Part shown: piece by piece, positions 1 through 64,000 of the stretch
Position numbering within the stretch: the first letter of the stretch is position 1
Layout: every line of letters begins with the position of its first letter
NCBI RefSeq assembly: GCF_000160695.1
Contig: NZ_GG694006.1
Coordinates: 732,932-796,931, forward strand
Reading direction: 5' to 3'
Source of the DNA: Centipeda flueggei ATCC 43531
Lineage (GTDB): Bacteria > Bacillota > Negativicutes > Selenomonadales > Selenomonadaceae
Length of the DNA stretch: 64,000 nucleotides
The notes under the pieces: model-generated
What the model was told of the DNA's origin: nothing
Database searches by the model: none
Seen by the model: only the letters and a program-made list of their open reading frames with translations
Made by a program: the position numbers and the translations under genes

Positions 1-915
1 GCGGATCTTGACCGGTCCCATGAACTCGATCTCCTCACGCAGCATATCTGCCGCACGGGTCGACATGTTCTTGAATACCTTCTCTGCGACTTCCTGCGGT
101 GTTGCCTTGAGCGCGAGCGAGAGGTCCTTGGTATCGACCTGACGCAGAACGAGCTGAAGTGAACGGTCGTCGATCTGCACAATGTCCTCGAACACGAACA
201 TCAGCTTCTTGATCTCTTCGGCGAGCTCCGGGTTGTCGACCTCGAGCGTCTCGACGATCGCCTTCTCCGTGGTACGGTCGACACGGTTGAGGACTTCGAC
301 AATCGCCTTGATGCCGCCTGCTGTAGTAAAGTCCTGCGTCACAATGGATGACAATTTGCGCTCCAGCACGCGCTCGACTTCGCGGATGGAATCCGGCGAA
401 GTGCGATCCATTGTCGCAATACGCTTCGTGACCTCAACCTGCGCTTCCGGAGGCAATGCCCCAAGGACAAGTGCTGCCTGGTCCGGCTCGAGATATGCCA
501 TAATGAGCGCAATCGTCTGTGGGTGCTCGTTCTGGATAAAGTTGATGATCTGTGCCGGATCGGTCTTGCGCAAAAAGTCGAACGGACGCACCTGAAGGCT
601 CGTCGTAAGACGATTGATGATCTCGAGGGCCTTGTCCGGCCCAAGTGCCTTCTCCAGAACGTTCTGCGCATACTGCAGGCCGCCCGAGGAGATATAATCC
701 TGTGCCATGCACATGGAGTAGAACTCTGAGATGACTTCGGCCTTGAGTGCAGCTGACACCTGCTTTTGGTTCGCGATTTCGAGTGTCAGATGCTCGATCT
801 CATCATCGTCCATATGCTGAAACAGCTTTGCAGAATACTCAGGACCAATGGCGATAAAGAGGATCGCCGCTTTTTGCTGGTTGGTCAGATCACCGCTGCC
901 ATACATATCCGGCAT
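1..915 (-). CDS. fliG: Flagellar motor switch protein FliG, 3' end cut by window edge
   Basis: FliG sits between the MS ring (FliF) and the FliM/FliY switch complex and contacts the MotA stator to generate torque. About 305 residues are visible and no stop is reached, so the last ~30 residues lie left of the window; family members are ~335 aa. The N-terminus (MPDMYGSGDLTNQQKAAILF) is the FliF-binding domain, followed by the middle domain with the EHPQ motif ('NEHPQTIALIM') and the charged C-terminal torque domain. The start follows a GGAGGAG site that overlaps the end of fliF, only 2 bases away, so the two are translationally coupled. The family assignment is secure. Confidence 0.96.
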   Translation of the reverse strand, partial: MPDMYGSGDLTNQQKAAILFIAIGPEYSAKLFQHMDDDEIEHLTLEIANQKQVSAALKAEVISEFYSMCMAQDYISSGGLQYAQNVLEKALGPDKALEIINRLTTSLQVRPFDFLRKTDPAQIINFIQNEHPQTIALIMAYLEPDQAALVLGALPPEAQVEVTKRIATMDRTSPDSIREVERVLERKLSSIVTQDFTTAGGIKAIVEVLNRVDRTTEKAIVETLEVDNPELAEEIKKLMFVFEDIVQIDDRSLQLVLRQVDTKDLSLALKATPQEVAEKVFKNMSTRAADMLREEIEFMGPVKIR

Positions 916-917
916 GG

Positions 918-2498
918 TTACTCCTCCTCCGTAAGCCACGTCTTGACAAGAAGCGCCACCTCTTCGGGCTTGCTGTCAATAAGCGCGAGCAGTGCGAGCT
1001 TCTGGTTCATCTGCTGCTGCTCTTCTTCAGAGAGATCTTCTTCCTCGACCTCGCCGGCGGCAATTGCTGCGGCCCGCTCTTCTGCAAGGCGTTCTTCTTC
1101 AAGACGCTGTGCCTCCTCGGCCGCCTCACGCTCGAGGCGCTTCTTGCGGCGATACATGAGGACGGCAGCAACGATGAGTGCGATGATGAGGAGAACGGCG
1201 CCGACCTGCATATAGAAAATACGATCCTGCCGGTCTTTCTCTGCCTGCAGTTCTGCAGCGCGGCGTTCTGCTGCCTCCGTACTGAACGGCAGCGGTTCAA
1301 CGGAGATCGTGTCACCACGTGCCTGATTGATGCCGGCAGCACTGCTCACGGTGCGCAGGATGCTCTCCTGCTGCGGCTGCGTCACGTCATCATTAACGAG
1401 AACGGCGACCGTCATGCGGCGAATCGATCCCGGAGAGGCGATGACATGCTGACGCTCCTCATTGATCTCATAGTTTTTCGTGGATTCTTTTTTCTCATAG
1501 GCAGCATTCGCATTCGATTCCTGCTCTACATAGCCCGGCACATTGCTCTGTACGCCCGCCGGGCCGCCCGGATTCGTTGAGCTGCCCGTATAACTCTCGG
1601 AGATATCCTGCTGGCTGCGCACGATCCCCGAATCATCCACCACAGGCGTGAAGGTCTGACGATCCGTCAGGCGGTCATCAAAGTCAAGTTCCAAGCTGAC
1701 ACGGGCAAATGCGCGTCCCTCCCCCAGCGTCTGGTCGAGGAGGGTCTGTATCTTTTTCTCGATGCTGTCCTGCATCTTGCGCGTCATATCGAGCTGCGTG
1801 ATCGTCTTTACGCCAAGCCCCTTCTCGTCCTGATCGTCCGGATCATTTAAGATCTTGCCTGTATCGTCGACGATGGTGATATTCTCGGGCGTCAGCCCCT
1901 TGACGCTGTGTGCGGCAAGATTGACAATCCCCTTGATCTCTTTCTTCGTCAGCTCCGTGTTCGGCTTAAGACGCAGCATAATAGAAGCCGTCGCAGGCTT
2001 TTCCTCTTTTTTATAGAGGCTGTCCTCCGGCAGCACAATGTGTACACGTGCCTTATCTACAGCCTCGATCTGCTCGATGGTACGTGTCAGTTCTCCCTGC
2101 AGCGCCTGAAGATAATTGACACGATTCTGGAACTCGGTCACGCCAAGCTTGCTGTCATCGAAGATCTCAAACCCCTTGTTGCCCCGCGGAAGTCCCTGCA
2201 CGGCCAGGTTGAGACGAGCTTCATGCACGTTTGCTGTCGGAACGAGGATCGTTGTCCCCGACTTATTCTCTTGTATCTCGTAGCTGATCTTCGACTCACG
2301 CAGCTGATTGGCAACCTCGCCTGCATCCTTTGTTTCCATATCGGTAAACAGCGGCACCATATCAGGTTTGCTGCCATACCAAAAACTCAGTCCAAAGATC
2401 AATGCGAGGATTACGAGTGCCGAGCCGAGCATGATGTAGCGCTGTCGCTTGTCAAAGCGTTTCCACAAGGCAAGGCCGCGCTCTTTCCACTCTCCCAT
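918..2498 (-). CDS. fliF: Flagellar MS-ring protein FliF
   Basis: FliF forms the membrane/supramembrane ring on which the export gate, switch and rod are built. The 526 aa protein has an N-terminal membrane helix (about residues 24-42), periplasmic ring-building motifs with the YscJ/FliF signature region (GLPRGNKGFEIFDDSKLG), a low-complexity Gly/Ser/Asn segment before the second membrane helix (about 430-450), and a charged C-terminal tail that binds FliG. Length is normal for the family. It lies between fliE and fliG in the flgB-flgC-fliE-fliF-fliG order typical of Firmicutes. Confidence 0.97.
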   Translation of the reverse strand: MGEWKERGLALWKRFDKRQRYIMLGSALVILALIFGLSFWYGSKPDMVPLFTDMETKDAGEVANQLRESKISYEIQENKSGTTILVPTANVHEARLNLAVQGLPRGNKGFEIFDDSKLGVTEFQNRVNYLQALQGELTRTIEQIEAVDKARVHIVLPEDSLYKKEEKPATASIMLRLKPNTELTKKEIKGIVNLAAHSVKGLTPENITIVDDTGKILNDPDDQDEKGLGVKTITQLDMTRKMQDSIEKKIQTLLDQTLGEGRAFARVSLELDFDDRLTDRQTFTPVVDDSGIVRSQQDISESYTGSSTNPGGPAGVQSNVPGYVEQESNANAAYEKKESTKNYEINEERQHVIASPGSIRRMTVAVLVNDDVTQPQQESILRTVSSAAGINQARGDTISVEPLPFSTEAAERRAAELQAEKDRQDRIFYMQVGAVLLIIALIVAAVLMYRRKKRLEREAAEEAQRLEEERLAEERAAAIAAGEVEEEDLSEEEQQQMNQKLALLALIDSKPEEVALLVKTWLTEEE

Positions 2499-2563
2499 AT
2501 TTTCTTTCCCTTCAAGTCATCACGGTGTGCTTCCCTACCGGGGTGTGCAAAACAGCGTTCTTC

Positions 2564-2872
2564 TTACACCTGCATCCGCATGATTTCCTGATAGGCAGAA
2601 AGTGCACGATTGCGCATCTGCAGCGTGAGCTGCAATGCGATATCAGCCTTCTGCCCCGCCACTATGACCTGAGAAACATCCTGAACTTCACCCGCCGCCA
2701 GAAGCTTCGTCTGCTCCTCCGACGCGAGCTGAAGATGATTGACCTCGGAGAGGGCATCCTTAAGATACATACCGAAACTCTTTTTTTCGGCCTTATCGAT
2801 GGTCTCACCCAGATGGCTGGTTGCACGCATCGCAACAGGGGTCATTTGCAGTGCTTGTACTTCCATATACAT
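2564..2872 (-). CDS. fliE: Flagellar hook-basal body protein FliE
   Basis: FliE is the small adaptor between the MS ring/export gate and the proximal rod and is needed before rod proteins assemble. The 102 aa product is entirely helical in character and ends with the conserved C-terminal stretch (QLTLQMRNRALSAYQEIMRM) seen throughout FliE proteins. The start follows an AGGGAG site; a second ATG two codons downstream is an equally possible start. It sits between flgC and fliF. Confidence 0.95.
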   Translation of the reverse strand: MYMEVQALQMTPVAMRATSHLGETIDKAEKKSFGMYLKDALSEVNHLQLASEEQTKLLAAGEVQDVSQVIVAGQKADIALQLTLQMRNRALSAYQEIMRMQV

Positions 2873-2899
2873 TGATCTCCCTTATCATGTGCGCAAAAA

Positions 2900-3355
2900 T
2901 CAGTTGCCGCTGCCGATGCGAAGTGCCGCCGAAACCATGGACTTTGCCGCGTTTATGGTGGTGGTATTCGCCTCATATCCACGGGAAGCCGATATCATAT
3001 CGACCATCTCTGCCACGATATTGACATTCGGACGCTCCACATACCCATCTGCATTTGCATCCGGGTGCCCCGGCTCATAGACGAGCGGTCCCTGTGTATT
3101 ATCCGCCTGAATAGAGACAGCGCGTACGCCGTCTCCGGGGCGAAGGCGATTCGAAGCGCGCGCCAAAAAGGACTCAAATCCAATTCCGGTGCCCTTCTCA
3201 CGCGGCTGAAAGACCACGTAACGGCGGTGATAGGCTCCCCCGCCCTGCGTGCGTGTCGTATTGGCATTTGCAATATTGTTGGAGATCACGTCCATGCGCA
3301 GACGCTCTGCCGTGAGTCCGGAAGCCGCCGCATCAATACCCAAAAACATTCCCAT
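2900..3355 (-). CDS. flgC: Flagellar basal-body rod protein FlgC
   Basis: FlgC is a proximal rod subunit. The 151 aa protein has the N-terminal rod signature (ASGLTAERLRMDVISNNIAN) and the C-terminal helix that packs with it in the rod (VDMISASRGYEANTTTIN). Length and layout match the family. It is secreted by the flagellar export gate rather than by Sec, consistent with the absence of a signal peptide. It follows flgB by 17 bases and precedes fliE by 27. Confidence 0.96.
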   Translation of the reverse strand: MGMFLGIDAAASGLTAERLRMDVISNNIANANTTRTQGGGAYHRRYVVFQPREKGTGIGFESFLARASNRLRPGDGVRAVSIQADNTQGPLVYEPGHPDANADGYVERPNVNIVAEMVDMISASRGYEANTTTINAAKSMVSAALRIGSGN

Positions 3356-3372
3356 ATCATGTCCTCCTGCTA

Positions 3373-3792
3373 TCAGCCCTGACCGCTGGTGATGACACTC
3401 TTCAGTTTGCCGATATGGCTGCTCATCTGATTCGCCAGTGCATTATAATAAAGCTGATTTTTGGCAACTTCAGCCATTTCAATATCGATATCGACGTTAT
3501 TCCCATCCAGCCGCATATTGGTCGTCGATTCCTGCTCAATGAACGCATGTGTCTTCCCATGATAGGGAATGGGGAGATGCCGGTCATGCGTACGTACAAG
3601 TTTCATCAGAGGGTCGTCCTCCAACCCCAGTTCTTTTCTCAGCAGATCTTCAAAGCGGACATGACTCCGCCTAAAGTACGGTGTGTTCACATTGGCGATA
3701 TTATTACTGAGCACCTCATGGCGAAGGTTCGCAGCCGACAGTGCACGGCTGCTGACGTCAATTACCGAAGTGTTTACCACCTGCTCAAGCAT
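3373..3792 (-). CDS. flgB: Flagellar basal-body rod protein FlgB
   Basis: FlgB is a proximal rod subunit and the first gene of the flgB-flgC-fliE-fliF-fliG operon here. The 139 aa product carries the rod motif 'LRHEVLSNNIANVNTPYFRR' near residue 22 and a C-terminal helix (VAKNQLYYNALANQMSSHI). There is no signal peptide, as expected for a type III export substrate. The 146 bases upstream hold a candidate promoter and a terminator-like hairpin. Confidence 0.96.
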   Translation of the reverse strand: MLEQVVNTSVIDVSSRALSAANLRHEVLSNNIANVNTPYFRRSHVRFEDLLRKELGLEDDPLMKLVRTHDRHLPIPYHGKTHAFIEQESTTNMRLDGNNVDIDIEMAEVAKNQLYYNALANQMSSHIGKLKSVITSGQG

Positions 3793-3874
3793 GAAACGTC
3801 ACATTCCTTTCTCCCATTTTTTATGCGTGAAAAAGACTGCACACACAACAGATATATATTAGTTCTACATTTCT

Positions 3875-3929
3875 AAAAAAAATCCTTTTCATTCTAACAT
3901 TTTTTCCATAAAAAGTGAAGAAAGGATTT
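3875..3929 (-). terminator. Possible terminator of the P-loop/Asp23 gene
   Basis: The arms AAATCCTTT and AAAGGATTT (3921-3929 and about 3880-3888) are complementary and are followed on the minus strand by a run of eight T. The loop is long (~30 bases), which weakens the call. It would end transcription arriving from the gene at 3939-4796. Confidence 0.4.
3891..3919 (-). promoter_or_regulatory. Candidate sigma-A promoter of the flgB operon
   Basis: On the minus strand TTCACT (3914-3919) and TAGAAT (3891-3896) are separated by 17 bases, about 100 bases upstream of flgB. The match to consensus is moderate. It lies inside the loop of the hairpin described for 3875-3929, so promoter and terminator readings compete; no sigma-28 motif was seen here. 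Confidence 0.4.
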
Positions 3930-3938
3930 CGCCCCCCA

Positions 3939-4796
3939 CTATCTCTTCAGCGGCAGGGGGCTGTGTGTATCGACATGCAGCGTTTTGACAAGAATATTAA
4001 TCTCATGGACCACCATCCCCGTCATCCGTTCGATCTCTGCCTGCAGTCTGCTGCGGAGCACAGCCATCAGATCAGGGATCGTATGCCCATAGGAGAACAC
4101 AACTTCCAATGAAACGGTTATGCCAAGATCGTCATCCCCGCTGACAATATGACGGACGCGCGTCTTTCCTACATGATACACCGCATCGAAGCGTTCTGCA
4201 ACAATGCGCACAATGTTCTTGATCACCGAGTCATCAATAACGAGCTTGCCATAGTAGCTGAAAACAGGACGCACGATGGAGCGCTCCCCAAGCCGCCGCC
4301 GCTTCGCCGAAGAGGTCTTGAAAAAACTCCTGAGCGGGTCGATGAGGTAGCCCGAAAAATGCGGCTTCAGTTCAATGCTCGGAACGGGAATGATGTGTTC
4401 TCCGCGTTTCAGGCGATGGTATTGGGCGATCTCCATATCCTTTTTGGAGGCGACGTCCTCGATGCGGATGATCTTTCCGACAGGGCCGATATGCAGTGCC
4501 TTCGCAATCTTCTGCACCATATTCTCTGATGTTCCGAGAATCAGGATGCGGCGCGGTGTACACTCTTCAATCGCATGCCGCACAGCGGCGGCGTGTCCCG
4601 GAAGGACAAAAATAGCACGTCGTACGGCCATGATGCGGTTCTTCTCTTTTTTTGCCGACGTGCCGCCGACCACTTTTCCGTCTTTGATGAGGATGCCGTC
4701 ATCAATAATGGCATCCGCACCATTTTTTCGGGCAACCCACAACGCACGGTGACTTTTTCCTGTCCCGCTGGGGCCGACCAGGGCAATCACGTCCAT
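3939..4796 (-). CDS. P-loop ATPase fused to an Asp23-like domain, function unknown
   Basis: The 285 aa protein starts with a textbook Walker A (GPSGTGKS, residues 8-15) and a short NTPase fold, with a hydrophobic strand 'RRILILG' near residue 85-100. The C-terminal ~90 residues (about 190-275) look like an Asp23/Gls24 (alkaline-shock) domain: 'GITVSLEVVFSYGHTIPDLM' followed by an amphipathic helix and 'VVHEINILVKTL'. I know of no defined role for this pairing. There is no signal peptide or membrane segment, so it is probably cytosolic. The start follows AGAGGAGGG with good spacing, and the gene is 45 bases downstream of the PHP gene. It may belong with the RNA/nucleotide-turnover genes upstream rather than with the flagellar genes downstream. 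Confidence 0.75.
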   Translation of the reverse strand: MDVIALVGPSGTGKSHRALWVARKNGADAIIDDGILIKDGKVVGGTSAKKEKNRIMAVRRAIFVLPGHAAAVRHAIEECTPRRILILGTSENMVQKIAKALHIGPVGKIIRIEDVASKKDMEIAQYHRLKRGEHIIPVPSIELKPHFSGYLIDPLRSFFKTSSAKRRRLGERSIVRPVFSYYGKLVIDDSVIKNIVRIVAERFDAVYHVGKTRVRHIVSGDDDLGITVSLEVVFSYGHTIPDLMAVLRSRLQAEIERMTGMVVHEINILVKTLHVDTHSPLPLKR

Positions 4797-4841
4797 CGTG
4801 TCCCTCCTCTGCTTCTCTCATCTGCATATCGCTGATGCAGA

Positions 4842-5672
4842 TCATGTATGCTGCGGCGGTCGATAAAAATTCTCCGCGTAGATATCGTCGATGGCGAACT
4901 GTCCAATTTTCTCTGCCCCGCGTCCAGAAAAGCCGCGGTAATCTGAACCGCCTGACACGAGAAGACCATGTTTCTGCGCAACGTCCAAGTAATGCTGCGT
5001 ATCCTGGCAGTCATAGGTTGGGTAATACGCCTCGATCCCTTGGATTCCTTGTGCGATGAGCGCCGCAATGGCCTGCTCATCCCCCAGTGCCTTTGGGTTG
5101 GCAAGCACCGGAATCCCGCCCGCCTCTTTGATCAGGCTGATGAGTTCCTCGGCGGGAACACGAAAATGCGGAACATAGGCAGGCCGCCCGCGCTTCAGCA
5201 GCTGATCAAAGCACTCACGTATTGAACTGAAATATCCCTTTTTAACAAGTACTCGTGCCACATGAGAACGGCCGATTGCCTTGCACAGTCCCTCATCCGT
5301 CAGCACCTCGGTTTCACCAATCTCATAGCCAAGCCCCCGCAGGAGTTCCACGATCTCCGTGAAGCGTGTCCACCGCGCCTCGCTGATCTCTTCAAGTTTT
5401 TCCTGCAGTCCTGCATCGTAGATGTCGATGTTATAGCCCAGGATATGAACATCATGTCCGTCATCGCCTGTACTGAAGCCCACGCCGGAGATAAGCCGCA
5501 GACTGCCGGAGGCAAAATGTCCGCTCTCATACAGTTCCGTTACGCCCTCAACCGTGTCGTGGTCCGTGATGGAAATATAACGCAGCCCCGCTTCCTTTGC
5601 TGCCTCTACGATCTCCTCCGGCGTATTTCTTCCGTCGGAAAAGGTCGTATGGATATGCAAATCGCTTGGCAT
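4842..5672 (-). CDS. PHP-domain phosphoesterase (TrpH/RNase AM-like)
   Basis: The 276 aa protein has all PHP metal-binding motifs: DLHIHTTFSDG at the N-terminus, 'ISITDHDTVEGV', 'DVHILGYNID' and a C-terminal 'SGGSDYRG'. Relatives remove phosphate from 3',5'-bisphosphonucleotides or trim 5' ends of short RNAs. I chose the ATG at 5670-5672 because it follows GGAGAAG at good spacing and starts exactly at the first PHP motif; the open frame extends further upstream without homology and overlaps ymdB. It is 19 bases downstream of ymdB, so probably co-transcribed. Its exact substrate cannot be read from the sequence. Confidence 0.88.
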   Translation of the reverse strand: MPSDLHIHTTFSDGRNTPEEIVEAAKEAGLRYISITDHDTVEGVTELYESGHFASGSLRLISGVGFSTGDDGHDVHILGYNIDIYDAGLQEKLEEISEARWTRFTEIVELLRGLGYEIGETEVLTDEGLCKAIGRSHVARVLVKKGYFSSIRECFDQLLKRGRPAYVPHFRVPAEELISLIKEAGGIPVLANPKALGDEQAIAALIAQGIQGIEAYYPTYDCQDTQHYLDVAQKHGLLVSGGSDYRGFSGRGAEKIGQFAIDDIYAENFYRPPQHT

Positions 5673-5691
5673 ATATCTTCTCCTTAGCTGC

Positions 5692-6474
5692 CTATCCTGC
5701 TTCCCGCAGCAAGATCGGCTCAATCGTTGCGGGCCGCTTTCCTGCAACGTCAATATCCACAATAACCGCAGCATACTCTGCCGGCCCCTCTGCCGTCTCG
5801 AACCGTACGGGCATTCCTGTGCGGAATTTTTGGATGACAAGATCTGTGCGCACACCGAGCACGGAATCCTGCGCACCGACCATGCCAAGATCCGTGATGT
5901 ACGCCGTCCCCCCTGGCAGGATGCGGGCATCCGCCGTCTGTACATGCGTATGTGTGCCGACAATGATGTCCGCACGGCCGTCCAGATAATGCCCCATCGC
6001 CAGTTTCTCCGATGTAGTCTCCGCATGAAAGTCCAGCACAATGATATCAGCCTGTCCCTCCAGTGCGGCGAGGATCTCGTCTGCCTTCTGAAAAGGGCAG
6101 TCCATCGGCGGCATAAACGACCGCCCTGAAAGATTCAGCACACCAATGTTCGCTGTTTTTGCGGGAAAGACGCAAACCCCTTTCCCCGGTGTCCCCGCAG
6201 GATAATTTGCGGGGCGGATGAGGAATGGCTCATCATCGACAAAAGAAAATACATCCTTCTTGTCCCAGACGTGATTGCCCGAGGTCACAACATCAGCGCC
6301 GCCTGCATAAAGCTCATCCAGCGCCTTGCGCGTATAGCCCTTGCCGCCCGCCGAGTTCTCCCCGTTGACAATGACCGCATCGATGCCGCGCTCCGCACGC
6401 AGGCGCGGCGTAAAGGAACGAAAGGCGCGCCGTCCCGCACGTCCGACGACATCGCCGACCAATAAAATGCGCAC
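5692..6474 (-). CDS. ymdB: YmdB-family metallophosphoesterase (2',3'-cyclic nucleotide phosphodiesterase)
   Basis: The 260 aa protein matches the YmdB family closely: 'MRILLVGDVVGRAGRRAF' at the N-terminus, 'VNGENSAGGKGYT', 'VTSGNHVWDKKD', 'DFHAETTSEK' and 'VGTHTHVQTADARILP' supply the two-metal site. In Bacillus YmdB hydrolyses cyclic nucleotides, affects biofilm and motility gene expression, and is encoded next to rny. Here it lies in the same minus-strand run as RNase Y, two genes downstream, which supports a joint RNA-turnover role. Length is normal. Confidence 0.94.
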   Translation of the reverse strand: MRILLVGDVVGRAGRRAFRSFTPRLRAERGIDAVIVNGENSAGGKGYTRKALDELYAGGADVVTSGNHVWDKKDVFSFVDDEPFLIRPANYPAGTPGKGVCVFPAKTANIGVLNLSGRSFMPPMDCPFQKADEILAALEGQADIIVLDFHAETTSEKLAMGHYLDGRADIIVGTHTHVQTADARILPGGTAYITDLGMVGAQDSVLGVRTDLVIQKFRTGMPVRFETAEGPAEYAAVIVDIDVAGKRPATIEPILLREAG

Positions 6475-6501
6475 AGTGCCCCTCCTCCGACCATAGATAC
6501 A

Positions 6502-7059
6502 TCAGCGATTATAAACCACGACCTGGTCACGTTCCCGTATACCGACGAGACGCTCACGCAGCGGCATCTCGCGCACGGCGGTCAACATGCGGTCGAGCGT
6601 CTCATGCTGCATCTGCCGAAACTCCGCATCAGGCACATCCGCTCCATGCGGATCTACGAGCAGCGCCTCACCAAAACGATCCACAAGCAGCTGTACTGCA
6701 AGACCGATCTCCTGCTCTGTCACCTCATCCATCCGACGTGCCAGATGCAGCATCGTAAGCCCCTCATGCCGCTCATAGGAGAAGTCCATCGCCGTCACAA
6801 CACTCCCCTCGATCATCTGGAAGGTCTCAATGCTCTCACCAAGAAACGCAGTGAACTCCTCCGCCTCTGCGGGTGACAGCTGTGCACGCACGAAAAAGTC
6901 CATCGTCAGCATCCCCTCGCATGGATCGTAGGAAACCGCCTCGATCTCAGGAAAGCAGACGAGCACGGAAGCAAGCAGCTGCACGCCCGGACGTGCCTGT
7001 TCACGAGACGTTCGAACCGATCTTTGCCCCAAAAACATGCTGCGAAAAAAATCCCACAT
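6502..7059 (-). CDS. Conserved hypothetical protein (185 aa)
   Basis: I do not recognise this family. The product is acidic, soluble in appearance, and lacks signal peptide or membrane helices; a basic N-terminal 25 residues (FFRSMFLGQRSVRTSREQAR) is followed by alternating strand/helix pattern and a helical C-terminus ending in VVVYNR. The start follows AGGGGGG. It lies between ymdB (27 bases downstream) and the FIST-GGDEF gene (26 bases upstream), so it is probably co-transcribed with both. Confidence 0.75.
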   Translation of the reverse strand: MWDFFRSMFLGQRSVRTSREQARPGVQLLASVLVCFPEIEAVSYDPCEGMLTMDFFVRAQLSPAEAEEFTAFLGESIETFQMIEGSVVTAMDFSYERHEGLTMLHLARRMDEVTEQEIGLAVQLLVDRFGEALLVDPHGADVPDAEFRQMQHETLDRMLTAVREMPLRERLVGIRERDQVVVYNR

Positions 7060-7085
7060 GTTGCGGTCCCCCCTTCCATGACCGG

Positions 7086-8861
7086 CTATTCCTCACTGCT
7101 CACACGCCCGAAACCGAGCGCATATACCACATTGCGCCCCGCCTTCTTCGCCTGATAAAGTGCTTCGTCAGCATTCTTGAATAGCTGGAGCTCATTGTCC
7201 TGCTCCGGATCGAAGGCAGCTGCGCCGACACTGATCGTGACATTGTGGTGAAACGGCATCTTCGCCTCCTCCACCCTGCGGCGGATGCGCTCTCCGACCC
7301 TGCCCGCAACCGCGAGCGGCGCCCCTTGGAGAATAATGAAAAACTCGTCCCCGCCCCAGCGGCAGCCCGCATCTGAGCCGCGGATCGTGCGGGAGATTGC
7401 ATCCGACACCGTAAGGAGCACCTTATCCCCCATATCATGCCCATAATTGTCATTGACCGCCTTGAAGTGGTCGATGTCCATAAGGATGACCGAGAGTGGT
7501 GTCTTTTGTGCCTGTGAGAGTGCCACCGCCTCCTTCAGGAGGCGCTCCATCTCGCGGCGGTTCAGCAGATTCGTCAGTGTATCGCGGATGGCAAGCTGCG
7601 TGAGCTGCTGGTTCGCCGTATGCAGCTCCTCCTCCGAAACACGGATGAAGTGCGACATGAACGCAAGCATTTTCCGATCGTAGGACAGCGGTGCCACGCG
7701 CTTGGGCTCCAGCTTGGCAGCCTTGACGTAATTGGATTTCTCCTTCATGCCTACAAGCAGGACATTCAGATTCGCCGGAACAATGCGTCTGCCAACACGC
7801 CGAACCTCCCCAAACACAAATATGGTCGACGAGGGGAGCCCCGCACAAGGAGACATTTCCGTCACGACATCTTCGCCGAGCAGGAGATAGTGCCCGATGC
7901 ACGCCGTCCCGAAAATCGCCTGCGGTGAGAACGCAGACATATCACGTGCATTTTCTGCCGCTTTCGTGAGAATGCCGTAGGGGTCGCCATAGGCAAGGCG
8001 AAACTTCGTCCCCGCCTGCATGGGCAGGCCGAAGGTGAGTTCTCCCGACCCCGCCTCGATCTTAAGAGGGACCCGCGCGGAGACCGAGCCATCCTCCTCC
8101 TCAAAGCAGAGCGGGAAGAGTGCTGCATCGGAACTGAAGTCGCCGTCCCCCTTGATGCCGAAATAACGCTCATAGATGCGCAGCGGTATGCCGCCGTCCA
8201 ACTCCTTGATCGTGTAGCCGTCCACACGTGTCGCAACAATCTCACGGCCGAGTTCATTCCAGCCGAAGTTGCATACTGCATGCGCATCCAGCGTCTCACC
8301 GTGAAACACAATGGCGGCCATTCCGAACCGCAGCTCCGCATCGTCCGCAATCAGATAGCCGTGCACTCCCATAGGCGGCGAATCAACAAAGGCTCCAAAC
8401 ACTGCGATGTGTTCGTCCATCACAGTGCATCCCTCAAGCAGTGCGCCGAGCTGATCCATAAGGCCGACCACAAAGAATTCGACTGCCTTGGTATGCGGAC
8501 GTGCGCCGACAAAGCGGGCAATACTCTCCTTTGCCTCTGATGCCGGCGTATTTCCTTCGACCGTGACAAACTCCACCCGCGATGACTCAAACGCCGTAAA
8601 GGTAAGCATGGCCCCTTCCGTATCAAGGGACAGATCTGCCATCTTGAGGGCACAGGTATGCGCCAGAATTCGCGCATGCGGGAACAGCTCCCGCACAGCA
8701 TTCACCATGCTCCCTGCCTTCTCAGCAGCCATCTCACAGGGGGCGGCAATCGTAATGAGCAGAGACTCCACACGCGGAATCCGATCCAGTTTTTCCTTTG
8801 CCTGTTCCGCCTTGCGCTGCGCATCGGCAGTCCCGGAAACAATATAGGTCAGCTGCTGCAT
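7086..8861 (-). CDS. Diguanylate cyclase with N-terminal FIST sensor domain
   Basis: The 591 aa protein joins a FIST_N/FIST_C sensor module (about residues 1-390) to a GGDEF domain (about 420-585). The catalytic loop reads GGDEF near residue 505, and RGSD lies five residues before it, matching the RxxD product-inhibition site, so both c-di-GMP synthesis and feedback are probably intact. FIST domains are thought to sense small ligands; none is known here. No membrane helix is visible. The ATG at 8859-8861 follows AAGGAG at good spacing; an earlier in-frame ATG at 8948 would run through the rny terminator hairpin and is rejected. Likely target: the PilZ protein at 22805-23500. Confidence 0.92.
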   Translation of the reverse strand: MQQLTYIVSGTADAQRKAEQAKEKLDRIPRVESLLITIAAPCEMAAEKAGSMVNAVRELFPHARILAHTCALKMADLSLDTEGAMLTFTAFESSRVEFVTVEGNTPASEAKESIARFVGARPHTKAVEFFVVGLMDQLGALLEGCTVMDEHIAVFGAFVDSPPMGVHGYLIADDAELRFGMAAIVFHGETLDAHAVCNFGWNELGREIVATRVDGYTIKELDGGIPLRIYERYFGIKGDGDFSSDAALFPLCFEEEDGSVSARVPLKIEAGSGELTFGLPMQAGTKFRLAYGDPYGILTKAAENARDMSAFSPQAIFGTACIGHYLLLGEDVVTEMSPCAGLPSSTIFVFGEVRRVGRRIVPANLNVLLVGMKEKSNYVKAAKLEPKRVAPLSYDRKMLAFMSHFIRVSEEELHTANQQLTQLAIRDTLTNLLNRREMERLLKEAVALSQAQKTPLSVILMDIDHFKAVNDNYGHDMGDKVLLTVSDAISRTIRGSDAGCRWGGDEFFIILQGAPLAVAGRVGERIRRRVEEAKMPFHHNVTISVGAAAFDPEQDNELQLFKNADEALYQAKKAGRNVVYALGFGRVSSEE

Positions 8862-8933
8862 GATGCACTCCTTGTTGAACGTCGGGCAGTTCCGCTTCTC
8901 CGCCGCGGATATTGTCCATCCTCCATATTTCCC

Positions 8934-8963
8934 ACAAATAGGGGGCATGTGCCCCCTATTTGT
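8934..8963 (-). terminator. Hairpin downstream of rny
   Basis: A perfect inverted repeat (ACAAATAGGGGGCA / TGCCCCCTATTTGT) begins 12 bases after the rny stop. There is only a weak U stretch after it, so it may be a partial terminator or an RNA 3'-end stabiliser separating rny from the FIST-GGDEF gene. Confidence 0.7.
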
Positions 8964-8975
8964 ATATTTCTCGCC

Positions 8976-10511
8976 TTACTTCGCATAATCGACAACGCGC
9001 GTCTCACGGATCACCGTTGCCTTAATCTGTCCCGGATACTCGAGATCGCCCTCGATCTTCTTTACAATATCATGAACGAGAACTGCCGCTCCCGCATCAT
9101 CCACCTTGTCCGGCTTTACCATCACGCGGATCTCACGCCCCGCCTGAATGGCAAAGCAGCGCTCTACGCCGTCAAATGACTCCGCAATCTCCTCGAGCGC
9201 CTTCAGTCGCTTGATATAGGACTCAAGACTCTCTCGCCGTGCCCCAGGGCGTGCTGCAGAGACAGCATCTGCAGCCGCGACCAGCACAGCCTCCACCGTC
9301 GTTGCCTCCTCATCACCGTGATGTGAGGCAATGATATTGATGACTTCCTTCGACTCACGGTATTTGCGCGCGAGTTCGGCGCCCACCGTGACATGCGGGC
9401 CCTCGATCTCATGGCTGACCGCCTTGCCGATGTCGTGAAGAAGTCCACCGCGCTTGGCGAGCATGACATCGCAGTCCAGCTCCGCCGCCATCAGCCCTGC
9501 AAGATGTGCGACCTCGATGGAGTGTGCAAGCACGTTCTGCCCGTAACTCGTACGATAGCGCATCCGCCCCAGCAGGCGCACCAGCTCGGGATGAATGCCG
9601 TGAACGCCCGTCTCGAACGTCGCCTGCTCGCCCGCCTCCTTGATGCGCTGATCGACCTCACGGCGTGCCTTCTCGATCATCTCCTCGATACGCGCCGGAT
9701 GAATACGCCCATCCTGGATCAACTTCTCGAGAGCGATGCGCGCCACCTCGCGGCGCACGGGATCAAACCCTGAAAGGATGACCGCCTCGGGCGTATCATC
9801 GATAATGAGGTCAATGCCCGTGAGGGTCTCAAGTGTGCGGATATTGCGTCCCTCACGCCCAATGATGCGTCCCTTCATCTCGTCATTCGGCAGGGCGACG
9901 ACCGAAACCGTTGTCTCTGCCACATGGTCAGCGGCACAGCGCTGGATGGCGACACTCAAAATCTCGCGTGCTGCCTTGTCTGCCTCATCCTTCGTCTGCT
10001 GGATGTATTCCTTGATCTTACGTGCCTTCTCATGCTTCAGCTCTTCCTCCGCCTCCGCCATAAGAACGGTGCGCGCCTCCTCGGAGGACAACCCCGAGAT
10101 ACGCTCGAGCTCCTGGCGCTGGCTCTCATAGAGTGCGTTGATCTCCGCCTGTGTCTTGTCGATACGCGCCTCCTTGCGCGACAGGCCTTCCTCCTTCTTT
10201 TCGATCAACTCCAATTTGCGGTCGAGATTCTCCTCCTTCTGGATTGTGCGGCGCTCCATGCGCTGCAGTTCACTGCGCCGCTCCTTTGTGTCACGCTCGA
10301 AGTCCTGCCGCTGACGCTGGATCTCCTCCTTGGCTTCAAGCAGCGCTTCCTTCTGTTTTGTCTCCGCCGCCTTTCCGGCCTCTTCGACAATCCGTTTTGC
10401 TTCACTTTCGGCTGATCCTATCTGTGCCTCTGCCGCACGCCTGCGCGCCGTATAGCCGGCAGCAGCGCCAACGGCAACAGCGATAATTATCATGAGTATT
10501 TCCGTAATGAT
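8976..10511 (-). CDS. rny: Ribonuclease Y; start probably a non-canonical AUC/AUU codon
   Basis: RNase Y is the membrane-bound endoribonuclease that initiates mRNA decay in many Firmicutes. An N-terminal membrane helix is followed by a long charged coiled coil (about residues 30-190), a KH domain ([17 protein letters not shown]) and an HD domain ([12 protein letters not shown] with downstream 'SHHGDE'). The start is odd. ATGs at 10544 and 10532 have no ribosome site and lie 4-16 bases from the predicted transcription start. A strong GAGGAGG (10520-10526) lies just beyond them and points to ATC (10509-10511, spacing 8) or ATT (10506-10508, spacing 11), giving M-I-T-E-I-L and a normal RNase Y N-terminus. 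The frame is open to 10544 if an ATG start is preferred. Confidence 0.93.
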
Positions 10512-10554
10512 AACGGCCACCTCCTCGTTCATAAATAAGCGCATATTCTTATAT

Positions 10555-10583
10555 ATTTTAATGTTTTTTGCCTATGGTGTCAA
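10555..10583 (-). promoter_or_regulatory. Sigma-A promoter of rny
   Basis: TTGACA (10578-10583) and TAAAAT (10555-10560) on the minus strand are 17 bases apart. Transcription should begin near 10548, leaving the upstream ATGs of rny almost leaderless and the GAGGAGG at 10520 in the normal position for a start near 10511. Confidence 0.8.
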
Positions 10584-10674
10584 GAATGGCACGCCCTCTG
10601 TGCATGCGGCGAAAAAATCCCGCAGGCTGGGCCCCTCGTTTGCATCTCCCTATGCCGTACTTTCACGGAGGTAC

Positions 10675-10703
10675 TGGACAGAAATATTTTCATTCGGTAT
10701 AAT
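10675..10703 (+). promoter_or_regulatory. Sigma-A promoter of the M48 peptidase gene
   Basis: TGGACA (10675-10680) and TATAAT (10698-10703) are 17 bases apart, 31 bases upstream of the start codon. It is divergent from the rny promoter about 90 bases away. Confidence 0.82.
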
Positions 10704-10734
10704 ATGTTCATCGGTTCATATGTTAGGAGGAATT

Positions 10735-11811
10735 ATGAATAAGAAAAAATTGATGCGAAGCGGAGTCGCACTTGCTCTCTCCATCTCCATGGCGAGCGGC
10801 ATTACCCTCAGTACCCCGGCGGTGGCCGAGGCAGGCACGGGCAACATCATTGGTGCGATCGTCGGCGGTATTGCGGCGTCCGCGGAGATGAACAAAGAGA
10901 TCAAGTACTACAATACGACGGAAGAGGGTCGTCAGGCACTAAACAATCAGCTGCGTGAGAAATACGGAGTCAACAACGACTACACGCTCAACAGCCAGCT
11001 CGACCGCATCTTCACGAATCTGACGGCAGCGATCGGTTCACAGGACGCGACCATCTATGACCGTCCGTATATGTATTTCATTAACAACGAGGACAGCTTC
11101 AACGCATTCTGCACCCTTGGACACAACATGAGTGTCAACACAGGGCTTTACAACTACCTCAACAACGAGGATGAGATCGCCGTCGTCCTCGCACACGAAA
11201 TGGGGCATGGGCAGAAGGATCATCCTGCGAAGGGGATGAAGCGTTCTCTCGGGCCTGCGATCCTTGCGAGTGCGACAGGCTCGGTGCTCGGTGCAATCGC
11301 CGCAAACATCTGGAACGGACAAGGGCTCACAAAACCGATGGAATGGGAGGCGGACAACCTCGCCTTTGACTACATCTCACGCTCTCCGTACAACCCGGGA
11401 GCAACGGCTGCCGTGTGGCAGAGGATCATCGACATGGACGGCAACAACTCTTCCAATGTCATCGCCATCATGTCCGGTGCTGCCGACCATCCGTCGAACG
11501 CTTCGCGCCGCGACAACTATGCCAAGAAGCTGACAGAGATGAGCGGCGGCAAAGTTACGGTAAACAACGGTACGGTCTACATCAACAAGAAGGAATTCGT
11601 CACCCCCGCCCCCGCCTATGGCATGACCTCGGCAGAACGTGCCTACTTTGTCATGGGCAACCTCGCCGCTGCCTATAAGAACGGTCATGCTGCCTCCGAT
11701 GCCTACGCAGACGGCTCTACCGTTATTCTTGGTGCGCAGCCCATCATCACTGCCGTGAACGGTGACCGCAGTGCATCAGACATGGCAAATCAGCTGAATA
11801 AGATCAAGTAA
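10735..11811 (+). CDS. Exported M48-family zinc metallopeptidase
   Basis: The 358 aa protein begins with a clear signal peptide (MNKKKLMRSGVALALSISMA... cleaved near AEA, residue ~33). The zinc motif HEMGH is at residues 154-158, and the third ligand lies in 'EWEADNLAFDY' further on. This is the M48 (HtpX/Oma1/BepA/LoiP-like) layout. With a signal peptide and no other membrane segment it should act in the periplasm, probably on misfolded envelope proteins. The ATG at 10735 follows TTAGGAGGAATT; the frame is open upstream to 10492 but that part has no homology. It is a single-gene unit with its own promoter and terminator. Confidence 0.92.
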   Translation: MNKKKLMRSGVALALSISMASGITLSTPAVAEAGTGNIIGAIVGGIAASAEMNKEIKYYNTTEEGRQALNNQLREKYGVNNDYTLNSQLDRIFTNLTAAIGSQDATIYDRPYMYFINNEDSFNAFCTLGHNMSVNTGLYNYLNNEDEIAVVLAHEMGHGQKDHPAKGMKRSLGPAILASATGSVLGAIAANIWNGQGLTKPMEWEADNLAFDYISRSPYNPGATAAVWQRIIDMDGNNSSNVIAIMSGAADHPSNASRRDNYAKKLTEMSGGKVTVNNGTVYINKKEFVTPAPAYGMTSAERAYFVMGNLAAAYKNGHAASDAYADGSTVILGAQPIITAVNGDRSASDMANQLNKIK

Positions 11812-11824
11812 GAGGAACACAAAA

Positions 11825-11861
11825 AAAACGAGGATTGCCCGCATCGGCAATCCTCGTTTTT
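11825..11861. terminator. Bidirectional terminator between M48 gene and the 150 aa gene
   Basis: AACGAGGATTGCC and GGCAATCCTCGTT pair with a 6-base loop, with T on the right and eight A on the left. It can stop transcription from the M48 gene on plus and from the nfeD-floA operon on minus. Confidence 0.9.
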
Positions 11862-11866
11862 CTCTG

Positions 11867-12319
11867 TTATCGCTGTGGAAAACGGCGCAGTGCGCGCGGT
11901 TTACCCAAGATCTCCGCCATCACTACCGCCTGCTGCATCGTCTGCGGTGTCCACTGCGGCAGCCCCTTTATCGCAGGAGATGCTGCAGCGGACAGTACCT
12001 CAGCGCGCCGTTCCTGTGTGGCGCGCTGCTTTCCCGCTTGTCGGAGCGCCGCCTCTGCCTTCTCGGCAGCTCTGCGCTCCGCCTCCCACTTTTGGCGCAG
12101 TGCACGCTCTGCCTCCGCCGGATCAACCGTCCCAATCTCGATGCGGCTGGGGATGCCGCGCATCGGAGGGATCTCGAACGCACCGCCCTTTGTCGCTCCG
12201 CGTTTATGACGGGGAATCTCCTGCGGCACGGTCGGCGGCGGAACTTTTTTCTTTCCGCGCACACGATCATCGAGCACACTGATCGCGATCAGGATGCCGA
12301 CTACGACGAGAAATTCCAT
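11867..12319 (-). CDS. Small membrane-anchored protein in the nfeD-floA operon
   Basis: The 150 aa product has one N-terminal membrane helix (MEFLVVVGILIAISVL), then a basic/proline-rich linker (RGKKKVPPPTVPQEIPRHKR) and a charged Ala/Glu/Arg-rich helix likely to form a coiled coil (about residues 70-110). I do not recognise a named family. It is the last gene of the nfeD-floA unit, 10 bases after floA, and may be an accessory of the flotillin-like scaffold. Confidence 0.75.
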   Translation of the reverse strand: MEFLVVVGILIAISVLDDRVRGKKKVPPPTVPQEIPRHKRGATKGGAFEIPPMRGIPSRIEIGTVDPAEAERALRQKWEAERRAAEKAEAALRQAGKQRATQERRAEVLSAAASPAIKGLPQWTPQTMQQAVVMAEILGKPRALRRFPQR

Positions 12320-12329
12320 GGTGCATGCC

Positions 12330-13328
12330 TCACTTTACGGGAACAGACGGATGCTTGTCATCCTGCTTCCCCGACGCGCTGATCGCATGGCGCATCTCCG
12401 TATCCGACTGAATGTTGTTCAGCTGATAGTAATCCATGACACCGAGTTTCCCATCACGGAGTGCCTGAGCCATAGCGTGGGGTACCTCTGCCTGTGCCTC
12501 GACTACCTTCGCCTCCATCTCCTGCGTGTACGCCTTCATCTCCTGCTCACGAGCAACCGCCATCGCACGGCGTTCCTCTGCCTTTGCCTGGGCGATACGT
12601 TTATCTGCCTCTGCCTGATCGGTTTGCAGCTCTGCGCCAATGTTGCGCCCGACATCAACATCGGCAATGTCAATGGAGAGAATCTCAAATGCCGTTCCCG
12701 CATCGAGGCCTTTCCCCAAGACAGTCTTGGAAATATCGTCCGGATTCGCAAGCACATCGTTGTGACTCTGCGACGAGCCCACTGTCGTAACAATCCCCTC
12801 GCCGACGCGTGCAATGATCGTCGGCTCACCCGCGCCGCCGACAAGGCGGTCGATATTTGCCCGCACTGTCACACGTGCTTTGATTTTCAGCTCGATGCCA
12901 TTTGCTGCCACAGCAGAGACAATCGGCGTCTCAATCACCTTTGGATTGACGCTCATCTGCACTGCGTCAAGGACATCGCGTCCCGCCAGATCAATCGCCG
13001 CCGCGCGCTCGAATGGGAGCGCAATCTGCGCGCGGTGAGACGCGATCAGCGCATCGACCACCTTATCCACATTGCCGCCTGCGAGATAGTGTGCCTCAAG
13101 CTGGTTGACACTCACATCCAACCCTGCTTTATTTGCCTTGATGAGCGGCAGAACAATACGGCTCGGCGGCACACGGCGCAGGCGCATCCCGATCAGGGAA
13201 ACGATACTGACCGAAACATTGGCTGAGATTGCCGATACCCACAATCCAAGTGGGACAAAGTGCAAAAAGATGGATACCGCCAGAATGATAATGACAATGA
13301 GGAATGCTCCGCCAAACAATGTGCCCAT
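12330..13328 (-). CDS. floA: Flotillin-like protein FloA (SPFH domain)
   Basis: FloA organises functional membrane microdomains. The 332 aa protein has a membrane-inserting N-terminus (about residues 5-45), the SPFH region with '[20 protein letters not shown]' and '[20 protein letters not shown]', and a C-terminal Ala/Glu/Gln-rich coiled coil with repeated [12 protein letters not shown]-type segments. Length matches Bacillus FloA (YqfA). It follows nfeD by 20 bases, the usual NfeD-flotillin pairing. Confidence 0.94.
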
Positions 13329-13348
13329 AAATACCTCCTAAATATGTC

Positions 13349-13987
13349 TTACCTGTCTGCTTCACGCACTACAACACGGCTGCCGCTCACCGAAAGCACA
13401 ACAACGTGCGTTCCCTTCGATATAAACGTCCCTTCGGAAACGACATCCACAGGATGCCCATCGATTCGTACCGTACCCGCAGGACGAAGCTCCGTGAGCA
13501 CCTCTCCCGTCTTTCCGACAAGATCGACGGCTCCAACGCTGCTGACATACCCCTCCTCCGTCCGTGAGCTATTGTGAAGCACCAACTTGTTCCACAGACG
13601 GCTCGACGGCAGACGCGCAACAATGAGGAGAAAAGCAGCCACAGAGATCGCAAGAGCGATTCCCAGTGCCGCGAGTGCGCCGATGTCGCCGCCGAGCGCG
13701 AGCACAATACTATAGAGCATCGCTGCAACGCCCAGCCCCGCGAGCAGTCCGACCGTCGGCAGCAGAATCTCCACAATGATCATCAGCACACCAACAAGAA
13801 ATACTGCGATGTGATAGAACTCCACCAGACCGCGCGTATACTGACTTCCCCAGAACACCGCCGCCGCGACAATGCCGAGCAGGACACCGACCCCCAGACC
13901 GCCCGTCTTGATCTCCACCATAATGGAGAGAAACATCACGGCGAGCAGCAGCACCTGCAGTACGCCGCGATCCACGATAACATCCAT
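13349..13987 (-). CDS. nfeD: NfeD-family membrane protein
   Basis: The 212 aa protein has four or five membrane helices (roughly residues 8-120) and a C-terminal soluble OB-fold typical of NfeD proteins ('GKTGEVLTELRPAGTVRIDG', then 'VSEGTFISKGTHVVVLSVSG'). It lacks the N-terminal ClpP-like protease domain of long NfeD forms. NfeD1b-type proteins work with the neighbouring flotillin. The ATG at 13985-13987 follows GGAGGG; ten further in-frame residues upstream have no support. Confidence 0.9.
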   Translation of the reverse strand: MDVIVDRGVLQVLLLAVMFLSIMVEIKTGGLGVGVLLGIVAAAVFWGSQYTRGLVEFYHIAVFLVGVLMIIVEILLPTVGLLAGLGVAAMLYSIVLALGGDIGALAALGIALAISVAAFLLIVARLPSSRLWNKLVLHNSSRTEEGYVSSVGAVDLVGKTGEVLTELRPAGTVRIDGHPVDVVSEGTFISKGTHVVVLSVSGSRVVVREADR

Positions 13988-14038
13988 ACCTGCCCTCCTT
14001 CGACAGATGCCGCGCACACCATCCGTCCATCACGCTGC

Positions 14039-14076
14039 AAAAGAAAAACCGCCCCTGCGTCCCAAACGTGAGCGGT
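14039..14076 (-). terminator. Intrinsic terminator/attenuator before nfeD
   Basis: On the minus strand ACCGCTC (14070-14076) pairs with GGGCGGT (14048-14054), with a 15-base loop, followed by TTTTTCTTTT. It lies inside the presumed 5' leader of nfeD. Confidence 0.65.
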
Positions 14077-14129
14077 GTATTACCTAGCCTTGTGAAGAAG
14101 CAGCCGCCAGAGAGGGGTTCTCCTTTCCT
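14039..14129 (-). ncRNA. Uncharacterised ~90-nt leader or small RNA upstream of nfeD
   Basis: A promoter at 14136-14164 and a hairpin with a T-rich tail at 14039-14076 define a short transcript on the minus strand ending about 50 bases before nfeD. Internal complementarity suggests two alternative folds: GGCGG near 14105 can pair with CCGC near 14073, or the latter can form the terminator stem. I could not match it to a riboswitch class I know; it is either an attenuated leader of the nfeD operon or an independent small RNA. Boundaries are estimates. Confidence 0.5.
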
Positions 14130-14135
14130 GTCTGT

Positions 14136-14164
14136 ATGATAACAGATTCACACGGTGTTCGCAA
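14136..14164 (-). promoter_or_regulatory. Sigma-A promoter upstream of nfeD
   Basis: TTGCGA (14159-14164) and TATCAT (14136-14141) with 17-base spacing on the minus strand. It should start transcription near 14129, producing the short leader RNA or the nfeD operon message. Confidence 0.65.
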
Positions 14165-14235
14165 GATATTTGTACAATTCTCCTAATTATCAAGCAAAAC
14201 GACTGTATGAACCATCCGCCGCATCTCTTTTCCAT

Positions 14236-14275
14236 CAAAAAACAGAGGATTCAGCATTACATACTGAATCCCCTG
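14236..14275 (-). terminator. Terminator of tRNA-Pro
   Basis: GGATTCAG and CTGAATCC pair on the minus strand around a 9-base loop and are followed by TCTGTTTTTT, about 20 bases after the tRNA 3' end. Confidence 0.85.
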
Positions 14276-14296
14276 AAATTCCATTCCCCAAATAAA

Positions 14297-14373
14297 TGGT
14301 CGGAACGACAAGATTTGAACTTGCGGCCTCTTCCACCCCAAGGAAGCGCTCTACCAAGCTGAGCTACGTCCCG
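14297..14373 (-). tRNA. tRNA-Pro (anticodon GGG)
   Basis: A complete cloverleaf can be drawn on the minus strand: acceptor CGGGACG / CGTTCCG, D arm GCTC...GAGC, anticodon stem CTTCC/GGAAG with loop TTGGGGT (anticodon GGG), T arm with GTTCAAATC, and an encoded CCA end. It reads CCC/CCU proline codons. It has its own promoter and terminator. Confidence 0.96.
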
Positions 14374-14383
14374 AACAGTGGCT

Positions 14384-14412
14384 ATTATACCGACCTTTTC
14401 ACTTCTTGTCAA
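14384..14412 (-). promoter_or_regulatory. Consensus promoter of tRNA-Pro
   Basis: TTGACA (14407-14412) and TATAAT (14384-14389), spacing 17, exact consensus on the minus strand, 10 bases before the tRNA. The -35 box overlaps the stop codon of the swrB-like gene. Confidence 0.9.
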
Positions 14413-15251
14413 TCCTTTTGTGTCATCTGCTTCATCAGCCGCAGAGCCCCGATCTCGACGCCAGTCTCGCGTGCCACCTGTTCGATGGTGCGCCCGGCAC
14501 GCAGGAGTGCACGCGCCTTGATGATGGTCTCATCCTCCGGCAGTTCTTCCTCCTCAGTCGGCGGAGCAGGCTGCTCCATCCGTTCCGGCGGCATCTGCTG
14601 CACGGAGGCTGCAGATGCCGGCATAACTGCGGATGAAACAGACGGCGGCACGGCACGCGGCGAAGGAGATGCCTGCGCCGGCGGTGGCGGTATCGGTGCA
14701 GGTGCCGCAGGTGGTGTCCCACCGCGCATTTGTTCACGCAGGATGGACTGGTGCAGCACAGCAGCAAAAGCATCGCCGTCCGTACGCTGTGCCTCTGTCG
14801 GCTGCATGACAAGGGGAGGCACCTGTCCCCCGAGCACTCCGCTGATCTGTGGGGACGATGCCGGCGAAACAGGAACTGCGGCACGTCGCTGCGGCTGAAT
14901 GGCAGGAGGCAATGTCTGTCCCATGTCACTCAGACGACGTTCCAGCTCCTCAATGCGCTGATGAAGTGCCCATTCAAGGCGCTGCGCCTCTGCAGCACGG
15001 GTCTCCAGCTGAACACGCCGATCATCCGCCTCGCGCAGAAGTCCCTCAAGTTTGGTCACATGACTGCCAAGACGCTTGATGATGGTGTCTGCGGACTGCT
15101 GCAGTTCCTTTTTCAGTTTCTCAATGGACTCTGCCAATTCCTCGTCATCCTCCTCGCTGCGCTGGCGGCGATGGATGACATAGCGCACGATGAGGAGCAG
15201 GACTGCTCCCATGATGATGAGTGCGCCCAGAATTTCGGTGATGGAAATAAT
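14409..15251 (-). CDS. SwrB-like (DUF6115) membrane-anchored flagellar protein; apparent AUU start
   Basis: Layout matches Bacillus SwrB: one N-terminal membrane helix, a coiled coil (about residues 30-105), a long Pro/Ala-rich low-complexity linker, and a C-terminal helix-turn-helix-like motif (RALLRAGRTIEQVARETGVE) typical of DUF6115. SwrB promotes maturation of the export apparatus and in Bacillus also sits just downstream of the motility sigma gene. An in-frame TAA (15267-15269) lies directly before the GGGAGG (15261-15266), and the first ATG (15210-15212) would cut the membrane helix in half and has no ribosome site. No ATG, GTG or TTG lies between. I therefore place the start at ATT 15249-15251, 9 bases after GGGAGG. 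If the internal ATG is used the protein is 267 aa. Confidence 0.82.
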   Translation of the reverse strand: MISITEILGALIIMGAVLLLIVRYVIHRRQRSEEDDEELAESIEKLKKELQQSADTIIKRLGSHVTKLEGLLREADDRRVQLETRAAEAQRLEWALHQRIEELERRLSDMGQTLPPAIQPQRRAAVPVSPASSPQISGVLGGQVPPLVMQPTEAQRTDGDAFAAVLHQSILREQMRGGTPPAAPAPIPPPPAQASPSPRAVPPSVSSAVMPASAASVQQMPPERMEQPAPPTEEEELPEDETIIKARALLRAGRTIEQVARETGVEIGALRLMKQMTQKD

Positions 15252-15271
15252 AGCAGGCCGCCTCCCTTATC

Positions 15272-15604
15272 CTATAAGCTAATATCGAGGTGCACACCAC
15301 GGTTGGGGTCGACGGCAAGACGCTGCAGCAATTCCTGTCCATGGTCTTCCTGCCTTCCGCGCCTCCCTTGACCGCCGCGTCCGCCCTGCCGGCGCTCACG
15401 CTCAGGATCGTCCTTGACGCGCGCATCGTCACTTGCCTTTTCCTTCGCACGCACCTGCTGGCGGGCAAGTTCCGCATCCTGCTTCTGTCGGAGAGATTCA
15501 AAGGTCTGCTGAACGTTGACCTGGTTCTGCATATTGCTTTGAACATTTCCCGCCTCATTGGACTGCGGAATCATCATCTGCATACTGATTGGCGTGACAT
15601 TCAT
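15272..15604 (-). CDS. Small polar protein in the flagellar operon, function unknown
   Basis: The 110 aa product is hydrophilic, Gln/Arg/Glu/Gly-rich, with an N-terminal Met/Gln/Asn-rich segment and a charged central helix (about residues 35-75). No signal, membrane helix or known family is evident. AGGAGG with 8-base spacing supports the start. It lies between fapA (15 bases upstream in transcription) and the swrB-like gene (20 bases downstream), so it is part of the fliA-fapA tail of the motility operon. Confidence 0.75.
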   Translation of the reverse strand: MNVTPISMQMMIPQSNEAGNVQSNMQNQVNVQQTFESLRQKQDAELARQQVRAKEKASDDARVKDDPERERRQGGRGGQGRRGRQEDHGQELLQRLAVDPNRGVHLDISL

Positions 15605-15619
15605 GGCGCTGTCCTCCTT

Positions 15620-17218
15620 TTATAGGATACCTACGACGACTTCTCCTTCGACAACCTGAAGCTTTGCATGGCGAAGTTCACTGTCAACGGACTTTTTCAC
15701 CCCACTAATGACAATATTTACCCCAGGGAAAATAGTATCCGACGCCTCAATGGAGCCATTCTTCATCTGGTCAAGGGCATCATGCATCTCCTGCAGTCTC
15801 TCCTGCATCCGCTTGATCTTGGCCGCCAGAGGAAATTGCAGATGTGTCAGCTCAACGAGCTGTTCACGCCGACGCTCCGACAGACTCATAAGAGGTTGTT
15901 TCTTCAATGTCTCAAGAGAGCGACGTACTTCCGACAATTGTTTGCTCGATGTTTGGTAATCCTTCAAAAGTGTGTCATATTCCTGCTTGAGATTCGGATC
16001 TACACCGACCTGCAGATTTGTTTGCACAAAGAATGCATTCCCAAAGATCTTTCCTCGGATGGATTCTCCTGCACCGACGGAGCCGCCCGTGATAAAGCCG
16101 CGCTGCCCCTCAACAATGACATGGTGTCCTGCTCGCATCTCAGAGTGAAGTACCACATCGTTGACAAAGATATCCCGCCCCGCCATAATATTTGCGTTTT
16201 CGACAAAGGCGATACTCACATCCTCGCGGGCACGAATTTTTCCCACATTCATACCGCGGATGCCGCCATGCACAACGATGTTGCGCCCCTCGACCTCCGC
16301 GCCGCCGATCATTCCCTTGATCTCGACATCACCCGCCGCCTTGACGGAGAATCCACTCTCAACATCGCCGCAGATCTCGACACTGCCGGCAAAGTCGATG
16401 TTGCCCGTACCAACATCGACACCGCTGTCGATGACAAGATGCGGATCGACGCTGATCTTCTTTCCATCGTCGACGATCTGCCCATCAATCATCGCAACGA
16501 GTTCGTTGCCATTGACCACCTTGGTGTTTTTCCCTTGTGGAAGATTGATCGGCTTTCCAGGTCTCGGGGCGACCTCTTCACCGAATACATTCTTGCCGGG
16601 TGTTCCAGCCGTCTCCGGGATGCGTACGACAAGGACATCGCCCGTGACTGCCTTAATAAAGATGTTCATATCCTTATAGTCGACGCGGTCATAGGCGCGC
16701 TCGGCAGGACGTCCCTTGGCCCCCATATCGAACTTTCTCTCAATGCGTGCATCCTCTCCCGCAATCGGTGCCGTTCCACGCGCCGCCATAAACGGCGTCA
16801 GACGTGCAACGCCGCGGCCAATGGCAGCACGGTCAATGCCATAGACGACTTTCTTTGCTCTGAGTCCATCCAGTACATCGGAAACACTTGGCGGCAAGTT
16901 TCCCTTGCTGTCGTCAAAACGAATCGCCGCCGACATTCCATCCGCGGCAATCTCGACAGAAAAGGGAATGACAAGATTCTCTTCTCCATCTTCCGGGGCA
17001 GGATCGAGTTTGGTCTCTATTCCCTCTGCTGCACGCACAAGGTATGCGAGCTGGAGGACATCATAATCTGTGACTCCTTCACGCTCCAGCTTCTCACGAA
17101 GAGACGAAAGGTCAACAACTTCTGTCCCCTCTTCCTCCGGATAGATGGTAAGATATGCACCGTCTTCACGCAGGATGAGCTGAAACCCCTCTTTTCGTTC
17201 CCCAACGATACGTTCCAT
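15620..17218 (-). CDS. fapA: FapA family protein (DUF342), flagellar assembly protein A
   Basis: The 532 aa protein has the DUF342/FapA layout: an N-terminal mixed domain, a long beta-solenoid centre with Gly/Val/Asp-rich repeats (for example 'DSGVDVGTGNIDFAGSVEI', 'GDVEIKGMIGGAEVEGRNIV'), then a C-terminal coiled coil (about residues 390-490) and a small terminal domain. Relatives affect flagellar assembly or cell-pole placement with FlhF-like factors. The start at 17216-17218 follows AAGGGAG; seven in-frame residues upstream are unsupported. It is directly downstream of fliA. Confidence 0.88.
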   Translation of the reverse strand: MERIVGERKEGFQLILREDGAYLTIYPEEEGTEVVDLSSLREKLEREGVTDYDVLQLAYLVRAAEGIETKLDPAPEDGEENLVIPFSVEIAADGMSAAIRFDDSKGNLPPSVSDVLDGLRAKKVVYGIDRAAIGRGVARLTPFMAARGTAPIAGEDARIERKFDMGAKGRPAERAYDRVDYKDMNIFIKAVTGDVLVVRIPETAGTPGKNVFGEEVAPRPGKPINLPQGKNTKVVNGNELVAMIDGQIVDDGKKISVDPHLVIDSGVDVGTGNIDFAGSVEICGDVESGFSVKAAGDVEIKGMIGGAEVEGRNIVVHGGIRGMNVGKIRAREDVSIAFVENANIMAGRDIFVNDVVLHSEMRAGHHVIVEGQRGFITGGSVGAGESIRGKIFGNAFFVQTNLQVGVDPNLKQEYDTLLKDYQTSSKQLSEVRRSLETLKKQPLMSLSERRREQLVELTHLQFPLAAKIKRMQERLQEMHDALDQMKNGSIEASDTIFPGVNIVISGVKKSVDSELRHAKLQVVEGEVVVGIL

Positions 17219-17283
17219 AATACACTCCCTTGTCCTCAAAATTGCGCTTCGATTACAACGATTTTCGTTGGGGCGATGCGCTG

Positions 17284-18033
17284 TTATTCAACATCATTCA
17301 TACGTGCAAGCGATCCGCGCATACGGAAAATCGCCTTTGTATGCAGCTGCGAAATACGCGCCTCAGAGAGGTGAAGAATCGCCGCGATTTCCTTCAGTGT
17401 CATTTCATCATAGTAGTAGAGGGCAATGACGGTGCGCTCCTTCTCGGGAAGCTTTTCAATCGCTGCTGCAAGGGTCTCCTTGACCTCCGTCCACTCTGCA
17501 TGTTCTACGGGACCGTCTTCCAATGAGGCCTGCGTGTCTGCACGCAGGTATTCCTCCAGAGGAATGACGGTGGCAGCACTGACCTGACTTTCCAGGTGAT
17601 GCAGTTCCTCGATTGACAGGTTAAGTTCTTCTGCCAGTTCTTTATCTGTCGCTGCTCGGCCAAGTTCTCCTTCCAGCTGCGCAACGGTTTTTTCATATTT
17701 TTTGATGTTCTGACGCACGCTGACAGGCACCCAGTCCTTTGCGCGCAGGTGATCAAGCATTGCACCGCGCACACGCACACCTGCATAGGTTTCAAATTTA
17801 TTGCCGCGCGCGAGTTCATAGCGCTCAATCGCATCCAGAAGGCCAAAGAATCCGCTGCTCAGCAGATCCTCCCGATCGACATGCTGCGGAAGACTGATGG
17901 CGATGCGTCCAGCAACCAGACGTACAAGCGGCAGATAATACTCGGCAATGCGGTTTCGTACAGCAACGGTTTTTTCCCTCTCGTACTCCTGCCACAGTGC
18001 TTCAATATTCTCTTCTTCCGTCTGTTCCGCCAT
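17284..18033 (-). CDS. fliA: RNA polymerase sigma factor for flagellar genes (sigma-28, FliA/SigD)
   Basis: The 249 aa protein has sigma-70 region 2 (REDLLSSGFFGLLDAIERYE, then 'GVRVRGAMLDHLRAKDWVP' with its tryptophan), region 3, and region 4 with the helix-turn-helix 'MTLKEIAAILHLSEARISQL'. The RVRGAM and DWVPVSVR motifs are typical of FliA/SigD. I chose the ATG at 18031-18033, 9 bases after GAGGAG; ATGs at 18039 and 18042 are possible but too close to the ribosome site. A near-consensus sigma-28 promoter occurs upstream of the flgE operon at 56063-56090. Confidence 0.95.
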   Translation of the reverse strand: MAEQTEEENIEALWQEYEREKTVAVRNRIAEYYLPLVRLVAGRIAISLPQHVDREDLLSSGFFGLLDAIERYELARGNKFETYAGVRVRGAMLDHLRAKDWVPVSVRQNIKKYEKTVAQLEGELGRAATDKELAEELNLSIEELHHLESQVSAATVIPLEEYLRADTQASLEDGPVEHAEWTEVKETLAAAIEKLPEKERTVIALYYYDEMTLKEIAAILHLSEARISQLHTKAIFRMRGSLARMNDVE

Positions 18034-18071
18034 CTGCATCATCTCCTCTCAGCACTGCCAAGACACCTAGT

Positions 18072-18479
18072 TCATGCAGGTGCCGCTTCCGATGTGTCTT
18101 TGTCCTGCCGATCCTCCTCTGCGGGCGGAGTCTTCATGTGAACAAACCTCTCCTCAGAAAGCGGCTGAAAATCTTTTGAGGAAGCAAAGGCCTCTACATC
18201 CGCCTCATCATCATCCTCTGCATCGAAGTCAATGTCATCTGTATCATAAAGAAGCTGCTGCATATCCTTCATGCGCTCCTCCGGAACTTTATCAAACGCA
18301 GCCCAGCCCTTTGCCTCAAGGATAAACGTAACAAGATAAGTGAATACGCCGGCACAGACGAAGGCAAGCAAGCTGCGCACGAGCGCAGTCACAAGACGCG
18401 CATCACTCAGCAATCCTGTCAAAAACACAATGAGTGCTGCAATAACAGAAAACAGGAGTGCCATCCCCACTTTAAACAA
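18072..18479 (-). CDS. Small two-helix membrane protein in the motility operon
   Basis: The 135 aa product has two membrane helices (about residues 4-26 and 31-54) followed by an acidic cytoplasmic tail (DTDDIDFDAEDDDEADVEAF). The family is not recognised. It is sandwiched between cheD (15 bases upstream) and fliA (about 38 bases downstream). The position suggests a motility role but nothing more can be read. Confidence 0.75.
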   Translation of the reverse strand: MFKVGMALLFSVIAALIVFLTGLLSDARLVTALVRSLLAFVCAGVFTYLVTFILEAKGWAAFDKVPEERMKDMQQLLYDTDDIDFDAEDDDEADVEAFASSKDFQPLSEERFVHMKTPPAEEDRQDKDTSEAAPA

Positions 18480-18494
18480 AAGATCACCTTCTCC

Positions 18495-18989
18495 CTAGAT
18501 TGTTTTATCCCCTTTGCTGACAGTCTTGACCGTATAGCTGCCGTCATTCAGATCAATTGAAACAGTACGTCCATAGTTCAGTCCCGTGTCCTCAGCAATA
18601 AGCCGAATCCCCTGCGCGGCCAAGAGCTCCTTTGCCGCCTGTGCATTTCGCTCACCGACGCGCATGACATTCGTCGTATTGGAGAATGCAAACATCTGCG
18701 CACCGCCGGCTATCTTGGCCACAAGGCGCGACTTCACTGCACCGAGTTTCAGGACATCCGCCAGCATGAGAGGAAAGCCCGTATCGATGAATTTCGCCGG
18801 CGTATCTGACGGGCGCGCCTGTGTGCTGTCCGGCAGCATATAATGGAGCAGTCCTCCGACTTTTACACTAGGGTCGTAAATGGAAAGGCCGATACAGGAG
18901 CCCAATCCATAGCTGATCAGCGTGGAAGGAGCTTTGCCGACTTTGTAGTCGGCCATACCGACTTTAATCAAATCCGGCATATCATCCAA
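18495..18989 (-). CDS. cheD: Chemoreceptor glutamine deamidase CheD
   Basis: CheD deamidates receptors and is a partner of the CheC phosphatase. The 164 aa protein contains 'LISYGLGSCIGLSIYDPSVK' with the catalytic Cys in GSC, 'GGLLHYMLPDS' supplying His, and 'AKIAGGAQMF'. Length and motifs are standard. It overlaps the 3' end of cheC by 8 bases, consistent with the CheC-CheD complex. Confidence 0.95.
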   Translation of the reverse strand: MDDMPDLIKVGMADYKVGKAPSTLISYGLGSCIGLSIYDPSVKVGGLLHYMLPDSTQARPSDTPAKFIDTGFPLMLADVLKLGAVKSRLVAKIAGGAQMFAFSNTTNVMRVGERNAQAAKELLAAQGIRLIAEDTGLNYGRTVSIDLNDGSYTVKTVSKGDKTI

Positions 18990-19608
18990 CTCCTACCGCA
19001 TCCATAATGCAGCCCAGTGACCCAGGGTCGGGCACAAGAAAGAAATGACCGCTGATGCTCCGATCATTCGCCACGAAATTTGTCTCGATGAGAAGTGCAT
19101 GATCCCCCAGTTCACCGAGCTGAACCAAAACAACATTGAGAATAGCCCCCGCCATATCTACGGCAAGCGCTGGGACAGACGGAAGCATACTGATTCCCGT
19201 AAAGCTGTAAAACGCATTGAGATACGATCCCGCCAGGATGTTGCCGATCTCCATCAGCGCCGATTCGTCCATCAAATCAAATTCCGAGGTTGCGCCGCGT
19301 TCCCGCCCGTACAGGGTATCCACAAGTGCAAAGGCACTCTCCCGCGGGATGAGAAAGAGGATATTACTTGGCGCCTTTCCATAAACGCGCAGGAAAATAC
19401 CGGCGACCACAAGTTCCGGCCCGCCGACAAATTCCGGTACTTCTTCAATTGGCACGAGCGCCACATGCGGCACATTCATTTCAATGCGATACTTAATAAG
19501 ACGAGAAAGTGCCGTCGCAGAATTTCCTGCACCGACATTCCCAATCTCCCGCAGCACATCCAGCTGCGCCTCAGACAGCGCCGCCAGCTCCTCCTCATCA
19601 AAAGTCAT
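18982..19608 (-). CDS. cheC: CheY-P phosphatase CheC
   Basis: The 208 aa protein has the two duplicated phosphatase sites of CheC: DVLREIGNVGAGN near the N-terminus and SALMEIGNILAGS in the second half, each with the D/S-xxx-E-xx-N pattern intact. Both sites look active. The ATG at 19606-19608 follows AGAGG at 7 bases; the five upstream in-frame residues are unsupported. With FliY it provides two CheY-P phosphatases in this cluster, a Firmicute trait. Confidence 0.94.
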   Translation of the reverse strand: MTFDEEELAALSEAQLDVLREIGNVGAGNSATALSRLIKYRIEMNVPHVALVPIEEVPEFVGGPELVVAGIFLRVYGKAPSNILFLIPRESAFALVDTLYGRERGATSEFDLMDESALMEIGNILAGSYLNAFYSFTGISMLPSVPALAVDMAGAILNVVLVQLGELGDHALLIETNFVANDRSISGHFFLVPDPGSLGCIMDAVGVG

Positions 19609-19661
19609 GAAGATACCTCTCATCGTGGGACAGATTCCATCCCCACATGAATTTCCGGCTT

Positions 19662-20126
19662 TTATTTGGAATCTCTTAATCCAACGATCTCCTCAAGGTT
19701 AAGCAGAACAATCAGGCGACCGTTAATATTGCCGATGCCGCTGAGGAATTTGCTGCTCTCGCGTGCGTTTGTCGCCTTTTTCGTATCGACGGGCGCATTC
19801 TCTAGGCTCAGCACCTCGGTCACCGCATCAACGAGCATGCCGACGTGGACATCTTCGACCGACACTGTGACAATGCGCGTACGGTCCGTATAGGGTGTCT
19901 CCGCGAGGCCAAGACGCTGCTTCAGGTCAATGACCGGGAGAACCGAACCGCGCAGATTGATGACACCCTTGATAAAGTCCGCCGCATAGGGAACACGTGT
20001 GATATCCGTAAGATTACGGATCTCCTGCACATTCAGAATGCTGACGCCATATTCCTCATCACGCAGATTGAATGCCACATACTGATTATTCTGCGGTGCA
20101 TTTCCCTGATTCATATCCTCTGCCAT
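19662..20126 (-). CDS. cheW: Chemotaxis coupling protein CheW
   Basis: CheW bridges receptors and CheA. The 154 aa protein is a single CheW/SH3-like domain: 'VAFNLRDEEYGVSILNVQEI', 'FIKGVINLRGSVLPVIDLK' and 'VGMLVDAVTEVL'. A short N-terminal polar tail (residues 1-14) precedes the domain. It follows cheA by 19 bases. Confidence 0.96.
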   Translation of the reverse strand: MAEDMNQGNAPQNNQYVAFNLRDEEYGVSILNVQEIRNLTDITRVPYAADFIKGVINLRGSVLPVIDLKQRLGLAETPYTDRTRIVTVSVEDVHVGMLVDAVTEVLSLENAPVDTKKATNARESSKFLSGIGNINGRLIVLLNLEEIVGLRDSK

Positions 20127-20145
20127 CTTCTTTGCCCTCCCCTGC

Positions 20146-22185
20146 TCACTGCTGAATCATCGTTGCGACATCGAGAATGAGCGCAACCCTTCCATCGCCA
20201 AGCACGGTCGCCCCGCCGAAGAGCTTGAGTCCGGCGAAGAGATTGCCAAGTGTCTTGATAACGATTTCCTGCTGACCGATCAGATTGTCAACGACAATCC
20301 CCGCCTTCGCCTCGCCCGCATGAACGACAACCACGAAATGCTCGTCGGAGTCTTTTGTATGCGGAACTTGAAGTGCCTCCTCCATACGGATGATCGGGAT
20401 GATCTCTCCGCGCAGAACGATGACCTCCTTGTTCTGGACCGTCTGGATATCCGTCGGCTCAATGTTGATCGTACTGTCGATCGAGGTGAGTGGGATGGCG
20501 TACATCTCCTCCTGCACGCGAACAAGCATCGCCTGAATGATGGCAAGAGTCAGCGGCAGCTTAATCTTAAAGATAGAGCCTTCATCGATGTGTGTCTCGA
20601 CATCCACGTGTCCAGAGAGTGCTTCGATCTTACTGCGCACAACGTCCATACCGACGCCGCGTCCGGAGATGTCTGTAATCTGTTCCGCTGTCGAGAACCC
20701 CGGCAGAAAGATCAGGCGAACGGCATCCGCATCGTCGAGGCTGTCCGCCTCACTCTGCGAAATCATTCCCTTCTCGACCGCCTTTCGGCGAATCTTGTCC
20801 GCATCAATGCCCGCACCGTCATCCGTGATCATGATGACGACGTTATTTCCCTCATGACGCGCGATGAGTCCGACCTCGCCGACGCGCGATTTTCCCTTTG
20901 CCTCACGCGCATCGGGGCTCTCAACACCGTGGTCGAGGGAGTTGCGCAGAAGGTGCATGATCGGATCCCCGATCTCATCGATAACGGTGCGGTCAAGCTC
21001 CGTCTCCTCGCCCTCGATGGTGAGGTTGATCTCCTTCCCCAGTTCCTTGGACACATCGCGCACCATACGCGGGAATCGGTTGAACACAGCACTGACCGGA
21101 ACCATACGGACCTTCATAACAATGTTCTGCAGGTCGCCCGTCACGCGGTCCATCTGCTCGAGCGTCTCCATAAGATCGCTCATGCGATGCGTTTGTCCGA
21201 TCTGTTCAAGACGCACCTTGTTGATGACCAACTCACCCATGAGGTTCATCAGAGTATCAAGTTTTTCAATGTCGACACGGACGCTCTGACTCTGATGCGG
21301 CTTCTTCGCCGCGGGCGCAGATTTCGCGCCTGCCTTCTTCGCTGGAGCTGCCGGCTTCTTCGCCGCAGGTGCGGCTGCCGGTGCAGTCTGCGCGGGAGCT
21401 GGCTCAATCTGCTTGCCAAGTGCATCGGGATCGAGTTCCTCTACACCGATATCCTCGATCTCTGAGACCGTATCAACGGCGTTCTTCACCGCCTCCGTGT
21501 CAGCACTTGTGGCAATCACCACGTCGAAACTGTGCTCAAACTTTTCCTGTTCGAGATCCTCTGCCGGAGGAACACTTTTGATAACATCGCCGACCTCATC
21601 CAGGGCATGCATGACCATGACCGAACGCGCCGCCTTGAGCACACAGCTCTCCATCAGCGTAACCTTGACATGGAAGATATTCATGCCGGCCTCTTTGGCC
21701 TTCTTCATGACATCGATATCAATATCATCGATTCCCAGATCGGATGACGCTCCGTCCGCCGCAGGAGCCGCAGCAGCAGAGGGAGCCGCCTCTGCCGGAG
21801 CCGGTGTCCCCTTTGAGATGGAACTGAGTTTGGCGACGAGATCCGAGACATCGACAACATCCTCTGCCTCACCGTTGCCAACGCTGTCCACCATCTGCTC
21901 AAGTGAGTCCAGGCACTTAAACAGCGTATCCATGATGTCCTCATTGAGCTTCAGCTGTTCCTTGCGAACAAGATCCAGGACATCCTCCATCTCATGCGTC
22001 AGTTCAGCGATCTTGGCAAAGCCCATCGTCGCCGACATACCCTTCAGTGTGTGAGCATTACGGAAGATGTCATTGACGGCACTGATCTCCTCCATGTTCT
22101 CTTCGAGGCGCAAAAGCCCTTCATTCAGGGACTGCAGATGTTCATGCGACTCATCCAAGAACATGTCCATATACTGGTTATCCAT
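20146..22185 (-). CDS. cheA: Chemotaxis histidine kinase CheA
   Basis: The 679 aa kinase has the full P1-P5 layout: Hpt domain with phospho-accepting His45 in NAHTLKG, a P2 CheY/CheB-docking region (about 160-250), a Pro/Ala/Lys-rich linker (about 260-300), dimerisation helices, an ATPase domain with 'LRNSLDHGVESP', 'DDGAGIDADKI' and 'GRGVGMDVV', and a C-terminal CheW-like domain. All catalytic motifs are intact. It is downstream of cheB and upstream of cheW. Confidence 0.97.
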   Translation of the reverse strand: MDNQYMDMFLDESHEHLQSLNEGLLRLEENMEEISAVNDIFRNAHTLKGMSATMGFAKIAELTHEMEDVLDLVRKEQLKLNEDIMDTLFKCLDSLEQMVDSVGNGEAEDVVDVSDLVAKLSSISKGTPAPAEAAPSAAAAPAADGASSDLGIDDIDIDVMKKAKEAGMNIFHVKVTLMESCVLKAARSVMVMHALDEVGDVIKSVPPAEDLEQEKFEHSFDVVIATSADTEAVKNAVDTVSEIEDIGVEELDPDALGKQIEPAPAQTAPAAAPAAKKPAAPAKKAGAKSAPAAKKPHQSQSVRVDIEKLDTLMNLMGELVINKVRLEQIGQTHRMSDLMETLEQMDRVTGDLQNIVMKVRMVPVSAVFNRFPRMVRDVSKELGKEINLTIEGEETELDRTVIDEIGDPIMHLLRNSLDHGVESPDAREAKGKSRVGEVGLIARHEGNNVVIMITDDGAGIDADKIRRKAVEKGMISQSEADSLDDADAVRLIFLPGFSTAEQITDISGRGVGMDVVRSKIEALSGHVDVETHIDEGSIFKIKLPLTLAIIQAMLVRVQEEMYAIPLTSIDSTINIEPTDIQTVQNKEVIVLRGEIIPIIRMEEALQVPHTKDSDEHFVVVVHAGEAKAGIVVDNLIGQQEIVIKTLGNLFAGLKLFGGATVLGDGRVALILDVATMIQQ

Positions 22186-22203
22186 TGATACTCCCCCTAC
22201 TTC

Positions 22204-22815
22204 CTATCTTCTCACAGCTGCCTCAATCGCATCAGCGATCTGCGGCAATGGGCATATCTCATCGGCCAGCCCCGCGTCAACTACGGATTTTGGCATTCCG
22301 TAGACAACACAAGTTGCTTCGTCCTGCGCAATGCAGTAGCCGCCATTTTGCTTGATCCGGCGCATCCCTTCTCTGCCGTCACACCCCATCCCAGTGAGGA
22401 TAGCAGCGACAACGTCGTTTCCCAGATGTGCCACGGAGTCATACATTACGTCCACCGCAGGACGGTGGTTCCCAACAGGCGGCTCATCACTGAGGACGAT
22501 ACGCCGTACTCCTGCCTCCTGCTGAATGCGCAGATGCCGATCCCCCGGTGCAATATAGACACACCCCGGGCGCAGCACCTCACCATCACTGGCCTCCCGA
22601 ACCTCTACCTGCGAGATGCCGTGCAAGCGCTGTGCGAGCGCATGTGTAAACCCGGCCGGCATGTGCTGCACCACCACAACAGGACAGGGAAAATGCTCTG
22701 TGAATCCTGTGAGAACCGTCTGCAGTGCCTGGGGCCCCCCTGTCGAGGAGCCGATCACGACGAGCCGTTTATGGGAGCGAGGTGCTCCTCGAACATCCGC
22801 TTCCTTATTCGTCAT
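22204..22815 (-). CDS. cheB: CheB-type methylesterase domain lacking the receiver domain
   Basis: The 203 aa protein is only the CheB catalytic domain: Ser24 in GSSTGG, His51 in VQHMPAGF and Asp146 in TGMGCDG form the triad. CheB is normally ~350 aa with an N-terminal receiver that CheA phosphorylates; here residues 1-15 are all that precedes the catalytic domain, so control by phosphorylation of its own receiver is impossible. The start overlaps the PilZ gene by 11 bases, and no missing receiver frame is visible upstream, so this is a natural short form rather than a truncation. No cheR is in the window. Confidence 0.9.
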   Translation of the reverse strand: MTNKEADVRGAPRSHKRLVVIGSSTGGPQALQTVLTGFTEHFPCPVVVVQHMPAGFTHALAQRLHGISQVEVREASDGEVLRPGCVYIAPGDRHLRIQQEAGVRRIVLSDEPPVGNHRPAVDVMYDSVAHLGNDVVAAILTGMGCDGREGMRRIKQNGGYCIAQDEATCVVYGMPKSVVDAGLADEICPLPQIADAIEAAVRR

Positions 22816-23500
22816 TGTCTACGCGCTCCACCTGAGCACGCTGCACTTGGAAGAGATATCGGATAATCTTATCCCTCATGCTGCGTGATACCGCCTGAAA
22901 TTGAATCCCTATATGATAGATTGGCATATCATCCTCACGCTCAATACGTGTGACGCGCATGACTTTCGACATCAGCTCAAGCGTTCCGACGCCGGGGATA
23001 TCGTTTATATCCAGTGCTACCCCCGTACCGACTGACACGCGCCTTGTCCAGGCAAAGGACATTCCGCTGCCGCTGAGATCAATGATCGGCACGCGCTCCG
23101 GCGCATCAATCGTTCCCTCGGCATCGACGTGACGAATCGTCGCCATGAGATTCACCTTAATGCGGAACAGACCGCGCTTCTGAAACTTTTCCGCAAACTC
23201 CGGGATAGTAATGCGCAGCGTTGGAATGTGTCCATCATAATGCCCATGACTGCGATGTACACTAAAGAAGCGATAGTGACAGCCATCGCCCCCGGCAAGT
23301 ACATATAGATTCTCACCGGGACGGGGAATGACAGGGATAAGCCGCTCATCCACGGGCATGGCAATGACAAGTTCGTCACCGACAATATCCTCTATACGGC
23401 TAGTATAGCCAGGAGTTCCCTCCTCGGTGTTTTCAAAGAATATTTCAAGCCTCTGTCCGATTGCTAAAATACTCCTTGCCTCTACCAATTCGCCTGCCAT
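22805..23500 (-). CDS. c-di-GMP-binding flagellar brake protein (YcgR/PilZ)
   Basis: The 231 aa protein has an N-terminal YcgR-type (PilZN) barrel (about 1-105) and a C-terminal PilZ domain. c-di-GMP contacts are visible: an RxxxR motif in KRGLFRIK near residue 113 and D-x-S-x-x-G in IDLSGSGMSF near 142. When c-di-GMP rises, such proteins bind the motor and slow or bias it. Its place inside the chemotaxis operon between flhG and cheB fits that role. Not a pili gene, despite the domain name. Confidence 0.9.
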   Translation of the reverse strand: MAGELVEARSILAIGQRLEIFFENTEEGTPGYTSRIEDIVGDELVIAMPVDERLIPVIPRPGENLYVLAGGDGCHYRFFSVHRSHGHYDGHIPTLRITIPEFAEKFQKRGLFRIKVNLMATIRHVDAEGTIDAPERVPIIDLSGSGMSFAWTRRVSVGTGVALDINDIPGVGTLELMSKVMRVTRIEREDDMPIYHIGIQFQAVSRSMRDKIIRYLFQVQRAQVERVDNDE

Positions 23501-23518
23501 CCAGAATTTCCTCCTTGA

Positions 23519-24433
23519 CTACGCTGAAAAGTTGAAAATTTGCTGTAAAAAACCTTTCCAGCCTCGTTTCACCTGCATCTCTTCCCCGGTAATAAGAGCG
23601 TCTGCCAGGGCATCAATGCAGCGAGCTGCGGCAGAACTCGGTGCCGCCTTAATGAGCGGCTGCTGACGCCGCACTGACTTGGTTACCGATGCATCCTCAA
23701 AGACGTAGCCGAGACAGTCCACCGACATGCGCAGGAATTTCTCAGCGGCACGCTGCAGCTTCAGTGCGACCTCCCGGCTCTCCTTCGGTTCATAGACGCG
23801 GTTGATGACAAGTCGGAGATTCTTTTGCGAGGCGTAGATGCTGTACGCCTTCATCACGGCATAGGCGTCCGTGAGCGACGTCGGTTCAGGCGTTGTCACA
23901 AGGAGAACCTCATCTGCCGCGAGGATAAAGTCCATCACGTTGCGTCCAAGACCTGCCCCCGTATCAACGAGAATCACATCAGCACGCGCCGCACAGTCGG
24001 CAAGTTTCTGCTGCAAAAGCAGCTTTTCTGCCCGATCATACTCCAGTGCCTTTTCGATCCCCGAACCGCCGGAAATGTACTGAACGCCATGCGATGTCTC
24101 GACGATGACATCGTCCAATGAGACGTCCGGGCGCAAAAGATCAAGCAAGTTCCGCCGCGATGATACGCCAAGGAGCACATCGACATTGGCCATGCCGAGA
24201 TCGGCATCGATCACAAGTACACGATAGCCTTTACTCCGCAGAGCAATGGCAAGATTGACAGCAATATTCGTCTTGCCGACGCCGCCCTTACCGCTTGTGA
24301 CTGCAACGACACGTACGTCTGCCCACGCATTCACCTGCGCAGATGAAAGCGTTGGCTGTGTCTGCACAGCTGCATGAGCGGCCTCTCCCTCAGCGCCGAC
24401 CATCTGCCGCAGGCGCGTTGCCTGATCTGTCAT
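23519..24433 (-). CDS. flhG: Flagellar number regulator FlhG (MinD-like ATPase)
   Basis: The 304 aa ParA/MinD-type ATPase carries the deviant Walker A (TSGKGGVGKTNIAVNLAIAL, about residue 50), 'VIDADLGMANVDVLLG' and 'DVILVDTGAGLG'. FlhG (YlxH) counters FlhF to set flagellar number and position. The N-terminal ~35 residues include 'ATRLRQMVG', close to the DQAxxLR motif by which FlhG activates the FlhF GTPase. It is immediately downstream of flhF. Confidence 0.95.
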   Translation of the reverse strand: MTDQATRLRQMVGAEGEAAHAAVQTQPTLSSAQVNAWADVRVVAVTSGKGGVGKTNIAVNLAIALRSKGYRVLVIDADLGMANVDVLLGVSSRRNLLDLLRPDVSLDDVIVETSHGVQYISGGSGIEKALEYDRAEKLLLQQKLADCAARADVILVDTGAGLGRNVMDFILAADEVLLVTTPEPTSLTDAYAVMKAYSIYASQKNLRLVINRVYEPKESREVALKLQRAAEKFLRMSVDCLGYVFEDASVTKSVRRQQPLIKAAPSSAAARCIDALADALITGEEMQVKRGWKGFLQQIFNFSA

Positions 24434-24434
24434 G

Positions 24435-25796
24435 TCATTCCCTCAAAAGCAGTTCCGCCAGCCGTTCTGCTGTTGCCGGAATGATGTCGTCCGGCACACT
24501 CTGTCCGTTGGACAAGAACGAAAGGGGAAGGCTGTGGTCAGCGAGAAGATTGAGCACCATGCCGACGGTCTGCGTCTCATCCGTTTTTGTAAAGATGATC
24601 CGGTCCGGATGACACGGAGCGAATCGTTCGATGATCTGCGCCGCATCCTGTTCCTTTGTCGTCGCACTGACGACAAGGTGCTTCTCCATGCGCGGATGTG
24701 CGGCAAGGAAATCCTTCAGTTCATCCATCTGAAATTCATTGTACTGACTGCGTCCCGCTGTATCGACGAGAATAAAGTCCTTGCTGCGGTGACGTGTGAT
24801 CGCCTTTCTGAGATCCGCGGCCGAGTATACGACCTCCACAGGAAGCCCCAAAATCTCCGCGTATTTCTTTAGCTGCTCCACCGCTGAAATGCGGTACGTA
24901 TCCGCTGTGATGAGTGCGCCCTTGAGATTCTGTTCCAGGACAAAATGCGCCGCGATCTTAGCCAATGTCGTTGTCTTTCCGACACCGGTGGTCCCAATAA
25001 AGGCAAAGACACGTGCCCCATGTGTCCCGGGATGCAGCCCGTCGGTGAATTTCATCACCTGGGCAAGGTAGCCCGCAAGAACTTCTGTCGCGCGCGGATC
25101 AAGACTGTCAAGATTCGCGTCAGCGATTGGGATTTTACCGGAAAGATCTTCACAAAGCTCGTCACGGACATCCTGTCGGCGAAGTGCATCACGGATGGAG
25201 ACGATTTCCTTTGGTTTACTCTCCGCCATCATAGAAGCGAGCATCGTCTTCATCTGCGCAAGCTCATCCTCGAGCATGCGAATGCGCTCCGCGGAACCAT
25301 TCTGTTCCGCGGCAGAGGGCGGCACCGATGCCGCGGGAGCCGGGGGCGGGGACGTCTCATAGACAGGCGCTGACTGTACGGAAGCCGCCGGCTGCACCGG
25401 ATACTGTCCCTGCGGGTATACGGGTGCTGCGGGCACTGCCTGTGCCGCTGCATAAGCCGACGGAACCTCCTGTGCATAGGCGTCATACGCGGGAGGAACA
25501 CTCCCGCCCGCCATCATGCCGCCATCCGTCATGGGCTGTTCATTCATCCGATACTGATTCACAACATTGGTCGGCAGGATCGGCGAAGCCGGCGGAACAT
25601 AGGCGGACGAAGCACGCGGCGTACGCGGCTGGGTCTCATCAACAGCTGCAGTCACCTCAATCATCTCCTCACCGCCCAGGACACCCCCTTCACGATATTT
25701 CTTCGTATGAAGGAGCACGGCATTGCTGCCAAGTTCGTCCTTAATTTGTTCCATAGCTTCCTTCACAGAGGATGCACGTACGGTCTTAACCTGCAC
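24435..25796 (-). CDS. flhF: Flagellar biosynthesis GTPase FlhF
   Basis: FlhF is an SRP-type GTPase that places flagella at the correct site. The 453 aa protein has a basic N-terminal domain (about 1-60), a long Pro/Ala/Tyr-rich linker (about 60-170), and an NG domain with G1 FIGTTGVGKTTTLAKIA, 'DTYRISAVEQLKKYAEILG', DTAGRSQ and TKTDET. All nucleotide motifs are intact. Its start codon is directly adjacent to the flhA stop. Confidence 0.96.
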   Translation of the reverse strand: MQVKTVRASSVKEAMEQIKDELGSNAVLLHTKKYREGGVLGGEEMIEVTAAVDETQPRTPRASSAYVPPASPILPTNVVNQYRMNEQPMTDGGMMAGGSVPPAYDAYAQEVPSAYAAAQAVPAAPVYPQGQYPVQPAASVQSAPVYETSPPPAPAASVPPSAAEQNGSAERIRMLEDELAQMKTMLASMMAESKPKEIVSIRDALRRQDVRDELCEDLSGKIPIADANLDSLDPRATEVLAGYLAQVMKFTDGLHPGTHGARVFAFIGTTGVGKTTTLAKIAAHFVLEQNLKGALITADTYRISAVEQLKKYAEILGLPVEVVYSAADLRKAITRHRSKDFILVDTAGRSQYNEFQMDELKDFLAAHPRMEKHLVVSATTKEQDAAQIIERFAPCHPDRIIFTKTDETQTVGMVLNLLADHSLPLSFLSNGQSVPDDIIPATAERLAELLLRE

Positions 25797-27881
25797 TTAG
25801 ATTTTCACCACCCCGAGAATTTGGATTTCAACGTTCTGTTCAATCTCTGCATGGGAGAGAACAATGAGCCCCGCAATGGAGCGTTCGACCAGGTTGCGGA
25901 AATATGGACGCACCGTCGGGCTCGTAAGCACAATGGGCTGATACCCCTGATCCGTCAGCTTCTGCAGTTGTTCTTGGAGTGCCGTGAGCAGCTTCTGCAT
26001 GGTATCCGGATCAAGGCTGACATAAGAGCCGTGCTCCGTGCGCTGCACGCTGCCCGCAATCTTGTTTTCGATGGCAGGATCAAGGGTAATGCAGGGAAGC
26101 ACGCCATTCTGCACATTCTGCTGCGTGATCTGACGCGCCATTGCATGACGAACGTACTCCGTCAGGACGTCGGTATCCTTCGTCGCCGGAGCATAATCGG
26201 CAAGAACCTCCAATATGGTGCTCATATCGCGTATCGATATGCGCTCGTGCAGAAGGTTGGCAAGAACCTTCTCCACCTCGCCCACCGTGAGCAGGTTCGG
26301 CACAACCTCTTCAACAAGAGCTCCATTGGTTTTCTGGAGATTGTCAAGCAGGTTCTGCGTCTCCTGACGTCCAAGAATTTCTGCCGCATGCTCCTTGATA
26401 ATCTCCGTGAGATGCGTAGCCAGGACGGAAACGGCATCCACCACGGTATAACCGTTCAGTTCTGCCTGCTCGCGCTCACTCTCCGCAATCCAGAGTGCAG
26501 GCAGACCAAATGCCGGCTCTGTCGTCTCGATGCCCGGCACCTCCTCAAAGACCGTGCCGGAGTTCATCGCAAGATAATGATCGAGCATCAACTCGCCGCG
26601 CGCAATCTCAACGCCCTTCAGCTTAATGATATAGGCATTGGGCTTGATCTGGATATTGTCTCGGATGCGGATGGTTGGCACGACAAGGCCGAGCTCCAGC
26701 GCGCACTGACGGCGAATCATGACGATACGGTCGAGAAGGTCACCGCCCTGCCCTGTATCAACAAGAGGAATAAGGCTGTAGCCGATCTCGAGTTCCATCG
26801 GGTCAACCTGAAGGAGCGAGACGATATTCTCGGGCGTTGTTGCTTCTTTTTTCGCCTTTGCCTTCTGCTCGACCTTCTGTACCTCTTGCTGGACAGTCTG
26901 CCCGCGGTACAGGTTCCACGCAATGAACCCGCAGAGTGCTGCAAGGACAGAGAACGGAATCCCAGGCAGTCCCGGCATGATTGCAAGAAAGAGAAGGACC
27001 CCCGTCAAGATCATAAAGATGCGTGCATTATGGAAGAGCTGCTTGACGAGATCTCCGCCCAAGTTCCCCTCTGCTGCCGAGCGTGTGACAATGATACCCG
27101 TCGCCGTCGAGATGAGAAGTGCCGGAATCTGCGCGACAAGCCCCTCGCCGACGGTCAGCAGTGTGTAGGTCTGGAGTGCCTGCACCGCAGTCATATCCCG
27201 CTGAAGCATACCAATGACAAAGCCGCCGCCAATATTGATCATCATGATAACGATGGCGGCGATTGCATCGCCTTTGACGAACTTCGATGCACCATCCATC
27301 GCGCCGAAAAAATCCGACTCACGCTGGACTTTCTCACGGCGGCGCTTTGCCTCTGCGTCCGTGATCGCCCCTTGATTAAGATCGGCATCGATGGCCATCT
27401 GTTTGCCGGGCATCGCGTCGAGGGTGAATCGTGCCGACACTTCGGCGACACGTTCCGACCCCTTCGTGATAACAATGAAGTTGACAATCACGAGGATGAC
27501 AAACACGATAAAGCCGACGACTGCATTGCCGCCGACGACGAAGTTGCCGAATGCTGTAATCACTTCACCGGCATTGGCATTGAGAAGAATCAGACGCGTG
27601 GATGAGATATTCAATGCCAGCCGAAAAAGCGTTGTAATAAGAAGCAACGACGGAAAAACCGATAAATCCAGTGCCTCTACATTGTAGATCGCCGACATAA
27701 CAACGAGCAGCGCAATGGTGATGTTGAGACAGATCAAAACATCCAACAACACCGTTGGCAACGGAATGATCATCATAATGACAATCGTTACGATAGCAAC
27801 GGCGATCAGAACATCACTGTATCGCTGGATGAGATTGCCGGATGAAAGAGGATTTACACTGCCGGTCTGCGGTGCTGCCAT
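25797..27881 (-). CDS. flhA: Flagellar export gate protein FlhA
   Basis: FlhA forms the nonameric cytoplasmic ring of the export gate. The 694 aa protein has about eight membrane helices (residues 20-330), the FHIPEP-loop region with 'FVKGDAIAAIVIMMINIGGG', and a large cytoplasmic domain from ~360 (SYLIPLVDTGQGGDLLDRI-type substrate-docking region). The ATG at 27879-27881 gives the usual length; the frame extends 16 codons further without homology. A sigma-A promoter lies upstream at 27943-27970. Confidence 0.96.
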   Translation of the reverse strand: MAAPQTGSVNPLSSGNLIQRYSDVLIAVAIVTIVIMMIIPLPTVLLDVLICLNITIALLVVMSAIYNVEALDLSVFPSLLLITTLFRLALNISSTRLILLNANAGEVITAFGNFVVGGNAVVGFIVFVILVIVNFIVITKGSERVAEVSARFTLDAMPGKQMAIDADLNQGAITDAEAKRRREKVQRESDFFGAMDGASKFVKGDAIAAIVIMMINIGGGFVIGMLQRDMTAVQALQTYTLLTVGEGLVAQIPALLISTATGIIVTRSAAEGNLGGDLVKQLFHNARIFMILTGVLLFLAIMPGLPGIPFSVLAALCGFIAWNLYRGQTVQQEVQKVEQKAKAKKEATTPENIVSLLQVDPMELEIGYSLIPLVDTGQGGDLLDRIVMIRRQCALELGLVVPTIRIRDNIQIKPNAYIIKLKGVEIARGELMLDHYLAMNSGTVFEEVPGIETTEPAFGLPALWIAESEREQAELNGYTVVDAVSVLATHLTEIIKEHAAEILGRQETQNLLDNLQKTNGALVEEVVPNLLTVGEVEKVLANLLHERISIRDMSTILEVLADYAPATKDTDVLTEYVRHAMARQITQQNVQNGVLPCITLDPAIENKIAGSVQRTEHGSYVSLDPDTMQKLLTALQEQLQKLTDQGYQPIVLTSPTVRPYFRNLVERSIAGLIVLSHAEIEQNVEIQILGVVKI

Positions 27882-27942
27882 GTTCTTACTCACTCCCCTT
27901 ATTCCCGTTTCCCTTTTGTGGACATACAATCCACCATCTAAT

Positions 27943-27970
27943 ATTATACCAAATATTGAAATCCCGTCAA
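27943..27970 (-). promoter_or_regulatory. Sigma-A promoter upstream of flhA
   Basis: TTGACG (27965-27970) and TATAAT (27943-27948), spacing 16, on the minus strand, about 60 bases before flhA and just beyond the flhB stop. It allows flhA-flhF-flhG and the che genes to be expressed apart from the cheY-flhB segment. Confidence 0.78.
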
Positions 27971-27980
27971 ATGGGAATTA

Positions 27981-29105
27981 CTATGCCCCGCGGCGCGTAT
28001 TCTTGAGGCGGTAGACATAAGCAAGTACCTCGGCGACCGCCTGATAGAGCTCCTGTGGTATTGCATCTCCAATCTGGACAGCTGCATAGATGGCACGAGC
28101 GAGCGGCTTGTTCTCAACGATGGGAACACGAGCCTCACGCGCAATCTCCTTGATGCGCTGTGCCACGATATCCTGCCCCTTCGCAACGACGAGCGGCGCA
28201 GACATTCCCTGCTGATAGGAGAGAGCAATGGCAAAGTGGGTCGGGTTGGTAATGATGACATCCGCCTTCGGCACTTCCTTCATCATGCGTGCCATTGCCA
28301 TCTGGCGCTGCTTCTGCCGGATCTTCCCCTTGATCTGCGGATCTCCTTCGGACTGCTTCATTTCATCTTTGACTTCCTGCTTTGTCATTTTGAGATCCTG
28401 TGTGGTTTGCCATTTCTGATAGCCATAGTCCATCAGCGCCATAACCATAATGACACCAATGACGATGAATGCCATGTGGAAAATAATCTCTGCCACAAGG
28501 GAAAGGCTCGTCGTCAGATCGAAGAACATGAACTGCGGCATCGCAAGAATCTGCTCATGAATAAAGCGATAAAGGAAAAAGCCGATGACGAGGATCTTAA
28601 AAAATGACTTTGCCAGCTCGACCAAAGAGCGTTTGGAAAAAATACGGCCAAAACCGTTGATGGGATTCAGCTTATCCAGCTTGAATTCAATGGACTCCGT
28701 ATTAAACGTCAGACCGACCTGAAAAAAATTGATGGCCAGCCCAATCAGCATAATAGCGAACATAATGGGAAAAGCGGTCTTGGCGAGGACAATGGCAATG
28801 CCGATAAAGATGCGCAGAATATTCTCCGCATCCACGACCTGATTCAAATTGCTGAACACATAGGTTGTGTAGCCGGCAATGGAAAGATAAATATAATCCC
28901 AAAGGAGTTTCAGCGAAAAGAAGCCAATGAGGAGCACGAACGCCGTGTTCAGCTCCTGACTGCGCCCGACCTGCCCTTTCTTTCGGGCATCGGCGCGCTT
29001 CTTTGCCGTTGGTTCTTCCGTCTTTTCCCCGCCGGCGAAACGCTGGAGGTCAAAGGCAAATAACTCCCTATTGCAGGGCGCGTATCGCAAGTGATATATT
29101 TCCAT
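27981..29105 (-). CDS. flhB: Flagellar export gate protein FlhB; start codon uncertain
   Basis: FlhB controls the switch from hook to filament export and self-cleaves within NPTH, which is present here ('ADVIITNPTHFAIALSYQ'). Four membrane helices precede the cytoplasmic domain. Homology begins at FDLQRFAGGEKTEEPTAKKR. AGGGAG (29064-29069) would place a start near 29055, yet the codons there are TTA TTT GCC TTT, none a start codon. The nearest ATG is 29103-29105, inside the end of fliR, adding ~17 residues; I use it by default. Either coupled translation from fliR or an unusual start is needed. Confidence 0.93.
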   Translation of the reverse strand: MEIYHLRYAPCNRELFAFDLQRFAGGEKTEEPTAKKRADARKKGQVGRSQELNTAFVLLIGFFSLKLLWDYIYLSIAGYTTYVFSNLNQVVDAENILRIFIGIAIVLAKTAFPIMFAIMLIGLAINFFQVGLTFNTESIEFKLDKLNPINGFGRIFSKRSLVELAKSFFKILVIGFFLYRFIHEQILAMPQFMFFDLTTSLSLVAEIIFHMAFIVIGVIMVMALMDYGYQKWQTTQDLKMTKQEVKDEMKQSEGDPQIKGKIRQKQRQMAMARMMKEVPKADVIITNPTHFAIALSYQQGMSAPLVVAKGQDIVAQRIKEIAREARVPIVENKPLARAIYAAVQIGDAIPQELYQAVAEVLAYVYRLKNTRRGA

Positions 29106-29850
29106 ACATTTCATTGAACAGCACATCCAGGAATAAGACATAGAACGGAATAATCATGGAAAGCACGGTGATGCCGATCATCAGCTGCAGCGGAATGCCG
29201 ACGACGAAGATGTTCATCTGCGGCATCGTTCGCGAAAGGATCCCCAGTCCCACGTTGGTCAGAAGGATGGCAAAAGTAATCGGCATGGCAATCTTCATTC
29301 CGGTGAGGAAAATCGTCCCTGTAAAGTTGGCAATGAGGAGCGCCAGCGACACATTTCCTTCCATTCCGGCGATAGGAACGGCGCGAAAGCTCTCAACAAG
29401 CGCCGCCAGGATCATGTGATGCCCATTTGTTGCGAGGAGAATGATCGCTGCCAAATTATAAAGAAAACTTCCGATAAGCGGTATCTGCTGACCGGAAGTC
29501 GGATCGACAACATTGACGATGGCAAAGCCTACCTGCATATCCATAACCTTGCCTGCCATCGTGATAGCAGCAAAGGAGATGTACGCAACAAAACCGATCA
29601 GCCACCCAATAAAGAGTTCTCCGACGGCCGTCAGCGCAAACATGATAAGGTTCTCTGGTACGTATGGTGTCCCGAGTCCATCCACCACAGGAAAGAGGAC
29701 AACGGTCATCGAAAGGGCCGTGCCTACACGAAAAAAAATAGGAATATTCATACTGCCGAAAAACGGTGAGATAAGAAAAATTCCGCTGGTCCGTACAAGC
29801 ATCAGCAGGAATACGGCGATGTGTCCCTGGAGCAGCTCATACAAATCCAT
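29068..29850 (-). CDS. fliR: Flagellar export gate protein FliR
   Basis: FliR is one of the FliP5Q4R1 gate core subunits. The 260 aa protein has six predicted membrane helices and the conserved 'RTSGIFLISPFFGSMNIPIF' segment near the N-terminus plus 'MQVGFAIVNVVDPTSGQQ'. Length and hydropathy are normal. It overlaps the assigned flhB start by 38 bases and follows fliQ by 12 bases. Confidence 0.96.
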   Translation of the reverse strand: MDLYELLQGHIAVFLLMLVRTSGIFLISPFFGSMNIPIFFRVGTALSMTVVLFPVVDGLGTPYVPENLIMFALTAVGELFIGWLIGFVAYISFAAITMAGKVMDMQVGFAIVNVVDPTSGQQIPLIGSFLYNLAAIILLATNGHHMILAALVESFRAVPIAGMEGNVSLALLIANFTGTIFLTGMKIAMPITFAILLTNVGLGILSRTMPQMNIFVVGIPLQLMIGITVLSMIIPFYVLFLDVLFNEMYGNISLAIRALQ

Positions 29851-29862
29851 ACGCCGCCCCCC

Positions 29863-30132
29863 TTATCGCAAATACTGGGGGAGGTTGACAAAGACATTTG
29901 TCACATACTCCACCATAATGCGCAGCATCCACGGTCCAAAGATCAAGATAGCGACAAACACGGCGATGATCTTCGGGATGAACGCAAGCGTCTGCTCCTG
30001 AATTGATGTCGTTGCCTGGAACACCGCGACCAAGAGGCCGACAATCAGGCCGAGACCAAGCATTGGCGCGGAGACCAAAAGGACGACCATAAGAGCTTCC
30101 TGCGCGAGCTGAATGACCAAATCTCCGGACAT
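29863..30132 (-). CDS. fliQ: Flagellar export gate protein FliQ
   Basis: The 89 aa product has two membrane helices (about residues 15-38 and 50-75) and the FliQ signature 'QEALMVVLLVSAPMLGLGLI' with 'VAVFQATTSIQEQTLAFIPK'. It is a gate core subunit. It lies between fliP (15 bases) and fliR (12 bases). Confidence 0.96.
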   Translation of the reverse strand: MSGDLVIQLAQEALMVVLLVSAPMLGLGLIVGLLVAVFQATTSIQEQTLAFIPKIIAVFVAILIFGPWMLRIMVEYVTNVFVNLPQYLR

Positions 30133-30147
30133 ATCAGCGCCTCCCCG

Positions 30148-30918
30148 TCATCGGAAACTCATGATGAGTGACTGGATCAAGAGATGCCACCCATCGACCA
30201 TAACAAACAGCAGAATCTTAAACGGCAGTGAGATCATGACCGGCGGCAGCATCATCATACCCATGGACATAAGTGTACTTGCGACAATCATATCGATGAC
30301 AATGAACGGAATATAGATCATAAAGCCGAGCTGAAATGCCGTCTTGAGTTCACTAATGATAAATGCGGGAATGAGCGTGAACGTCGATACATCCTCCGGC
30401 CCGTTCGGGCGCGGTGCATCCGACAAATTGACAAAGAGGGCGAGATCTGACTCCCGTGTCTGCCGCAGCATAAATTCACGCATAGGGTCAACAATGTTCT
30501 CGAGTGCCTGCTCCTGCGTGATCTGTCCCGCAAGATAGGGCTGTATCCCATTCTCATTTGCCTGCCCCCAATAGGGTGCCATGATATAAAATGTGAGAAA
30601 CAAAGACAGTGCGATGACCACCTGATTCGGCGGCACATTCTGTGTCGAAAGTGCATTGCGCAGGAAACCGATAACGACGACAATGCGCACGAAAGACGTC
30701 GTCATAACGAGGATGGCCGGTGCCAGTGACATAATCGTAAGCACCGCCAGAATCTGCATGCTGGTTGCAACGTCCTGCGGATTCTCAGATGTCCCGACAC
30801 CGACACTGACCGTCGGGATCAGAGGGGCAGCAGATGCCTGTCCTGCCCCCAGGAGCAGGAGCGCTGTACCTCCCAACACGAACAAGATGCGCCCCAATTC
30901 CTTTCCCCCATTTCTCAT
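30148..30918 (-). CDS. fliP: Flagellar export gate protein FliP
   Basis: The 256 aa protein has a cleavable signal peptide (about residues 1-30, ending QASAAP), four membrane helices, and the FliP signatures 'SFVRIVVVIGFLRNALSTQ' and 'FMIYIPFIVIDMIVASTLMS'. FliP pentamers make the export channel. It follows fliO by 6 bases. Confidence 0.96.
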   Translation of the reverse strand: MRNGGKELGRILFVLGGTALLLLGAGQASAAPLIPTVSVGVGTSENPQDVATSMQILAVLTIMSLAPAILVMTTSFVRIVVVIGFLRNALSTQNVPPNQVVIALSLFLTFYIMAPYWGQANENGIQPYLAGQITQEQALENIVDPMREFMLRQTRESDLALFVNLSDAPRPNGPEDVSTFTLIPAFIISELKTAFQLGFMIYIPFIVIDMIVASTLMSMGMMMLPPVMISLPFKILLFVMVDGWHLLIQSLIMSFR

Positions 30919-30924
30919 GGCCCC

Positions 30925-31437
30925 CTACTTTCGGAAAAGCGGAGGGATCTTCTGCACAAAGTCCGAGAGTGAGCCGAATTGATCGTGAAACACGCCGCCC
31001 TCTGTCGGTGCCGCCGTGCGAATCTCCTCCACCGTCTCTGGATCGTCGATCTCCGTGATCAGATGAATATTGGCATCCGTCACACCGAGAACAAATACGC
31101 GCCCAAAGAGCTCCACCACACAGACGGAGCGGTTCGGTCCAAGCGGGAGCTGCAAGTAGACCTGTCCACCGCGTGCCGCAAGCGTCCGCATAGAGCTCTT
31201 GCCAAAGGCACGTGCTGCGAAATAGGCGAGGATGACAACAAACGCAAAGACAGCAAAAAGGCTGACCACATAGGCGACCGTCGACCACCATGATACGGCC
31301 GACGGGCGCGGGTCAGCCTCCTGATATCCGGCCAGGTATCCGCCGCCCGTCTCACCTGCGGCAGATACATCCCCCATACATAGCACAGAGAGTATGCATC
31401 CGAGCAGCAAGGACAGAGAAAATATCCAGGTGCGCAT
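30925..31437 (-). CDS. fliO: Flagellar biosynthesis protein FliO
   Basis: FliO is the scaffold for FliP ring assembly. The 170 aa product has a signal-like N-terminus (MRTWIFSLSLLLGCILSVLC), one membrane helix (about residues 55-78) and a cytoplasmic domain with 'YLQLPLGPNRSVCVVELFGR', typical of the FliO/FliZ family. The gene is poorly conserved in general, so position next to fliP supports the call. Its ATG overlaps the cheY stop (ATGA). Confidence 0.88.
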   Translation of the reverse strand: MRTWIFSLSLLLGCILSVLCMGDVSAAGETGGGYLAGYQEADPRPSAVSWWSTVAYVVSLFAVFAFVVILAYFAARAFGKSSMRTLAARGGQVYLQLPLGPNRSVCVVELFGRVFVLGVTDANIHLITEIDDPETVEEIRTAAPTEGGVFHDQFGSLSDFVQKIPPLFRK

Positions 31438-31799
31438 CAGCCGACGGCTTTGCGGATGGCCTCCAGAACGCGGTCTGCCTGGAACGGCTTCACAATGAAG
31501 TCACGTGCGCCCGCCTGGATTGCCTCGATAACCATAGCCTGCTGTCCCATCGCGCTGCACATAACGACCTTTGCGCCCGGATCAACCTTCTTAATTTCTT
31601 TCACTGCCGTAATTCCATCCATTTCCGGCATCGTAATGTCCATCGTCACGAGGTCGGGCTTGAGCTCCTGGTACTTCTCCAGAGCCTTCATGCCATTCTC
31701 TGCCTCACCGACGATCTCATAGCCGTTCTTTGACAGAATGTCCTTCACCATCATTCGCATAAAAGCTGCATCATCGACGACCAGAACGCGAGTTGCCAT
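31437..31799 (-). CDS. cheY: Chemotaxis response regulator CheY
   Basis: The 120 aa single receiver domain contains acidic pair VVDD (residues 8-10), phospho-accepting Asp54 in VTMDITMPEMDG, Ser82 and Lys104 in IVKPF. It binds FliM/FliY when phosphorylated by CheA. The ATG at 31797-31799 follows AAGGAG at suitable spacing; the 18 upstream in-frame residues are part of the leader. It starts the cheY-fliO-fliP-fliQ-fliR-flhB segment behind its own promoter. Confidence 0.96.
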   Translation of the reverse strand: MATRVLVVDDAAFMRMMVKDILSKNGYEIVGEAENGMKALEKYQELKPDLVTMDITMPEMDGITAVKEIKKVDPGAKVVMCSAMGQQAMVIEAIQAGARDFIVKPFQADRVLEAIRKAVG

Positions 31800-31885
31800 T
31801 TTCTCATCTCTCCTTAATTTCGACAGAACATCCTTTATTCCCAAGGGCATCATCGCGCACGCAACGTGCCTTTCAAATCGCTCTC

Positions 31886-31914
31886 ATTATAGCGAAATCT
31901 GCCTTCGGTGACAA
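31886..31914 (-). promoter_or_regulatory. Sigma-A promoter of the cheY-fliOPQR-flhB segment
   Basis: TTGTCA (31909-31914) and TATAAT (31886-31891), spacing 17, on the minus strand about 90 bases before cheY. The -35 region overlaps one arm of a CCTTCGG/CCGAAGG inverted repeat that follows the fliY stop. Confidence 0.82.
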
Positions 31915-31998
31915 GGATTTTCTACACTTCTCTCCGAAGGAAGCATGGATCATTCACGGGCTTCAGCCGATCCGCACTTCCTTAAAATATTCCTTTCG

Positions 31999-33189
31999 TC
32001 ACTGGAGACGTGCCGCACGTTCAAGCGGGCTGACGATCTCTGTGATACGGACACCGAAGTTCTCGTCGATGACAACGACTTCGCCTTTTGCCAAATATTT
32101 TCCGTTGACCATAATGTCCACGGGTTCTCCGGCGAGCTTATCAAGTTCCACGATCGACCCCTTGGTCAGATCGAGAATCTCTTTGATGGACTTCTTTGTA
32201 CGGCCAAGCTCAACATTTACCTGAAGAGGAACGTCAAGGATAAGGCCGATATTGGCATCATTGACCTGAACCGGTACGGTGCTGAGCGGCGTAAACTGCG
32301 CAGACTGTACGGGAACATTCGATGCGACATGTGGTTGCATAGGCTGTGCTCCATATCCATTACTTGCCGGCGCTGCAGCAGCTGCTGCAGGTGCCGACGC
32401 GGGTGCTGCGGCAGGGGCAGCCGCCGCAGATGCGGCAGCTGCAATCTCTTCTTCTTCATCGTCGACATCCGGCTGCTGATTCATCAGCGCATCGACCATC
32501 TCACGCGCCACATCAAGCGGCAGGAGCTGCATGATCTCACTGTCGATGAGTCCATCCACCTCCATACGGAAGGATGCCTGCACGATTGGATCGACTTTAT
32601 CCAGCAGTTTTGAAACGACTTCTGCTGTGCTGAAATCCACAAGGGTAACAACCGGCGGAGTGATATCCACCTTCTTATTGAACATCGAGGAAAGCGAAGT
32701 GGCAACGCTGCCCATCATCTGATTCATGGACTCGCTGACTGCACTCATGTGGATCTCGCTGAGTTCCTCATCCGGATTCGTCCCATCGTTGCCCATCATC
32801 AAATCGGCAATGATGGCTGCATCTTTCGCCTGAATGCAAAGGACATTGTTGCCTTCGATACCGATGCTGTACCCAACCTCAACGACGAGGAACGGAACGG
32901 GATATTTCTCCTTCAGCTGACTCATGTTGGAGATGGACACTGTCGGTGTCGTAATGGACACCTTCCGTCCGAGCAGGACGGACAGTGTCGTCGCCGCACC
33001 GCCCATGGAGATATTGCCGATCTCACCGAGTGCGTCACGTTCCATATCCGTTATGCCGTCTTCGCCGGCAGGAGACACATCCGCAGCAGGGGCGTCGCTC
33101 GACGCGGCATCGTCCGCAGGCGCATCTCCGCCCGAACCGCCGCTCAGGAGGGCATCGATTTCCTCCTGTGAGATCATATCATCACTCAT
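31999..33189 (-). CDS. fliY: Flagellar motor switch phosphatase FliY (FliN fusion)
   Basis: The 396 aa protein has three parts: an N-terminal CheY-binding peptide (ISQEEIDALLSGG), a CheC-like phosphatase domain with two sites (RDALGEIGNISMGG and SAVSESMNQMMGS, both with S/D-xxx-E-xx-N), and after an Ala/Pro-rich linker (about 245-300) a C-terminal FliN domain ('ILDVPLQVNVELGRTKKSI'). It dephosphorylates CheY-P at the motor and completes the switch ring. It overlaps fliM by 8 bases. The low-complexity linker is longer than in Bacillus. Confidence 0.96.
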   Translation of the reverse strand: MSDDMISQEEIDALLSGGSGGDAPADDAASSDAPAADVSPAGEDGITDMERDALGEIGNISMGGAATTLSVLLGRKVSITTPTVSISNMSQLKEKYPVPFLVVEVGYSIGIEGNNVLCIQAKDAAIIADLMMGNDGTNPDEELSEIHMSAVSESMNQMMGSVATSLSSMFNKKVDITPPVVTLVDFSTAEVVSKLLDKVDPIVQASFRMEVDGLIDSEIMQLLPLDVAREMVDALMNQQPDVDDEEEEIAAAASAAAAPAAAPASAPAAAAAAPASNGYGAQPMQPHVASNVPVQSAQFTPLSTVPVQVNDANIGLILDVPLQVNVELGRTKKSIKEILDLTKGSIVELDKLAGEPVDIMVNGKYLAKGEVVVIDENFGVRITEIVSPLERAARLQ

Positions 33190-34183
33190 TCGCGTTGTCC
33201 TCCCCTTCTATAACACCAGATATCTGCACGGCCATACGTTTTCCGGCTGTGCCAGGGCGTGCAAGGAATTTGGGATTTGAACCGACATAGCAGACGAGTT
33301 CATCCTTCGTAAGCGTATCAAGCTGGAGAACATCGCCAAAGCCGAGCGTCAGGAACTCGTTGATCGTCATCTCGATCTCACCGAGCTGTACCGTAAACGG
33401 CACCGACGTCCGTTCAATCTTACGCTGGAGCTCCTCGACCTGCTCAGGAGAACTCTCCCGATCCATGGAAGCCGCCACCCAAAACGAGGTCGTCAATTTC
33501 GACATGACCGGTTCCAGTACCAGATACGGGATGCAGATGTTCATCATGCCATCCACATCACCCATCTTAATGTGAATGGTGATGAGCACCACCATATCAT
33601 TGGGCGGAACAATCTGGGCAAACTGGGAGTTTGTCTCCATCGTCTCAAAGTTCGGCCGAAACTCGACGACGTTGCTCCACGCCTCACGGAAATAATTGGT
33701 AGCCAGCTCGATGAACCGCCGCATGACCGCCATTTCAATATCCGTCAGGACACGTGTCTTGACAGCAGGCCGTCCCTCACCGCCAAAAATGCGGTCAATA
33801 TAAGCAAATGCGATGCCGGGGTTGATCTCAATGATGATCTTCCCTTTCAGCGGCGGCAGTGCAAGAATGCCAATCACGGACGGATTCGCCATGGACTGGA
33901 CAAACTCCTGATAGGTCACCTGCTCGACAGACGAGACATCGATATCGATCATTGTGCGCAGGCTGGCCGACAGATACGTGTTTAAGAGACGCGAAAAACT
34001 CTCATGCAGCATGAAGAGCGTCCGAATCTGATCCTTTGAGAATCGGTCCGGCCGCTTAAAATCATAGACCTTGACCTTGCGTTCCTCTTCTTCCGCCTTG
34101 ACCTCCTCGGCGGAAACCGAGCCATCCGAAAGTGCCGAAAGAAGCTTGTCTATCTCGGATTGAGACAGTACGTCCTCAGCCAA
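33182..34183 (-). CDS. fliM: Flagellar motor switch protein FliM
   Basis: The 333 aa protein carries the CheY-P-binding peptide LSQSEIDKLLSAL (residues 5-17), a CheC-like middle domain and a C-terminal FliN-like domain ('VQLGEIEMTINEFLTLGFGD'). It forms the body of the C ring. It follows fliL by ~40 bases and overlaps fliY, the classic fliL-fliM-fliY order. Confidence 0.96.
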   Translation of the reverse strand: MAEDVLSQSEIDKLLSALSDGSVSAEEVKAEEEERKVKVYDFKRPDRFSKDQIRTLFMLHESFSRLLNTYLSASLRTMIDIDVSSVEQVTYQEFVQSMANPSVIGILALPPLKGKIIIEINPGIAFAYIDRIFGGEGRPAVKTRVLTDIEMAVMRRFIELATNYFREAWSNVVEFRPNFETMETNSQFAQIVPPNDMVVLITIHIKMGDVDGMMNICIPYLVLEPVMSKLTTSFWVAASMDRESSPEQVEELQRKIERTSVPFTVQLGEIEMTINEFLTLGFGDVLQLDTLTKDELVCYVGSNPKFLARPGTAGKRMAVQISGVIEGEDNANE

Positions 34184-34222
34184 GACTCTTCCCCCTTCCC
34201 ATTGTGCAGTACTTCATCGAAC

Positions 34223-34744
34223 TTACTGCAGCAGGAAGCTCGTGATGTAAACTTCGTAAACGGACCCCTGTCCGAGCCGATCGTTCAGTGCGTCCTTCAG
34301 CTGCTTTTTCAGCGCGTCCTGTTTTGCCGCATCAAACTCTTCCAGCGGCGCGGCACGCAGGAACTGCATCGTTGTGTCGAGGATCTTCGTCTCTGCGACA
34401 GGATTCACCTTGCCGTCCTTCACTACCTCAGACTTACCGGGATTGAGCTCTACGACAACGCCCGCCTTGAGGAACTTTCCGGCACGTCCGCCGCCGACAT
34501 TGACCAGAATACCTTCTTTCGGGTCGCCGAGCTTATAGAACACACCGGGGTCGTGATTGCTCTTGCTTCCGCCTCCATCTTCCGCATGCGACGGGGACTC
34601 TGCCTGCGAGATAATATAATACGAGATACCGCCGGCTGCCGCTACCGCGACCAGCACCGCCACAAACACCACAACAATCATCATAACCATGGATGATTTC
34701 TGCTTTGGCTGCTCTGCTGCCTGTTCTTCCTTTTCCTCCGCCAT
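34223..34744 (-). CDS. fliL: Flagellar basal body-associated protein FliL
   Basis: FliL forms a ring around the stator unit. The 173 aa protein has one N-terminal membrane helix (about residues 18-42), an acidic/Ser-rich linker, and a periplasmic SPFH-like FliL domain ending 'GSVYEVYITSFLLQ', the conserved FliL C-terminus. It is first in the fliL-fliM-fliY segment, with its own promoter. Confidence 0.93.
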   Translation of the reverse strand: MAEEKEEQAAEQPKQKSSMVMMIVVVFVAVLVAVAAAGGISYYIISQAESPSHAEDGGGSKSNHDPGVFYKLGDPKEGILVNVGGGRAGKFLKAGVVVELNPGKSEVVKDGKVNPVAETKILDTTMQFLRAAPLEEFDAAKQDALKKQLKDALNDRLGQGSVYEVYITSFLLQ

Positions 34745-34834
34745 GAGTTAATTCCCTCCCTAATAATGACTACGAAGCCGCAGCGGCTCCACACCGGGGC
34801 ACTCCCTTGCCGCGTGGAGGAACACCGTCCTCCT

Positions 34835-34863
34835 ATTATAACAAAGGAATGGAAATTCGCCAA
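34835..34863 (-). promoter_or_regulatory. Sigma-A promoter of fliL-fliM-fliY
   Basis: TTGGCG (34858-34863) and TATAAT (34835-34840), spacing 17, on the minus strand, immediately after the flbD stop. A GGAGG...CCTCC hairpin follows within the ~90-base leader of fliL. Confidence 0.8.
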
Positions 34864-35064
34864 CTAAATTTGATGAAGCGCACGACGATATTTGATTGTC
34901 CGCCGCACAATTTCCTCCATCGGTTCCTCAACGATCAGCTTCTTGCCGTTGGTGAGTGTGATTACCGTATCCGGCGTCTCCTCAATGCTCTCGATGATCT
35001 CTGCATTGAGGACAAACTCCCCCTTCTGGTTCGTCTTGGAGTTGAACTTCGTCAGCATGATCAT
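34864..35064 (-). CDS. flbD: Flagellar protein FlbD (SwrD family)
   Basis: The 66 aa protein matches FlbD/SwrD: starts MIMLTKFNSK and contains 'FVLNAEIIESIEETPDTVIT' and 'LIVEEPMEEIVRR'. In Bacillus SwrD raises torque by supporting stator function. I chose the ATG at 35062-35064, spaced correctly after GGAGGGG; the longer frame to 35082 has no ribosome site. FlbD normally follows flgE, but here flgE is 18 kb away. Confidence 0.9.
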   Translation of the reverse strand: MIMLTKFNSKTNQKGEFVLNAEIIESIEETPDTVITLTNGKKLIVEEPMEEIVRRTIKYRRALHQI

Positions 35065-35189
35065 GACAGGCTTCCCCTCCATTTCCTTTTACAAGTTTTT
35101 CTTACGCACAGAAAAAGCATGTATAAACTCTACCTGATATACTTTCGCCGTCATCTTCACTTTTCCTTTTTTTTCACAGTGTTTTTTTC

Positions 35190-35195
35190 ATTATA
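35190..35195 (-). promoter_or_regulatory. Possible -10 box upstream of flbD
   Basis: TATAAT on the minus strand lies in an A+T-rich 130-base gap between recO and flbD. No convincing -35 box is present (TATTTG at 16 bases is the nearest). It could start flbD transcription independently of recO. Confidence 0.4.
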
Positions 35196-35216
35196 TCTTA
35201 AATTTTAACCCAAATA

Positions 35217-35948
35217 TTATCCAAGCTGTGCAAGAAAAGCCAGTGAACGCAATGGGTGTCCAAGAAGTTCCTGAACATGAGCGAGCACGATTTCCTCTGC
35301 CTCCATAAGAGCTCCGCCGCGCACCCGCATAGGCGGCGGATCTGTCCAGTCAAGGTGCTGAAGATCGGTGAGAAGTGCGCGCAGTGCCGCAGCAAATGGC
35401 CTTGCCCCTGCAGCCGCACATGTCCCGCAAAGTGCCCCCCCCTCACCTGCATGAAAGAATGCATCGCCCTCGATTGCCGCGCCGCAGTGGATGCAGTGAT
35501 CATACGTCTGCTGCAGGCCCGCTGCATCCAGCGTGCGAAGGACGGCGGCCAGCGCGGCAACGCGCGGATGACGCGTCTCAAACGCCGTCACGATCAGTGC
35601 AAGTGTATCGAAGAAATGCTCATCCGCCACGCCCTCAGGCATAAACGCACAGACGACCTCTGCCGTAAATGTTGCATAGGCAAGTGCCATAAGGTCGTCC
35701 GCAATCCGATGGTGCGAAGCACGCACAGAAGCCGTCTTGACCGTCTCCAAACGGCGTCCCTCCGCGAACTGTAAATCGGCATGAACGAACATCTGCATTG
35801 CCCCCGCCAAAGGGCTGCGCGGACGACGGCAGCCGAACGCTGCCGCACGCACAAGACCGCGTTCCTTCGTATAGATTGTCACGATCTTGTCTGCCTCGCC
35901 CCAGCTGCGCGTGCCGAGCACGATCCCCTCGGCAGGATACAGTGCCAT
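35217..35948 (-). CDS. recO: DNA repair protein RecO
   Basis: RecO loads RecA with RecR/RecF at gaps. The 243 aa protein has the N-terminal OB fold (AEGIVLGTRSWGEADKIVTI), helical middle, and a zinc site with two CxxC pairs (CIHCG at about 150 and CGTC about 25 residues later). Length and motifs are standard. It is last in the phoH-ybeY-era-DUF502-recO run; its start overlaps the DUF502 stop. Confidence 0.95.
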   Translation of the reverse strand: MALYPAEGIVLGTRSWGEADKIVTIYTKERGLVRAAAFGCRRPRSPLAGAMQMFVHADLQFAEGRRLETVKTASVRASHHRIADDLMALAYATFTAEVVCAFMPEGVADEHFFDTLALIVTAFETRHPRVAALAAVLRTLDAAGLQQTYDHCIHCGAAIEGDAFFHAGEGGALCGTCAAAGARPFAAALRALLTDLQHLDWTDPPPMRVRGGALMEAEEIVLAHVQELLGHPLRSLAFLAQLG

Positions 35949-36628
35949 TATATCTCCTTACTGCACGTTTCATCCGACGGCACAACAGATGTCTTGCGAA
36001 TGCTTTTTTGTGCAATATTTTTTTTGTGCTCGGCAAGCGGCATCACCGCACCTGCTGTCAGCATGTACTGAAGTGCCTCCTCCTTAGAGATATCAATGGT
36101 CACGGCCTCCTCCTCCCGCACGAGCAGTGTCGTCCCCGAGGTCATGTTGAGACTCCACGGAATAAAGACGCAGATATAACCGCCGCCCATCGCCTTCTGA
36201 AAACGTGGGGACAGATCCGCCATGACAAAGCCGAGTGCGCGTCCGCCCATATACGGCACATGAACAACACGCTTAAAGTTGCTGTTTGAATCGAGTACCG
36301 CTTCGGAAAGGCGTTTGACGCTTGTATAGATAAACTTGACGAACGGAATCGTCCCGATCATTGTCTCCCCAAGTGAGATCAGCTTCGCAAGAACCCAATT
36401 CGTCGACCCCCAGCCGACCAAATAGATCACGCAGACGAGGGTGATGATGCCCATGCCGGGAAAATAAAAAGGCAGATACTGCCCGAGGACGCCTTCGGTA
36501 AAGCGCAGTGTCCACTCAATCACAAGCGCCGTGATGATCACGGGAACGAGAACGAGCAGGCCATTCACGAAGCGGCGTGAAACACGTTTCATGGCACGCC
36601 GATAGATATGATTCAGCCGCAGTGACAT
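35948..36628 (-). CDS. DUF502 family membrane protein
   Basis: The 226 aa protein has two membrane helices (about residues 20-42 and 60-82) and the DUF502 core: 'FVNGLLVLVPVIITALVIEW', 'IPFVKFIYTSVKRLSEAVLD', 'VPYMGGRALGFVMAD'. It ends in a basic/polar tail. Function is unknown; plant relatives (LCV/COV1) affect vascular patterning, which says little here. It is between era (21 bases) and recO (1-base overlap). Confidence 0.88.
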   Translation of the reverse strand: MSLRLNHIYRRAMKRVSRRFVNGLLVLVPVIITALVIEWTLRFTEGVLGQYLPFYFPGMGIITLVCVIYLVGWGSTNWVLAKLISLGETMIGTIPFVKFIYTSVKRLSEAVLDSNSNFKRVVHVPYMGGRALGFVMADLSPRFQKAMGGGYICVFIPWSLNMTSGTTLLVREEEAVTIDISKEEALQYMLTAGAVMPLAEHKKNIAQKSIRKTSVVPSDETCSKEI

Positions 36629-36649
36629 ACTCCGTCCCTTTCCTTCTCC

Positions 36650-37549
36650 CTATGCATCTTCCTCGGTAAACCCGAATTCACGCAAGGCATGTGCCTTGCT
36701 GCGCCAGTCCTTGCGTACCTTGACCCACAGGTCGAGATAAACCTTCGTCCCGAGCAGCGTCTCGGCATCGGTGCGCGCGCGCTGGCCGATCGTCCGCAGA
36801 AGCGCACCGCGCGCACCGATGACAATGCCCTTCTGCGAGGTACGCTCGACATAGATCACCGCACGGATGTAGACATCCCCCTTAGGACGCGTCGTCATCT
36901 CCTCGACGTCCACGGCAACCGCATGAGGAACCTCATCCCGTGTCAGTTCGAGCACCTTTTCACGTATCAGTTCTGCGATAATCAGGCGTTCCGGCTGATC
37001 GGTCACCATATCCTTGGGATAGTACTGCGGTCCCTCGGGGAGTTTTGCCTTGATCTCATCGATCAGCCCCGTAAGATTTTCCTCCTCACGCGCCGAGATG
37101 GGGACAATCGCCGCGAAATCATACATCTGCGCATAGGAGGCGATCACGGGCAGACTTTCCGTATGCGGGATACGGTCAATCTTATTCACGGCAAGGAGAA
37201 CGGGGGCCTGCACCGCTGCAAGCTGCTTCAGAATATACCGTTCCCCCGCGCCCATCTTCTCCGTTACATCCACGACAAAGACAACAACATCGACGCCGTG
37301 CAGTGCCCCTTCTGTCGCCTTTGCCATATATGCACCAAGGCGATCCTGCGGACGATGCACCCCGGGCGTATCGAGGAAGATGATCTGCGCATCCTCCTCC
37401 GTCAAAATGCAGAGGATGCGGCTGCGCGTCGTCTGCGGCTTGTCACTCATAATGGCGATCTTCTGCCCGATCAACGCATTGATCAGCGTCGACTTTCCGA
37501 CATTCGGCCGCCCGATTACGGCGACAAATCCCGATTTGTATGTGCTCAT
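36650..37549 (-). CDS. era: Ribosome assembly GTPase Era
   Basis: Era matures the 30S subunit and binds the 3' end of 16S rRNA. The 299 aa protein has G1 [11 protein letters not shown]3 DTPGVH, G4 NKID, and a C-terminal KH domain ('[20 protein letters not shown]' then '[14 protein letters not shown]'). It overlaps ybeY by 4 bases. YbeY and Era cooperate in 16S rRNA maturation, so the order is meaningful. Confidence 0.97.
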
Positions 37550-38007
37550 CGTGCAATCCCCAGTGCATCCATCACATGCCTCTGCTCTTCTTCCATTTCC
37601 AGCCGCTCCTCCTCCTCGATATGGTCATAGCCAAGGAGATGCAGCATTCCGTGCACCGTGAGAAAGGAAAGTTCCCGCAGAAAGCTGTGCCCATACTCCT
37701 CCGCCTGTGCCGCCGCACGCTCAAGCGAGATTACGAGATCGCCGAGCACCACGCCGCACGGCGCGTCGATGATCTCGGGTTCCTCGCTCTCCGTAAGGGC
37801 AAAAGAGAGGACATCCGTCGGACGATCCACACCGCGATAGTCACGGTTGAGCACATGGATGTGCGCATCGTTCGTCAGCGTCACACTGACCTCTGCGTCC
37901 AGTGCGCCGTACAGCCGTCCGACGGTCAGTACGGCGCGCCGCACGGCATCCACATCCTCCTGCGGCACCTCAAGAGTGTCCGGCTCTTTTCCGATCGCGA
38001 TCTCCAT
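37546..38007 (-). CDS. ybeY: Endoribonuclease YbeY
   Basis: The 153 aa protein has the metal-binding signature [11 protein letters not shown]. YbeY takes part in 16S rRNA 3'-end maturation and ribosome quality control. The start at 38005-38007 (MEIAIGKEP) lies inside phoH, overlapping it by 38 bases; the 26 upstream in-frame residues are a phoH shadow. Confidence 0.94.
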
Positions 38008-38977
38008 CCTGCTTCTCCCGTTTCTTTTCCCATGCGCCGTACGCCTCAACGATCCGCGTGACGACCTCGTGACGGATGATGTCAACCGGCTCGAGGCACA
38101 CGATGCCGACGCCCTTCACGCCTCTCAGGATTCGGCACGCCTGTCGCAGCCCCGAGGTTGTTCCGCGCGGCAGATCGACCTGCTCAAGATCCCCCGTCAC
38201 CACCATGCGCGAGCCGAAACCAAGACGCGTGAGGAACATCTTCATCTGCGCGCTCGTCGTATTCTGCGCCTCATCAAGAATGACAAATGCGTCATCGAGC
38301 GTGCGTCCGCGCATATAGGCAAGCGGCGCAACCTCAATCAGCTGACGGCTCATCATCTTCTGATAGCCCTCCGCACCGAGGATGTCCTGCAGCGCATCGT
38401 AGAGAGGGCGCAGATATGGGTTGATCTTCTCCGTCAGGTCACCCGGCAGAAAGCCCAGATGCTCTCCCGCCTCCACCGCGGGACGCGTGAGAATGATGCG
38501 GCTGACTTCGCGGTTGCGGAGTGCTGCCACCGCCATAACGACAGCGAGGTAGGTCTTTCCTGTTCCAGCAGGGCCCACGCCAAGTGTCACAGCATGTTTG
38601 CGGATCGTCCCTAGGTAGTCGCGCTGACCAATGGTCTTGGCACGTACCTCTCGCCCCTTTGCCGTCACGAGCAGCACCTCGGAGAACAGTCCGTGCAGTT
38701 CCTCCACACGCTCTGTATATACGAGACGTGCCCCGTAATGTACTTCATGTGTCGTCAGACGCACTCCCTGCCGATGGCAGAAGAGCAGTTCTCTGATGAG
38801 CGTCCGCACAGCGGAGACATCCGCCGCCGTCCCCGTCACCGCAATGCTGTTGCCGCGGCTCACCATGCGGCAGGAGCAGTCCTCCTGCATGATTTGAAGA
38901 AACGCGTCGCGCTCGCCCAGAATCGCATACGCTTCCTGCTGATCCTTAAACTCGATAATGTCTGTTGTCTCCGTCAA
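37970..38977 (-). CDS. phoH: PhoH family ATPase
   Basis: The 335 aa protein has an N-terminal KH-like region (about 1-65) and a helicase-like P-loop domain with [20 protein letters not shown], '[20 protein letters not shown]', 'DEAQNTT' and '[13 protein letters not shown]'. The PhoH-YbeY-Era neighbourhood is widespread and points to rRNA processing. All motifs are intact. Confidence 0.96.
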
Positions 38978-38989
38978 AGGCAGCCTCTC

Positions 38990-39619
38990 CTATATAAAAT
39001 ACTCGATGGTCGCGTCCGCTGTCCGCTTCGTCCGTTCATCAAAGAGCAGCACCGCTTCGCGCGACGTCATGGGGCCAAGGGCATACAGTTCCTTTGTTTC
39101 GCGATTAAAACAGGAAAACGGTGCAATGCGGTTGTACTCATGCGGATGTGCGCACGTCACTGCAATGCCCTCCCGCACAAAGGACACATCTGCCTCACGC
39201 AGATAGTACGGATCAAAGAGACGGATGTGCTCCCCCGTCATCCCTGTGAGGAGTGCGTAGTGCTCGACCTCATAGAAAAGGCGCACCACCACAACACCGC
39301 CGCGTGAGAGTGCATCGTTCACATAGCTGTGCGCACCGATATATACGCTGCGTCCCGTGATGTACTGACAGGAGAGCGGGAACTGCGTTGCACGCGAGAA
39401 CCCCTCGAGCCAGTTTGTGAGGTACATCATCGCCATGCGCGACGTCCCCTCCTTGCACGCTGCACCGCCCATCCCATAGCAGTCAAGCGAATAGAGCATA
39501 ACGCTGCGGATGATTTCAGGTGGAACCTCGGCGCGGGGAAAGAGGTAGCTGACCGCATCGAGCAGTGCCGTCGGACCGCAGTCGTACTCCGACATCTGAT
39601 AGCGCAGAGGAATCTTCAT
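38990..39619 (-). CDS. C39-like papain-fold protein, probable cysteine peptidase
   Basis: The 209 aa product begins MKIPLRYQMSEYDCGPTALL. Gln-x5-Cys-Gly-Pro is the oxyanion-Gln/catalytic-Cys signature of the C39-like papain fold. A His in 'VEHYALLTGM' and Asp in 'RLFDPYY' could complete the triad. There is no signal peptide or ABC transporter fusion, unlike bacteriocin-processing C39 enzymes, so it is a stand-alone cytosolic form. The start overlaps the EamA stop (ATGA). Substrate unknown. Confidence 0.78.
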   Translation of the reverse strand: MKIPLRYQMSEYDCGPTALLDAVSYLFPRAEVPPEIIRSVMLYSLDCYGMGGAACKEGTSRMAMMYLTNWLEGFSRATQFPLSCQYITGRSVYIGAHSYVNDALSRGGVVVVRLFYEVEHYALLTGMTGEHIRLFDPYYLREADVSFVREGIAVTCAHPHEYNRIAPFSCFNRETKELYALGPMTSREAVLLFDERTKRTADATIEYFI

Positions 39620-40521
39620 GTATACCCCCATTTCCGCAGGAGATTCGGCATCAGGATCGCAAGAATGACGAGCACTATGCCGCCTGCCTGCACGGGGGCA
39701 AAGTGTGTATCAAAAATCAGCCAGGCAAAGAACACGCTCGCAACCGGTTCAATCGTCGCCGTGATCGCCGTCTCCGCAGGACTGAGCCAACGCAGCCCAA
39801 GCGCGAACGCGAAGAAAGCGACCACCGTGCCCAGCCCGATGATGACGAAGAGATCAAACCACGTCTGCGCCGTAAAGAAAGAGCCAACATCTGCGATCAC
39901 CTGCGTCACAGGAAGAAGAGCAGTCCCGCCAAAAAACATACAGACGGCAAGCAGGAAGAAACGATCAAACCGCCGCAGAAGCTGCACCGGATAAATCATC
40001 GCAAAGACAAATGTCGCGCCCGAGATGAGACTCCAGACAACACAGTCCATCGGAACCGAGAGGCGCGTTGGATCGCCGCCCGTCACAAGCAGGAATACAC
40101 CCACCACGGCAGCGGCCACGGTCAGCAGCTCTGCCATGTGCGGCAGCCGCCGCCGGCGGGCGGCGAGATAGAGAATCATCAGTGCGGGGCTGGTCGAACA
40201 GATGACCGTCGTTGCCGCCGCATCTCCTGCTGCAATCCCCTTGAAGTAGGAAAACTGAACAATCATAATGCCGAGGATGCCGTGCACCGCCATCTGCAGG
40301 AGCAGGCGCGGGCTGCGGCACAGCGTACGCACACCGCGCCGCAGGCCGCCGCTCCACCACGCGAGCAGGAAAAAGAGTCCGCTGGAAAGGAAAAGACGCA
40401 CCTGTGTCAGTTCCACAGGGATATGATGTGACTGTACGTAGAAGTCCTGTGCCGCTGTCCCGCTTGCCGCCCACATCGTCCCGGCAAGCAGGACGAGGAG
40501 CACCGCAGAGACGTGCGACAT
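39616..40521 (-). CDS. EamA/DMT-family transporter
   Basis: The 301 aa protein has ten predicted membrane helices in two EamA repeats (first repeat starts 'VLLVLLAGTMWAASGTAAQD', second near residue 150). DMT proteins export metabolites such as amino acids or import nucleotide sugars; the substrate cannot be read here. It is 4 bases after glmM and overlaps the C39-like gene. Confidence 0.9.
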   Translation of the reverse strand: MSHVSAVLLVLLAGTMWAASGTAAQDFYVQSHHIPVELTQVRLFLSSGLFFLLAWWSGGLRRGVRTLCRSPRLLLQMAVHGILGIMIVQFSYFKGIAAGDAAATTVICSTSPALMILYLAARRRRLPHMAELLTVAAAVVGVFLLVTGGDPTRLSVPMDCVVWSLISGATFVFAMIYPVQLLRRFDRFFLLAVCMFFGGTALLPVTQVIADVGSFFTAQTWFDLFVIIGLGTVVAFFAFALGLRWLSPAETAITATIEPVASVFFAWLIFDTHFAPVQAGGIVLVILAILMPNLLRKWGYT

Positions 40522-40525
40522 AGGT

Positions 40526-41878
40526 TCAGCCCTCCCCCTGCTCCCGCTTCACCACATCGGCAATCGCCGCACAGACCTTCTCAAGCTGTTTCTGGTCGGT
40601 GCCCTCCGCCATCACGCGGATCAGAGGTTCCGTTCCCGAGGGGCGCACGAGAACGCGCCCCTCACTGCCGAGAATGCGTTTCCCTTCGGCAATTGCATCA
40701 CAGATGGCAGGATTTTTCTCCCATCCCTCCTTGCTCTTAACGTGCACATTGACAAGGAGCTGCGGATAGGTTGTCATCATGGCGTTCAGTTCGGACGCCT
40801 TTTTTCCGCTGCGGTGCAGGGCTGAGAGCACCTGCAGTGCTGTGACGAGGCCGTCGCCCGTTGTCGCATGTTCCGCAAAGATAATATGCCCCGACTGCTC
40901 ACCGCCGATCGTATAGCCGCTGCGGCGCATTGCCTCAAGCACGTAGCGGTCTCCGACCGCCGTCACCTCAACGCGTCCGCCGAGTGCCGCAATCGCCTTG
41001 TGGAAGCCGATGTTTGCCATCACTGTCGTCACCACTGTCTTGTGCGGCAGATGCCCCATGCGCATCATCTCTGCTGCACAGACGACGAGAATGTGGTCTC
41101 CATCGATCAGCGTGCCTGTCTCATCAATACAGAGGCAGCGGTCAGCGTCGCCGTCATGGGCAATGCCGATATCCGCACCGCATTCGAGTACCGTGCGGCG
41201 CAGCGAGTCCAGATGCGTTGATCCGCATCCGTCATTGATGTTCACGCCATTCGGAAGCGCATGGATCACCTTGACGTCTGCGCCGAGACGGCGCAGCACC
41301 TTCGGCATTGCCTCATACGCCGCACCATTCGCGCAGTCGAGGACGATTTTCATCCCATCAAAACGCTCTGTGCACGTACTCACAACATAGTCGATGTACT
41401 GATTTAGCAGATCGTCACGGTACTCCACCACACCGATCTCTTTCCCCGTCGGACGTGCTTCATGGTCGCCGCTCTGAAGGCCGCGGACGAGTGATTCCAG
41501 TTCATCTTCCACTGCATCGGGCAGTTTGTAACCATCCCCGCCAAAGAACTTGATTCCGTTATCGTGAAACGGGTTATGCGATGCCGAGATGACAATGCCT
41601 GCACTGGTCTTGTGTTCCCGCGCAAGGTAGGCAATCGCAGGCGTTGGCATAACCCCCGCGAGAAGAGCGACTCCTCCTGCCGAGCAGATGCCTGCCGTCA
41701 GTGCTGCTTCAAACATCTCACCCGAAACACGCGTATCCCGTCCAATCAAAATACGAGGACGCACCTTGGCATGTGCTCCAAAATAGAGCGTCGCTGCGCG
41801 ACCAAGCTGATAGGCAAGTTCAGGTGTAAGCTCCGTATTCGCCACACCTCGCACACCATCCGTCCCAAAAAGTCTCAC
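40526..41878 (-). CDS. glmM: Phosphoglucosamine mutase GlmM
   Basis: GlmM converts glucosamine-6-P to glucosamine-1-P for peptidoglycan and LPS precursors. The 450 aa enzyme has TDGVRG at residues 6-11, catalytic Ser100 in ISASHNPF, the metal loop 'DGDADRCLC' and the phosphate-binding 'RPSGTEPLIRVM'. In Firmicutes GlmM binds and inhibits the diadenylate cyclase CdaA, and here it lies in the cdaA-cdaR transcription unit, one gene removed. Confidence 0.97.
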   Translation of the reverse strand: MRLFGTDGVRGVANTELTPELAYQLGRAATLYFGAHAKVRPRILIGRDTRVSGEMFEAALTAGICSAGGVALLAGVMPTPAIAYLAREHKTSAGIVISASHNPFHDNGIKFFGGDGYKLPDAVEDELESLVRGLQSGDHEARPTGKEIGVVEYRDDLLNQYIDYVVSTCTERFDGMKIVLDCANGAAYEAMPKVLRRLGADVKVIHALPNGVNINDGCGSTHLDSLRRTVLECGADIGIAHDGDADRCLCIDETGTLIDGDHILVVCAAEMMRMGHLPHKTVVTTVMANIGFHKAIAALGGRVEVTAVGDRYVLEAMRRSGYTIGGEQSGHIIFAEHATTGDGLVTALQVLSALHRSGKKASELNAMMTTYPQLLVNVHVKSKEGWEKNPAICDAIAEGKRILGSEGRVLVRPSGTEPLIRVMAEGTDQKQLEKVCAAIADVVKREQGEG

Positions 41879-41920
41879 AATAACAGCCTCCTGTGTATCT
41901 TCAGCATCATCTTGTGCAAT

Positions 41921-41946
41921 GGGGTGCGTGGATTTTCACACACCCC
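41921..41946 (-). other. Hairpin between the FAD enzyme gene and glmM
   Basis: GGGGTGCGTG and CACACACCCC pair around a 6-base loop without a T run. It may slow or stabilise the message between the two genes. Confidence 0.5.
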
Positions 41947-41971
41947 AAATTTCCTTTATCCTCATCATAAT

Positions 41972-43573
41972 CTACTGTATTCGCTCCAAAAAAGCAAGTG
42001 CCGCTTTCAGTCCGTCAAGTGCGGCACTCATAATGCCGCCTGCATACCCCGCCCCCTCACCGATGGGATAGAGCCCTGCCGCATTGACCGCCTGCATGGT
42101 CACCGCATCACGCAGGATACGGCAGGGCGCAGAGGAGCGGGCCTCTACGCCAGTCAGCGGCACATCCGCCGCGCCGAAACCCGGCACACGCTGTTCCCAG
42201 TGCTGCAGGGCACGCGCGAGCGACGCTGCGCACATATCGGGCAGCACCATTCCCAGCGCGGCATCACGCACACCGGGCATATAGGTCGGTGTAACACAGA
42301 AATTCATCAATCCCGTCCGTCCCGCAAGAAAATCTCCTACGGCCTGCACAGGCGCACGATAGTCGCTCCCGCCTGTACGAAAAGCACGCGCTTCAAGTTC
42401 CCGCTGGAAGCGAATGCCGCCAAGCACACCGCCGCCGAAATCGACAGGATTGACCTGAACGAGCAGTGCGCTGTTCGCTGTCCCCGAGCCGCGGCAGTAG
42501 TTGCTCATCCCGTTCGTCACGAGACGTCCTGCCTCCGAGGCTGCCGCGACCACCATGCCGCCAGGGCACATACAAAAGGAGTAGACCCCGCGTCCGCCCT
42601 CCTCATCCCGATAGGTCAGTGCATAATCCGCAGCAGGAAGATACGGACTGCCCGCTGCCGCGCCGTACTGCATACGGTCAATGAATTCCTGCGGATGCTC
42701 AATGCGCACGCCTATGGCGAATGGCTTTGCCTCCATCCGTATGCCTGTCTGATGCAGCATGGCATAAGTATCGCGCGCCGAGTGCCCAATGCCGAGAAAC
42801 ACTGTGCCCGCCGGAATGACAGCATCTCCATTGACGATGAGCGCAGTGATGCGCCCCGCATTCAGTGCAATATCTGTTACCTGTGCGCCGAAGCGCACCT
42901 CGCCGCCCATAGCGATGATGCTCTCACGCAGATGCTTTACGACCGTGCGCAGCACATCCGTCCCGATATGCGGCTTTTGAAGATACCGTATCTCCTCGGG
43001 AGCACCCGCAGCAATAAACGCCTCGATGATCTCAGTCATCCGCGGGTCACGACTGCGTGCTGTCAGTTTTCCATCGGAAAACGTCCCTGCCCCGCCCTCA
43101 CCAAACTGTACATTCGATGTGGGATCGAGCTGTCCTGTCTGCCAGAAGCGTGCGACATCCCGCATACGGTGATCCACATCCCGCCCACGTTCGAGCACGA
43201 GAGGGGCAGCGCCGGCACGGGCAAGCAGCCACGCGGCAAAAATCCCCGCAGGACCAAATCCTACAACAATGGGACGCTCGCAGCCGCGCTGCGGCGTATA
43301 AGGAGGAACAGCGAGGGGCTGCGGCTGCTCCGCCCGCTGCACATTCCCGTCACGGCGCATCCGCATGAGGATTCCGCGAGATCCCTTCACCTCGACGTCA
43401 ATCGTATAGTTCCACCGTATGGGCGTATCGTTCCTGCACCTTGCATCCAGAGCCTTATGAACGACAATCACCCCGTGCACTGCACAGGGTGATACGCCAA
43501 GACGTTCTGCGGCAAGGGTTTCAAGGGAACGTACTTCTTCATAGGGTACGAACAAGTTTTTGATGCGTATCAT
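41972..43573 (-). CDS. FAD-dependent NAD(FAD)-utilising dehydrogenase family protein
   Basis: The 533 aa protein has an N-terminal ~90-residue domain, a Rossmann FAD motif (VVGFGPAGIFAAWLLARAGA, about residue 105), a substrate/NAD region with 'GEGGAGTFSDGKLTARSRD', and a C-terminal 'LYPIGEGAGYAGGIMSAALDG' closing the FAD site. This matches the COG2509 group of uncharacterised flavoproteins. It overlaps cdaR (ATGA) and precedes glmM, interrupting the common cdaA-cdaR-glmM order. Reaction unknown. Confidence 0.88.
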   Translation of the reverse strand: MIRIKNLFVPYEEVRSLETLAAERLGVSPCAVHGVIVVHKALDARCRNDTPIRWNYTIDVEVKGSRGILMRMRRDGNVQRAEQPQPLAVPPYTPQRGCERPIVVGFGPAGIFAAWLLARAGAAPLVLERGRDVDHRMRDVARFWQTGQLDPTSNVQFGEGGAGTFSDGKLTARSRDPRMTEIIEAFIAAGAPEEIRYLQKPHIGTDVLRTVVKHLRESIIAMGGEVRFGAQVTDIALNAGRITALIVNGDAVIPAGTVFLGIGHSARDTYAMLHQTGIRMEAKPFAIGVRIEHPQEFIDRMQYGAAAGSPYLPAADYALTYRDEEGGRGVYSFCMCPGGMVVAAASEAGRLVTNGMSNYCRGSGTANSALLVQVNPVDFGGGVLGGIRFQRELEARAFRTGGSDYRAPVQAVGDFLAGRTGLMNFCVTPTYMPGVRDAALGMVLPDMCAASLARALQHWEQRVPGFGAADVPLTGVEARSSAPCRILRDAVTMQAVNAAGLYPIGEGAGYAGGIMSAALDGLKAALAFLERIQ

Positions 43574-44499
43574 TGTATCGTCCCGACCTTGATCTCCACT
43601 GTCACCGTCTGATTCGCTGCCGTTACTCCATTGGGAAGGCGAAGGTGTACCTGCCGCGTACCGCTTTCCTTTACATCGGAGAGAGAGAAGTCCTCCGTTT
43701 CGATGCTCGTCACCTTGTCGAGTACATCCTTCGTCCCTGAGATCTCAATGCGTGCTGGCTGCACGGCAATTCCCTCCAGCTTTAGCTGAGGAGGAAGATC
43801 ACTGCGTGGTTTCGCCTGTACATCGACGGTCTTGCGGGACAGTCCGCGGGCAATCTTCCCCGTAACCTCGGTTGACGCAGGAGAGAGCGTGACGCCCTGT
43901 ACTTCCCTGCCGTCCGCATTCAGCGGAACGAGAGAAACCGTCGTTGTAAAATCGCCCGTCCGGTCACTGAGACTGACATAGGCAGCAATCTCCGTCACCT
44001 GATCGACGAGAGAGCGTGGTCCTTCCACTGTGACCTTGTCATTGGACTGTTTCAGTCCCTCAACGGTAAAGCCGTCAGCCGGCTTCCCACTGGCTGACAG
44101 ATTGATGCGGAAGGTCCTCTGGATAATGCGGTCGAGGGTTATATTGATCCTATCCGGCGATACACTGACAAGCTCGAATCCATAGGGGATAGATGTCTTC
44201 ACCGCATAGGCACGTTCCCCCTCCGTAAAATTGGACAGATCCACGCGTGCATGAAAATCACTGTTGTCCGCTGAAACGAAATATGAACGCGGCCCGCGGA
44301 CACGAATGGTCACCGTGTCCGTTCCCGCGTGCATCAGATAACCATCCGGCACACTCTCCATTGTCACAGGCACGGTATAGGATGCCTCCATGGAGGGGTT
44401 CTGATCGTTCATCACATAAAGCCAGAGCACCACGGCGACAATGAGTGCCGCGAGCTTGGCAAGCAGATTGTGCTGAACGAGACTGCCTAGCCTGCTCAT
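43570..44499 (-). CDS. cdaR: CdaR, YbbR-domain regulator of CdaA
   Basis: The 309 aa protein has one N-terminal membrane helix (about residues 12-32) and three to four YbbR repeats of ~80 residues outside the cytoplasm (recurring '...VTVEGPRSLVDQVTEI...' and '...IEISGTKDVLDKVTSI...'). CdaR modulates the CdaA diadenylate cyclase. It overlaps cdaA by 4 bases, the standard pairing. Confidence 0.93.
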   Translation of the reverse strand: MSRLGSLVQHNLLAKLAALIVAVVLWLYVMNDQNPSMEASYTVPVTMESVPDGYLMHAGTDTVTIRVRGPRSYFVSADNSDFHARVDLSNFTEGERAYAVKTSIPYGFELVSVSPDRINITLDRIIQRTFRINLSASGKPADGFTVEGLKQSNDKVTVEGPRSLVDQVTEIAAYVSLSDRTGDFTTTVSLVPLNADGREVQGVTLSPASTEVTGKIARGLSRKTVDVQAKPRSDLPPQLKLEGIAVQPARIEISGTKDVLDKVTSIETEDFSLSDVKESGTRQVHLRLPNGVTAANQTVTVEIKVGTIQ

Positions 44500-45338
44500 G
44501 ATTTCCCCCTCCAGCTCCGAATCGTTTCCAGAATCGACGAGTGCGAGCTATAGGCAAACGCAGGCGTCAGGATATGGGTCAGGCGCTCCCCGTCCAGATG
44601 ACGATGCAGACGGCCGTTCTCTGCAATCGAGATCGTTCCCGTCTCCTCACTCACCACAACGATCAGCGCATCGCACTGCTCCGACAGCCCGATTGCCGCT
44701 CGGTGACGCGTCCCGAGCTCCGTTGAGAGCGACCGGTTCTCCGTCAGCGGCAAAAGGCAGCCCGCTGCGATCAAGCGTTTGCCGCGGATCACTGCGGCAC
44801 CGTCATGCAGAGGCGTGTTGGGAATAAAGACATTCATCAGGAAATCCGACGTAATGAGTCCGTCGATCTGAATGCCCGTCGCACTGATATCGTTCAGTCC
44901 CATATCACGCTCAATGACCAGCAGCGCGCCAATCTTATTTGCCGAAAGAATTTTGACAGCACTTCGTATCTCGCGGATTGTACTCTGTGCCTCCTCATCA
45001 TCTAAGAGGGTACCGGGACGGAAAAACTTTCCCTGACCGAGATGTTCGAGCGCACGCCGCAGTTCCGGCTGAAAGACAATCGGCAATGCGACAAAGAGCA
45101 GCGTCACACATTTTTGAAGCAGCCATGAAATCACATGCAGATTCAGATAGCTTGCCACCACCGTTATTCCAAGCAGGACAAGAATGCCCTTGCCGAGGGT
45201 AATGGCACGCGTATCCTCGAGCATCAGGTAGACACGGTACAGAATGAGCGCGACAATCAGAATATCAAGGACATCCAGCGGCGTGATGGTCGACAGGATG
45301 CCGCGAAATTGTGTCGGCATTGTGAAATCAAGCGGCAT
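44496..45338 (-). CDS. cdaA: Diadenylate cyclase CdaA
   Basis: CdaA makes c-di-AMP, an essential messenger for potassium and turgor control. The 280 aa protein has three N-terminal membrane helices (about 20-105) and a DAC domain with the catalytic motifs DGAAVIRG and RHRAAIG. The membrane layout identifies CdaA rather than DisA or CdaS. It starts the cdaA-cdaR-FAD-glmM unit. I see no convincing promoter box in the A+T-rich 160 bases upstream. Confidence 0.96.
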   Translation of the reverse strand: MPLDFTMPTQFRGILSTITPLDVLDILIVALILYRVYLMLEDTRAITLGKGILVLLGITVVASYLNLHVISWLLQKCVTLLFVALPIVFQPELRRALEHLGQGKFFRPGTLLDDEEAQSTIREIRSAVKILSANKIGALLVIERDMGLNDISATGIQIDGLITSDFLMNVFIPNTPLHDGAAVIRGKRLIAAGCLLPLTENRSLSTELGTRHRAAIGLSEQCDALIVVVSEETGTISIAENGRLHRHLDGERLTHILTPAFAYSSHSSILETIRSWRGKS

Positions 45339-45502
45339 AAGAACCCCCCACGTTCAAAACATCCCTTTCCAGCTGTATCTCCCCAAATACAAGTCTGCGT
45401 ATTTTCCCCGGCATAAATCGAGTATCACGGATGATGTTCAAATCTGCCTATATTAAAGTTTCGATTCGAATAGGAAAAATCCTTGTGACCTATACGGCTC
45501 TG

Positions 45503-45563
45503 AAAAAAAAAATTTCGGGACCGCCGTACGAGGTCTTTCAGCCTCGTACAGCAGTCCCGAAAT
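45503..45563 (-). terminator. Terminator of ilvE
   Basis: A long imperfect stem (TTTCGGGAC...GTACGAGG / CCTCGTAC...GTCCCGAAA) begins shortly after the ilvE stop and is followed on the minus strand by a run of T. It separates ilvE from cdaA. Confidence 0.92.
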
Positions 45564-45576
45564 CAGGGGGTCAAAA

Positions 45577-46602
45577 TCAGCAGATCTTGCGGATCCAGCC
45601 TTCGGGCGCCTCGACCGTGCCGAGCTGAATGCCGCGCAGCGTATCATAGAGCTTCTGCAGCACAGGTCCCATGTGCTCCATGCCGCTCGGGAACGCGATC
45701 ACCTGGTCGCCGTGCGTCACCGAGCCGACGGGGGAGATCACCGCCGCCGTACCGCAGAGCCCGCACTCTGCAAAGTCATTCAGCTCCTCGAACGCCACGG
45801 GGCGATGCTCCACCTTCAGCCCGAGCACGTGCTCCGCGATATAGACCAGCGAGCGGCGCGTCACCGACGGCAGGATCGACGGCGACTTCGGCGTCACCAC
45901 CGTGCCGTCCTTCTTGATGAAGAGGAAGTTTGCCCCGCCTGTCTCCTCGACGTGCGTGCGCGTCGCTGCATCGAGGAACATATTCTCGTCGAACCCTGCC
46001 GCATGCGCCGCCATATAGGCGTGCAGGCTCATCGCATAGTTCAGCCCCGCCTTGATATGTCCCGTGCCGTGGGGAGCTGCACGGTCAAACGCACTCACGC
46101 AGAGGCGGATCGGCTTGATGCCGCCCTTGAAGTATGAGCCCACGGGTGTCGCGAAAAGGCGAAACTGATATTCATCGGCGGGCTTTACACCGATGACCTC
46201 GCCTGATGCGAAGATAAAGGGGCGCAGGTAGAGCGATGCGTCCGTACCATAGGGCGGAACGTAGTCACGGTTCGCCTTGACCACCGCATCGACCGCCTCC
46301 AAGAAGCGCTCCTTCGGAAAGGACGGCATCTCAAGATACGCTGCCGAGTCATACATGCGCGCCGCATTAAGATCGGGGCGAAACGTCACAATATGCCCAT
46401 CCGCCGTCTCATAGGCCTTCAACCCCTCGAAGACCTCCTGGCAGTACTGCAGAATCCCTGCGCACTCGCTGATCGCGACTGTCGAGTCAGAGGTCAGACC
46501 TCCCTCGTCCCACGTCCCATTCGCATAATTTGACACATAACGCTGCGGCAGAGAACGATAGGCAAACCCCAAATTCTCCCAGTCCAAATCCGCCTTTGCC
46601 AT
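45577..46602 (-). CDS. ilvE: Branched-chain amino acid aminotransferase
   Basis: The 341 aa protein is a fold-IV PLP aminotransferase of the eukaryote-like BCAT group: 'EVFEGLKAYETADGHIVTFR', 'GTGHIKAGLNYAMSLHAYMA' (a lysine near the PLP site), 'EETGGANFLFIKKDG' and 'LPSVTRRSLVYIA'. It interconverts Leu/Ile/Val and their 2-oxo acids. It is a single-gene unit with clear promoter and terminator. Confidence 0.95.
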   Translation of the reverse strand: MAKADLDWENLGFAYRSLPQRYVSNYANGTWDEGGLTSDSTVAISECAGILQYCQEVFEGLKAYETADGHIVTFRPDLNAARMYDSAAYLEMPSFPKERFLEAVDAVVKANRDYVPPYGTDASLYLRPFIFASGEVIGVKPADEYQFRLFATPVGSYFKGGIKPIRLCVSAFDRAAPHGTGHIKAGLNYAMSLHAYMAAHAAGFDENMFLDAATRTHVEETGGANFLFIKKDGTVVTPKSPSILPSVTRRSLVYIAEHVLGLKVEHRPVAFEELNDFAECGLCGTAAVISPVGSVTHGDQVIAFPSGMEHMGPVLQKLYDTLRGIQLGTVEAPEGWIRKIC

Positions 46603-46636
46603 AAAAAGCGCCCCCTTCTTTCAAAATGTACGTCCT

Positions 46637-46665
46637 ATCATAGTACCATCATGCGTCCTTGTCAA
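46637..46665 (-). promoter_or_regulatory. Sigma-A promoter of ilvE
   Basis: TTGACA (46660-46665) and TATGAT (46637-46642), spacing 17, on the minus strand, ~35 bases before the start codon. Confidence 0.87.
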
Positions 46666-46671
46666 ATGGAT

Positions 46672-48228
46672 TTACCGCGCCGCAGCATCCAGCTCCCTGC
46701 GTGCACGCGGCAGACGCTTTAGAATATCACCTGCGATCAGGCCGTTTCCGCGCTTCTCGTAAGCGCGATCCCCCGCATATCCGTGCAGCCACACGCCCAC
46801 GATTGGCGTCATCCCGCTCTCCATCTGGCGCATCAGTCCGACAATCGCTCCCGCGAGCACATCGCCTGCCCCCGCCGTCGCCATGCCCGCATTGCCGCAG
46901 GTGGTAAAGAATGCATCCCCATCGGGGTAGACCACAATGGTGCACGCCCCCTTGACCACAAACACCGCCTGATGATCGCGCGCAGCGTCCCGTGCCATGC
47001 GGAGCAGATCCTCTTCCGCCTCCCCCGTCTCCACGCCGAGGAGCGCGGCAAACTCACCGAGATGCGGTGTCAGAATCGGCACCTGCGGCAGGTCGCGCAG
47101 CGCATCGAGATGTCCCGAGAACGCCGCAATCGCATCTGCATCCATCACAAGCGGAGCCTTGACCTCCGCCGCAAAAAGACGGACAAATTCGCCCGTCTCC
47201 GGCATGCGCCCGATGCCGGGGCCGATGAGCACGGCATCCGCATGCGCCGCGAGCGAGAGTGCCTTCTGTCGTGCATCTTCCCCGCCGAAACAGCCCATGC
47301 CCTCATCGGGCAGCGGAACGACCATCACTTCCGTCAGTTTTGCCGCCAAGACGGGATAGATGCGCTCCGGTACGGCAAGCGTCACAAGCCCTGCACCGAC
47401 GCGCAGGGCGGCCTCTGCCGCCAGTGCTGCCGCCCCTGTCATGCCGAGCGAGCCGGCCAGTACGAGAATCCGTCCGCACGTACCTTTATGTACATCACGT
47501 GCACGCGGAGGAAGAAGTTTCGCTGCTGTATCCTGCGTGATGAGAGACTGCCGCAGGCCCTCTCCCGCAAGGAGTGCGTGAGGAATGCCGATGTCGTCAA
47601 CGAGCAGCTCTCCAACGGCATTCGCTCCCGGACCTAGGAAATGCCCCACCTTTGGCAATCCAAGGGCGAGTGTCCGATCTGCACGAACAGCGACGGATAT
47701 GATCCGTCCCGTATCCGCCTCTACTCCGCTTGGAATATCGATGGCAATCGTCGGTTTTCCTGCCGCATTGATCTCCTCGATCAGGCGCAGTGCTGTCTTG
47801 CGCAGCTCGCCCTTCACCCCTGTGCCAAGGATCCCATCAATCACCGCATCAGCAAAGCGCAGGGAGACCCGCAGGCGATCCCAGTCCCGATCCCCCGCAA
47901 GGGAACGGACCTCTGTCCCCATCGCCCTCAGCGCACTGTACATCGCACGGGCGGCAGGACTGAGATGTTCCTCCTCGCCCGCGAAGAACATCTTCACGCG
48001 CGCCCCCATATTGATGAGATGCCGTGCTGCTGCAAAGGCATCACCGCCATTGTTTCCGCCTCCGGCAAAGACAGCAAACACCTTGCCCGGCGCACCGCCG
48101 ATCATCTGCCCCGCTTCCTCTGCCGTCCGCCGCCCGGCATTTTCCATCAGAGCGACAGCGGGCAGCCCATAACTCTCCTCCACTGCTCCATCGATGCGGC
48201 GCATATCCTCTGCAAACGATACATTCAT
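46672..48228 (-). CDS. nnr: Bifunctional NAD(P)H-hydrate repair enzyme (epimerase + ADP/ATP-dependent dehydratase)
   Basis: The 518 aa protein fuses a YjeF_N epimerase (about 1-210, with 'GGGNNGGDAFAAARHL') to a ribokinase-fold dehydratase (about 220-515, with 'MTGAAALAAEAALRVGAGLV', 'TPHLGEFAALLG' and 'NAGMATAGAGDVLAG'). Together they repair NADHX/NADPHX. I chose the ATG at 48226-48228 because it follows GGAGGG and overlaps the acpS stop (ATGA); the upstream in-frame 86 residues are a shadow of acpS. Confidence 0.95.
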   Translation of the reverse strand: MNVSFAEDMRRIDGAVEESYGLPAVALMENAGRRTAEEAGQMIGGAPGKVFAVFAGGGNNGGDAFAAARHLINMGARVKMFFAGEEEHLSPAARAMYSALRAMGTEVRSLAGDRDWDRLRVSLRFADAVIDGILGTGVKGELRKTALRLIEEINAAGKPTIAIDIPSGVEADTGRIISVAVRADRTLALGLPKVGHFLGPGANAVGELLVDDIGIPHALLAGEGLRQSLITQDTAAKLLPPRARDVHKGTCGRILVLAGSLGMTGAAALAAEAALRVGAGLVTLAVPERIYPVLAAKLTEVMVVPLPDEGMGCFGGEDARQKALSLAAHADAVLIGPGIGRMPETGEFVRLFAAEVKAPLVMDADAIAAFSGHLDALRDLPQVPILTPHLGEFAALLGVETGEAEEDLLRMARDAARDHQAVFVVKGACTIVVYPDGDAFFTTCGNAGMATAGAGDVLAGAIVGLMRQMESGMTPIVGVWLHGYAGDRAYEKRGNGLIAGDILKRLPRARRELDAAAR

Positions 48229-48602
48229 CACTGACCCTCCAACATACAGTAAGCCGTCGCATACTCCTTCTCGTGGCTGAGCGTAATCCATATCCGCGTC
48301 ACGCCCATCTCCGCTGCACGTGCCGCGAAGTACCCATAAAGATGCACCTCGGGCGCGCCGAGTGCACCGGGCAGAATCTCCACATCGTGGAGAGTACCGC
48401 CGCGCAGCCCCGTACCAAACGCCTTCAGCACGGCTTCCTTGCCGGCAAATCTGGCGGCGAGGCTTGCTGCCCCTGCACGTCCGCACTGCACGGCATAAGT
48501 CCGTTCCGCCTCCGTATAGACACGAATGAGAAAACGTTCATTCTTTGCCGCACGTTCCACGCGCTCCACACGGACGATGTCACAGCCGATCCCAAGAATC
48601 AT
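48228..48602 (-). CDS. acpS: Holo-[acyl-carrier-protein] synthase
   Basis: The 124 aa enzyme transfers phosphopantetheine from CoA to ACP. It has the two family motifs: GIGCDIVRVERV with metal-binding Asp8, and FAGKEAVLKAFGTGL. Length is normal. acpS-nnr adjacency is common in Firmicutes. The 40 bases before the start contain repeated TTATGATA-like sequence but no clear promoter. Confidence 0.96.
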   Translation of the reverse strand: MILGIGCDIVRVERVERAAKNERFLIRVYTEAERTYAVQCGRAGAASLAARFAGKEAVLKAFGTGLRGGTLHDVEILPGALGAPEVHLYGYFAARAAEMGVTRIWITLSHEKEYATAYCMLEGQ

Positions 48603-48641
48603 AACATCTCCTTTATCATAACATCCTCTATCATAACAGAA

Positions 48642-48672
48642 AAGGGATTATTGCGCCACGCAATAATCCCTT
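48642..48672 (-). terminator. Terminator after motB
   Basis: AAGGGATTATTGCG and CGCAATAATCCCTT pair with a 3-base loop between the motB stop and acpS, followed on the minus strand by a short T-rich stretch. Confidence 0.82.
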
Positions 48673-48710
48673 CAAACAACCACTGATTCCCTCATCCGCC
48701 CGGCAAATTT

Positions 48711-49637
48711 TTAATGCTGCAGCGGTGCCGGAACGACACCCGGCTGCTGCGGCGCAGGACGCATATCCGTTGACAGCTTATACACACCCTCATCCGATGC
48801 GGGCGACGACGCGGATGATGCCGACGGTTCCGCAGCTGATGTGCCGCCGGCCTGAACCGCCCCCGTACCAGCGTCACTTGCCGTATTGCCCGAAAGCTTC
48901 ATGCTGCGTGCGATGAACACCTCGACGCGTCGGTTCTGCGCACGTCCCTCCTCCGTATCATTCGATGCGATCGGCCGATACTCACTGTAGCCAAGGGCAC
49001 TAAAACGTGCAGGGTTCAGTGAGGGCTGCACCGCCATCACACCGCGCATCAAGCTGACGGCACGCGCCGAACTCAGCTCCCAGTTCGATGGATACTGTGC
49101 CGTTGAGATTGGCACATTGTCCGTGTGACCGGAGATCGTTACGCGCTCGGGAAGCGAGGCGAGCACCCCGGCAATGACGGGAACAATCTTTTCCGCGTCT
49201 CCTTGAAGGACGGCAGAGCCGGAGGAGAAGAGCGCCTTCTCCTTCAAGCGAACCATTAATCCTTCTTCGGTTAGTTCCGTGCTCACCTGATCCTGCAGAT
49301 TATTGTCCTTGATATACTGGTCCAGCTTCTTTTGTGCCTCTGAGAGATCCTGATTCTCCTTCATGTAGGCGGCGTCTGCCGTATTTGCACCGTTCGTCAT
49401 CGTTGGAGGACTGGGTGCTGTCGATGGTCCCATCCCGCTGAAGAAGGACGGCCCTCCCATATTGAATGCCGCCGTGAAGGCCTGCGCGAGAGCCTGCATC
49501 TTCGACGCATCCGTCTGCGACATGGCAAAAAGTGCAATAAAGAGCGCCAAGAGCAGCGTCATCAGATCAGAGTAGGGCAGGAGCCAAGCCTCGTTGAGTT
49601 CCTCCTCATGGGGCTTCCCGCGCTTCTTTCTCGCCAT
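48711..49637 (-). CDS. motB: Flagellar motor stator protein MotB
   Basis: The 308 aa protein has a short basic N-terminus, one membrane helix with the proton-binding Asp24 in PYSDLMTLLLALF, a plug/linker region, and a C-terminal OmpA domain ('ISGHTDNVPISTAQYPSNWE', 'RRVEVFIAR') that binds peptidoglycan. A Ser/Ala-rich tail follows. The aspartate fits a proton-driven stator. It is 1 base after motA. Confidence 0.95.
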   Translation of the reverse strand: MARKKRGKPHEEELNEAWLLPYSDLMTLLLALFIALFAMSQTDASKMQALAQAFTAAFNMGGPSFFSGMGPSTAPSPPTMTNGANTADAAYMKENQDLSEAQKKLDQYIKDNNLQDQVSTELTEEGLMVRLKEKALFSSGSAVLQGDAEKIVPVIAGVLASLPERVTISGHTDNVPISTAQYPSNWELSSARAVSLMRGVMAVQPSLNPARFSALGYSEYRPIASNDTEEGRAQNRRVEVFIARSMKLSGNTASDAGTGAVQAGGTSAAEPSASSASSPASDEGVYKLSTDMRPAPQQPGVVPAPLQH

Positions 49638-49638
49638 A

Positions 49639-50415
49639 TCAGCCCTCTCCCTTCAGCGCCTCACGCTCCGTCTGCGGGATAAATACCATGAGCTTCGCTT
49701 CAATTGCTGTCGGCGAATCGCCGGCCTGGAGCGACAGAATCCCCTCGATGATCATGCGCTTCTGACTGACCTCGTGCTCCGATATGATCTTGAGTTTATT
49801 CGCAAATGGATGCCAAAGAACATATCCCGTAAAGATACCGAGGATTGTCGCAACGAACGCCGCCGCGATCGAGTGACCGAGCTTGTCGATATCGTTCAGG
49901 TTGCCGAGTGCCGCGATCAGACCGACAACGGCACCCAGAACGCCAAGCGTCGGCGCATACGTACCAGCCTGTGTGAACATCGAGCGTCCTTCGGCATGAC
50001 GCTCCTGCATGATCGCAAGCTCGGCATCCAGAACATCCCCCACGAAGTCCGGATCCATACCATCAATGACCATGCCAAGCCCCGTGCGGAAGAACGGATC
50101 CTGGATCTCCTGCGCCTTGCTCTCAAGGGCAAGAATGCCCTCGCGGCGCGCAATCTGCGACAACTCGATGAACTGCTGCACGAGCTGCCCCTTTTCCTGA
50201 AGCTGGGGAACTTGGCAGGTCTTCTTGATGAGATTGAAAAAATTTCCCAGCTGTTCCATGCGAAATCCAATGAACAGGCACGAAAACGTACCGCCAATGA
50301 TGATGAGGAACGCCGCCGGGTTATTGAGCGCCGTCAGCGGTGCCCCCTTCAATATCATACCGACAAAGACCGAGATGAGTCCCATAATAATCCCGATGAC
50401 TGTTGATTTTTCCAA
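49639..50415 (-). CDS. motA: Flagellar motor stator protein MotA, TTG start
   Basis: The 258 aa protein has four membrane helices in the MotA/TolQ pattern and the cytoplasmic loop that contacts FliG ('SQIARREGILALESKAQEIQ'), with 'AGTYAPTLGVLGAVVGLIAA' in helix three. I place the start at TTG 50413-50415, which follows GGGGG at 8 bases and gives MEKSTVIGIIMG; the in-frame ATG at 50478 adds 21 residues without homology. A TGTCTGA/TCAGACA hairpin (50460-50477) lies in the leader. Confidence 0.94.
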   Translation of the reverse strand: MEKSTVIGIIMGLISVFVGMILKGAPLTALNNPAAFLIIIGGTFSCLFIGFRMEQLGNFFNLIKKTCQVPQLQEKGQLVQQFIELSQIARREGILALESKAQEIQDPFFRTGLGMVIDGMDPDFVGDVLDAELAIMQERHAEGRSMFTQAGTYAPTLGVLGAVVGLIAALGNLNDIDKLGHSIAAAFVATILGIFTGYVLWHPFANKLKIISEHEVSQKRMIIEGILSLQAGDSPTAIEAKLMVFIPQTEREALKGEG

Positions 50416-50607
50416 AACAAAAGCCCCCAATCCATTTTCTCGATCGTCGAACGCACACCTGTCTGATCCGTCAGACACACGTCCATATCTTCCTATATTA
50501 TTCCATAACGGAGGGAAAAATCCTACCCCTTTTTTAAAAAAAGTTAAAAAAAGAGTAGATTTTTTTCAATAAATTTTTCTTATCCTGTCATATATTGTCT
50601 AAAAATA

Positions 50608-50616
50608 TGATATAAT
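50608..50616 (+). promoter_or_regulatory. Extended -10 promoter of the lysR gene
   Basis: TGATATAAT is an extended -10 box 40 bases upstream of the start codon; the -35 region is weak. The 177-base gap to motA is A+T-rich and holds no gene. Confidence 0.6.
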
Positions 50617-50655
50617 AAGCCGTGAATAAAAAAGAGTTATTAGGAGGATGGTCAC

Positions 50656-51552
50656 ATGGAATTGCGGCAATTGGAATACTTCCAAATGGCGAGCCGCCTC
50701 AAGAATATCACGCGTGCTGCCGAACGTCTCCGTGTTTCCCAGCCGAACATCACTGTCGCGATAAAAAAACTCGAAAGCGAACTTGGCATCCAGCTCTTCG
50801 ACCGCAGCCAGAAGCAGCTCTCCCTCACGCCCGAGGGCGCAGTCTTTTTGGAGCGCGTCGAGGTAGCACTGCGCAACATACAGGATGCCGTGCTCGAGGT
50901 GAACGACTACAAGCAGCTCCAAAAAGGAACGATTAAAATTGGTATTCCTCCTATGATGGGCGCCTATCTCTTCCCAAAGATCTTCTCCAGTTTCCAGCGC
51001 CGCTATTCCCACCTCGATGTCTATCTCCATGAAGAGGGCTCCGTCGCCATCCGTGAACAGCTTGAACGCGATGAACTGGACTTTGGCATCATCATCATCC
51101 CTGAGTCCTCGCCAAACCTGCAGCTGCTGCCGATGACACGCAGTCAGATTGTTTGCTGCGTCCCCGAAGACAGTGAACTGGCTGAGCGCAAGGCTGTCAC
51201 ATTACAGGACATCGAAGGACGGAATCTCATCATGCTGAAGGAAGGCTCCTTCCTCCGACAGACCATGCTTCAAAAAATGAAAGCAGCAGGAGTCTCTCCG
51301 AACATCGTACTCGAGTCCAATCAGGTCGTTACCATTATGGGACTTGTTGCAAGCGGGGTGGGCGACGCCTTCCTGCTGGACATGATCGCACGCGAGGCGC
51401 ACGGCATCCGTACTCTTCCGCTTGCCGCTCCCGTTTATGTAGACGTAGGGCTCGCATGGAAACGTGACCGTTACATCTCACGCGCCGCACAGTCCTTTAT
51501 CGATTTTGCCAGGGATACCCTCAGCCACAAAGGAAACACGCCTATACTCTGA
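50656..51552 (+). CDS. LysR-family transcriptional regulator
   Basis: The 298 aa protein has an N-terminal winged helix-turn-helix (MELRQLEYFQMASRLKNITR, 'AERLRVSQPNITVAIKKLES') and a substrate-binding domain (about 90-295). AGGAGG precedes the ATG. Convergent with the DcuB gene and divergent from motA, so a role in C4-dicarboxylate use is possible only by proximity. The effector is unknown. Confidence 0.92.
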   Translation: MELRQLEYFQMASRLKNITRAAERLRVSQPNITVAIKKLESELGIQLFDRSQKQLSLTPEGAVFLERVEVALRNIQDAVLEVNDYKQLQKGTIKIGIPPMMGAYLFPKIFSSFQRRYSHLDVYLHEEGSVAIREQLERDELDFGIIIIPESSPNLQLLPMTRSQIVCCVPEDSELAERKAVTLQDIEGRNLIMLKEGSFLRQTMLQKMKAAGVSPNIVLESNQVVTIMGLVASGVGDAFLLDMIAREAHGIRTLPLAAPVYVDVGLAWKRDRYISRAAQSFIDFARDTLSHKGNTPIL

Positions 51553-51594
51553 ATGCAGAAAGGCCTGCGGCGTCCATCGGCTCATGGTACTCGT

Positions 51595-51619
51595 CACTTC
51601 CCCGCAAACAGGGGAAGTG
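51595..51619. repeat. REP-like palindrome
   Basis: CACTTCCCC and GGGGAAGTG pair around a 7-base loop in the lysR-dcuB gap. A similar CCTCCCC/GGGGAGG palindrome occurs at 61463-61486. Confidence 0.45.
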
Positions 51620-51667
51620 AATCCGGAAAATCCGTGCAGAGGACTGCAAAACGGCAAAAGAGTCACA

Positions 51668-51716
51668 AGAAGGGGCTGTACACGAAGTTTTCTGCCTCCG
51701 TGTACAGCCCCTTCTT
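51668..51716. terminator. Shared terminator of lysR and dcuB
   Basis: AAGAAGGGGCTGTACACG and CGTGTACAGCCCCTTCTT form an 18-bp stem with a 13-base loop between the two convergent genes. T tracts are short on both sides. Confidence 0.8.
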
Positions 51717-51729
51717 ATAGTATTAAAAC

Positions 51730-53073
51730 TCAGAAAATCAGATGTGCGATCACGTAGCCGACGCAGCATCCCGAGGAGACCCCGATCAGTCCGGGGATCA
51801 TGAACGAATGGTTCAGGATGTACTTGCCGATACGCGTCGTACCCGAACGGTCAAACCCGATGCACGCAAGATCGGACGGATATGTCGGCAGGAAGAAGTA
51901 GCCGTAGCATGCCGAGATGAACGAAAGGATGAGGATCGGGTCAACCCCGACGTTGATCGCCATCGGCACGACAATCGCAATCGCCGCCCCCTGCGAGTTC
52001 ACCAGTTTCGACGTGAGGAACGCCAGCACGGCGTACGCCCACGGATAAGACTGCACCGCAGCGCCGAGGAACTGCTTGAGGAAGGCAATGTGATTCATGA
52101 AATAGGTATCTGCCATCCATGCGACGCCGTAAACCGAGACGAGAGCAACGACGCCCGAACGGAAGACCTGCGAGTTGCCGACATCCTTTGCCTTGACCTT
52201 GCAGGAGACGAGAATCGTCGCACCGACGAGCAGCATGACCATCTGGATGACAACAACCATCGAGATTGCCTTCGGCGCGGCATCCGGTTTCGGCGGGAAT
52301 TTCGGCAGAAGCTCCGGGAAGTTGCCGAGCACAGCAATCGCAATGATGCCGATGAAGAAGATAATCATCGCACGATAGTATTCCTTCGGCAATTCCTTAT
52401 CAAGGAGGCTCTCCGAATCACCATAGACATACTGCTTGTTCTCCGGATCACGGATGAACTCCTGGAAGCGCTCATCCTGGTCAAGATCCTTGCCGCGGCG
52501 ATAGCTCCACAGCGCCGCAAAGAACACACCAAGCCCCGTGGCAGGGATGGACACCGAGAGCACCTGGAACACGGTAAAGTCGTGTCCCGACACGGAGAGA
52601 AACGCCACCATCGAGACAACAGCGACCGAGACCGGCGATGCGCAGATCCCCATCTGCGATGCAACGGACGAAACCGCCATCGGACGCTCGGGGCGGATGC
52701 CTTGCTTGATGGCAATATCATAGATGATCGGAAACATCGTATAGACGACGTGCCCCGTGCCGCAGAGCACCGTCAAGAACCACGTCGTCAGCGGCGCGAG
52801 AATCGTGACGTGCTTTGGGTTATTGCGCAGGAACTTCTCCGCGTACTTCAGCATGACCGTCAGCCCGCCCGAGGTCTGCAGGAAGCCTGCGCAGGTGACC
52901 ACCGCGAGGATGATCAGCATAACATCGATCGGCGGCTTCCCCGGCTGATAGCCGAAGATAAACGTGTAGATCACGAGGCCGAAGCCGCTGATCACCGCCA
53001 GTCCCAATCCACCGTGCCGCACGCCGACGATCAGGCAGACGAGCAGGACGATGAATCCCAGCATCATTTCCAT
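51730..53073 (-). CDS. dcuB: Anaerobic C4-dicarboxylate transporter, DcuA/DcuB family
   Basis: The 447 aa protein has ~11 membrane helices and close similarity to E. coli DcuB along its length, e.g. 'QPGKPPIDVMLIILAVVTCA', 'CGTGHVVYTMFPIIYDIAIK', 'GIRPERPMAVSSVASQMGI', 'PTYPSDLACIGFDRSGTTRI'. It would exchange succinate for fumarate/malate/aspartate during anaerobic growth. I chose the ATG at 53071-53073, spaced after GGGGGAG; 15 upstream in-frame residues are unsupported. Confidence 0.93.
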   Translation of the reverse strand: MEMMLGFIVLLVCLIVGVRHGGLGLAVISGFGLVIYTFIFGYQPGKPPIDVMLIILAVVTCAGFLQTSGGLTVMLKYAEKFLRNNPKHVTILAPLTTWFLTVLCGTGHVVYTMFPIIYDIAIKQGIRPERPMAVSSVASQMGICASPVSVAVVSMVAFLSVSGHDFTVFQVLSVSIPATGLGVFFAALWSYRRGKDLDQDERFQEFIRDPENKQYVYGDSESLLDKELPKEYYRAMIIFFIGIIAIAVLGNFPELLPKFPPKPDAAPKAISMVVVIQMVMLLVGATILVSCKVKAKDVGNSQVFRSGVVALVSVYGVAWMADTYFMNHIAFLKQFLGAAVQSYPWAYAVLAFLTSKLVNSQGAAIAIVVPMAINVGVDPILILSFISACYGYFFLPTYPSDLACIGFDRSGTTRIGKYILNHSFMIPGLIGVSSGCCVGYVIAHLIF

Positions 53074-53140
53074 GAAAACAACTCCCCCATTCTGCTGCGC
53101 AGAGTCCCAACTCTGCACAGGTATAATAACAACGTGTCTT

Positions 53141-53160
53141 ATTATACATCATGTATACAT
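53141..53160 (-). promoter_or_regulatory. -10 box and palindrome upstream of dcuB
   Basis: TATAAT (53141-53146, minus strand) lies beside the palindrome ATGTATACAT (53151-53160), which would sit in the promoter spacer. A repressor or activator site is plausible. The -35 box is weak. Confidence 0.45.
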
Positions 53161-53206
53161 CATTAGTAAAGTCTAAGTTTTATAGGGGAAAACTATCTTT
53201 CTTTGT

Positions 53207-53364
53207 TAAGGACTCACTGATAAAACGAAATTCGTCAGATTAGCGTAGATTTTTCGTCCAAATGAAGCGGAAAATGGGACGCAGCGTGCTGCTCTGCACT
53301 AGATTTCCCGCCGAAATGCGGGCAAAAAAATGCGTCAATGGCTGAATTTATCAGTACCTCCTCA
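53207..53364. mobile_element. MITE-like element between dcuB and flgE
   Basis: About 158 bases bounded by ACTGATAAA (53216-53224) and TTTATCAGT (53347-53355), with partial match extending to 18 bases on each side. There is no coding potential and the interior contains several short inverted repeats. This is the look of a non-autonomous miniature element. It fills most of the 360-base gap between dcuB and flgE; no other gene is seen there. Confidence 0.5.
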
Positions 53365-53391
53365 ATATCCAGAAACACAGCGAAATAGAAA

Positions 53392-53415
53392 AGAGTCATC
53401 TGTACAGATGACTCT
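53392..53415 (-). terminator. Terminator of flgE
   Basis: A perfect 24-base palindrome (AGAGTCATCTGT / ACAGATGACTCT) lies 19 bases after the flgE stop and is followed by TTTTCT on the minus strand. Confidence 0.85.
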
Positions 53416-53433
53416 CCGCCTAGCTATATGGCT

Positions 53434-55476
53434 TTACCGCTTCATATTGATCAGCGTCTCAAGCATCTCATCCGAGACCGTAATCATCTTCGAGTTCGAC
53501 TGGAAGCCGCGCTGGGTGATGATCATGTCGGAGAACTGATCGGCAAGATCCACGTTCGACATCTCGAGTGCCGAAGTCGTCAGCTCCGTGCCGATATCCG
53601 ACGCGCCGCTGATCGTACGCGTACCGGAGTTGTTCGACTCCTGATAGAGGTTCCCGCCCATTTTCGTGAGACCGGACGGGTTGTTGAACTGCGCCATCGC
53701 GATCTGGGCTTCCTTCTGGCGAACGCCGTTCGTATACGTGCCAGTAATCACGCCCGTACTGTCAATATCGACACTCGCGAGCGTACCTGCCGCATGTCCG
53801 TCGGAATCCGCCGCAATCGTCGAGGTACCCGAGTACTGCGTGATGGCAGCGAGGTTCATCGCCACCTGCTGAGGTGCCGCACCGTTCTCATACGTGAGGC
53901 TCAGCGAGGCCGTACCGCTGACGTATGAGCCTGACGTATCAAACTTCAGATCCGTCTTGGTCAGCGCAACTGTCGTCGTTGTACCATCCGCCTCGGTGAT
54001 GTTGAACGTATCGCCGCCGCTGCCGAGTGAGAGCGTCCACTTGTTATTCGATGCCTTCGTAAAGACGACGGGAACGCTATGCTTCGCCCCAAGCGAGTCG
54101 TAGACCGTAATCGTCGTCGCCACCGAGGGATAGAAGGTATCGTTCCGCGCGTAGTCCTTCCCCACCAGACCGTCGATTGAACTGCCGCTCTTCGTGTTCA
54201 GCACCACGCTGGACACGGTCTTTCCGCCGAACTGATAGACGGACTCACGCGTGATCGACTGGATCGTTCCATCCGTAGCGCTGCCCGTATGTGCATACGT
54301 AGCGGCCGCACTTGTAATGGCGGGAATTGGCGCCGCCAGCTTAACACTGTTGCCGTCCGCCGTGGTCACCGTAGCCCCTGTCTGCGGCGTAAGGCTCGTG
54401 ACCTTCAGCTGTCCCGTATAGGTATCGCCGACCGCATAGGTGAAGCTGTTCGGGTTTGGAACTTTGACGGTAACGACTGTTCCCGGCGTAATCGTATTGT
54501 TCGCGTCCAGCGTCAGAACAACATCGGAGGGCGGCGAGCTGACAACACTCGTAATCTTGCCGCTGATGTTGAACACATCCCCAAAGGCATAGGTTCCGCT
54601 TGTCAGGGAAGTCGCGCCCGTACGCGTGATGGTCGCCGTTGCCGAACCATTGATCTCCTTCGGGCTGGAGGGATTGCCGCTGTCCATCGCAAGCACCGCA
54701 TCCACATGTCCCGTTGTACTTGCGGTAACATTGGAGATTGTGGAGCTGTAGAGGGTACCCGTCGGAGCGCTGCCGACGGTCTGGGCAGGAGCACTGGAAT
54801 CAAGGTAGATCTTTCTGCCGTTGTCCATGGTCAGAACGAGCTTTCCTACTTCGCTTGGTGCATAGGAATTGGTCGTCTGTGTCGTGCCGTCTGCATAGCG
54901 CACAAGCACGTTCGCCACCTCATAGCCCGGTGTCGTCGCGTTGAGGTTCTTCGTATAGGACGCTGTTGCGGTTGTCTGTGCCTCCATGGACTTTCCTGCG
55001 GGGATGCGGATATTCGTCGTGTTGTCGCCCGCGACCGAGATAACGCCGTTGTTTGCCATGTACCCCTGCACATAGAGTCCCGTGCTGGGGATCGTGAGGT
55101 TTCCCTCTGCGTCAAACGAGAACGCACCGTTGCGCGTATAAAATTTCTGCTGCCCCTTCGAAACGACGAAGAGACCGTCGCCGCGCGAGATGGCAATGTC
55201 CGTATTCTTGCCCGTCTGTTGGACGGAGCCGTTGGTATAGAGGAGGTCAGTCGACGCGACGGACATACCAAGACCAATCTGCTTCGGGTTCACGCCGCCG
55301 ATTGTTCCGTTTGGAGCGGATGCACCCGAGAGGTTCTGTGAAATCATATCTGCAAATGTGACACGACTTGCCTTAAACCCAGTCGTATTGACATTTGCAA
55401 TGTTGTTGCCGACAACATCCATGCGGGTCTGATGGCCTTTGAGGCCGGAAACAGCCGAAAACATGGAACGGATCAT
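53434..55476 (-). CDS. flgE: Flagellar hook protein FlgE, large form
   Basis: The 680 aa protein has the conserved N-terminus 'MIRSMFSAVSGLKGHQTRMD' with NNIANVNTTGFK, the C-terminal rod/hook helix 'SDMIITQRGFQSNSKMITVS', and a very large Ser/Thr/Gly-rich middle (about 150-580). Enterobacterial FlgE is ~400 aa, so the surface-exposed middle is enlarged, a trait of several Firmicute hooks. Exported by the flagellar gate; no signal peptide. GGAGAG precedes the ATG. FlgD, normally adjacent, is absent. Confidence 0.94.
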   Translation of the reverse strand: MIRSMFSAVSGLKGHQTRMDVVGNNIANVNTTGFKASRVTFADMISQNLSGASAPNGTIGGVNPKQIGLGMSVASTDLLYTNGSVQQTGKNTDIAISRGDGLFVVSKGQQKFYTRNGAFSFDAEGNLTIPSTGLYVQGYMANNGVISVAGDNTTNIRIPAGKSMEAQTTATASYTKNLNATTPGYEVANVLVRYADGTTQTTNSYAPSEVGKLVLTMDNGRKIYLDSSAPAQTVGSAPTGTLYSSTISNVTASTTGHVDAVLAMDSGNPSSPKEINGSATATITRTGATSLTSGTYAFGDVFNISGKITSVVSSPPSDVVLTLDANNTITPGTVVTVKVPNPNSFTYAVGDTYTGQLKVTSLTPQTGATVTTADGNSVKLAAPIPAITSAAATYAHTGSATDGTIQSITRESVYQFGGKTVSSVVLNTKSGSSIDGLVGKDYARNDTFYPSVATTITVYDSLGAKHSVPVVFTKASNNKWTLSLGSGGDTFNITEADGTTTTVALTKTDLKFDTSGSYVSGTASLSLTYENGAAPQQVAMNLAAITQYSGTSTIAADSDGHAAGTLASVDIDSTGVITGTYTNGVRQKEAQIAMAQFNNPSGLTKMGGNLYQESNNSGTRTISGASDIGTELTTSALEMSNVDLADQFSDMIITQRGFQSNSKMITVSDEMLETLINMKR

Positions 55477-55639
55477 AGTGAATCTCTCCTTTGTCAGTCT
55501 GACAGTGCAAAGGAAGAGCCATATCTGCTATGGTCATGCGCTCCTCACTCCGAGGAAATGCACACGCAGGGATGCCTGGCACCCCGTCCTGACCGCGCCA
55601 GTCGCGCGCGGTCAAAAGCCTCCCGTAGGTCCGGCTTCG
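55477..55639 (-). other. Structured intercistronic leader before flgE
   Basis: The 163 bases between the TIGR02530-type gene and flgE hold no gene but several stems: GACCGCGC/GCGCGGTC (55591-55613), GGGATGCC/GGCACCCC (55569-55585) and TCCTC/GAGGA near 55548. None has a T tail on the minus strand, so they are not terminators. They may tune hook translation or mRNA stability. Confidence 0.45.
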
Positions 55640-56017
55640 TCAGATGATGGCTGCACTGTCAATGTTCGTGAAAATACTGTCTGCCGCCGTCACGTCGTCA
55701 AGCGCCGTGATGACGGTGCGGTTGGTCACGGAGACGACCATCGCCGTACTGTCCTTCATGTAGATTAGAGCCTCCCTTGCCCCCTTCTCTCTCATGCGGT
55801 CAATCGTACTGCCCAGCTTCTCGAGCTCCGTATTCGTGAGCGTCACGCCGCGCCGCTGCAGCCGCTCCTCCGCATGCTGCGAAAAGCGAACGCGCTCTTT
55901 CGCCCCTTTTAGTACCTGTGCAAACGATGCGCCGCTGCTGCCCATCGCTCTTCGTCCATGGTCGGTCCCCCTGCTTCCCTGCCCGACCAGCGCCATCGAA
56001 TCGTCTGCAATTCTCAT
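55640..56017 (-). CDS. TIGR02530-type flagellar operon protein
   Basis: The 125 aa protein fits the small flagellar family found just upstream of flgE in Firmicutes: a variable N-terminus (about 1-45), then 'VRFSQHAEERLQRRGVTLTN' and 'YMKDSTAMVVSVTNRTVITA'. The role is unknown, possibly a hook chaperone or regulator. The ATG at 56015-56017 follows AAAGGAGGTG; the 20 upstream residues are leader. It opens the hook operon behind a sigma-28 promoter. Confidence 0.88.
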   Translation of the reverse strand: MRIADDSMALVGQGSRGTDHGRRAMGSSGASFAQVLKGAKERVRFSQHAEERLQRRGVTLTNTELEKLGSTIDRMREKGAREALIYMKDSTAMVVSVTNRTVITALDDVTAADSIFTNIDSAAII

Positions 56018-56062
56018 CGCCTCACCTCCTTTTTTGCACAAAAATAAAATGTTCCACCTTCT

Positions 56063-56090
56063 ATATCGGCGGAACATAAAGGAAACTTAA
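56063..56090 (-). promoter_or_regulatory. Sigma-28 (FliA/SigD) promoter of the hook operon
   Basis: TTAAGTTT (56083-56090) and GCCGATAT (56063-56070), 12 bases apart, on the minus strand closely match the sigma-28 consensus. The -10 box lies inside a GTTCCGCC/GGTGGAAC hairpin. It drives the TIGR02530-type gene and flgE. Confidence 0.85.
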
Positions 56091-56129
56091 GTATAAATTA
56101 TGAAGTTGTTTGACAGGCTTTAGAAATTC

Positions 56130-56933
56130 TCAGAGTTCCATCACGCCGTAGGCGATGCGACTGTACCTGCCGCCTGTGAGGTCAGTAAACCCAAGGCGGG
56201 CGAACTCCCCGCTTCCCCGCCGCTCCTTCATCACAACGCGGCGGCATGCGACACGCCGCGCCTCAGCAATGGTCTCTGCCGTGAGGGCGTGCCCGTCGGC
56301 GAGCACGCGCAGGGCATTCATCCCCGCGCTCTCATGGACAGGACAACGAAACATCGGGTCAAAGTAGACGGCGTCATAGCTCCTGTCCGCCTGCGCGCGC
56401 AGGTAGTCCAGCGCATCGGCCGCATGGACGCTGATGCGCCGCATCGCCGCGTGCATCTCGTAGTTGTCCCCCGTCGCGTGTGCGAGTCCGTCGCCGATTA
56501 CCGCCGCGATGATGGGATTCGCCTCGAGTGCCGTCACGGCACCCGCGGCCCCGACGGCAAAACTTTCGATGATGGCATCCGCGCCTGTGCCGAGCGTGCA
56601 GTCGAGGACGCGCATCCCCTCCGTGAGGCCGAGCGCATGGACGAGATGGTCTCCCTGTCCGCTTCGCAGAGTCTTGATGCGCAGATGTGCCATGCCGGGA
56701 TGAAAGAAGAGCTCGCCCTCCGCCGTCACCGCCGTCAAGAGGCCGCGCCGCGCGACGAGCACGGCATCCACACCGTACACTGTTCGCATCTCATCGAGCG
56801 AGTCACTGCCGCGCGGGACGTTTGGAATACCGAGCTGCGCCGCCGTCCGCGCCGCAAGTGCACGATTTGCTGCGGCGAATTTCTGGCCGCGCCGCACGGT
56901 CGTCACGACGGCGCTGACCGTCCCGCACGTCAC
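56130..56933 (-). CDS. RsmJ-like SAM-dependent methyltransferase, GTG start
   Basis: The 267 aa protein has a class I SAM motif (VLDCTLGTGADAIIESFAVG), an acidic 'LEANPI' and the catalytic-type 'YDAVYFDPMF', the DPMF motif of RsmJ (16S rRNA G1516 N2-methyltransferase). An N-terminal ~85-residue extension precedes the fold. I start it at GTG 56931-56933, which overlaps the mutL stop (GTGA); earlier in-frame residues lie wholly inside mutL. rRNA is the likely but unproven substrate. Confidence 0.85.
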   Translation of the reverse strand: MTCGTVSAVVTTVRRGQKFAAANRALAARTAAQLGIPNVPRGSDSLDEMRTVYGVDAVLVARRGLLTAVTAEGELFFHPGMAHLRIKTLRSGQGDHLVHALGLTEGMRVLDCTLGTGADAIIESFAVGAAGAVTALEANPIIAAVIGDGLAHATGDNYEMHAAMRRISVHAADALDYLRAQADRSYDAVYFDPMFRCPVHESAGMNALRVLADGHALTAETIAEARRVACRRVVMKERRGSGEFARLGFTDLTGGRYSRIAYGVMEL

Positions 56934-58798
56934 AGCCCGAACCCCGTGCGCTTGAACATCTTCGCGAGGTCGTGTGTACCGAACTTCAGAATCGTTGGCC
57001 GTCCGTGCGGACAGGTAAAGGGAAACGGCGTTGCCCGCAGCTCCGCCAAGAGGATCTCCATCTGGCGGATGCTCAGTTCCTCGCCCGCCTTGATCGCTGC
57101 ACGGCACGCCATCGTCGCAATCCCCGCCTCGCGCAGATTCGCGGGGGTCGCGGTGTGCAGGTCGCCGAGGGATGCGAGGATCTCACGGATGATGCCCTCT
57201 GCCTCCTCCGTCGGGACGTCGGCGGGCGTCTCCGTCAGGCGATAGGTGCGCTCCCCCGCCGCCTCCAGATGAAAGCCGAGACGGTCAAAGAGCTCCGCAT
57301 TTTCTTCAATATATTGTGCCTCATGTGCATCGAACGAAAGAATGGCATGCACGAGCATCTGCTGGGAGGGAATCCCATCCGTCTGCGCCGAAAAGCGGTC
57401 AAAGAGGATGCGCTCATGCGCCGCATGCTGATCGATGATGTAGAGCGTCGCAGTGCTCTGAGCGATAATGTAGGTAAGGTCGACCTGCCCGATGGGAAGC
57501 ATTCGCTCCTCCATGGAGATATCGTCCCCCTGCGCCGCCCGCGGTGCAGACGGTACGTCCGAGAACGCCGCACGCTCCTGTGCGCGGACCTCCTGCACAG
57601 CATCCTGTGCCGTACGCAGATCGACGCGTGCGCCTGCCCACTGCACCGCCTCGTGGACGGTCTGCGGGTGCGGCGGCGGAGCGGCATAGCCGCGTGCCGG
57701 GGCAGAGACAGGCGATGCGGACAGCGTGCTCACATCGAGCGGCACTGCTTCGTAGTGGAACTTCGGCTTTTCCACGGCGGCGGCAATCCCCGTCGTCTCT
57801 CCTGCCGCGCCGCGAATGGCGTCGAGCACCGCCTTGTAGACTGCCTTAAAAATACGCCCCTCATCCTCGAACTTCATCTCCGTTTTCTGCGGATGCACAT
57901 TCACATCAATCGTGCGCTGCGGCACGGTGATGACGATGACGGCGAGCGGGAAGCCCATCTTCGGCACGAGGGAACGGTACACATTGTCGATCGCCTTCGC
58001 AATCGCGCGGTTCTGGATCGTCCGCCCGTTGACGATGTAGGTCTGCCACGCGCGGCTGCTGCGAATCAGGGATGGCTTCGAAATATAGCCCGTGATGCGG
58101 ATATCCGCCGCATCGTCGTAAAAATCCAGCGGAATCAGTGCGCTCGCCGCATCGCCGCCGTAGATGCTCCCAATCGTACGGGCGAGGTCTCCGTCTCCCG
58201 CCGTCATGATGGTCATGCGGTTGTTGTTGATGAAGCGGAACGCAATGTCGGGGCGTGAGAGTGCGAGGCGGATCACGTAATCGCTGATCTTCCCCGCCTC
58301 GGTCGCATTCGTCTTGAGAAATTTCTTGCGCGCGGGTGTGTTGAAGAAAAGATCCTCGACGCGCACACTCGTCCCGACCGCACAGCCCGCGTCCTCAATC
58401 ATGGGCGTACCGCCGCCGCTGATGTCGACGCGCGTGCCGAGATCATCCGCCGCCTGCCGCGTCAGAAGAGAAAAATGTGACACGGACGCGATCGTCGGCA
58501 GCGCCTCGCCGCGAAAGCCGAGGGTCGCAATCGTCTCGAGATCGGAGGCGGCGGCAATCTTGCTCGTCGCATGGCGCAGAATCGCCGCGCGCGCATCCTC
58601 TCCGGTCATGCCGCGTCCGTTGTCCGTCACACGGATAAAGCTCGTGCCGCCGCCCATGATCTCGACCTCGACCGCTGTCGCGCCCGCATCCATCGCGTTC
58701 TCGACCAGCTCCTTTACGACAGAGGCAGGCCGCTCAACCACCTCGCCTGCCGCGATCTTGTTGATGGTTGCATCGTCCAATACGTGAATCCGTGTCAT
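56930..58798 (-). CDS. mutL: DNA mismatch repair protein MutL
   Basis: The 622 aa protein has the GHKL ATPase domain (IAAGEVVERPASVVKELVEN, 'NGRGMT', 'TLGFRGEALPTIASVS'), a linker (about 330-430) and a C-terminal dimer/endonuclease domain. Endonuclease motifs are present: DQHAAHERILFDR, ACR in MACRAAIKAGEEL, and CPHGRPT. The usual final glutamate of DQHA-xx-E-xxxx-E is aspartate here. It overlaps mutS (ATGA). Confidence 0.96.
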   Translation of the reverse strand: MTRIHVLDDATINKIAAGEVVERPASVVKELVENAMDAGATAVEVEIMGGGTSFIRVTDNGRGMTGEDARAAILRHATSKIAAASDLETIATLGFRGEALPTIASVSHFSLLTRQAADDLGTRVDISGGGTPMIEDAGCAVGTSVRVEDLFFNTPARKKFLKTNATEAGKISDYVIRLALSRPDIAFRFINNNRMTIMTAGDGDLARTIGSIYGGDAASALIPLDFYDDAADIRITGYISKPSLIRSSRAWQTYIVNGRTIQNRAIAKAIDNVYRSLVPKMGFPLAVIVITVPQRTIDVNVHPQKTEMKFEDEGRIFKAVYKAVLDAIRGAAGETTGIAAAVEKPKFHYEAVPLDVSTLSASPVSAPARGYAAPPPHPQTVHEAVQWAGARVDLRTAQDAVQEVRAQERAAFSDVPSAPRAAQGDDISMEERMLPIGQVDLTYIIAQSTATLYIIDQHAAHERILFDRFSAQTDGIPSQQMLVHAILSFDAHEAQYIEENAELFDRLGFHLEAAGERTYRLTETPADVPTEEAEGIIREILASLGDLHTATPANLREAGIATMACRAAIKAGEELSIRQMEILLAELRATPFPFTCPHGRPTILKFGTHDLAKMFKRTGFGL

Positions 58799-61377
58799 CC
58801 CTCACCCTCCTCCTTTCGCGCCTGTTCCTGCAGACGATAGAGTGTATTCAGTGCCTCAAGCGGCGTCATCGTCATCACATCGAGCGCACGCAGCTCGTCG
58901 AGCGTCCCGCCCGCAAAGAGCGACGCCATCCCCGCATCGGATGTCTTCTGTACCGACGTCTCCTGCGGTGCGCTCTGCGGCGCAGCCGCCTCCAGTGCGT
59001 GCAGGATCTCCTCCGCGCGCTCCGTCACGCGCTGGGGCAGACCCGCGAGGCGTGCAACGTGGATGCCGTAGGACTTATCCGCCGCCCCTGCGACGATGCG
59101 CCGCAGGAATACGACATTTTTCCCCTTTTCGCGCACGGCAATACAGTAGTTGCGGATGCGCTCGTTCTCCATCTCCGTCAGCTCATGGTAATGCGTCGCA
59201 AACAGCGTCTTGGCGTGGATGCGGCCGTCGATATGCTCCACCACCGCGCGCGCGATGCTCATGCCGTCAAAGGTGCTCGTGCCGCGCCCGATCTCGTCGA
59301 GAATCACGAGGCTGTCCCTCGTCGCCTCGCGCAGGATCTGTGCGACCTCGTTCATCTCCACCATGAAAGTGCTCTGCCCGCTCACGAGGTCGTCGCTCGC
59401 GCCGATGCGCGTAAAGATGCGGTCGACGGGTGCGATCTCCGCCGTACGCGCAGGGACGAAGCTGCCGACCTGCGCCATGAGCGTGAGGAGGGCAACCTGC
59501 CGCATATAGGTGGATTTCCCCGCCATATTCGGTCCCGTGATGAGCATCGTCTCTGTTCCGCCGTGGCTGAGTTCCGTATCGTTTGGGACAAACACATCGC
59601 GCTGCAGAATGCGCTCGACAAGCGGATGCCGCCCGTCACGGATGCGGATGCCGCCGTCTGCGCCCACGGTCGGGCGGACATAGCGGTACGATGCCGCCGC
59701 CGCCGCAAGGCTCTGCAGGACATCAACGCGCGCAATCGCGCGGGCGACGCCTTGAATCGGCACGAGCTGCTCGCGTACGCGCTCGCGCAGCTCTGTGAAG
59801 AGATGATACTCAAGGGCGGTGATCTTCTCCTCTGCGCCGAGAATCTTCGCCTCGAAGTTCTTCAGCTCCTCCGTGATAAAGCGCTCCGTATTCGCGAGCG
59901 TCTGCTTGCGGATATAGCCCTCAGGCACCTGATCGCGCCCGCTGTGGCGCACCTCGATGTAGTAGCCGAACACCTTGTTGTAGCCGATCTTGAGCGTCTT
60001 GATGCCCGTCCGCGTGCGTTCACGTTCCTCCATCTCCTGCAGAAGTGACTTGCTGTCATGGGAAAAACGGCGGAGTTCGTCGAGATCGGCATCATAGCCT
60101 GCACGGATCATGCCGCCCTCGCGCACCGAGAGCCCCGGCTCATCCACGAGTGCATGCGTGAGCTCGTCACGCAGAGCATCAAAGGTCTCGATCTCCCCTG
60201 CCGCACGCACAAGGAGGCGGCTCACTGCCGCTGCGAGGCACGCGCGCACGGCGGGCAGGGCGGCGAGCGAGATGCGCAGAGCGACGAGATCGCGTGCGTT
60301 CGCCGTCTGCGTCTCAATGCGCGTCAGGAGCCGCTCGAAGTCATAGACCGTATGCAGGGCATCACGCAGGGCATCGCGCAGCGTACTCTTTTCCACCAGC
60401 TCTGCCACCGCATCCAGCCGTGCATCAATGCGGTGCGGCGTGAGCAGAGGATGTTCCAGCCACGCCTTGAGAAGGCGCGTTCCCATCGGCGTGCGCGTGA
60501 AGTCGAGCACGTCAAAGAGGGTATTCTTTTTCCCGCCGTCGCGCAGACTGCGTGTGATCTCAAGATTGCGCAGCGTATAGGTGTCGAGCTGCATCGTCTC
60601 CGCCGCATCGAGGAAGGCGAGGCGGTTGATCTGCGAGAGATCCGCCATCACCGTCTCATGCAGATAGGTGAGGAGCGCCGCGAGTGCCGCTCGCGCCCCC
60701 GCATCGCACGGAATCTCCTCCGCAGGGAAATGCTGCGCGGGAAGTGCCGCATCCGCCTCCCTGCTGACGACGGAGACCACACAGTGCGGCAGACGGTGCG
60801 CAAGAAAAGCCCGCACCTCATCCGCAAGGGAAAAGCCCTCCGTCAGGAGCAGCTCTGCCGCCATACGGCGATAGAGCTCATCCATGATCTGCTGCGCCGC
60901 ATGCTCGCCTGCGTAGACGGCATAGAACGCTTCGCCCGTCGTGATGTCCGCGCCCGCGAGGACGAACTGTCCCGGCGCAGGCTCGTGCAGGAGCACGATG
61001 TAGATGTTGGACGCATCACGCAGTGCCTCATCGGAGAGCGCCGTGCCCGGCGTGACCACCTTCACTACTTCGCGGTGCGTCAGCCCCTTTGCCTTCGGGT
61101 CGCCGATCTGCTCGGCAATCGCCACCTTGAACCCCTTTGCGACGAGACGCGCGATATAGCTGTCCGCCGCATGATAGGGAACGCCGCACATGGGATTCTT
61201 CTCGAGATCGCCGCTGCGGCTCGTCAGCGTCAGCCCGAGCTCCTTCGCCGCCACCTTCGCGTCGTCGAAGAACATCTCGTAGAAGTCACCCAGACGAAAG
61301 AAAAGGAGCTCGCCCGGATGCGCCTCTTTCGCGGCGAGATACTGCTGCATCATCGGCGTCACATTCTGCGCGTCCAT
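58795..61377 (-). CDS. mutS: DNA mismatch recognition protein MutS
   Basis: The 860 aa protein has the mismatch-reading motif FFRLGDFYEMF (about residue 25), core and clamp domains, and the ABC ATPase with Walker A GPNMAGKSTYMRQ, Walker B/signature 'LVILDEIGRGTSTFDG' and a C-terminal helix-turn-helix. All catalytic elements are intact. Forms an operon with mutL and the methyltransferase. Confidence 0.97.
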   Translation of the reverse strand: MDAQNVTPMMQQYLAAKEAHPGELLFFRLGDFYEMFFDDAKVAAKELGLTLTSRSGDLEKNPMCGVPYHAADSYIARLVAKGFKVAIAEQIGDPKAKGLTHREVVKVVTPGTALSDEALRDASNIYIVLLHEPAPGQFVLAGADITTGEAFYAVYAGEHAAQQIMDELYRRMAAELLLTEGFSLADEVRAFLAHRLPHCVVSVVSREADAALPAQHFPAEEIPCDAGARAALAALLTYLHETVMADLSQINRLAFLDAAETMQLDTYTLRNLEITRSLRDGGKKNTLFDVLDFTRTPMGTRLLKAWLEHPLLTPHRIDARLDAVAELVEKSTLRDALRDALHTVYDFERLLTRIETQTANARDLVALRISLAALPAVRACLAAAVSRLLVRAAGEIETFDALRDELTHALVDEPGLSVREGGMIRAGYDADLDELRRFSHDSKSLLQEMEERERTRTGIKTLKIGYNKVFGYYIEVRHSGRDQVPEGYIRKQTLANTERFITEELKNFEAKILGAEEKITALEYHLFTELRERVREQLVPIQGVARAIARVDVLQSLAAAAASYRYVRPTVGADGGIRIRDGRHPLVERILQRDVFVPNDTELSHGGTETMLITGPNMAGKSTYMRQVALLTLMAQVGSFVPARTAEIAPVDRIFTRIGASDDLVSGQSTFMVEMNEVAQILREATRDSLVILDEIGRGTSTFDGMSIARAVVEHIDGRIHAKTLFATHYHELTEMENERIRNYCIAVREKGKNVVFLRRIVAGAADKSYGIHVARLAGLPQRVTERAEEILHALEAAAPQSAPQETSVQKTSDAGMASLFAGGTLDELRALDVMTMTPLEALNTLYRLQEQARKEEGEG

Positions 61378-61805
61378 AACAAACCTCCTAAATCATGTGA
61401 TAAAAACAAAAGATGGCAACGCATTGTTCAAAGCGCCCCCACCGTCACGCTAATGCGTGTCACCTCCCCCGCTCTGGCAGGGGAGGCTTTGTGAGTGCAG
61501 TGTGTACATGATGTGAAGCCCTGAGCGAACCCTAGTGAAGCAAGTGAGAAAATACTGACCTGTCCAAGAAGCAAGCCCGCAGGGCGTAGCTGATTGGGAA
61601 ACAGGTCGTATGGGAAAACGTCCCAAGAACACGAGCGTTAGCGATGTGTGATTGGTCGACGTTGACCGCTCGCGCGTTTCGCCCCGACGGATTTCTGCCG
61701 TCCAAGCGAAGCGCGTTTCAGGAATCCGTCGGTATTTAAGCGAATAAGCGCGCGAACACTTGCGCAACGAAGTGTTCGCGTGGAACTCGCCCCCTATACC
61801 GAAAT
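61378..61805. other. Structured non-coding gap between miaB and mutS
   Basis: No gene is visible in 428 bases. Several stems are present: CACGC/GCGTG (61446-61459), CCTCCCC/GGGGAGG (61463-61486), GACCTGT/ACAGGTC (61557-61563 with 61601-61607) enclosing GCCC/GGGC (61575-61585), TGGGA/TCCCA (61611-61625), CGAGCG/CGCTCG (61632-61672), CCGACGGATT/AATCCGTCGG (61684-61732) and CGCGAACACTT/AAGTGTTCGCG (61751-61780). It may be a repeat element, a structured RNA or both. Confidence 0.5.
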
Positions 61806-63119
61806 CTACCGAACAACCTCGCCCTTCAGCACCCAAGTCTGCGGCTGCGTGATCTTCACCTGCACAAAATCGCCCACGCGCTCCGCCCCATGCGGAAAGA
61901 GGACAATCTTATTCGTGCGCGTGCGCCCGCTCCACACGGCGGGATCGTTCTTGCTCGCGCCCTCGACCATCACCTCGGCCTGCGCGCTGCGCAGCCCCTC
62001 ATTGATCGCTCGGCTGATCTCGTTCTGCACTGCCATCAAGCGCTCCAGACGTGCGTGCTTCACCTCATCCGGCACCTGCGCCGCCATTGCTGCGGCAGGC
62101 GTGCCCGAGCGCTTCGAGTAGAGGAACGTATACGCCGCGTCATAGCGCATCTCGCGCAGGAAATCCAGTGTCTCTGCGAAGTCCTCCTCCGTCTCCCCCG
62201 GGAAGCCCACGATGAGATCCGTCGTGAGGCTCGCCCCCGGCAGGGCCTCGCGCACGCGCCGTGCGCGCTCACGGTACTGCTCCACTGTATAGACACGGTT
62301 CATCGCCTTCAGGATGCGGTTGCTCCCGTACTGCACAGGCAGATGAATGTGCTCGCAGATATGCGTGCCGTTTTTGATCGTGTCAATCAGCTTGTCGCTG
62401 ATGTCCTTCGGATGCGACGTCATAAAGCGCACGCGGCGAATCCCCTCCACCGCATCCACCATGCGCAGGAGATCGGCAAAATCCGCCTGCCCATGATCTT
62501 TCCCGTAGGAGTTGACATTCTGCCCGAGGAGGGTCACCTCGCGATAGCCGTCCGCCGCTGCACGGCGCACCTCCGCCACGACCTCCTCGGGCATGCGGCT
62601 GCGCTCACGTCCGCGCACGTAGGGGACGATGCAGTACGTACAGTAATTGTTGCACCCATACATGATCGGCACCCACGCTGAGAGCGTCCCGCTGCGTGCG
62701 ATGGGCAGATGCTCCTCCACCGCGCGTGCATCGAGCGCGACATCCACTACGGGCGTGCGCTTCGCCGCGATCTCGGCGACAATGCGTCCCAATTCCTGCA
62801 CCTTGCCCGTACCGAGCACAAAGTCGATGTGCGGTGCGCGGCGCATGAGGTTTTCCCCCTCCTTCTGCGCCATGCAGCCCGTGATGCCGAAGATCAGCTG
62901 CGGATGACGCTCCTTGACCTTCTTGATCTCGCCGATCTTCCCGTAGACCTTGTCCTCTGCCGTCTCGCGCACACAGCACGTATTGATGAGGATGACATCG
63001 GCATCCGCCGTCTCCTCCGTCCGCACATAGCCCGCCGCCTGCAGCTGCCCCTCCATGCGCTCCGCATCGGCGATATTCATCTGACAGCCGTAAACCAGGA
63101 TTTTATATCGTCCCCGCAT
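61806..63119 (-). CDS. miaB: tRNA-2-methylthio-N6-dimethylallyladenosine synthase MiaB
   Basis: MiaB methylthiolates A37 of tRNAs reading UNN codons. The 437 aa radical-SAM protein has the N-terminal cluster cysteines in YGCQMN, NTCCVRE and GCMAQK, the radical-SAM CNNYCTYC motif, and a C-terminal TRAM domain ('FVQVKITQPQTWVLKGEVV'). Both Fe-S clusters appear intact. It lies just upstream of mutS in transcription order, with the structured gap between. Confidence 0.96.
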   Translation of the reverse strand: MRGRYKILVYGCQMNIADAERMEGQLQAAGYVRTEETADADVILINTCCVRETAEDKVYGKIGEIKKVKERHPQLIFGITGCMAQKEGENLMRRAPHIDFVLGTGKVQELGRIVAEIAAKRTPVVDVALDARAVEEHLPIARSGTLSAWVPIMYGCNNYCTYCIVPYVRGRERSRMPEEVVAEVRRAAADGYREVTLLGQNVNSYGKDHGQADFADLLRMVDAVEGIRRVRFMTSHPKDISDKLIDTIKNGTHICEHIHLPVQYGSNRILKAMNRVYTVEQYRERARRVREALPGASLTTDLIVGFPGETEEDFAETLDFLREMRYDAAYTFLYSKRSGTPAAAMAAQVPDEVKHARLERLMAVQNEISRAINEGLRSAQAEVMVEGASKNDPAVWSGRTRTNKIVLFPHGAERVGDFVQVKITQPQTWVLKGEVVR

Positions 63120-63154
63120 TCATTTCCCTTCCATATAATATAACATAATAACAT

Positions 63155-63182
63155 AAAAAGTCTGGAAGGAATCCTTCCAGAC
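63155..63182 (-). terminator. Terminator of the tRNA-Gly/tRNA-Cys transcript
   Basis: GTCTGGAAGGA and TCCTTCCAGAC form a tight hairpin followed on the minus strand by TTTTT, 12 bases after tRNA-Cys. Confidence 0.9.
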
Positions 63183-63194
63183 CGTGTTTCATAT

Positions 63195-63268
63195 TGGAGG
63201 CGACACCCAGAATCGAACTGGGGATAAAGGTTTTGCAGACCTCGGCCTTACCACTTGGCTATGTCGCC
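63195..63268 (-). tRNA. tRNA-Cys (anticodon GCA)
   Basis: A full cloverleaf on the minus strand: acceptor GGCGACA / TGTCGCC, anticodon loop CTGCAAA (anticodon GCA), T arm with GTTCGATTC, and an encoded CCA. It reads UGU/UGC cysteine codons and shares a transcript with tRNA-Gly 6 bases away. Confidence 0.96.
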
Positions 63269-63274
63269 GAAAGA

Positions 63275-63349
63275 TGGAGCGGAAAACGAGGCTCGAACTC
63301 GCGACCCCCACCTTGGCAAGGTGGTGCTCTACCACTGAGCTACTTCCGC
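63275..63349 (-). tRNA. tRNA-Gly (anticodon GCC)
   Basis: A full cloverleaf on the minus strand: acceptor GCGGAAG / TTTCCGC-type pairing, anticodon loop TTGCCAA (anticodon GCC), T arm GTTCGAGCC, and an encoded CCA. It reads GGU/GGC glycine codons. Confidence 0.96.
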
Positions 63350-63386
63350 AGATACTCTCTGCACCGCTGTGATGCGATACTTAGAC

Positions 63387-63415
63387 AGTATAGCGATAAA
63401 TATATCCTCTGTCAA
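63387..63415 (-). promoter_or_regulatory. Promoter of the tRNA-Gly/tRNA-Cys transcript
   Basis: TTGACA (63410-63415) and TATACT (63387-63392), spacing 17, on the minus strand, 38 bases before tRNA-Gly. Confidence 0.9.
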
Positions 63416-63473
63416 GTCCAAAAAATGAAAACATGTAGGATTACAATAGATATGTTACACAAGTAAATAAAAA

Positions 63474-63553
63474 GAGAAAGCCAATTTGTGTTATGCTCTA
63501 TCTACCCAAACAAACCACACACAAAGGAGGCTTTCTCATGAAAAGCATAACAC
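63474..63553 (+). promoter_or_regulatory. Interleaved inverted repeats around the transposase start
   Basis: Two arm pairs alternate: GAGAAAGCC (63474-63482) with GGCTTTCTC (63529-63537), and GTGTTATGCT (63488-63497) with AGCATAACAC (63544-63553). The first pair covers part of the AGGAGG ribosome site and abuts the ATG. Such leaders in insertion sequences block translation of read-through messages. The left end of the element is probably near 63470. Confidence 0.6.
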
Positions 63554-64000
63554 AGGACATCAAGTATTATCAAGCGATTCTTTCCTATGCCGATCAGCAC
63601 GGTGTCACAAAGGCGGCCATCAAATACCACACCTATCGCCAGTTCATCTACCGTCTACGCAATCGCTACGATGGTACGCCGGAATCCCTCGATCCAAGGT
63701 CACGGCGTCCCCATCATCACCCCAACGAACACTCAGACAGGGAGATCGCTCTCATTCGTCGCATGCGCAAACGTCGTCCCAATACAGGCCTCATCTGTTT
63801 CTGGGTGCATCTACGCAAAAAGGGTTATACACGTTCCATAACAGGTCTTTATCGCTGCATGAAACGTCTTGGACTCAAAGCAGGAAAAGCGAAGAAACCT
63901 GTATATAAACCTAAGCCCTACGAACAGGCAACCTTCCCCGGGCAAAAGGTACAAATCGATGTCAAAGTCGTTCCCTCTGTCTGTATTGTTGGACAAGCAA
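63538..64000 (+). CDS. DDE-type transposase (IS3/IS481-like), 3' end outside window
   Basis: The frame beginning at ATG 63538 (after AGGAGG) runs to the edge without a stop, giving 154 residues. It has an N-terminal helix-turn-helix ('HGVTKAAIKYHTYRQFIYRL'), an HTH_21-like segment ('RRPNTGLICFWVHLRKKGYT') and the start of an rve integrase domain with the first catalytic-type Asp in KVQIDVKVV. It is the only gene here with clear mobile-element character; the rest of the element lies to the right. Confidence 0.85.
   Translation, partial: MKSITQDIKYYQAILSYADQHGVTKAAIKYHTYRQFIYRLRNRYDGTPESLDPRSRRPHHHPNEHSDREIALIRRMRKRRPNTGLICFWVHLRKKGYTRSITGLYRCMKRLGLKAGKAKKPVYKPKPYEQATFPGQKVQIDVKVVPSVCIVGQA

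Follow-up and report, generated by a model that had tools for sequence, protein, structure and literature searches.

A genus-conserved AUU codon as the very likely start of a flagellar-cluster gene in oral Selenomonas and Centipeda

The window analyzed here, a stretch of 64,000 nucleotides from Centipeda flueggei ATCC 43531, contains the end of a cluster of flagellar and chemotaxis genes. According to family hits, flhB, flhA, flhF, flhG, a YcgR-type PilZ gene, cheB, cheA, cheW, cheC and cheD are followed by a FliA/WhiG-type sigma factor gene (17284–18042, minus strand; NCBIfam TIGR02479, 252 bits for a cut-off of 189.6), by fapA (15620–17239, minus strand; Pfam FapA, E 3.7e-63, and FapA_N, E 1.9e-41), by an open reading frame (ORF) of 110 amino acids (15272–15604, minus strand) and finally by the gene under study, whose coding sequence of 280 amino acids spans positions 14409–15251 of the minus strand. 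Neither Pfam nor NCBIfam yields a family match above cut-off for the 110-aa ORF. Just downstream of the target gene, and on its strand, is a gene for tRNA-Pro (anticodon GGG, 14297–14373).

The target protein possesses one N-terminal membrane helix: Kyte-Doolittle windows of 19 residues scoring at least 1.6 start only at residues 1–11, and the hydropathy maximum beyond residue 30 is 0.81. As judged by eye, the helix is followed by a coiled-coil-like region, a proline-rich linker and a conserved C-terminal segment. In Bacillus subtilis, the swrB gene is located just after sigD, at the end of the fla/che cluster. Its product is described as a single-pass membrane protein activating flagellar export (PMC4526659). 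The first-pass annotation of the window had called the target gene SwrB-like, and this designation stands in part. The gene order agrees with it, as the target gene terminates a cluster of the flhB-flhA-flhF-flhG-cheBAWCD-sigD type to which the PilZ/YcgR gene, fapA and the 110-aa ORF have been added, and so does the single N-terminal helix; on the other hand, no SwrB model was present among the Pfam or NCBIfam hits of the protein, where only matches below cut-off were encountered. The target thus shares with its B. subtilis counterpart a single-pass topology and the proximity of a sigD-type sigma gene at the cluster end but differs from it by the interposition of fapA and the 110-aa ORF and by the lack of a family model linking the two proteins. 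'SwrB-like' fits as a statement of position resting on gene order and one N-terminal helix, and from the same context we infer a flagellar function.

The start region of the gene is bounded by a TAA in its own frame (15267–15269), which adjoins the Shine-Dalgarno (SD) sequence GGGAGG (15261–15266). Nine bases further along the minus strand lies the proposed start codon ATT (codon 1, 15249–15251), followed by a second ATT (codon 2, 15246–15248), then TCC, ATC, ACC and GAA, and the frame remains open to 14409. Past the TAA, no ATG, GTG or TTG is encountered in frame before the ATG at 15212–15210, which is codon 14 when counted from the first ATT. Both the arrangement of TAA, GGGAGG and ATT and the absence of any earlier canonical codon had been reported in the first-pass annotation, and the letters and coordinates of the window agree with it. 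Its additional argument, that the ATT start yields a full helix which the internal ATG would cut, is supported by the hydropathy of the first helix (2.65 from the ATT versus 0.5 from the ATG). With a generic anti-SD, the SD duplex amounts to -12.6 kcal/mol in the window and ranges from -11.7 to -12.6 kcal/mol in the genomes of the genus; among the best canonical sites of 642 genes, 36% reach the former limit and 18% the latter, and only 0.9% of random sites (n = 3000) attain -11.7 kcal/mol. Counting the target, the layout composed of a stop, [AG]GGAGG, nine bases and ATH is found three times when the two strands of the 1.17 Mb contig are searched. Since occurrences are so few and this one is kept in all 14 genomes of the genus, chance offers no explanation for it.

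These 14 genomes of the oral Selenomonas/Centipeda group, the window's own among them, include S. sp. oral taxon 892, S. infelix, S. felix, S. massiliensis, S. sp. FOBRC6, S. sp. F0473, S. noxia, S. artemidis and C. periodontii. The target gene is present and its start region could be read in each of them; two rows (L009 and L010) are nearly identical there, leaving about 13 independent rows. Protein identity to the window ranges from 65 to 73% in the nine of 13 relatives that were aligned. Codon 1 is ATT in 13 genomes and ATC in S. artemidis, and is canonical in none. At codon 2, ATT is found in 12 genomes and ATA and ATC in one each; S. artemidis carries ATC-ATT at its first two codons. Codon 3 invariably specifies serine (TCC or TCT). 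The SD sequence reads GGGAGG in 13 genomes and AGGAGG in one, and its spacing to codon 1 is exactly 9 nt throughout. An in-frame stop always precedes it, either as a TAA directly 5' of the SD (13/14) or, at locus L002, as a TAG two codons further upstream. A sequencing error in one genome is ruled out by the agreement of all 14. An alignment of this upstream region in related genomes had been proposed earlier as a check on the AUU start: it returned ATT or ATC in every member of the genus, never ATG, GTG or TTG, and leucine in 13/13 relatives at the position of the internal ATG, both of which support that reading.

The selection of the internal ATG in the window, or of a GTG or TTG elsewhere, is what a rule limited to ATG, GTG and TTG would presumably produce. 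Such a start appears very improbable and was rejected, as these codons are not shared among the genomes of the genus: the first of them occurs at codon 4 (three genomes), 8 (three), 14 (one), 18 (one), 22 (three), 50 (one) or 65 (two), hence at codon 14 or later in eight genomes and beyond the helix, at codons 50–65, in three. The leucine aligned with the window's ATG is encoded by CTC or CTG. Moreover, the residues upstream of the ATG are conserved as protein. The N-terminus I-I-S-[IV]-T-E-[IV]-L-G is maintained in the genus with mostly synonymous change, and the same holds for codons 3–23, where a few Ile/Val, Ala/Val and Leu/Met exchanges are found among the 14 genomes; this pattern argues for translation of the full helix. 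On the 5' side, the encoded residue varies at codons -3 (R/H/L) and -1 (V/A/L/I), but codon -2 varies little (CCT or CCG in 13/14), so that conservation has no sharp onset at codon 1. Six genomes carry a codon that might act as a local start, either GTG in position 4 or TTG in position 8. These codons are not shared, and their distances from the SD are 18 and 30 bases. For these six genomes, the conclusion of an upstream start relies on the comparison with the other eight. We conclude from these alignments that the protein is most probably translated from upstream of the canonical codons.

The choice between the two adjacent ATT codons is finer. Translation probably starts at AUU codon 1 (15251–15249), a placement that we hold with good confidence. 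Alternatively, the second AUU (15248–15246) would be the start and the first would belong to the leader; S. artemidis, with ATT at this position and ATC at codon 1, and the presence of ATT in 12/14 genomes lend this alternative some credit. It is nevertheless unlikely, since the distance of 12 bases from GGGAGG is long and since the ATA and ATC found in two genomes represent synonymous changes suited to a translated isoleucine, at odds with the ATT kept in 13/14 at codon 1. Codon 1 is therefore favored, not proven, through its spacing (9 versus 12 nt) and the two non-ATT exceptions at codon 2. Both positions are richer in ATT than other isoleucines: in 17 invariant-Ile columns (seven in the target gene and ten in the C-terminus of fapA, a small sample whose rows share ancestry), the highest count was 11/14, versus 13 and 12 at codons 1 and 2. 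ATT accounts for 33% of Ile codons in one of the two genomes counted and for 28% in the other. A conserved RNA hairpin over the start was also considered and discarded, as single-sequence folds of 80 bases differ between species and reveal no common structure by eye.

The 110-aa ORF preceding the target gene retains the ending VHLDI[ST][LF]*, with the conserved stretch LL.RLA.DP.RGVHLDI, in 14/14 genomes. Between the end of its stop and codon 1 lie 20 nt in the window and 14–54 nt across the genus. This short distance could evoke a fusion of both reading frames by frameshifting or stop read-through; the upstream stop nonetheless occupies each of the three phases with respect to the ATT (in 5, 6 and 3 of 14 genomes) and the intervening sequence fails to align, which excludes a conserved fusion of this kind, and the stop in the target gene's own frame precedes the SD in every genome. 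We consider the probability of a fusion to be close to nil. Re-initiation at the target gene by ribosomes terminating at the upstream ORF is possible.

Beyond the genus, a first search matched the target gene in 33 genomes. In the family as a whole, a wider search found homologs in 156 of 189 genomes. No homolog turned up among the listed genomes of two genera of this family, g8 (two genomes) and g10 (three), which are perhaps lineages without flagella. Start regions were read in 16 other genera of the family, one for each: the start codon is ATG in 15 and TTG in one, and in 14 cases it aligns to codon 3 of the genus, the exceptions being L022 (codon 2) and L019 (codon 4). As none of these 16 regions departs from ATG or TTG, the AUU start looks derived in the genus of the window. 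In the simplest reading of the alignment, the ancestor of this genus would have lost the AUG of the other genera, the start moving two codons upstream and becoming an AUH codon that has been kept since. The origin of the AUU start can be placed in this manner precisely because the sister genera keep AUG.

Few non-canonical start codons have been characterized experimentally, according to a study of Streptomyces (PMC5472188). The same source lists the infC gene, encoding IF3, as starting at ATT in Escherichia coli and at ATC in Streptomyces, and describes the Streptomyces sigR gene as starting at GTC and repressed by IF3, its rare start limiting dose (PMC5472188). In Staphylococcus aureus, AUA is reported as the start codon of infC and ccpN and AUU as that of cvfC1, behind extended SD sequences; reporters with non-canonical starts yielded about 10% of the AUG output in poor medium, and the AUU of cvfC1 was unaffected by the medium (PMC13009471). 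The target gene resembles infC in that its AUH codon follows a strong SD and is maintained within a clade; unlike infC, which is autoregulated by its own product, any IF3 control of the target would be one-way. With cvfC1 and ccpN, as presented in the S. aureus work, it shares a conserved non-canonical start and a strong SD, but those are other genes from another bacterial class and were demonstrated by Ribo-Ret and reporters. As with sigR, a rare start is found on a gene other than infC, although sigR, in the Streptomyces account, is a sigma factor gene with an experimentally shown GTC codon. In the genus itself, the apparent infC start in 14/14 genomes is an ATA preceded by AGGAGGTG (loci L040–L053, L042 being that of the window's genome). 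This ATA is placed 10 bases from GGAGG, versus nine at the target gene, and the first canonical codon to follow it in frame is a TTG, five codons later. Because 11 of the 14 infC loci carry in-frame canonical codons further upstream of the ATA, infC constitutes an imperfect control.

Taken together, these comparisons make it very likely that a genus-conserved AUU start is used on a gene of the flagellar cluster. Mechanistically, the strong Shine-Dalgarno GGGAGG nine bases upstream would place the AUU for initiation and the initiator tRNA would read it as fMet. Translation would then be held well below the AUG level, as with infC, cvfC1, ccpN and sigR, and would respond to IF3; the weak start would limit the dose of a membrane protein encoded beside flagellar and chemotaxis genes. 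From the published AUU, AUA and GTC starts (PMC13009471, PMC5472188) we infer a low, IF3-restrained output of the target gene. Whether this output serves an IF3-linked control of dose is a close call, and we advance such a role tentatively. The retention of AUU where relatives use AUG hints at a low output set on purpose. A broader and rather unlikely extension would make the AUU, kept since the genus ancestor, a translational governor through which the IF3 level, or the state of the pool of initiating ribosomes, would set the amount of the protein relative to its operon, infC (AUA) and the target gene forming a two-gene IF3 circuit that links translation state to flagellum assembly.

The AUU start may also be real and devoid of any regulatory role. 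This explanation, which overlaps with the AUU start favored above, supposes a weak start reached by drift, which the cell would tolerate since it needs little of the protein and since ribosomes coming off the nearby upstream ORF would re-initiate. Coupling is possible in all 14 genomes given the proximity of the upstream stop, and drift would account for the ATC of one species. A single change would however suffice to convert ATT to ATG, yet reversion has occurred in none of the 14, and ATT is conserved above other Ile codons. We regard drift as possible but doubtful.

No report of the start of the target gene was found in the literature, among the matches listed. A gene caller limited to ATG, GTG and TTG must truncate this gene. 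The locus also supplies a natural test case for the question whether selection favors weak starts as a means of limiting the dose of individual components of large assemblies whose genes lie in long operons. Such genes can be found by a simple comparative screen relying on a conserved frame, a conserved SD and no shared canonical codon. This type of survey was carried out between contig C8 of the window's genome G000 (1.17 Mb, 54% of the assembly) and the first 1.6 Mb of the genome of one relative, G013, supplemented with locus L003, and comprised 822 non-overlapping gene-like pairs. A filter based on distance to the first canonical codon alone had served badly, leaving at least 137 pairs, and two other early filters retained the target among two and seven pairs but missed infC. 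The final filter required a conserved SD of at least five bases before ATT, ATC, ATA or CTG and discarded any pair in which an SD of this kind preceded a conserved canonical start; it left 18 pairs, a lower bound for about half of the genome, as a chance canonical codon near the start hides genes. Fourteen of them were taken as internal sites, since in both genomes the frame contains canonical codons further upstream. One pair was set aside because both genomes have an ATG immediately next to the site, and so was a weak frame of 77 amino acids (57 bits) with an ATG beside the site in one genome. The last two were infC and the target gene. At infC, no canonical codon occurs upstream in G000 and one ATG is located 21 codons upstream in G013; the target is the only pair of the survey for which both genomes are free of canonical codons upstream of the site and over the seven codons that follow it.
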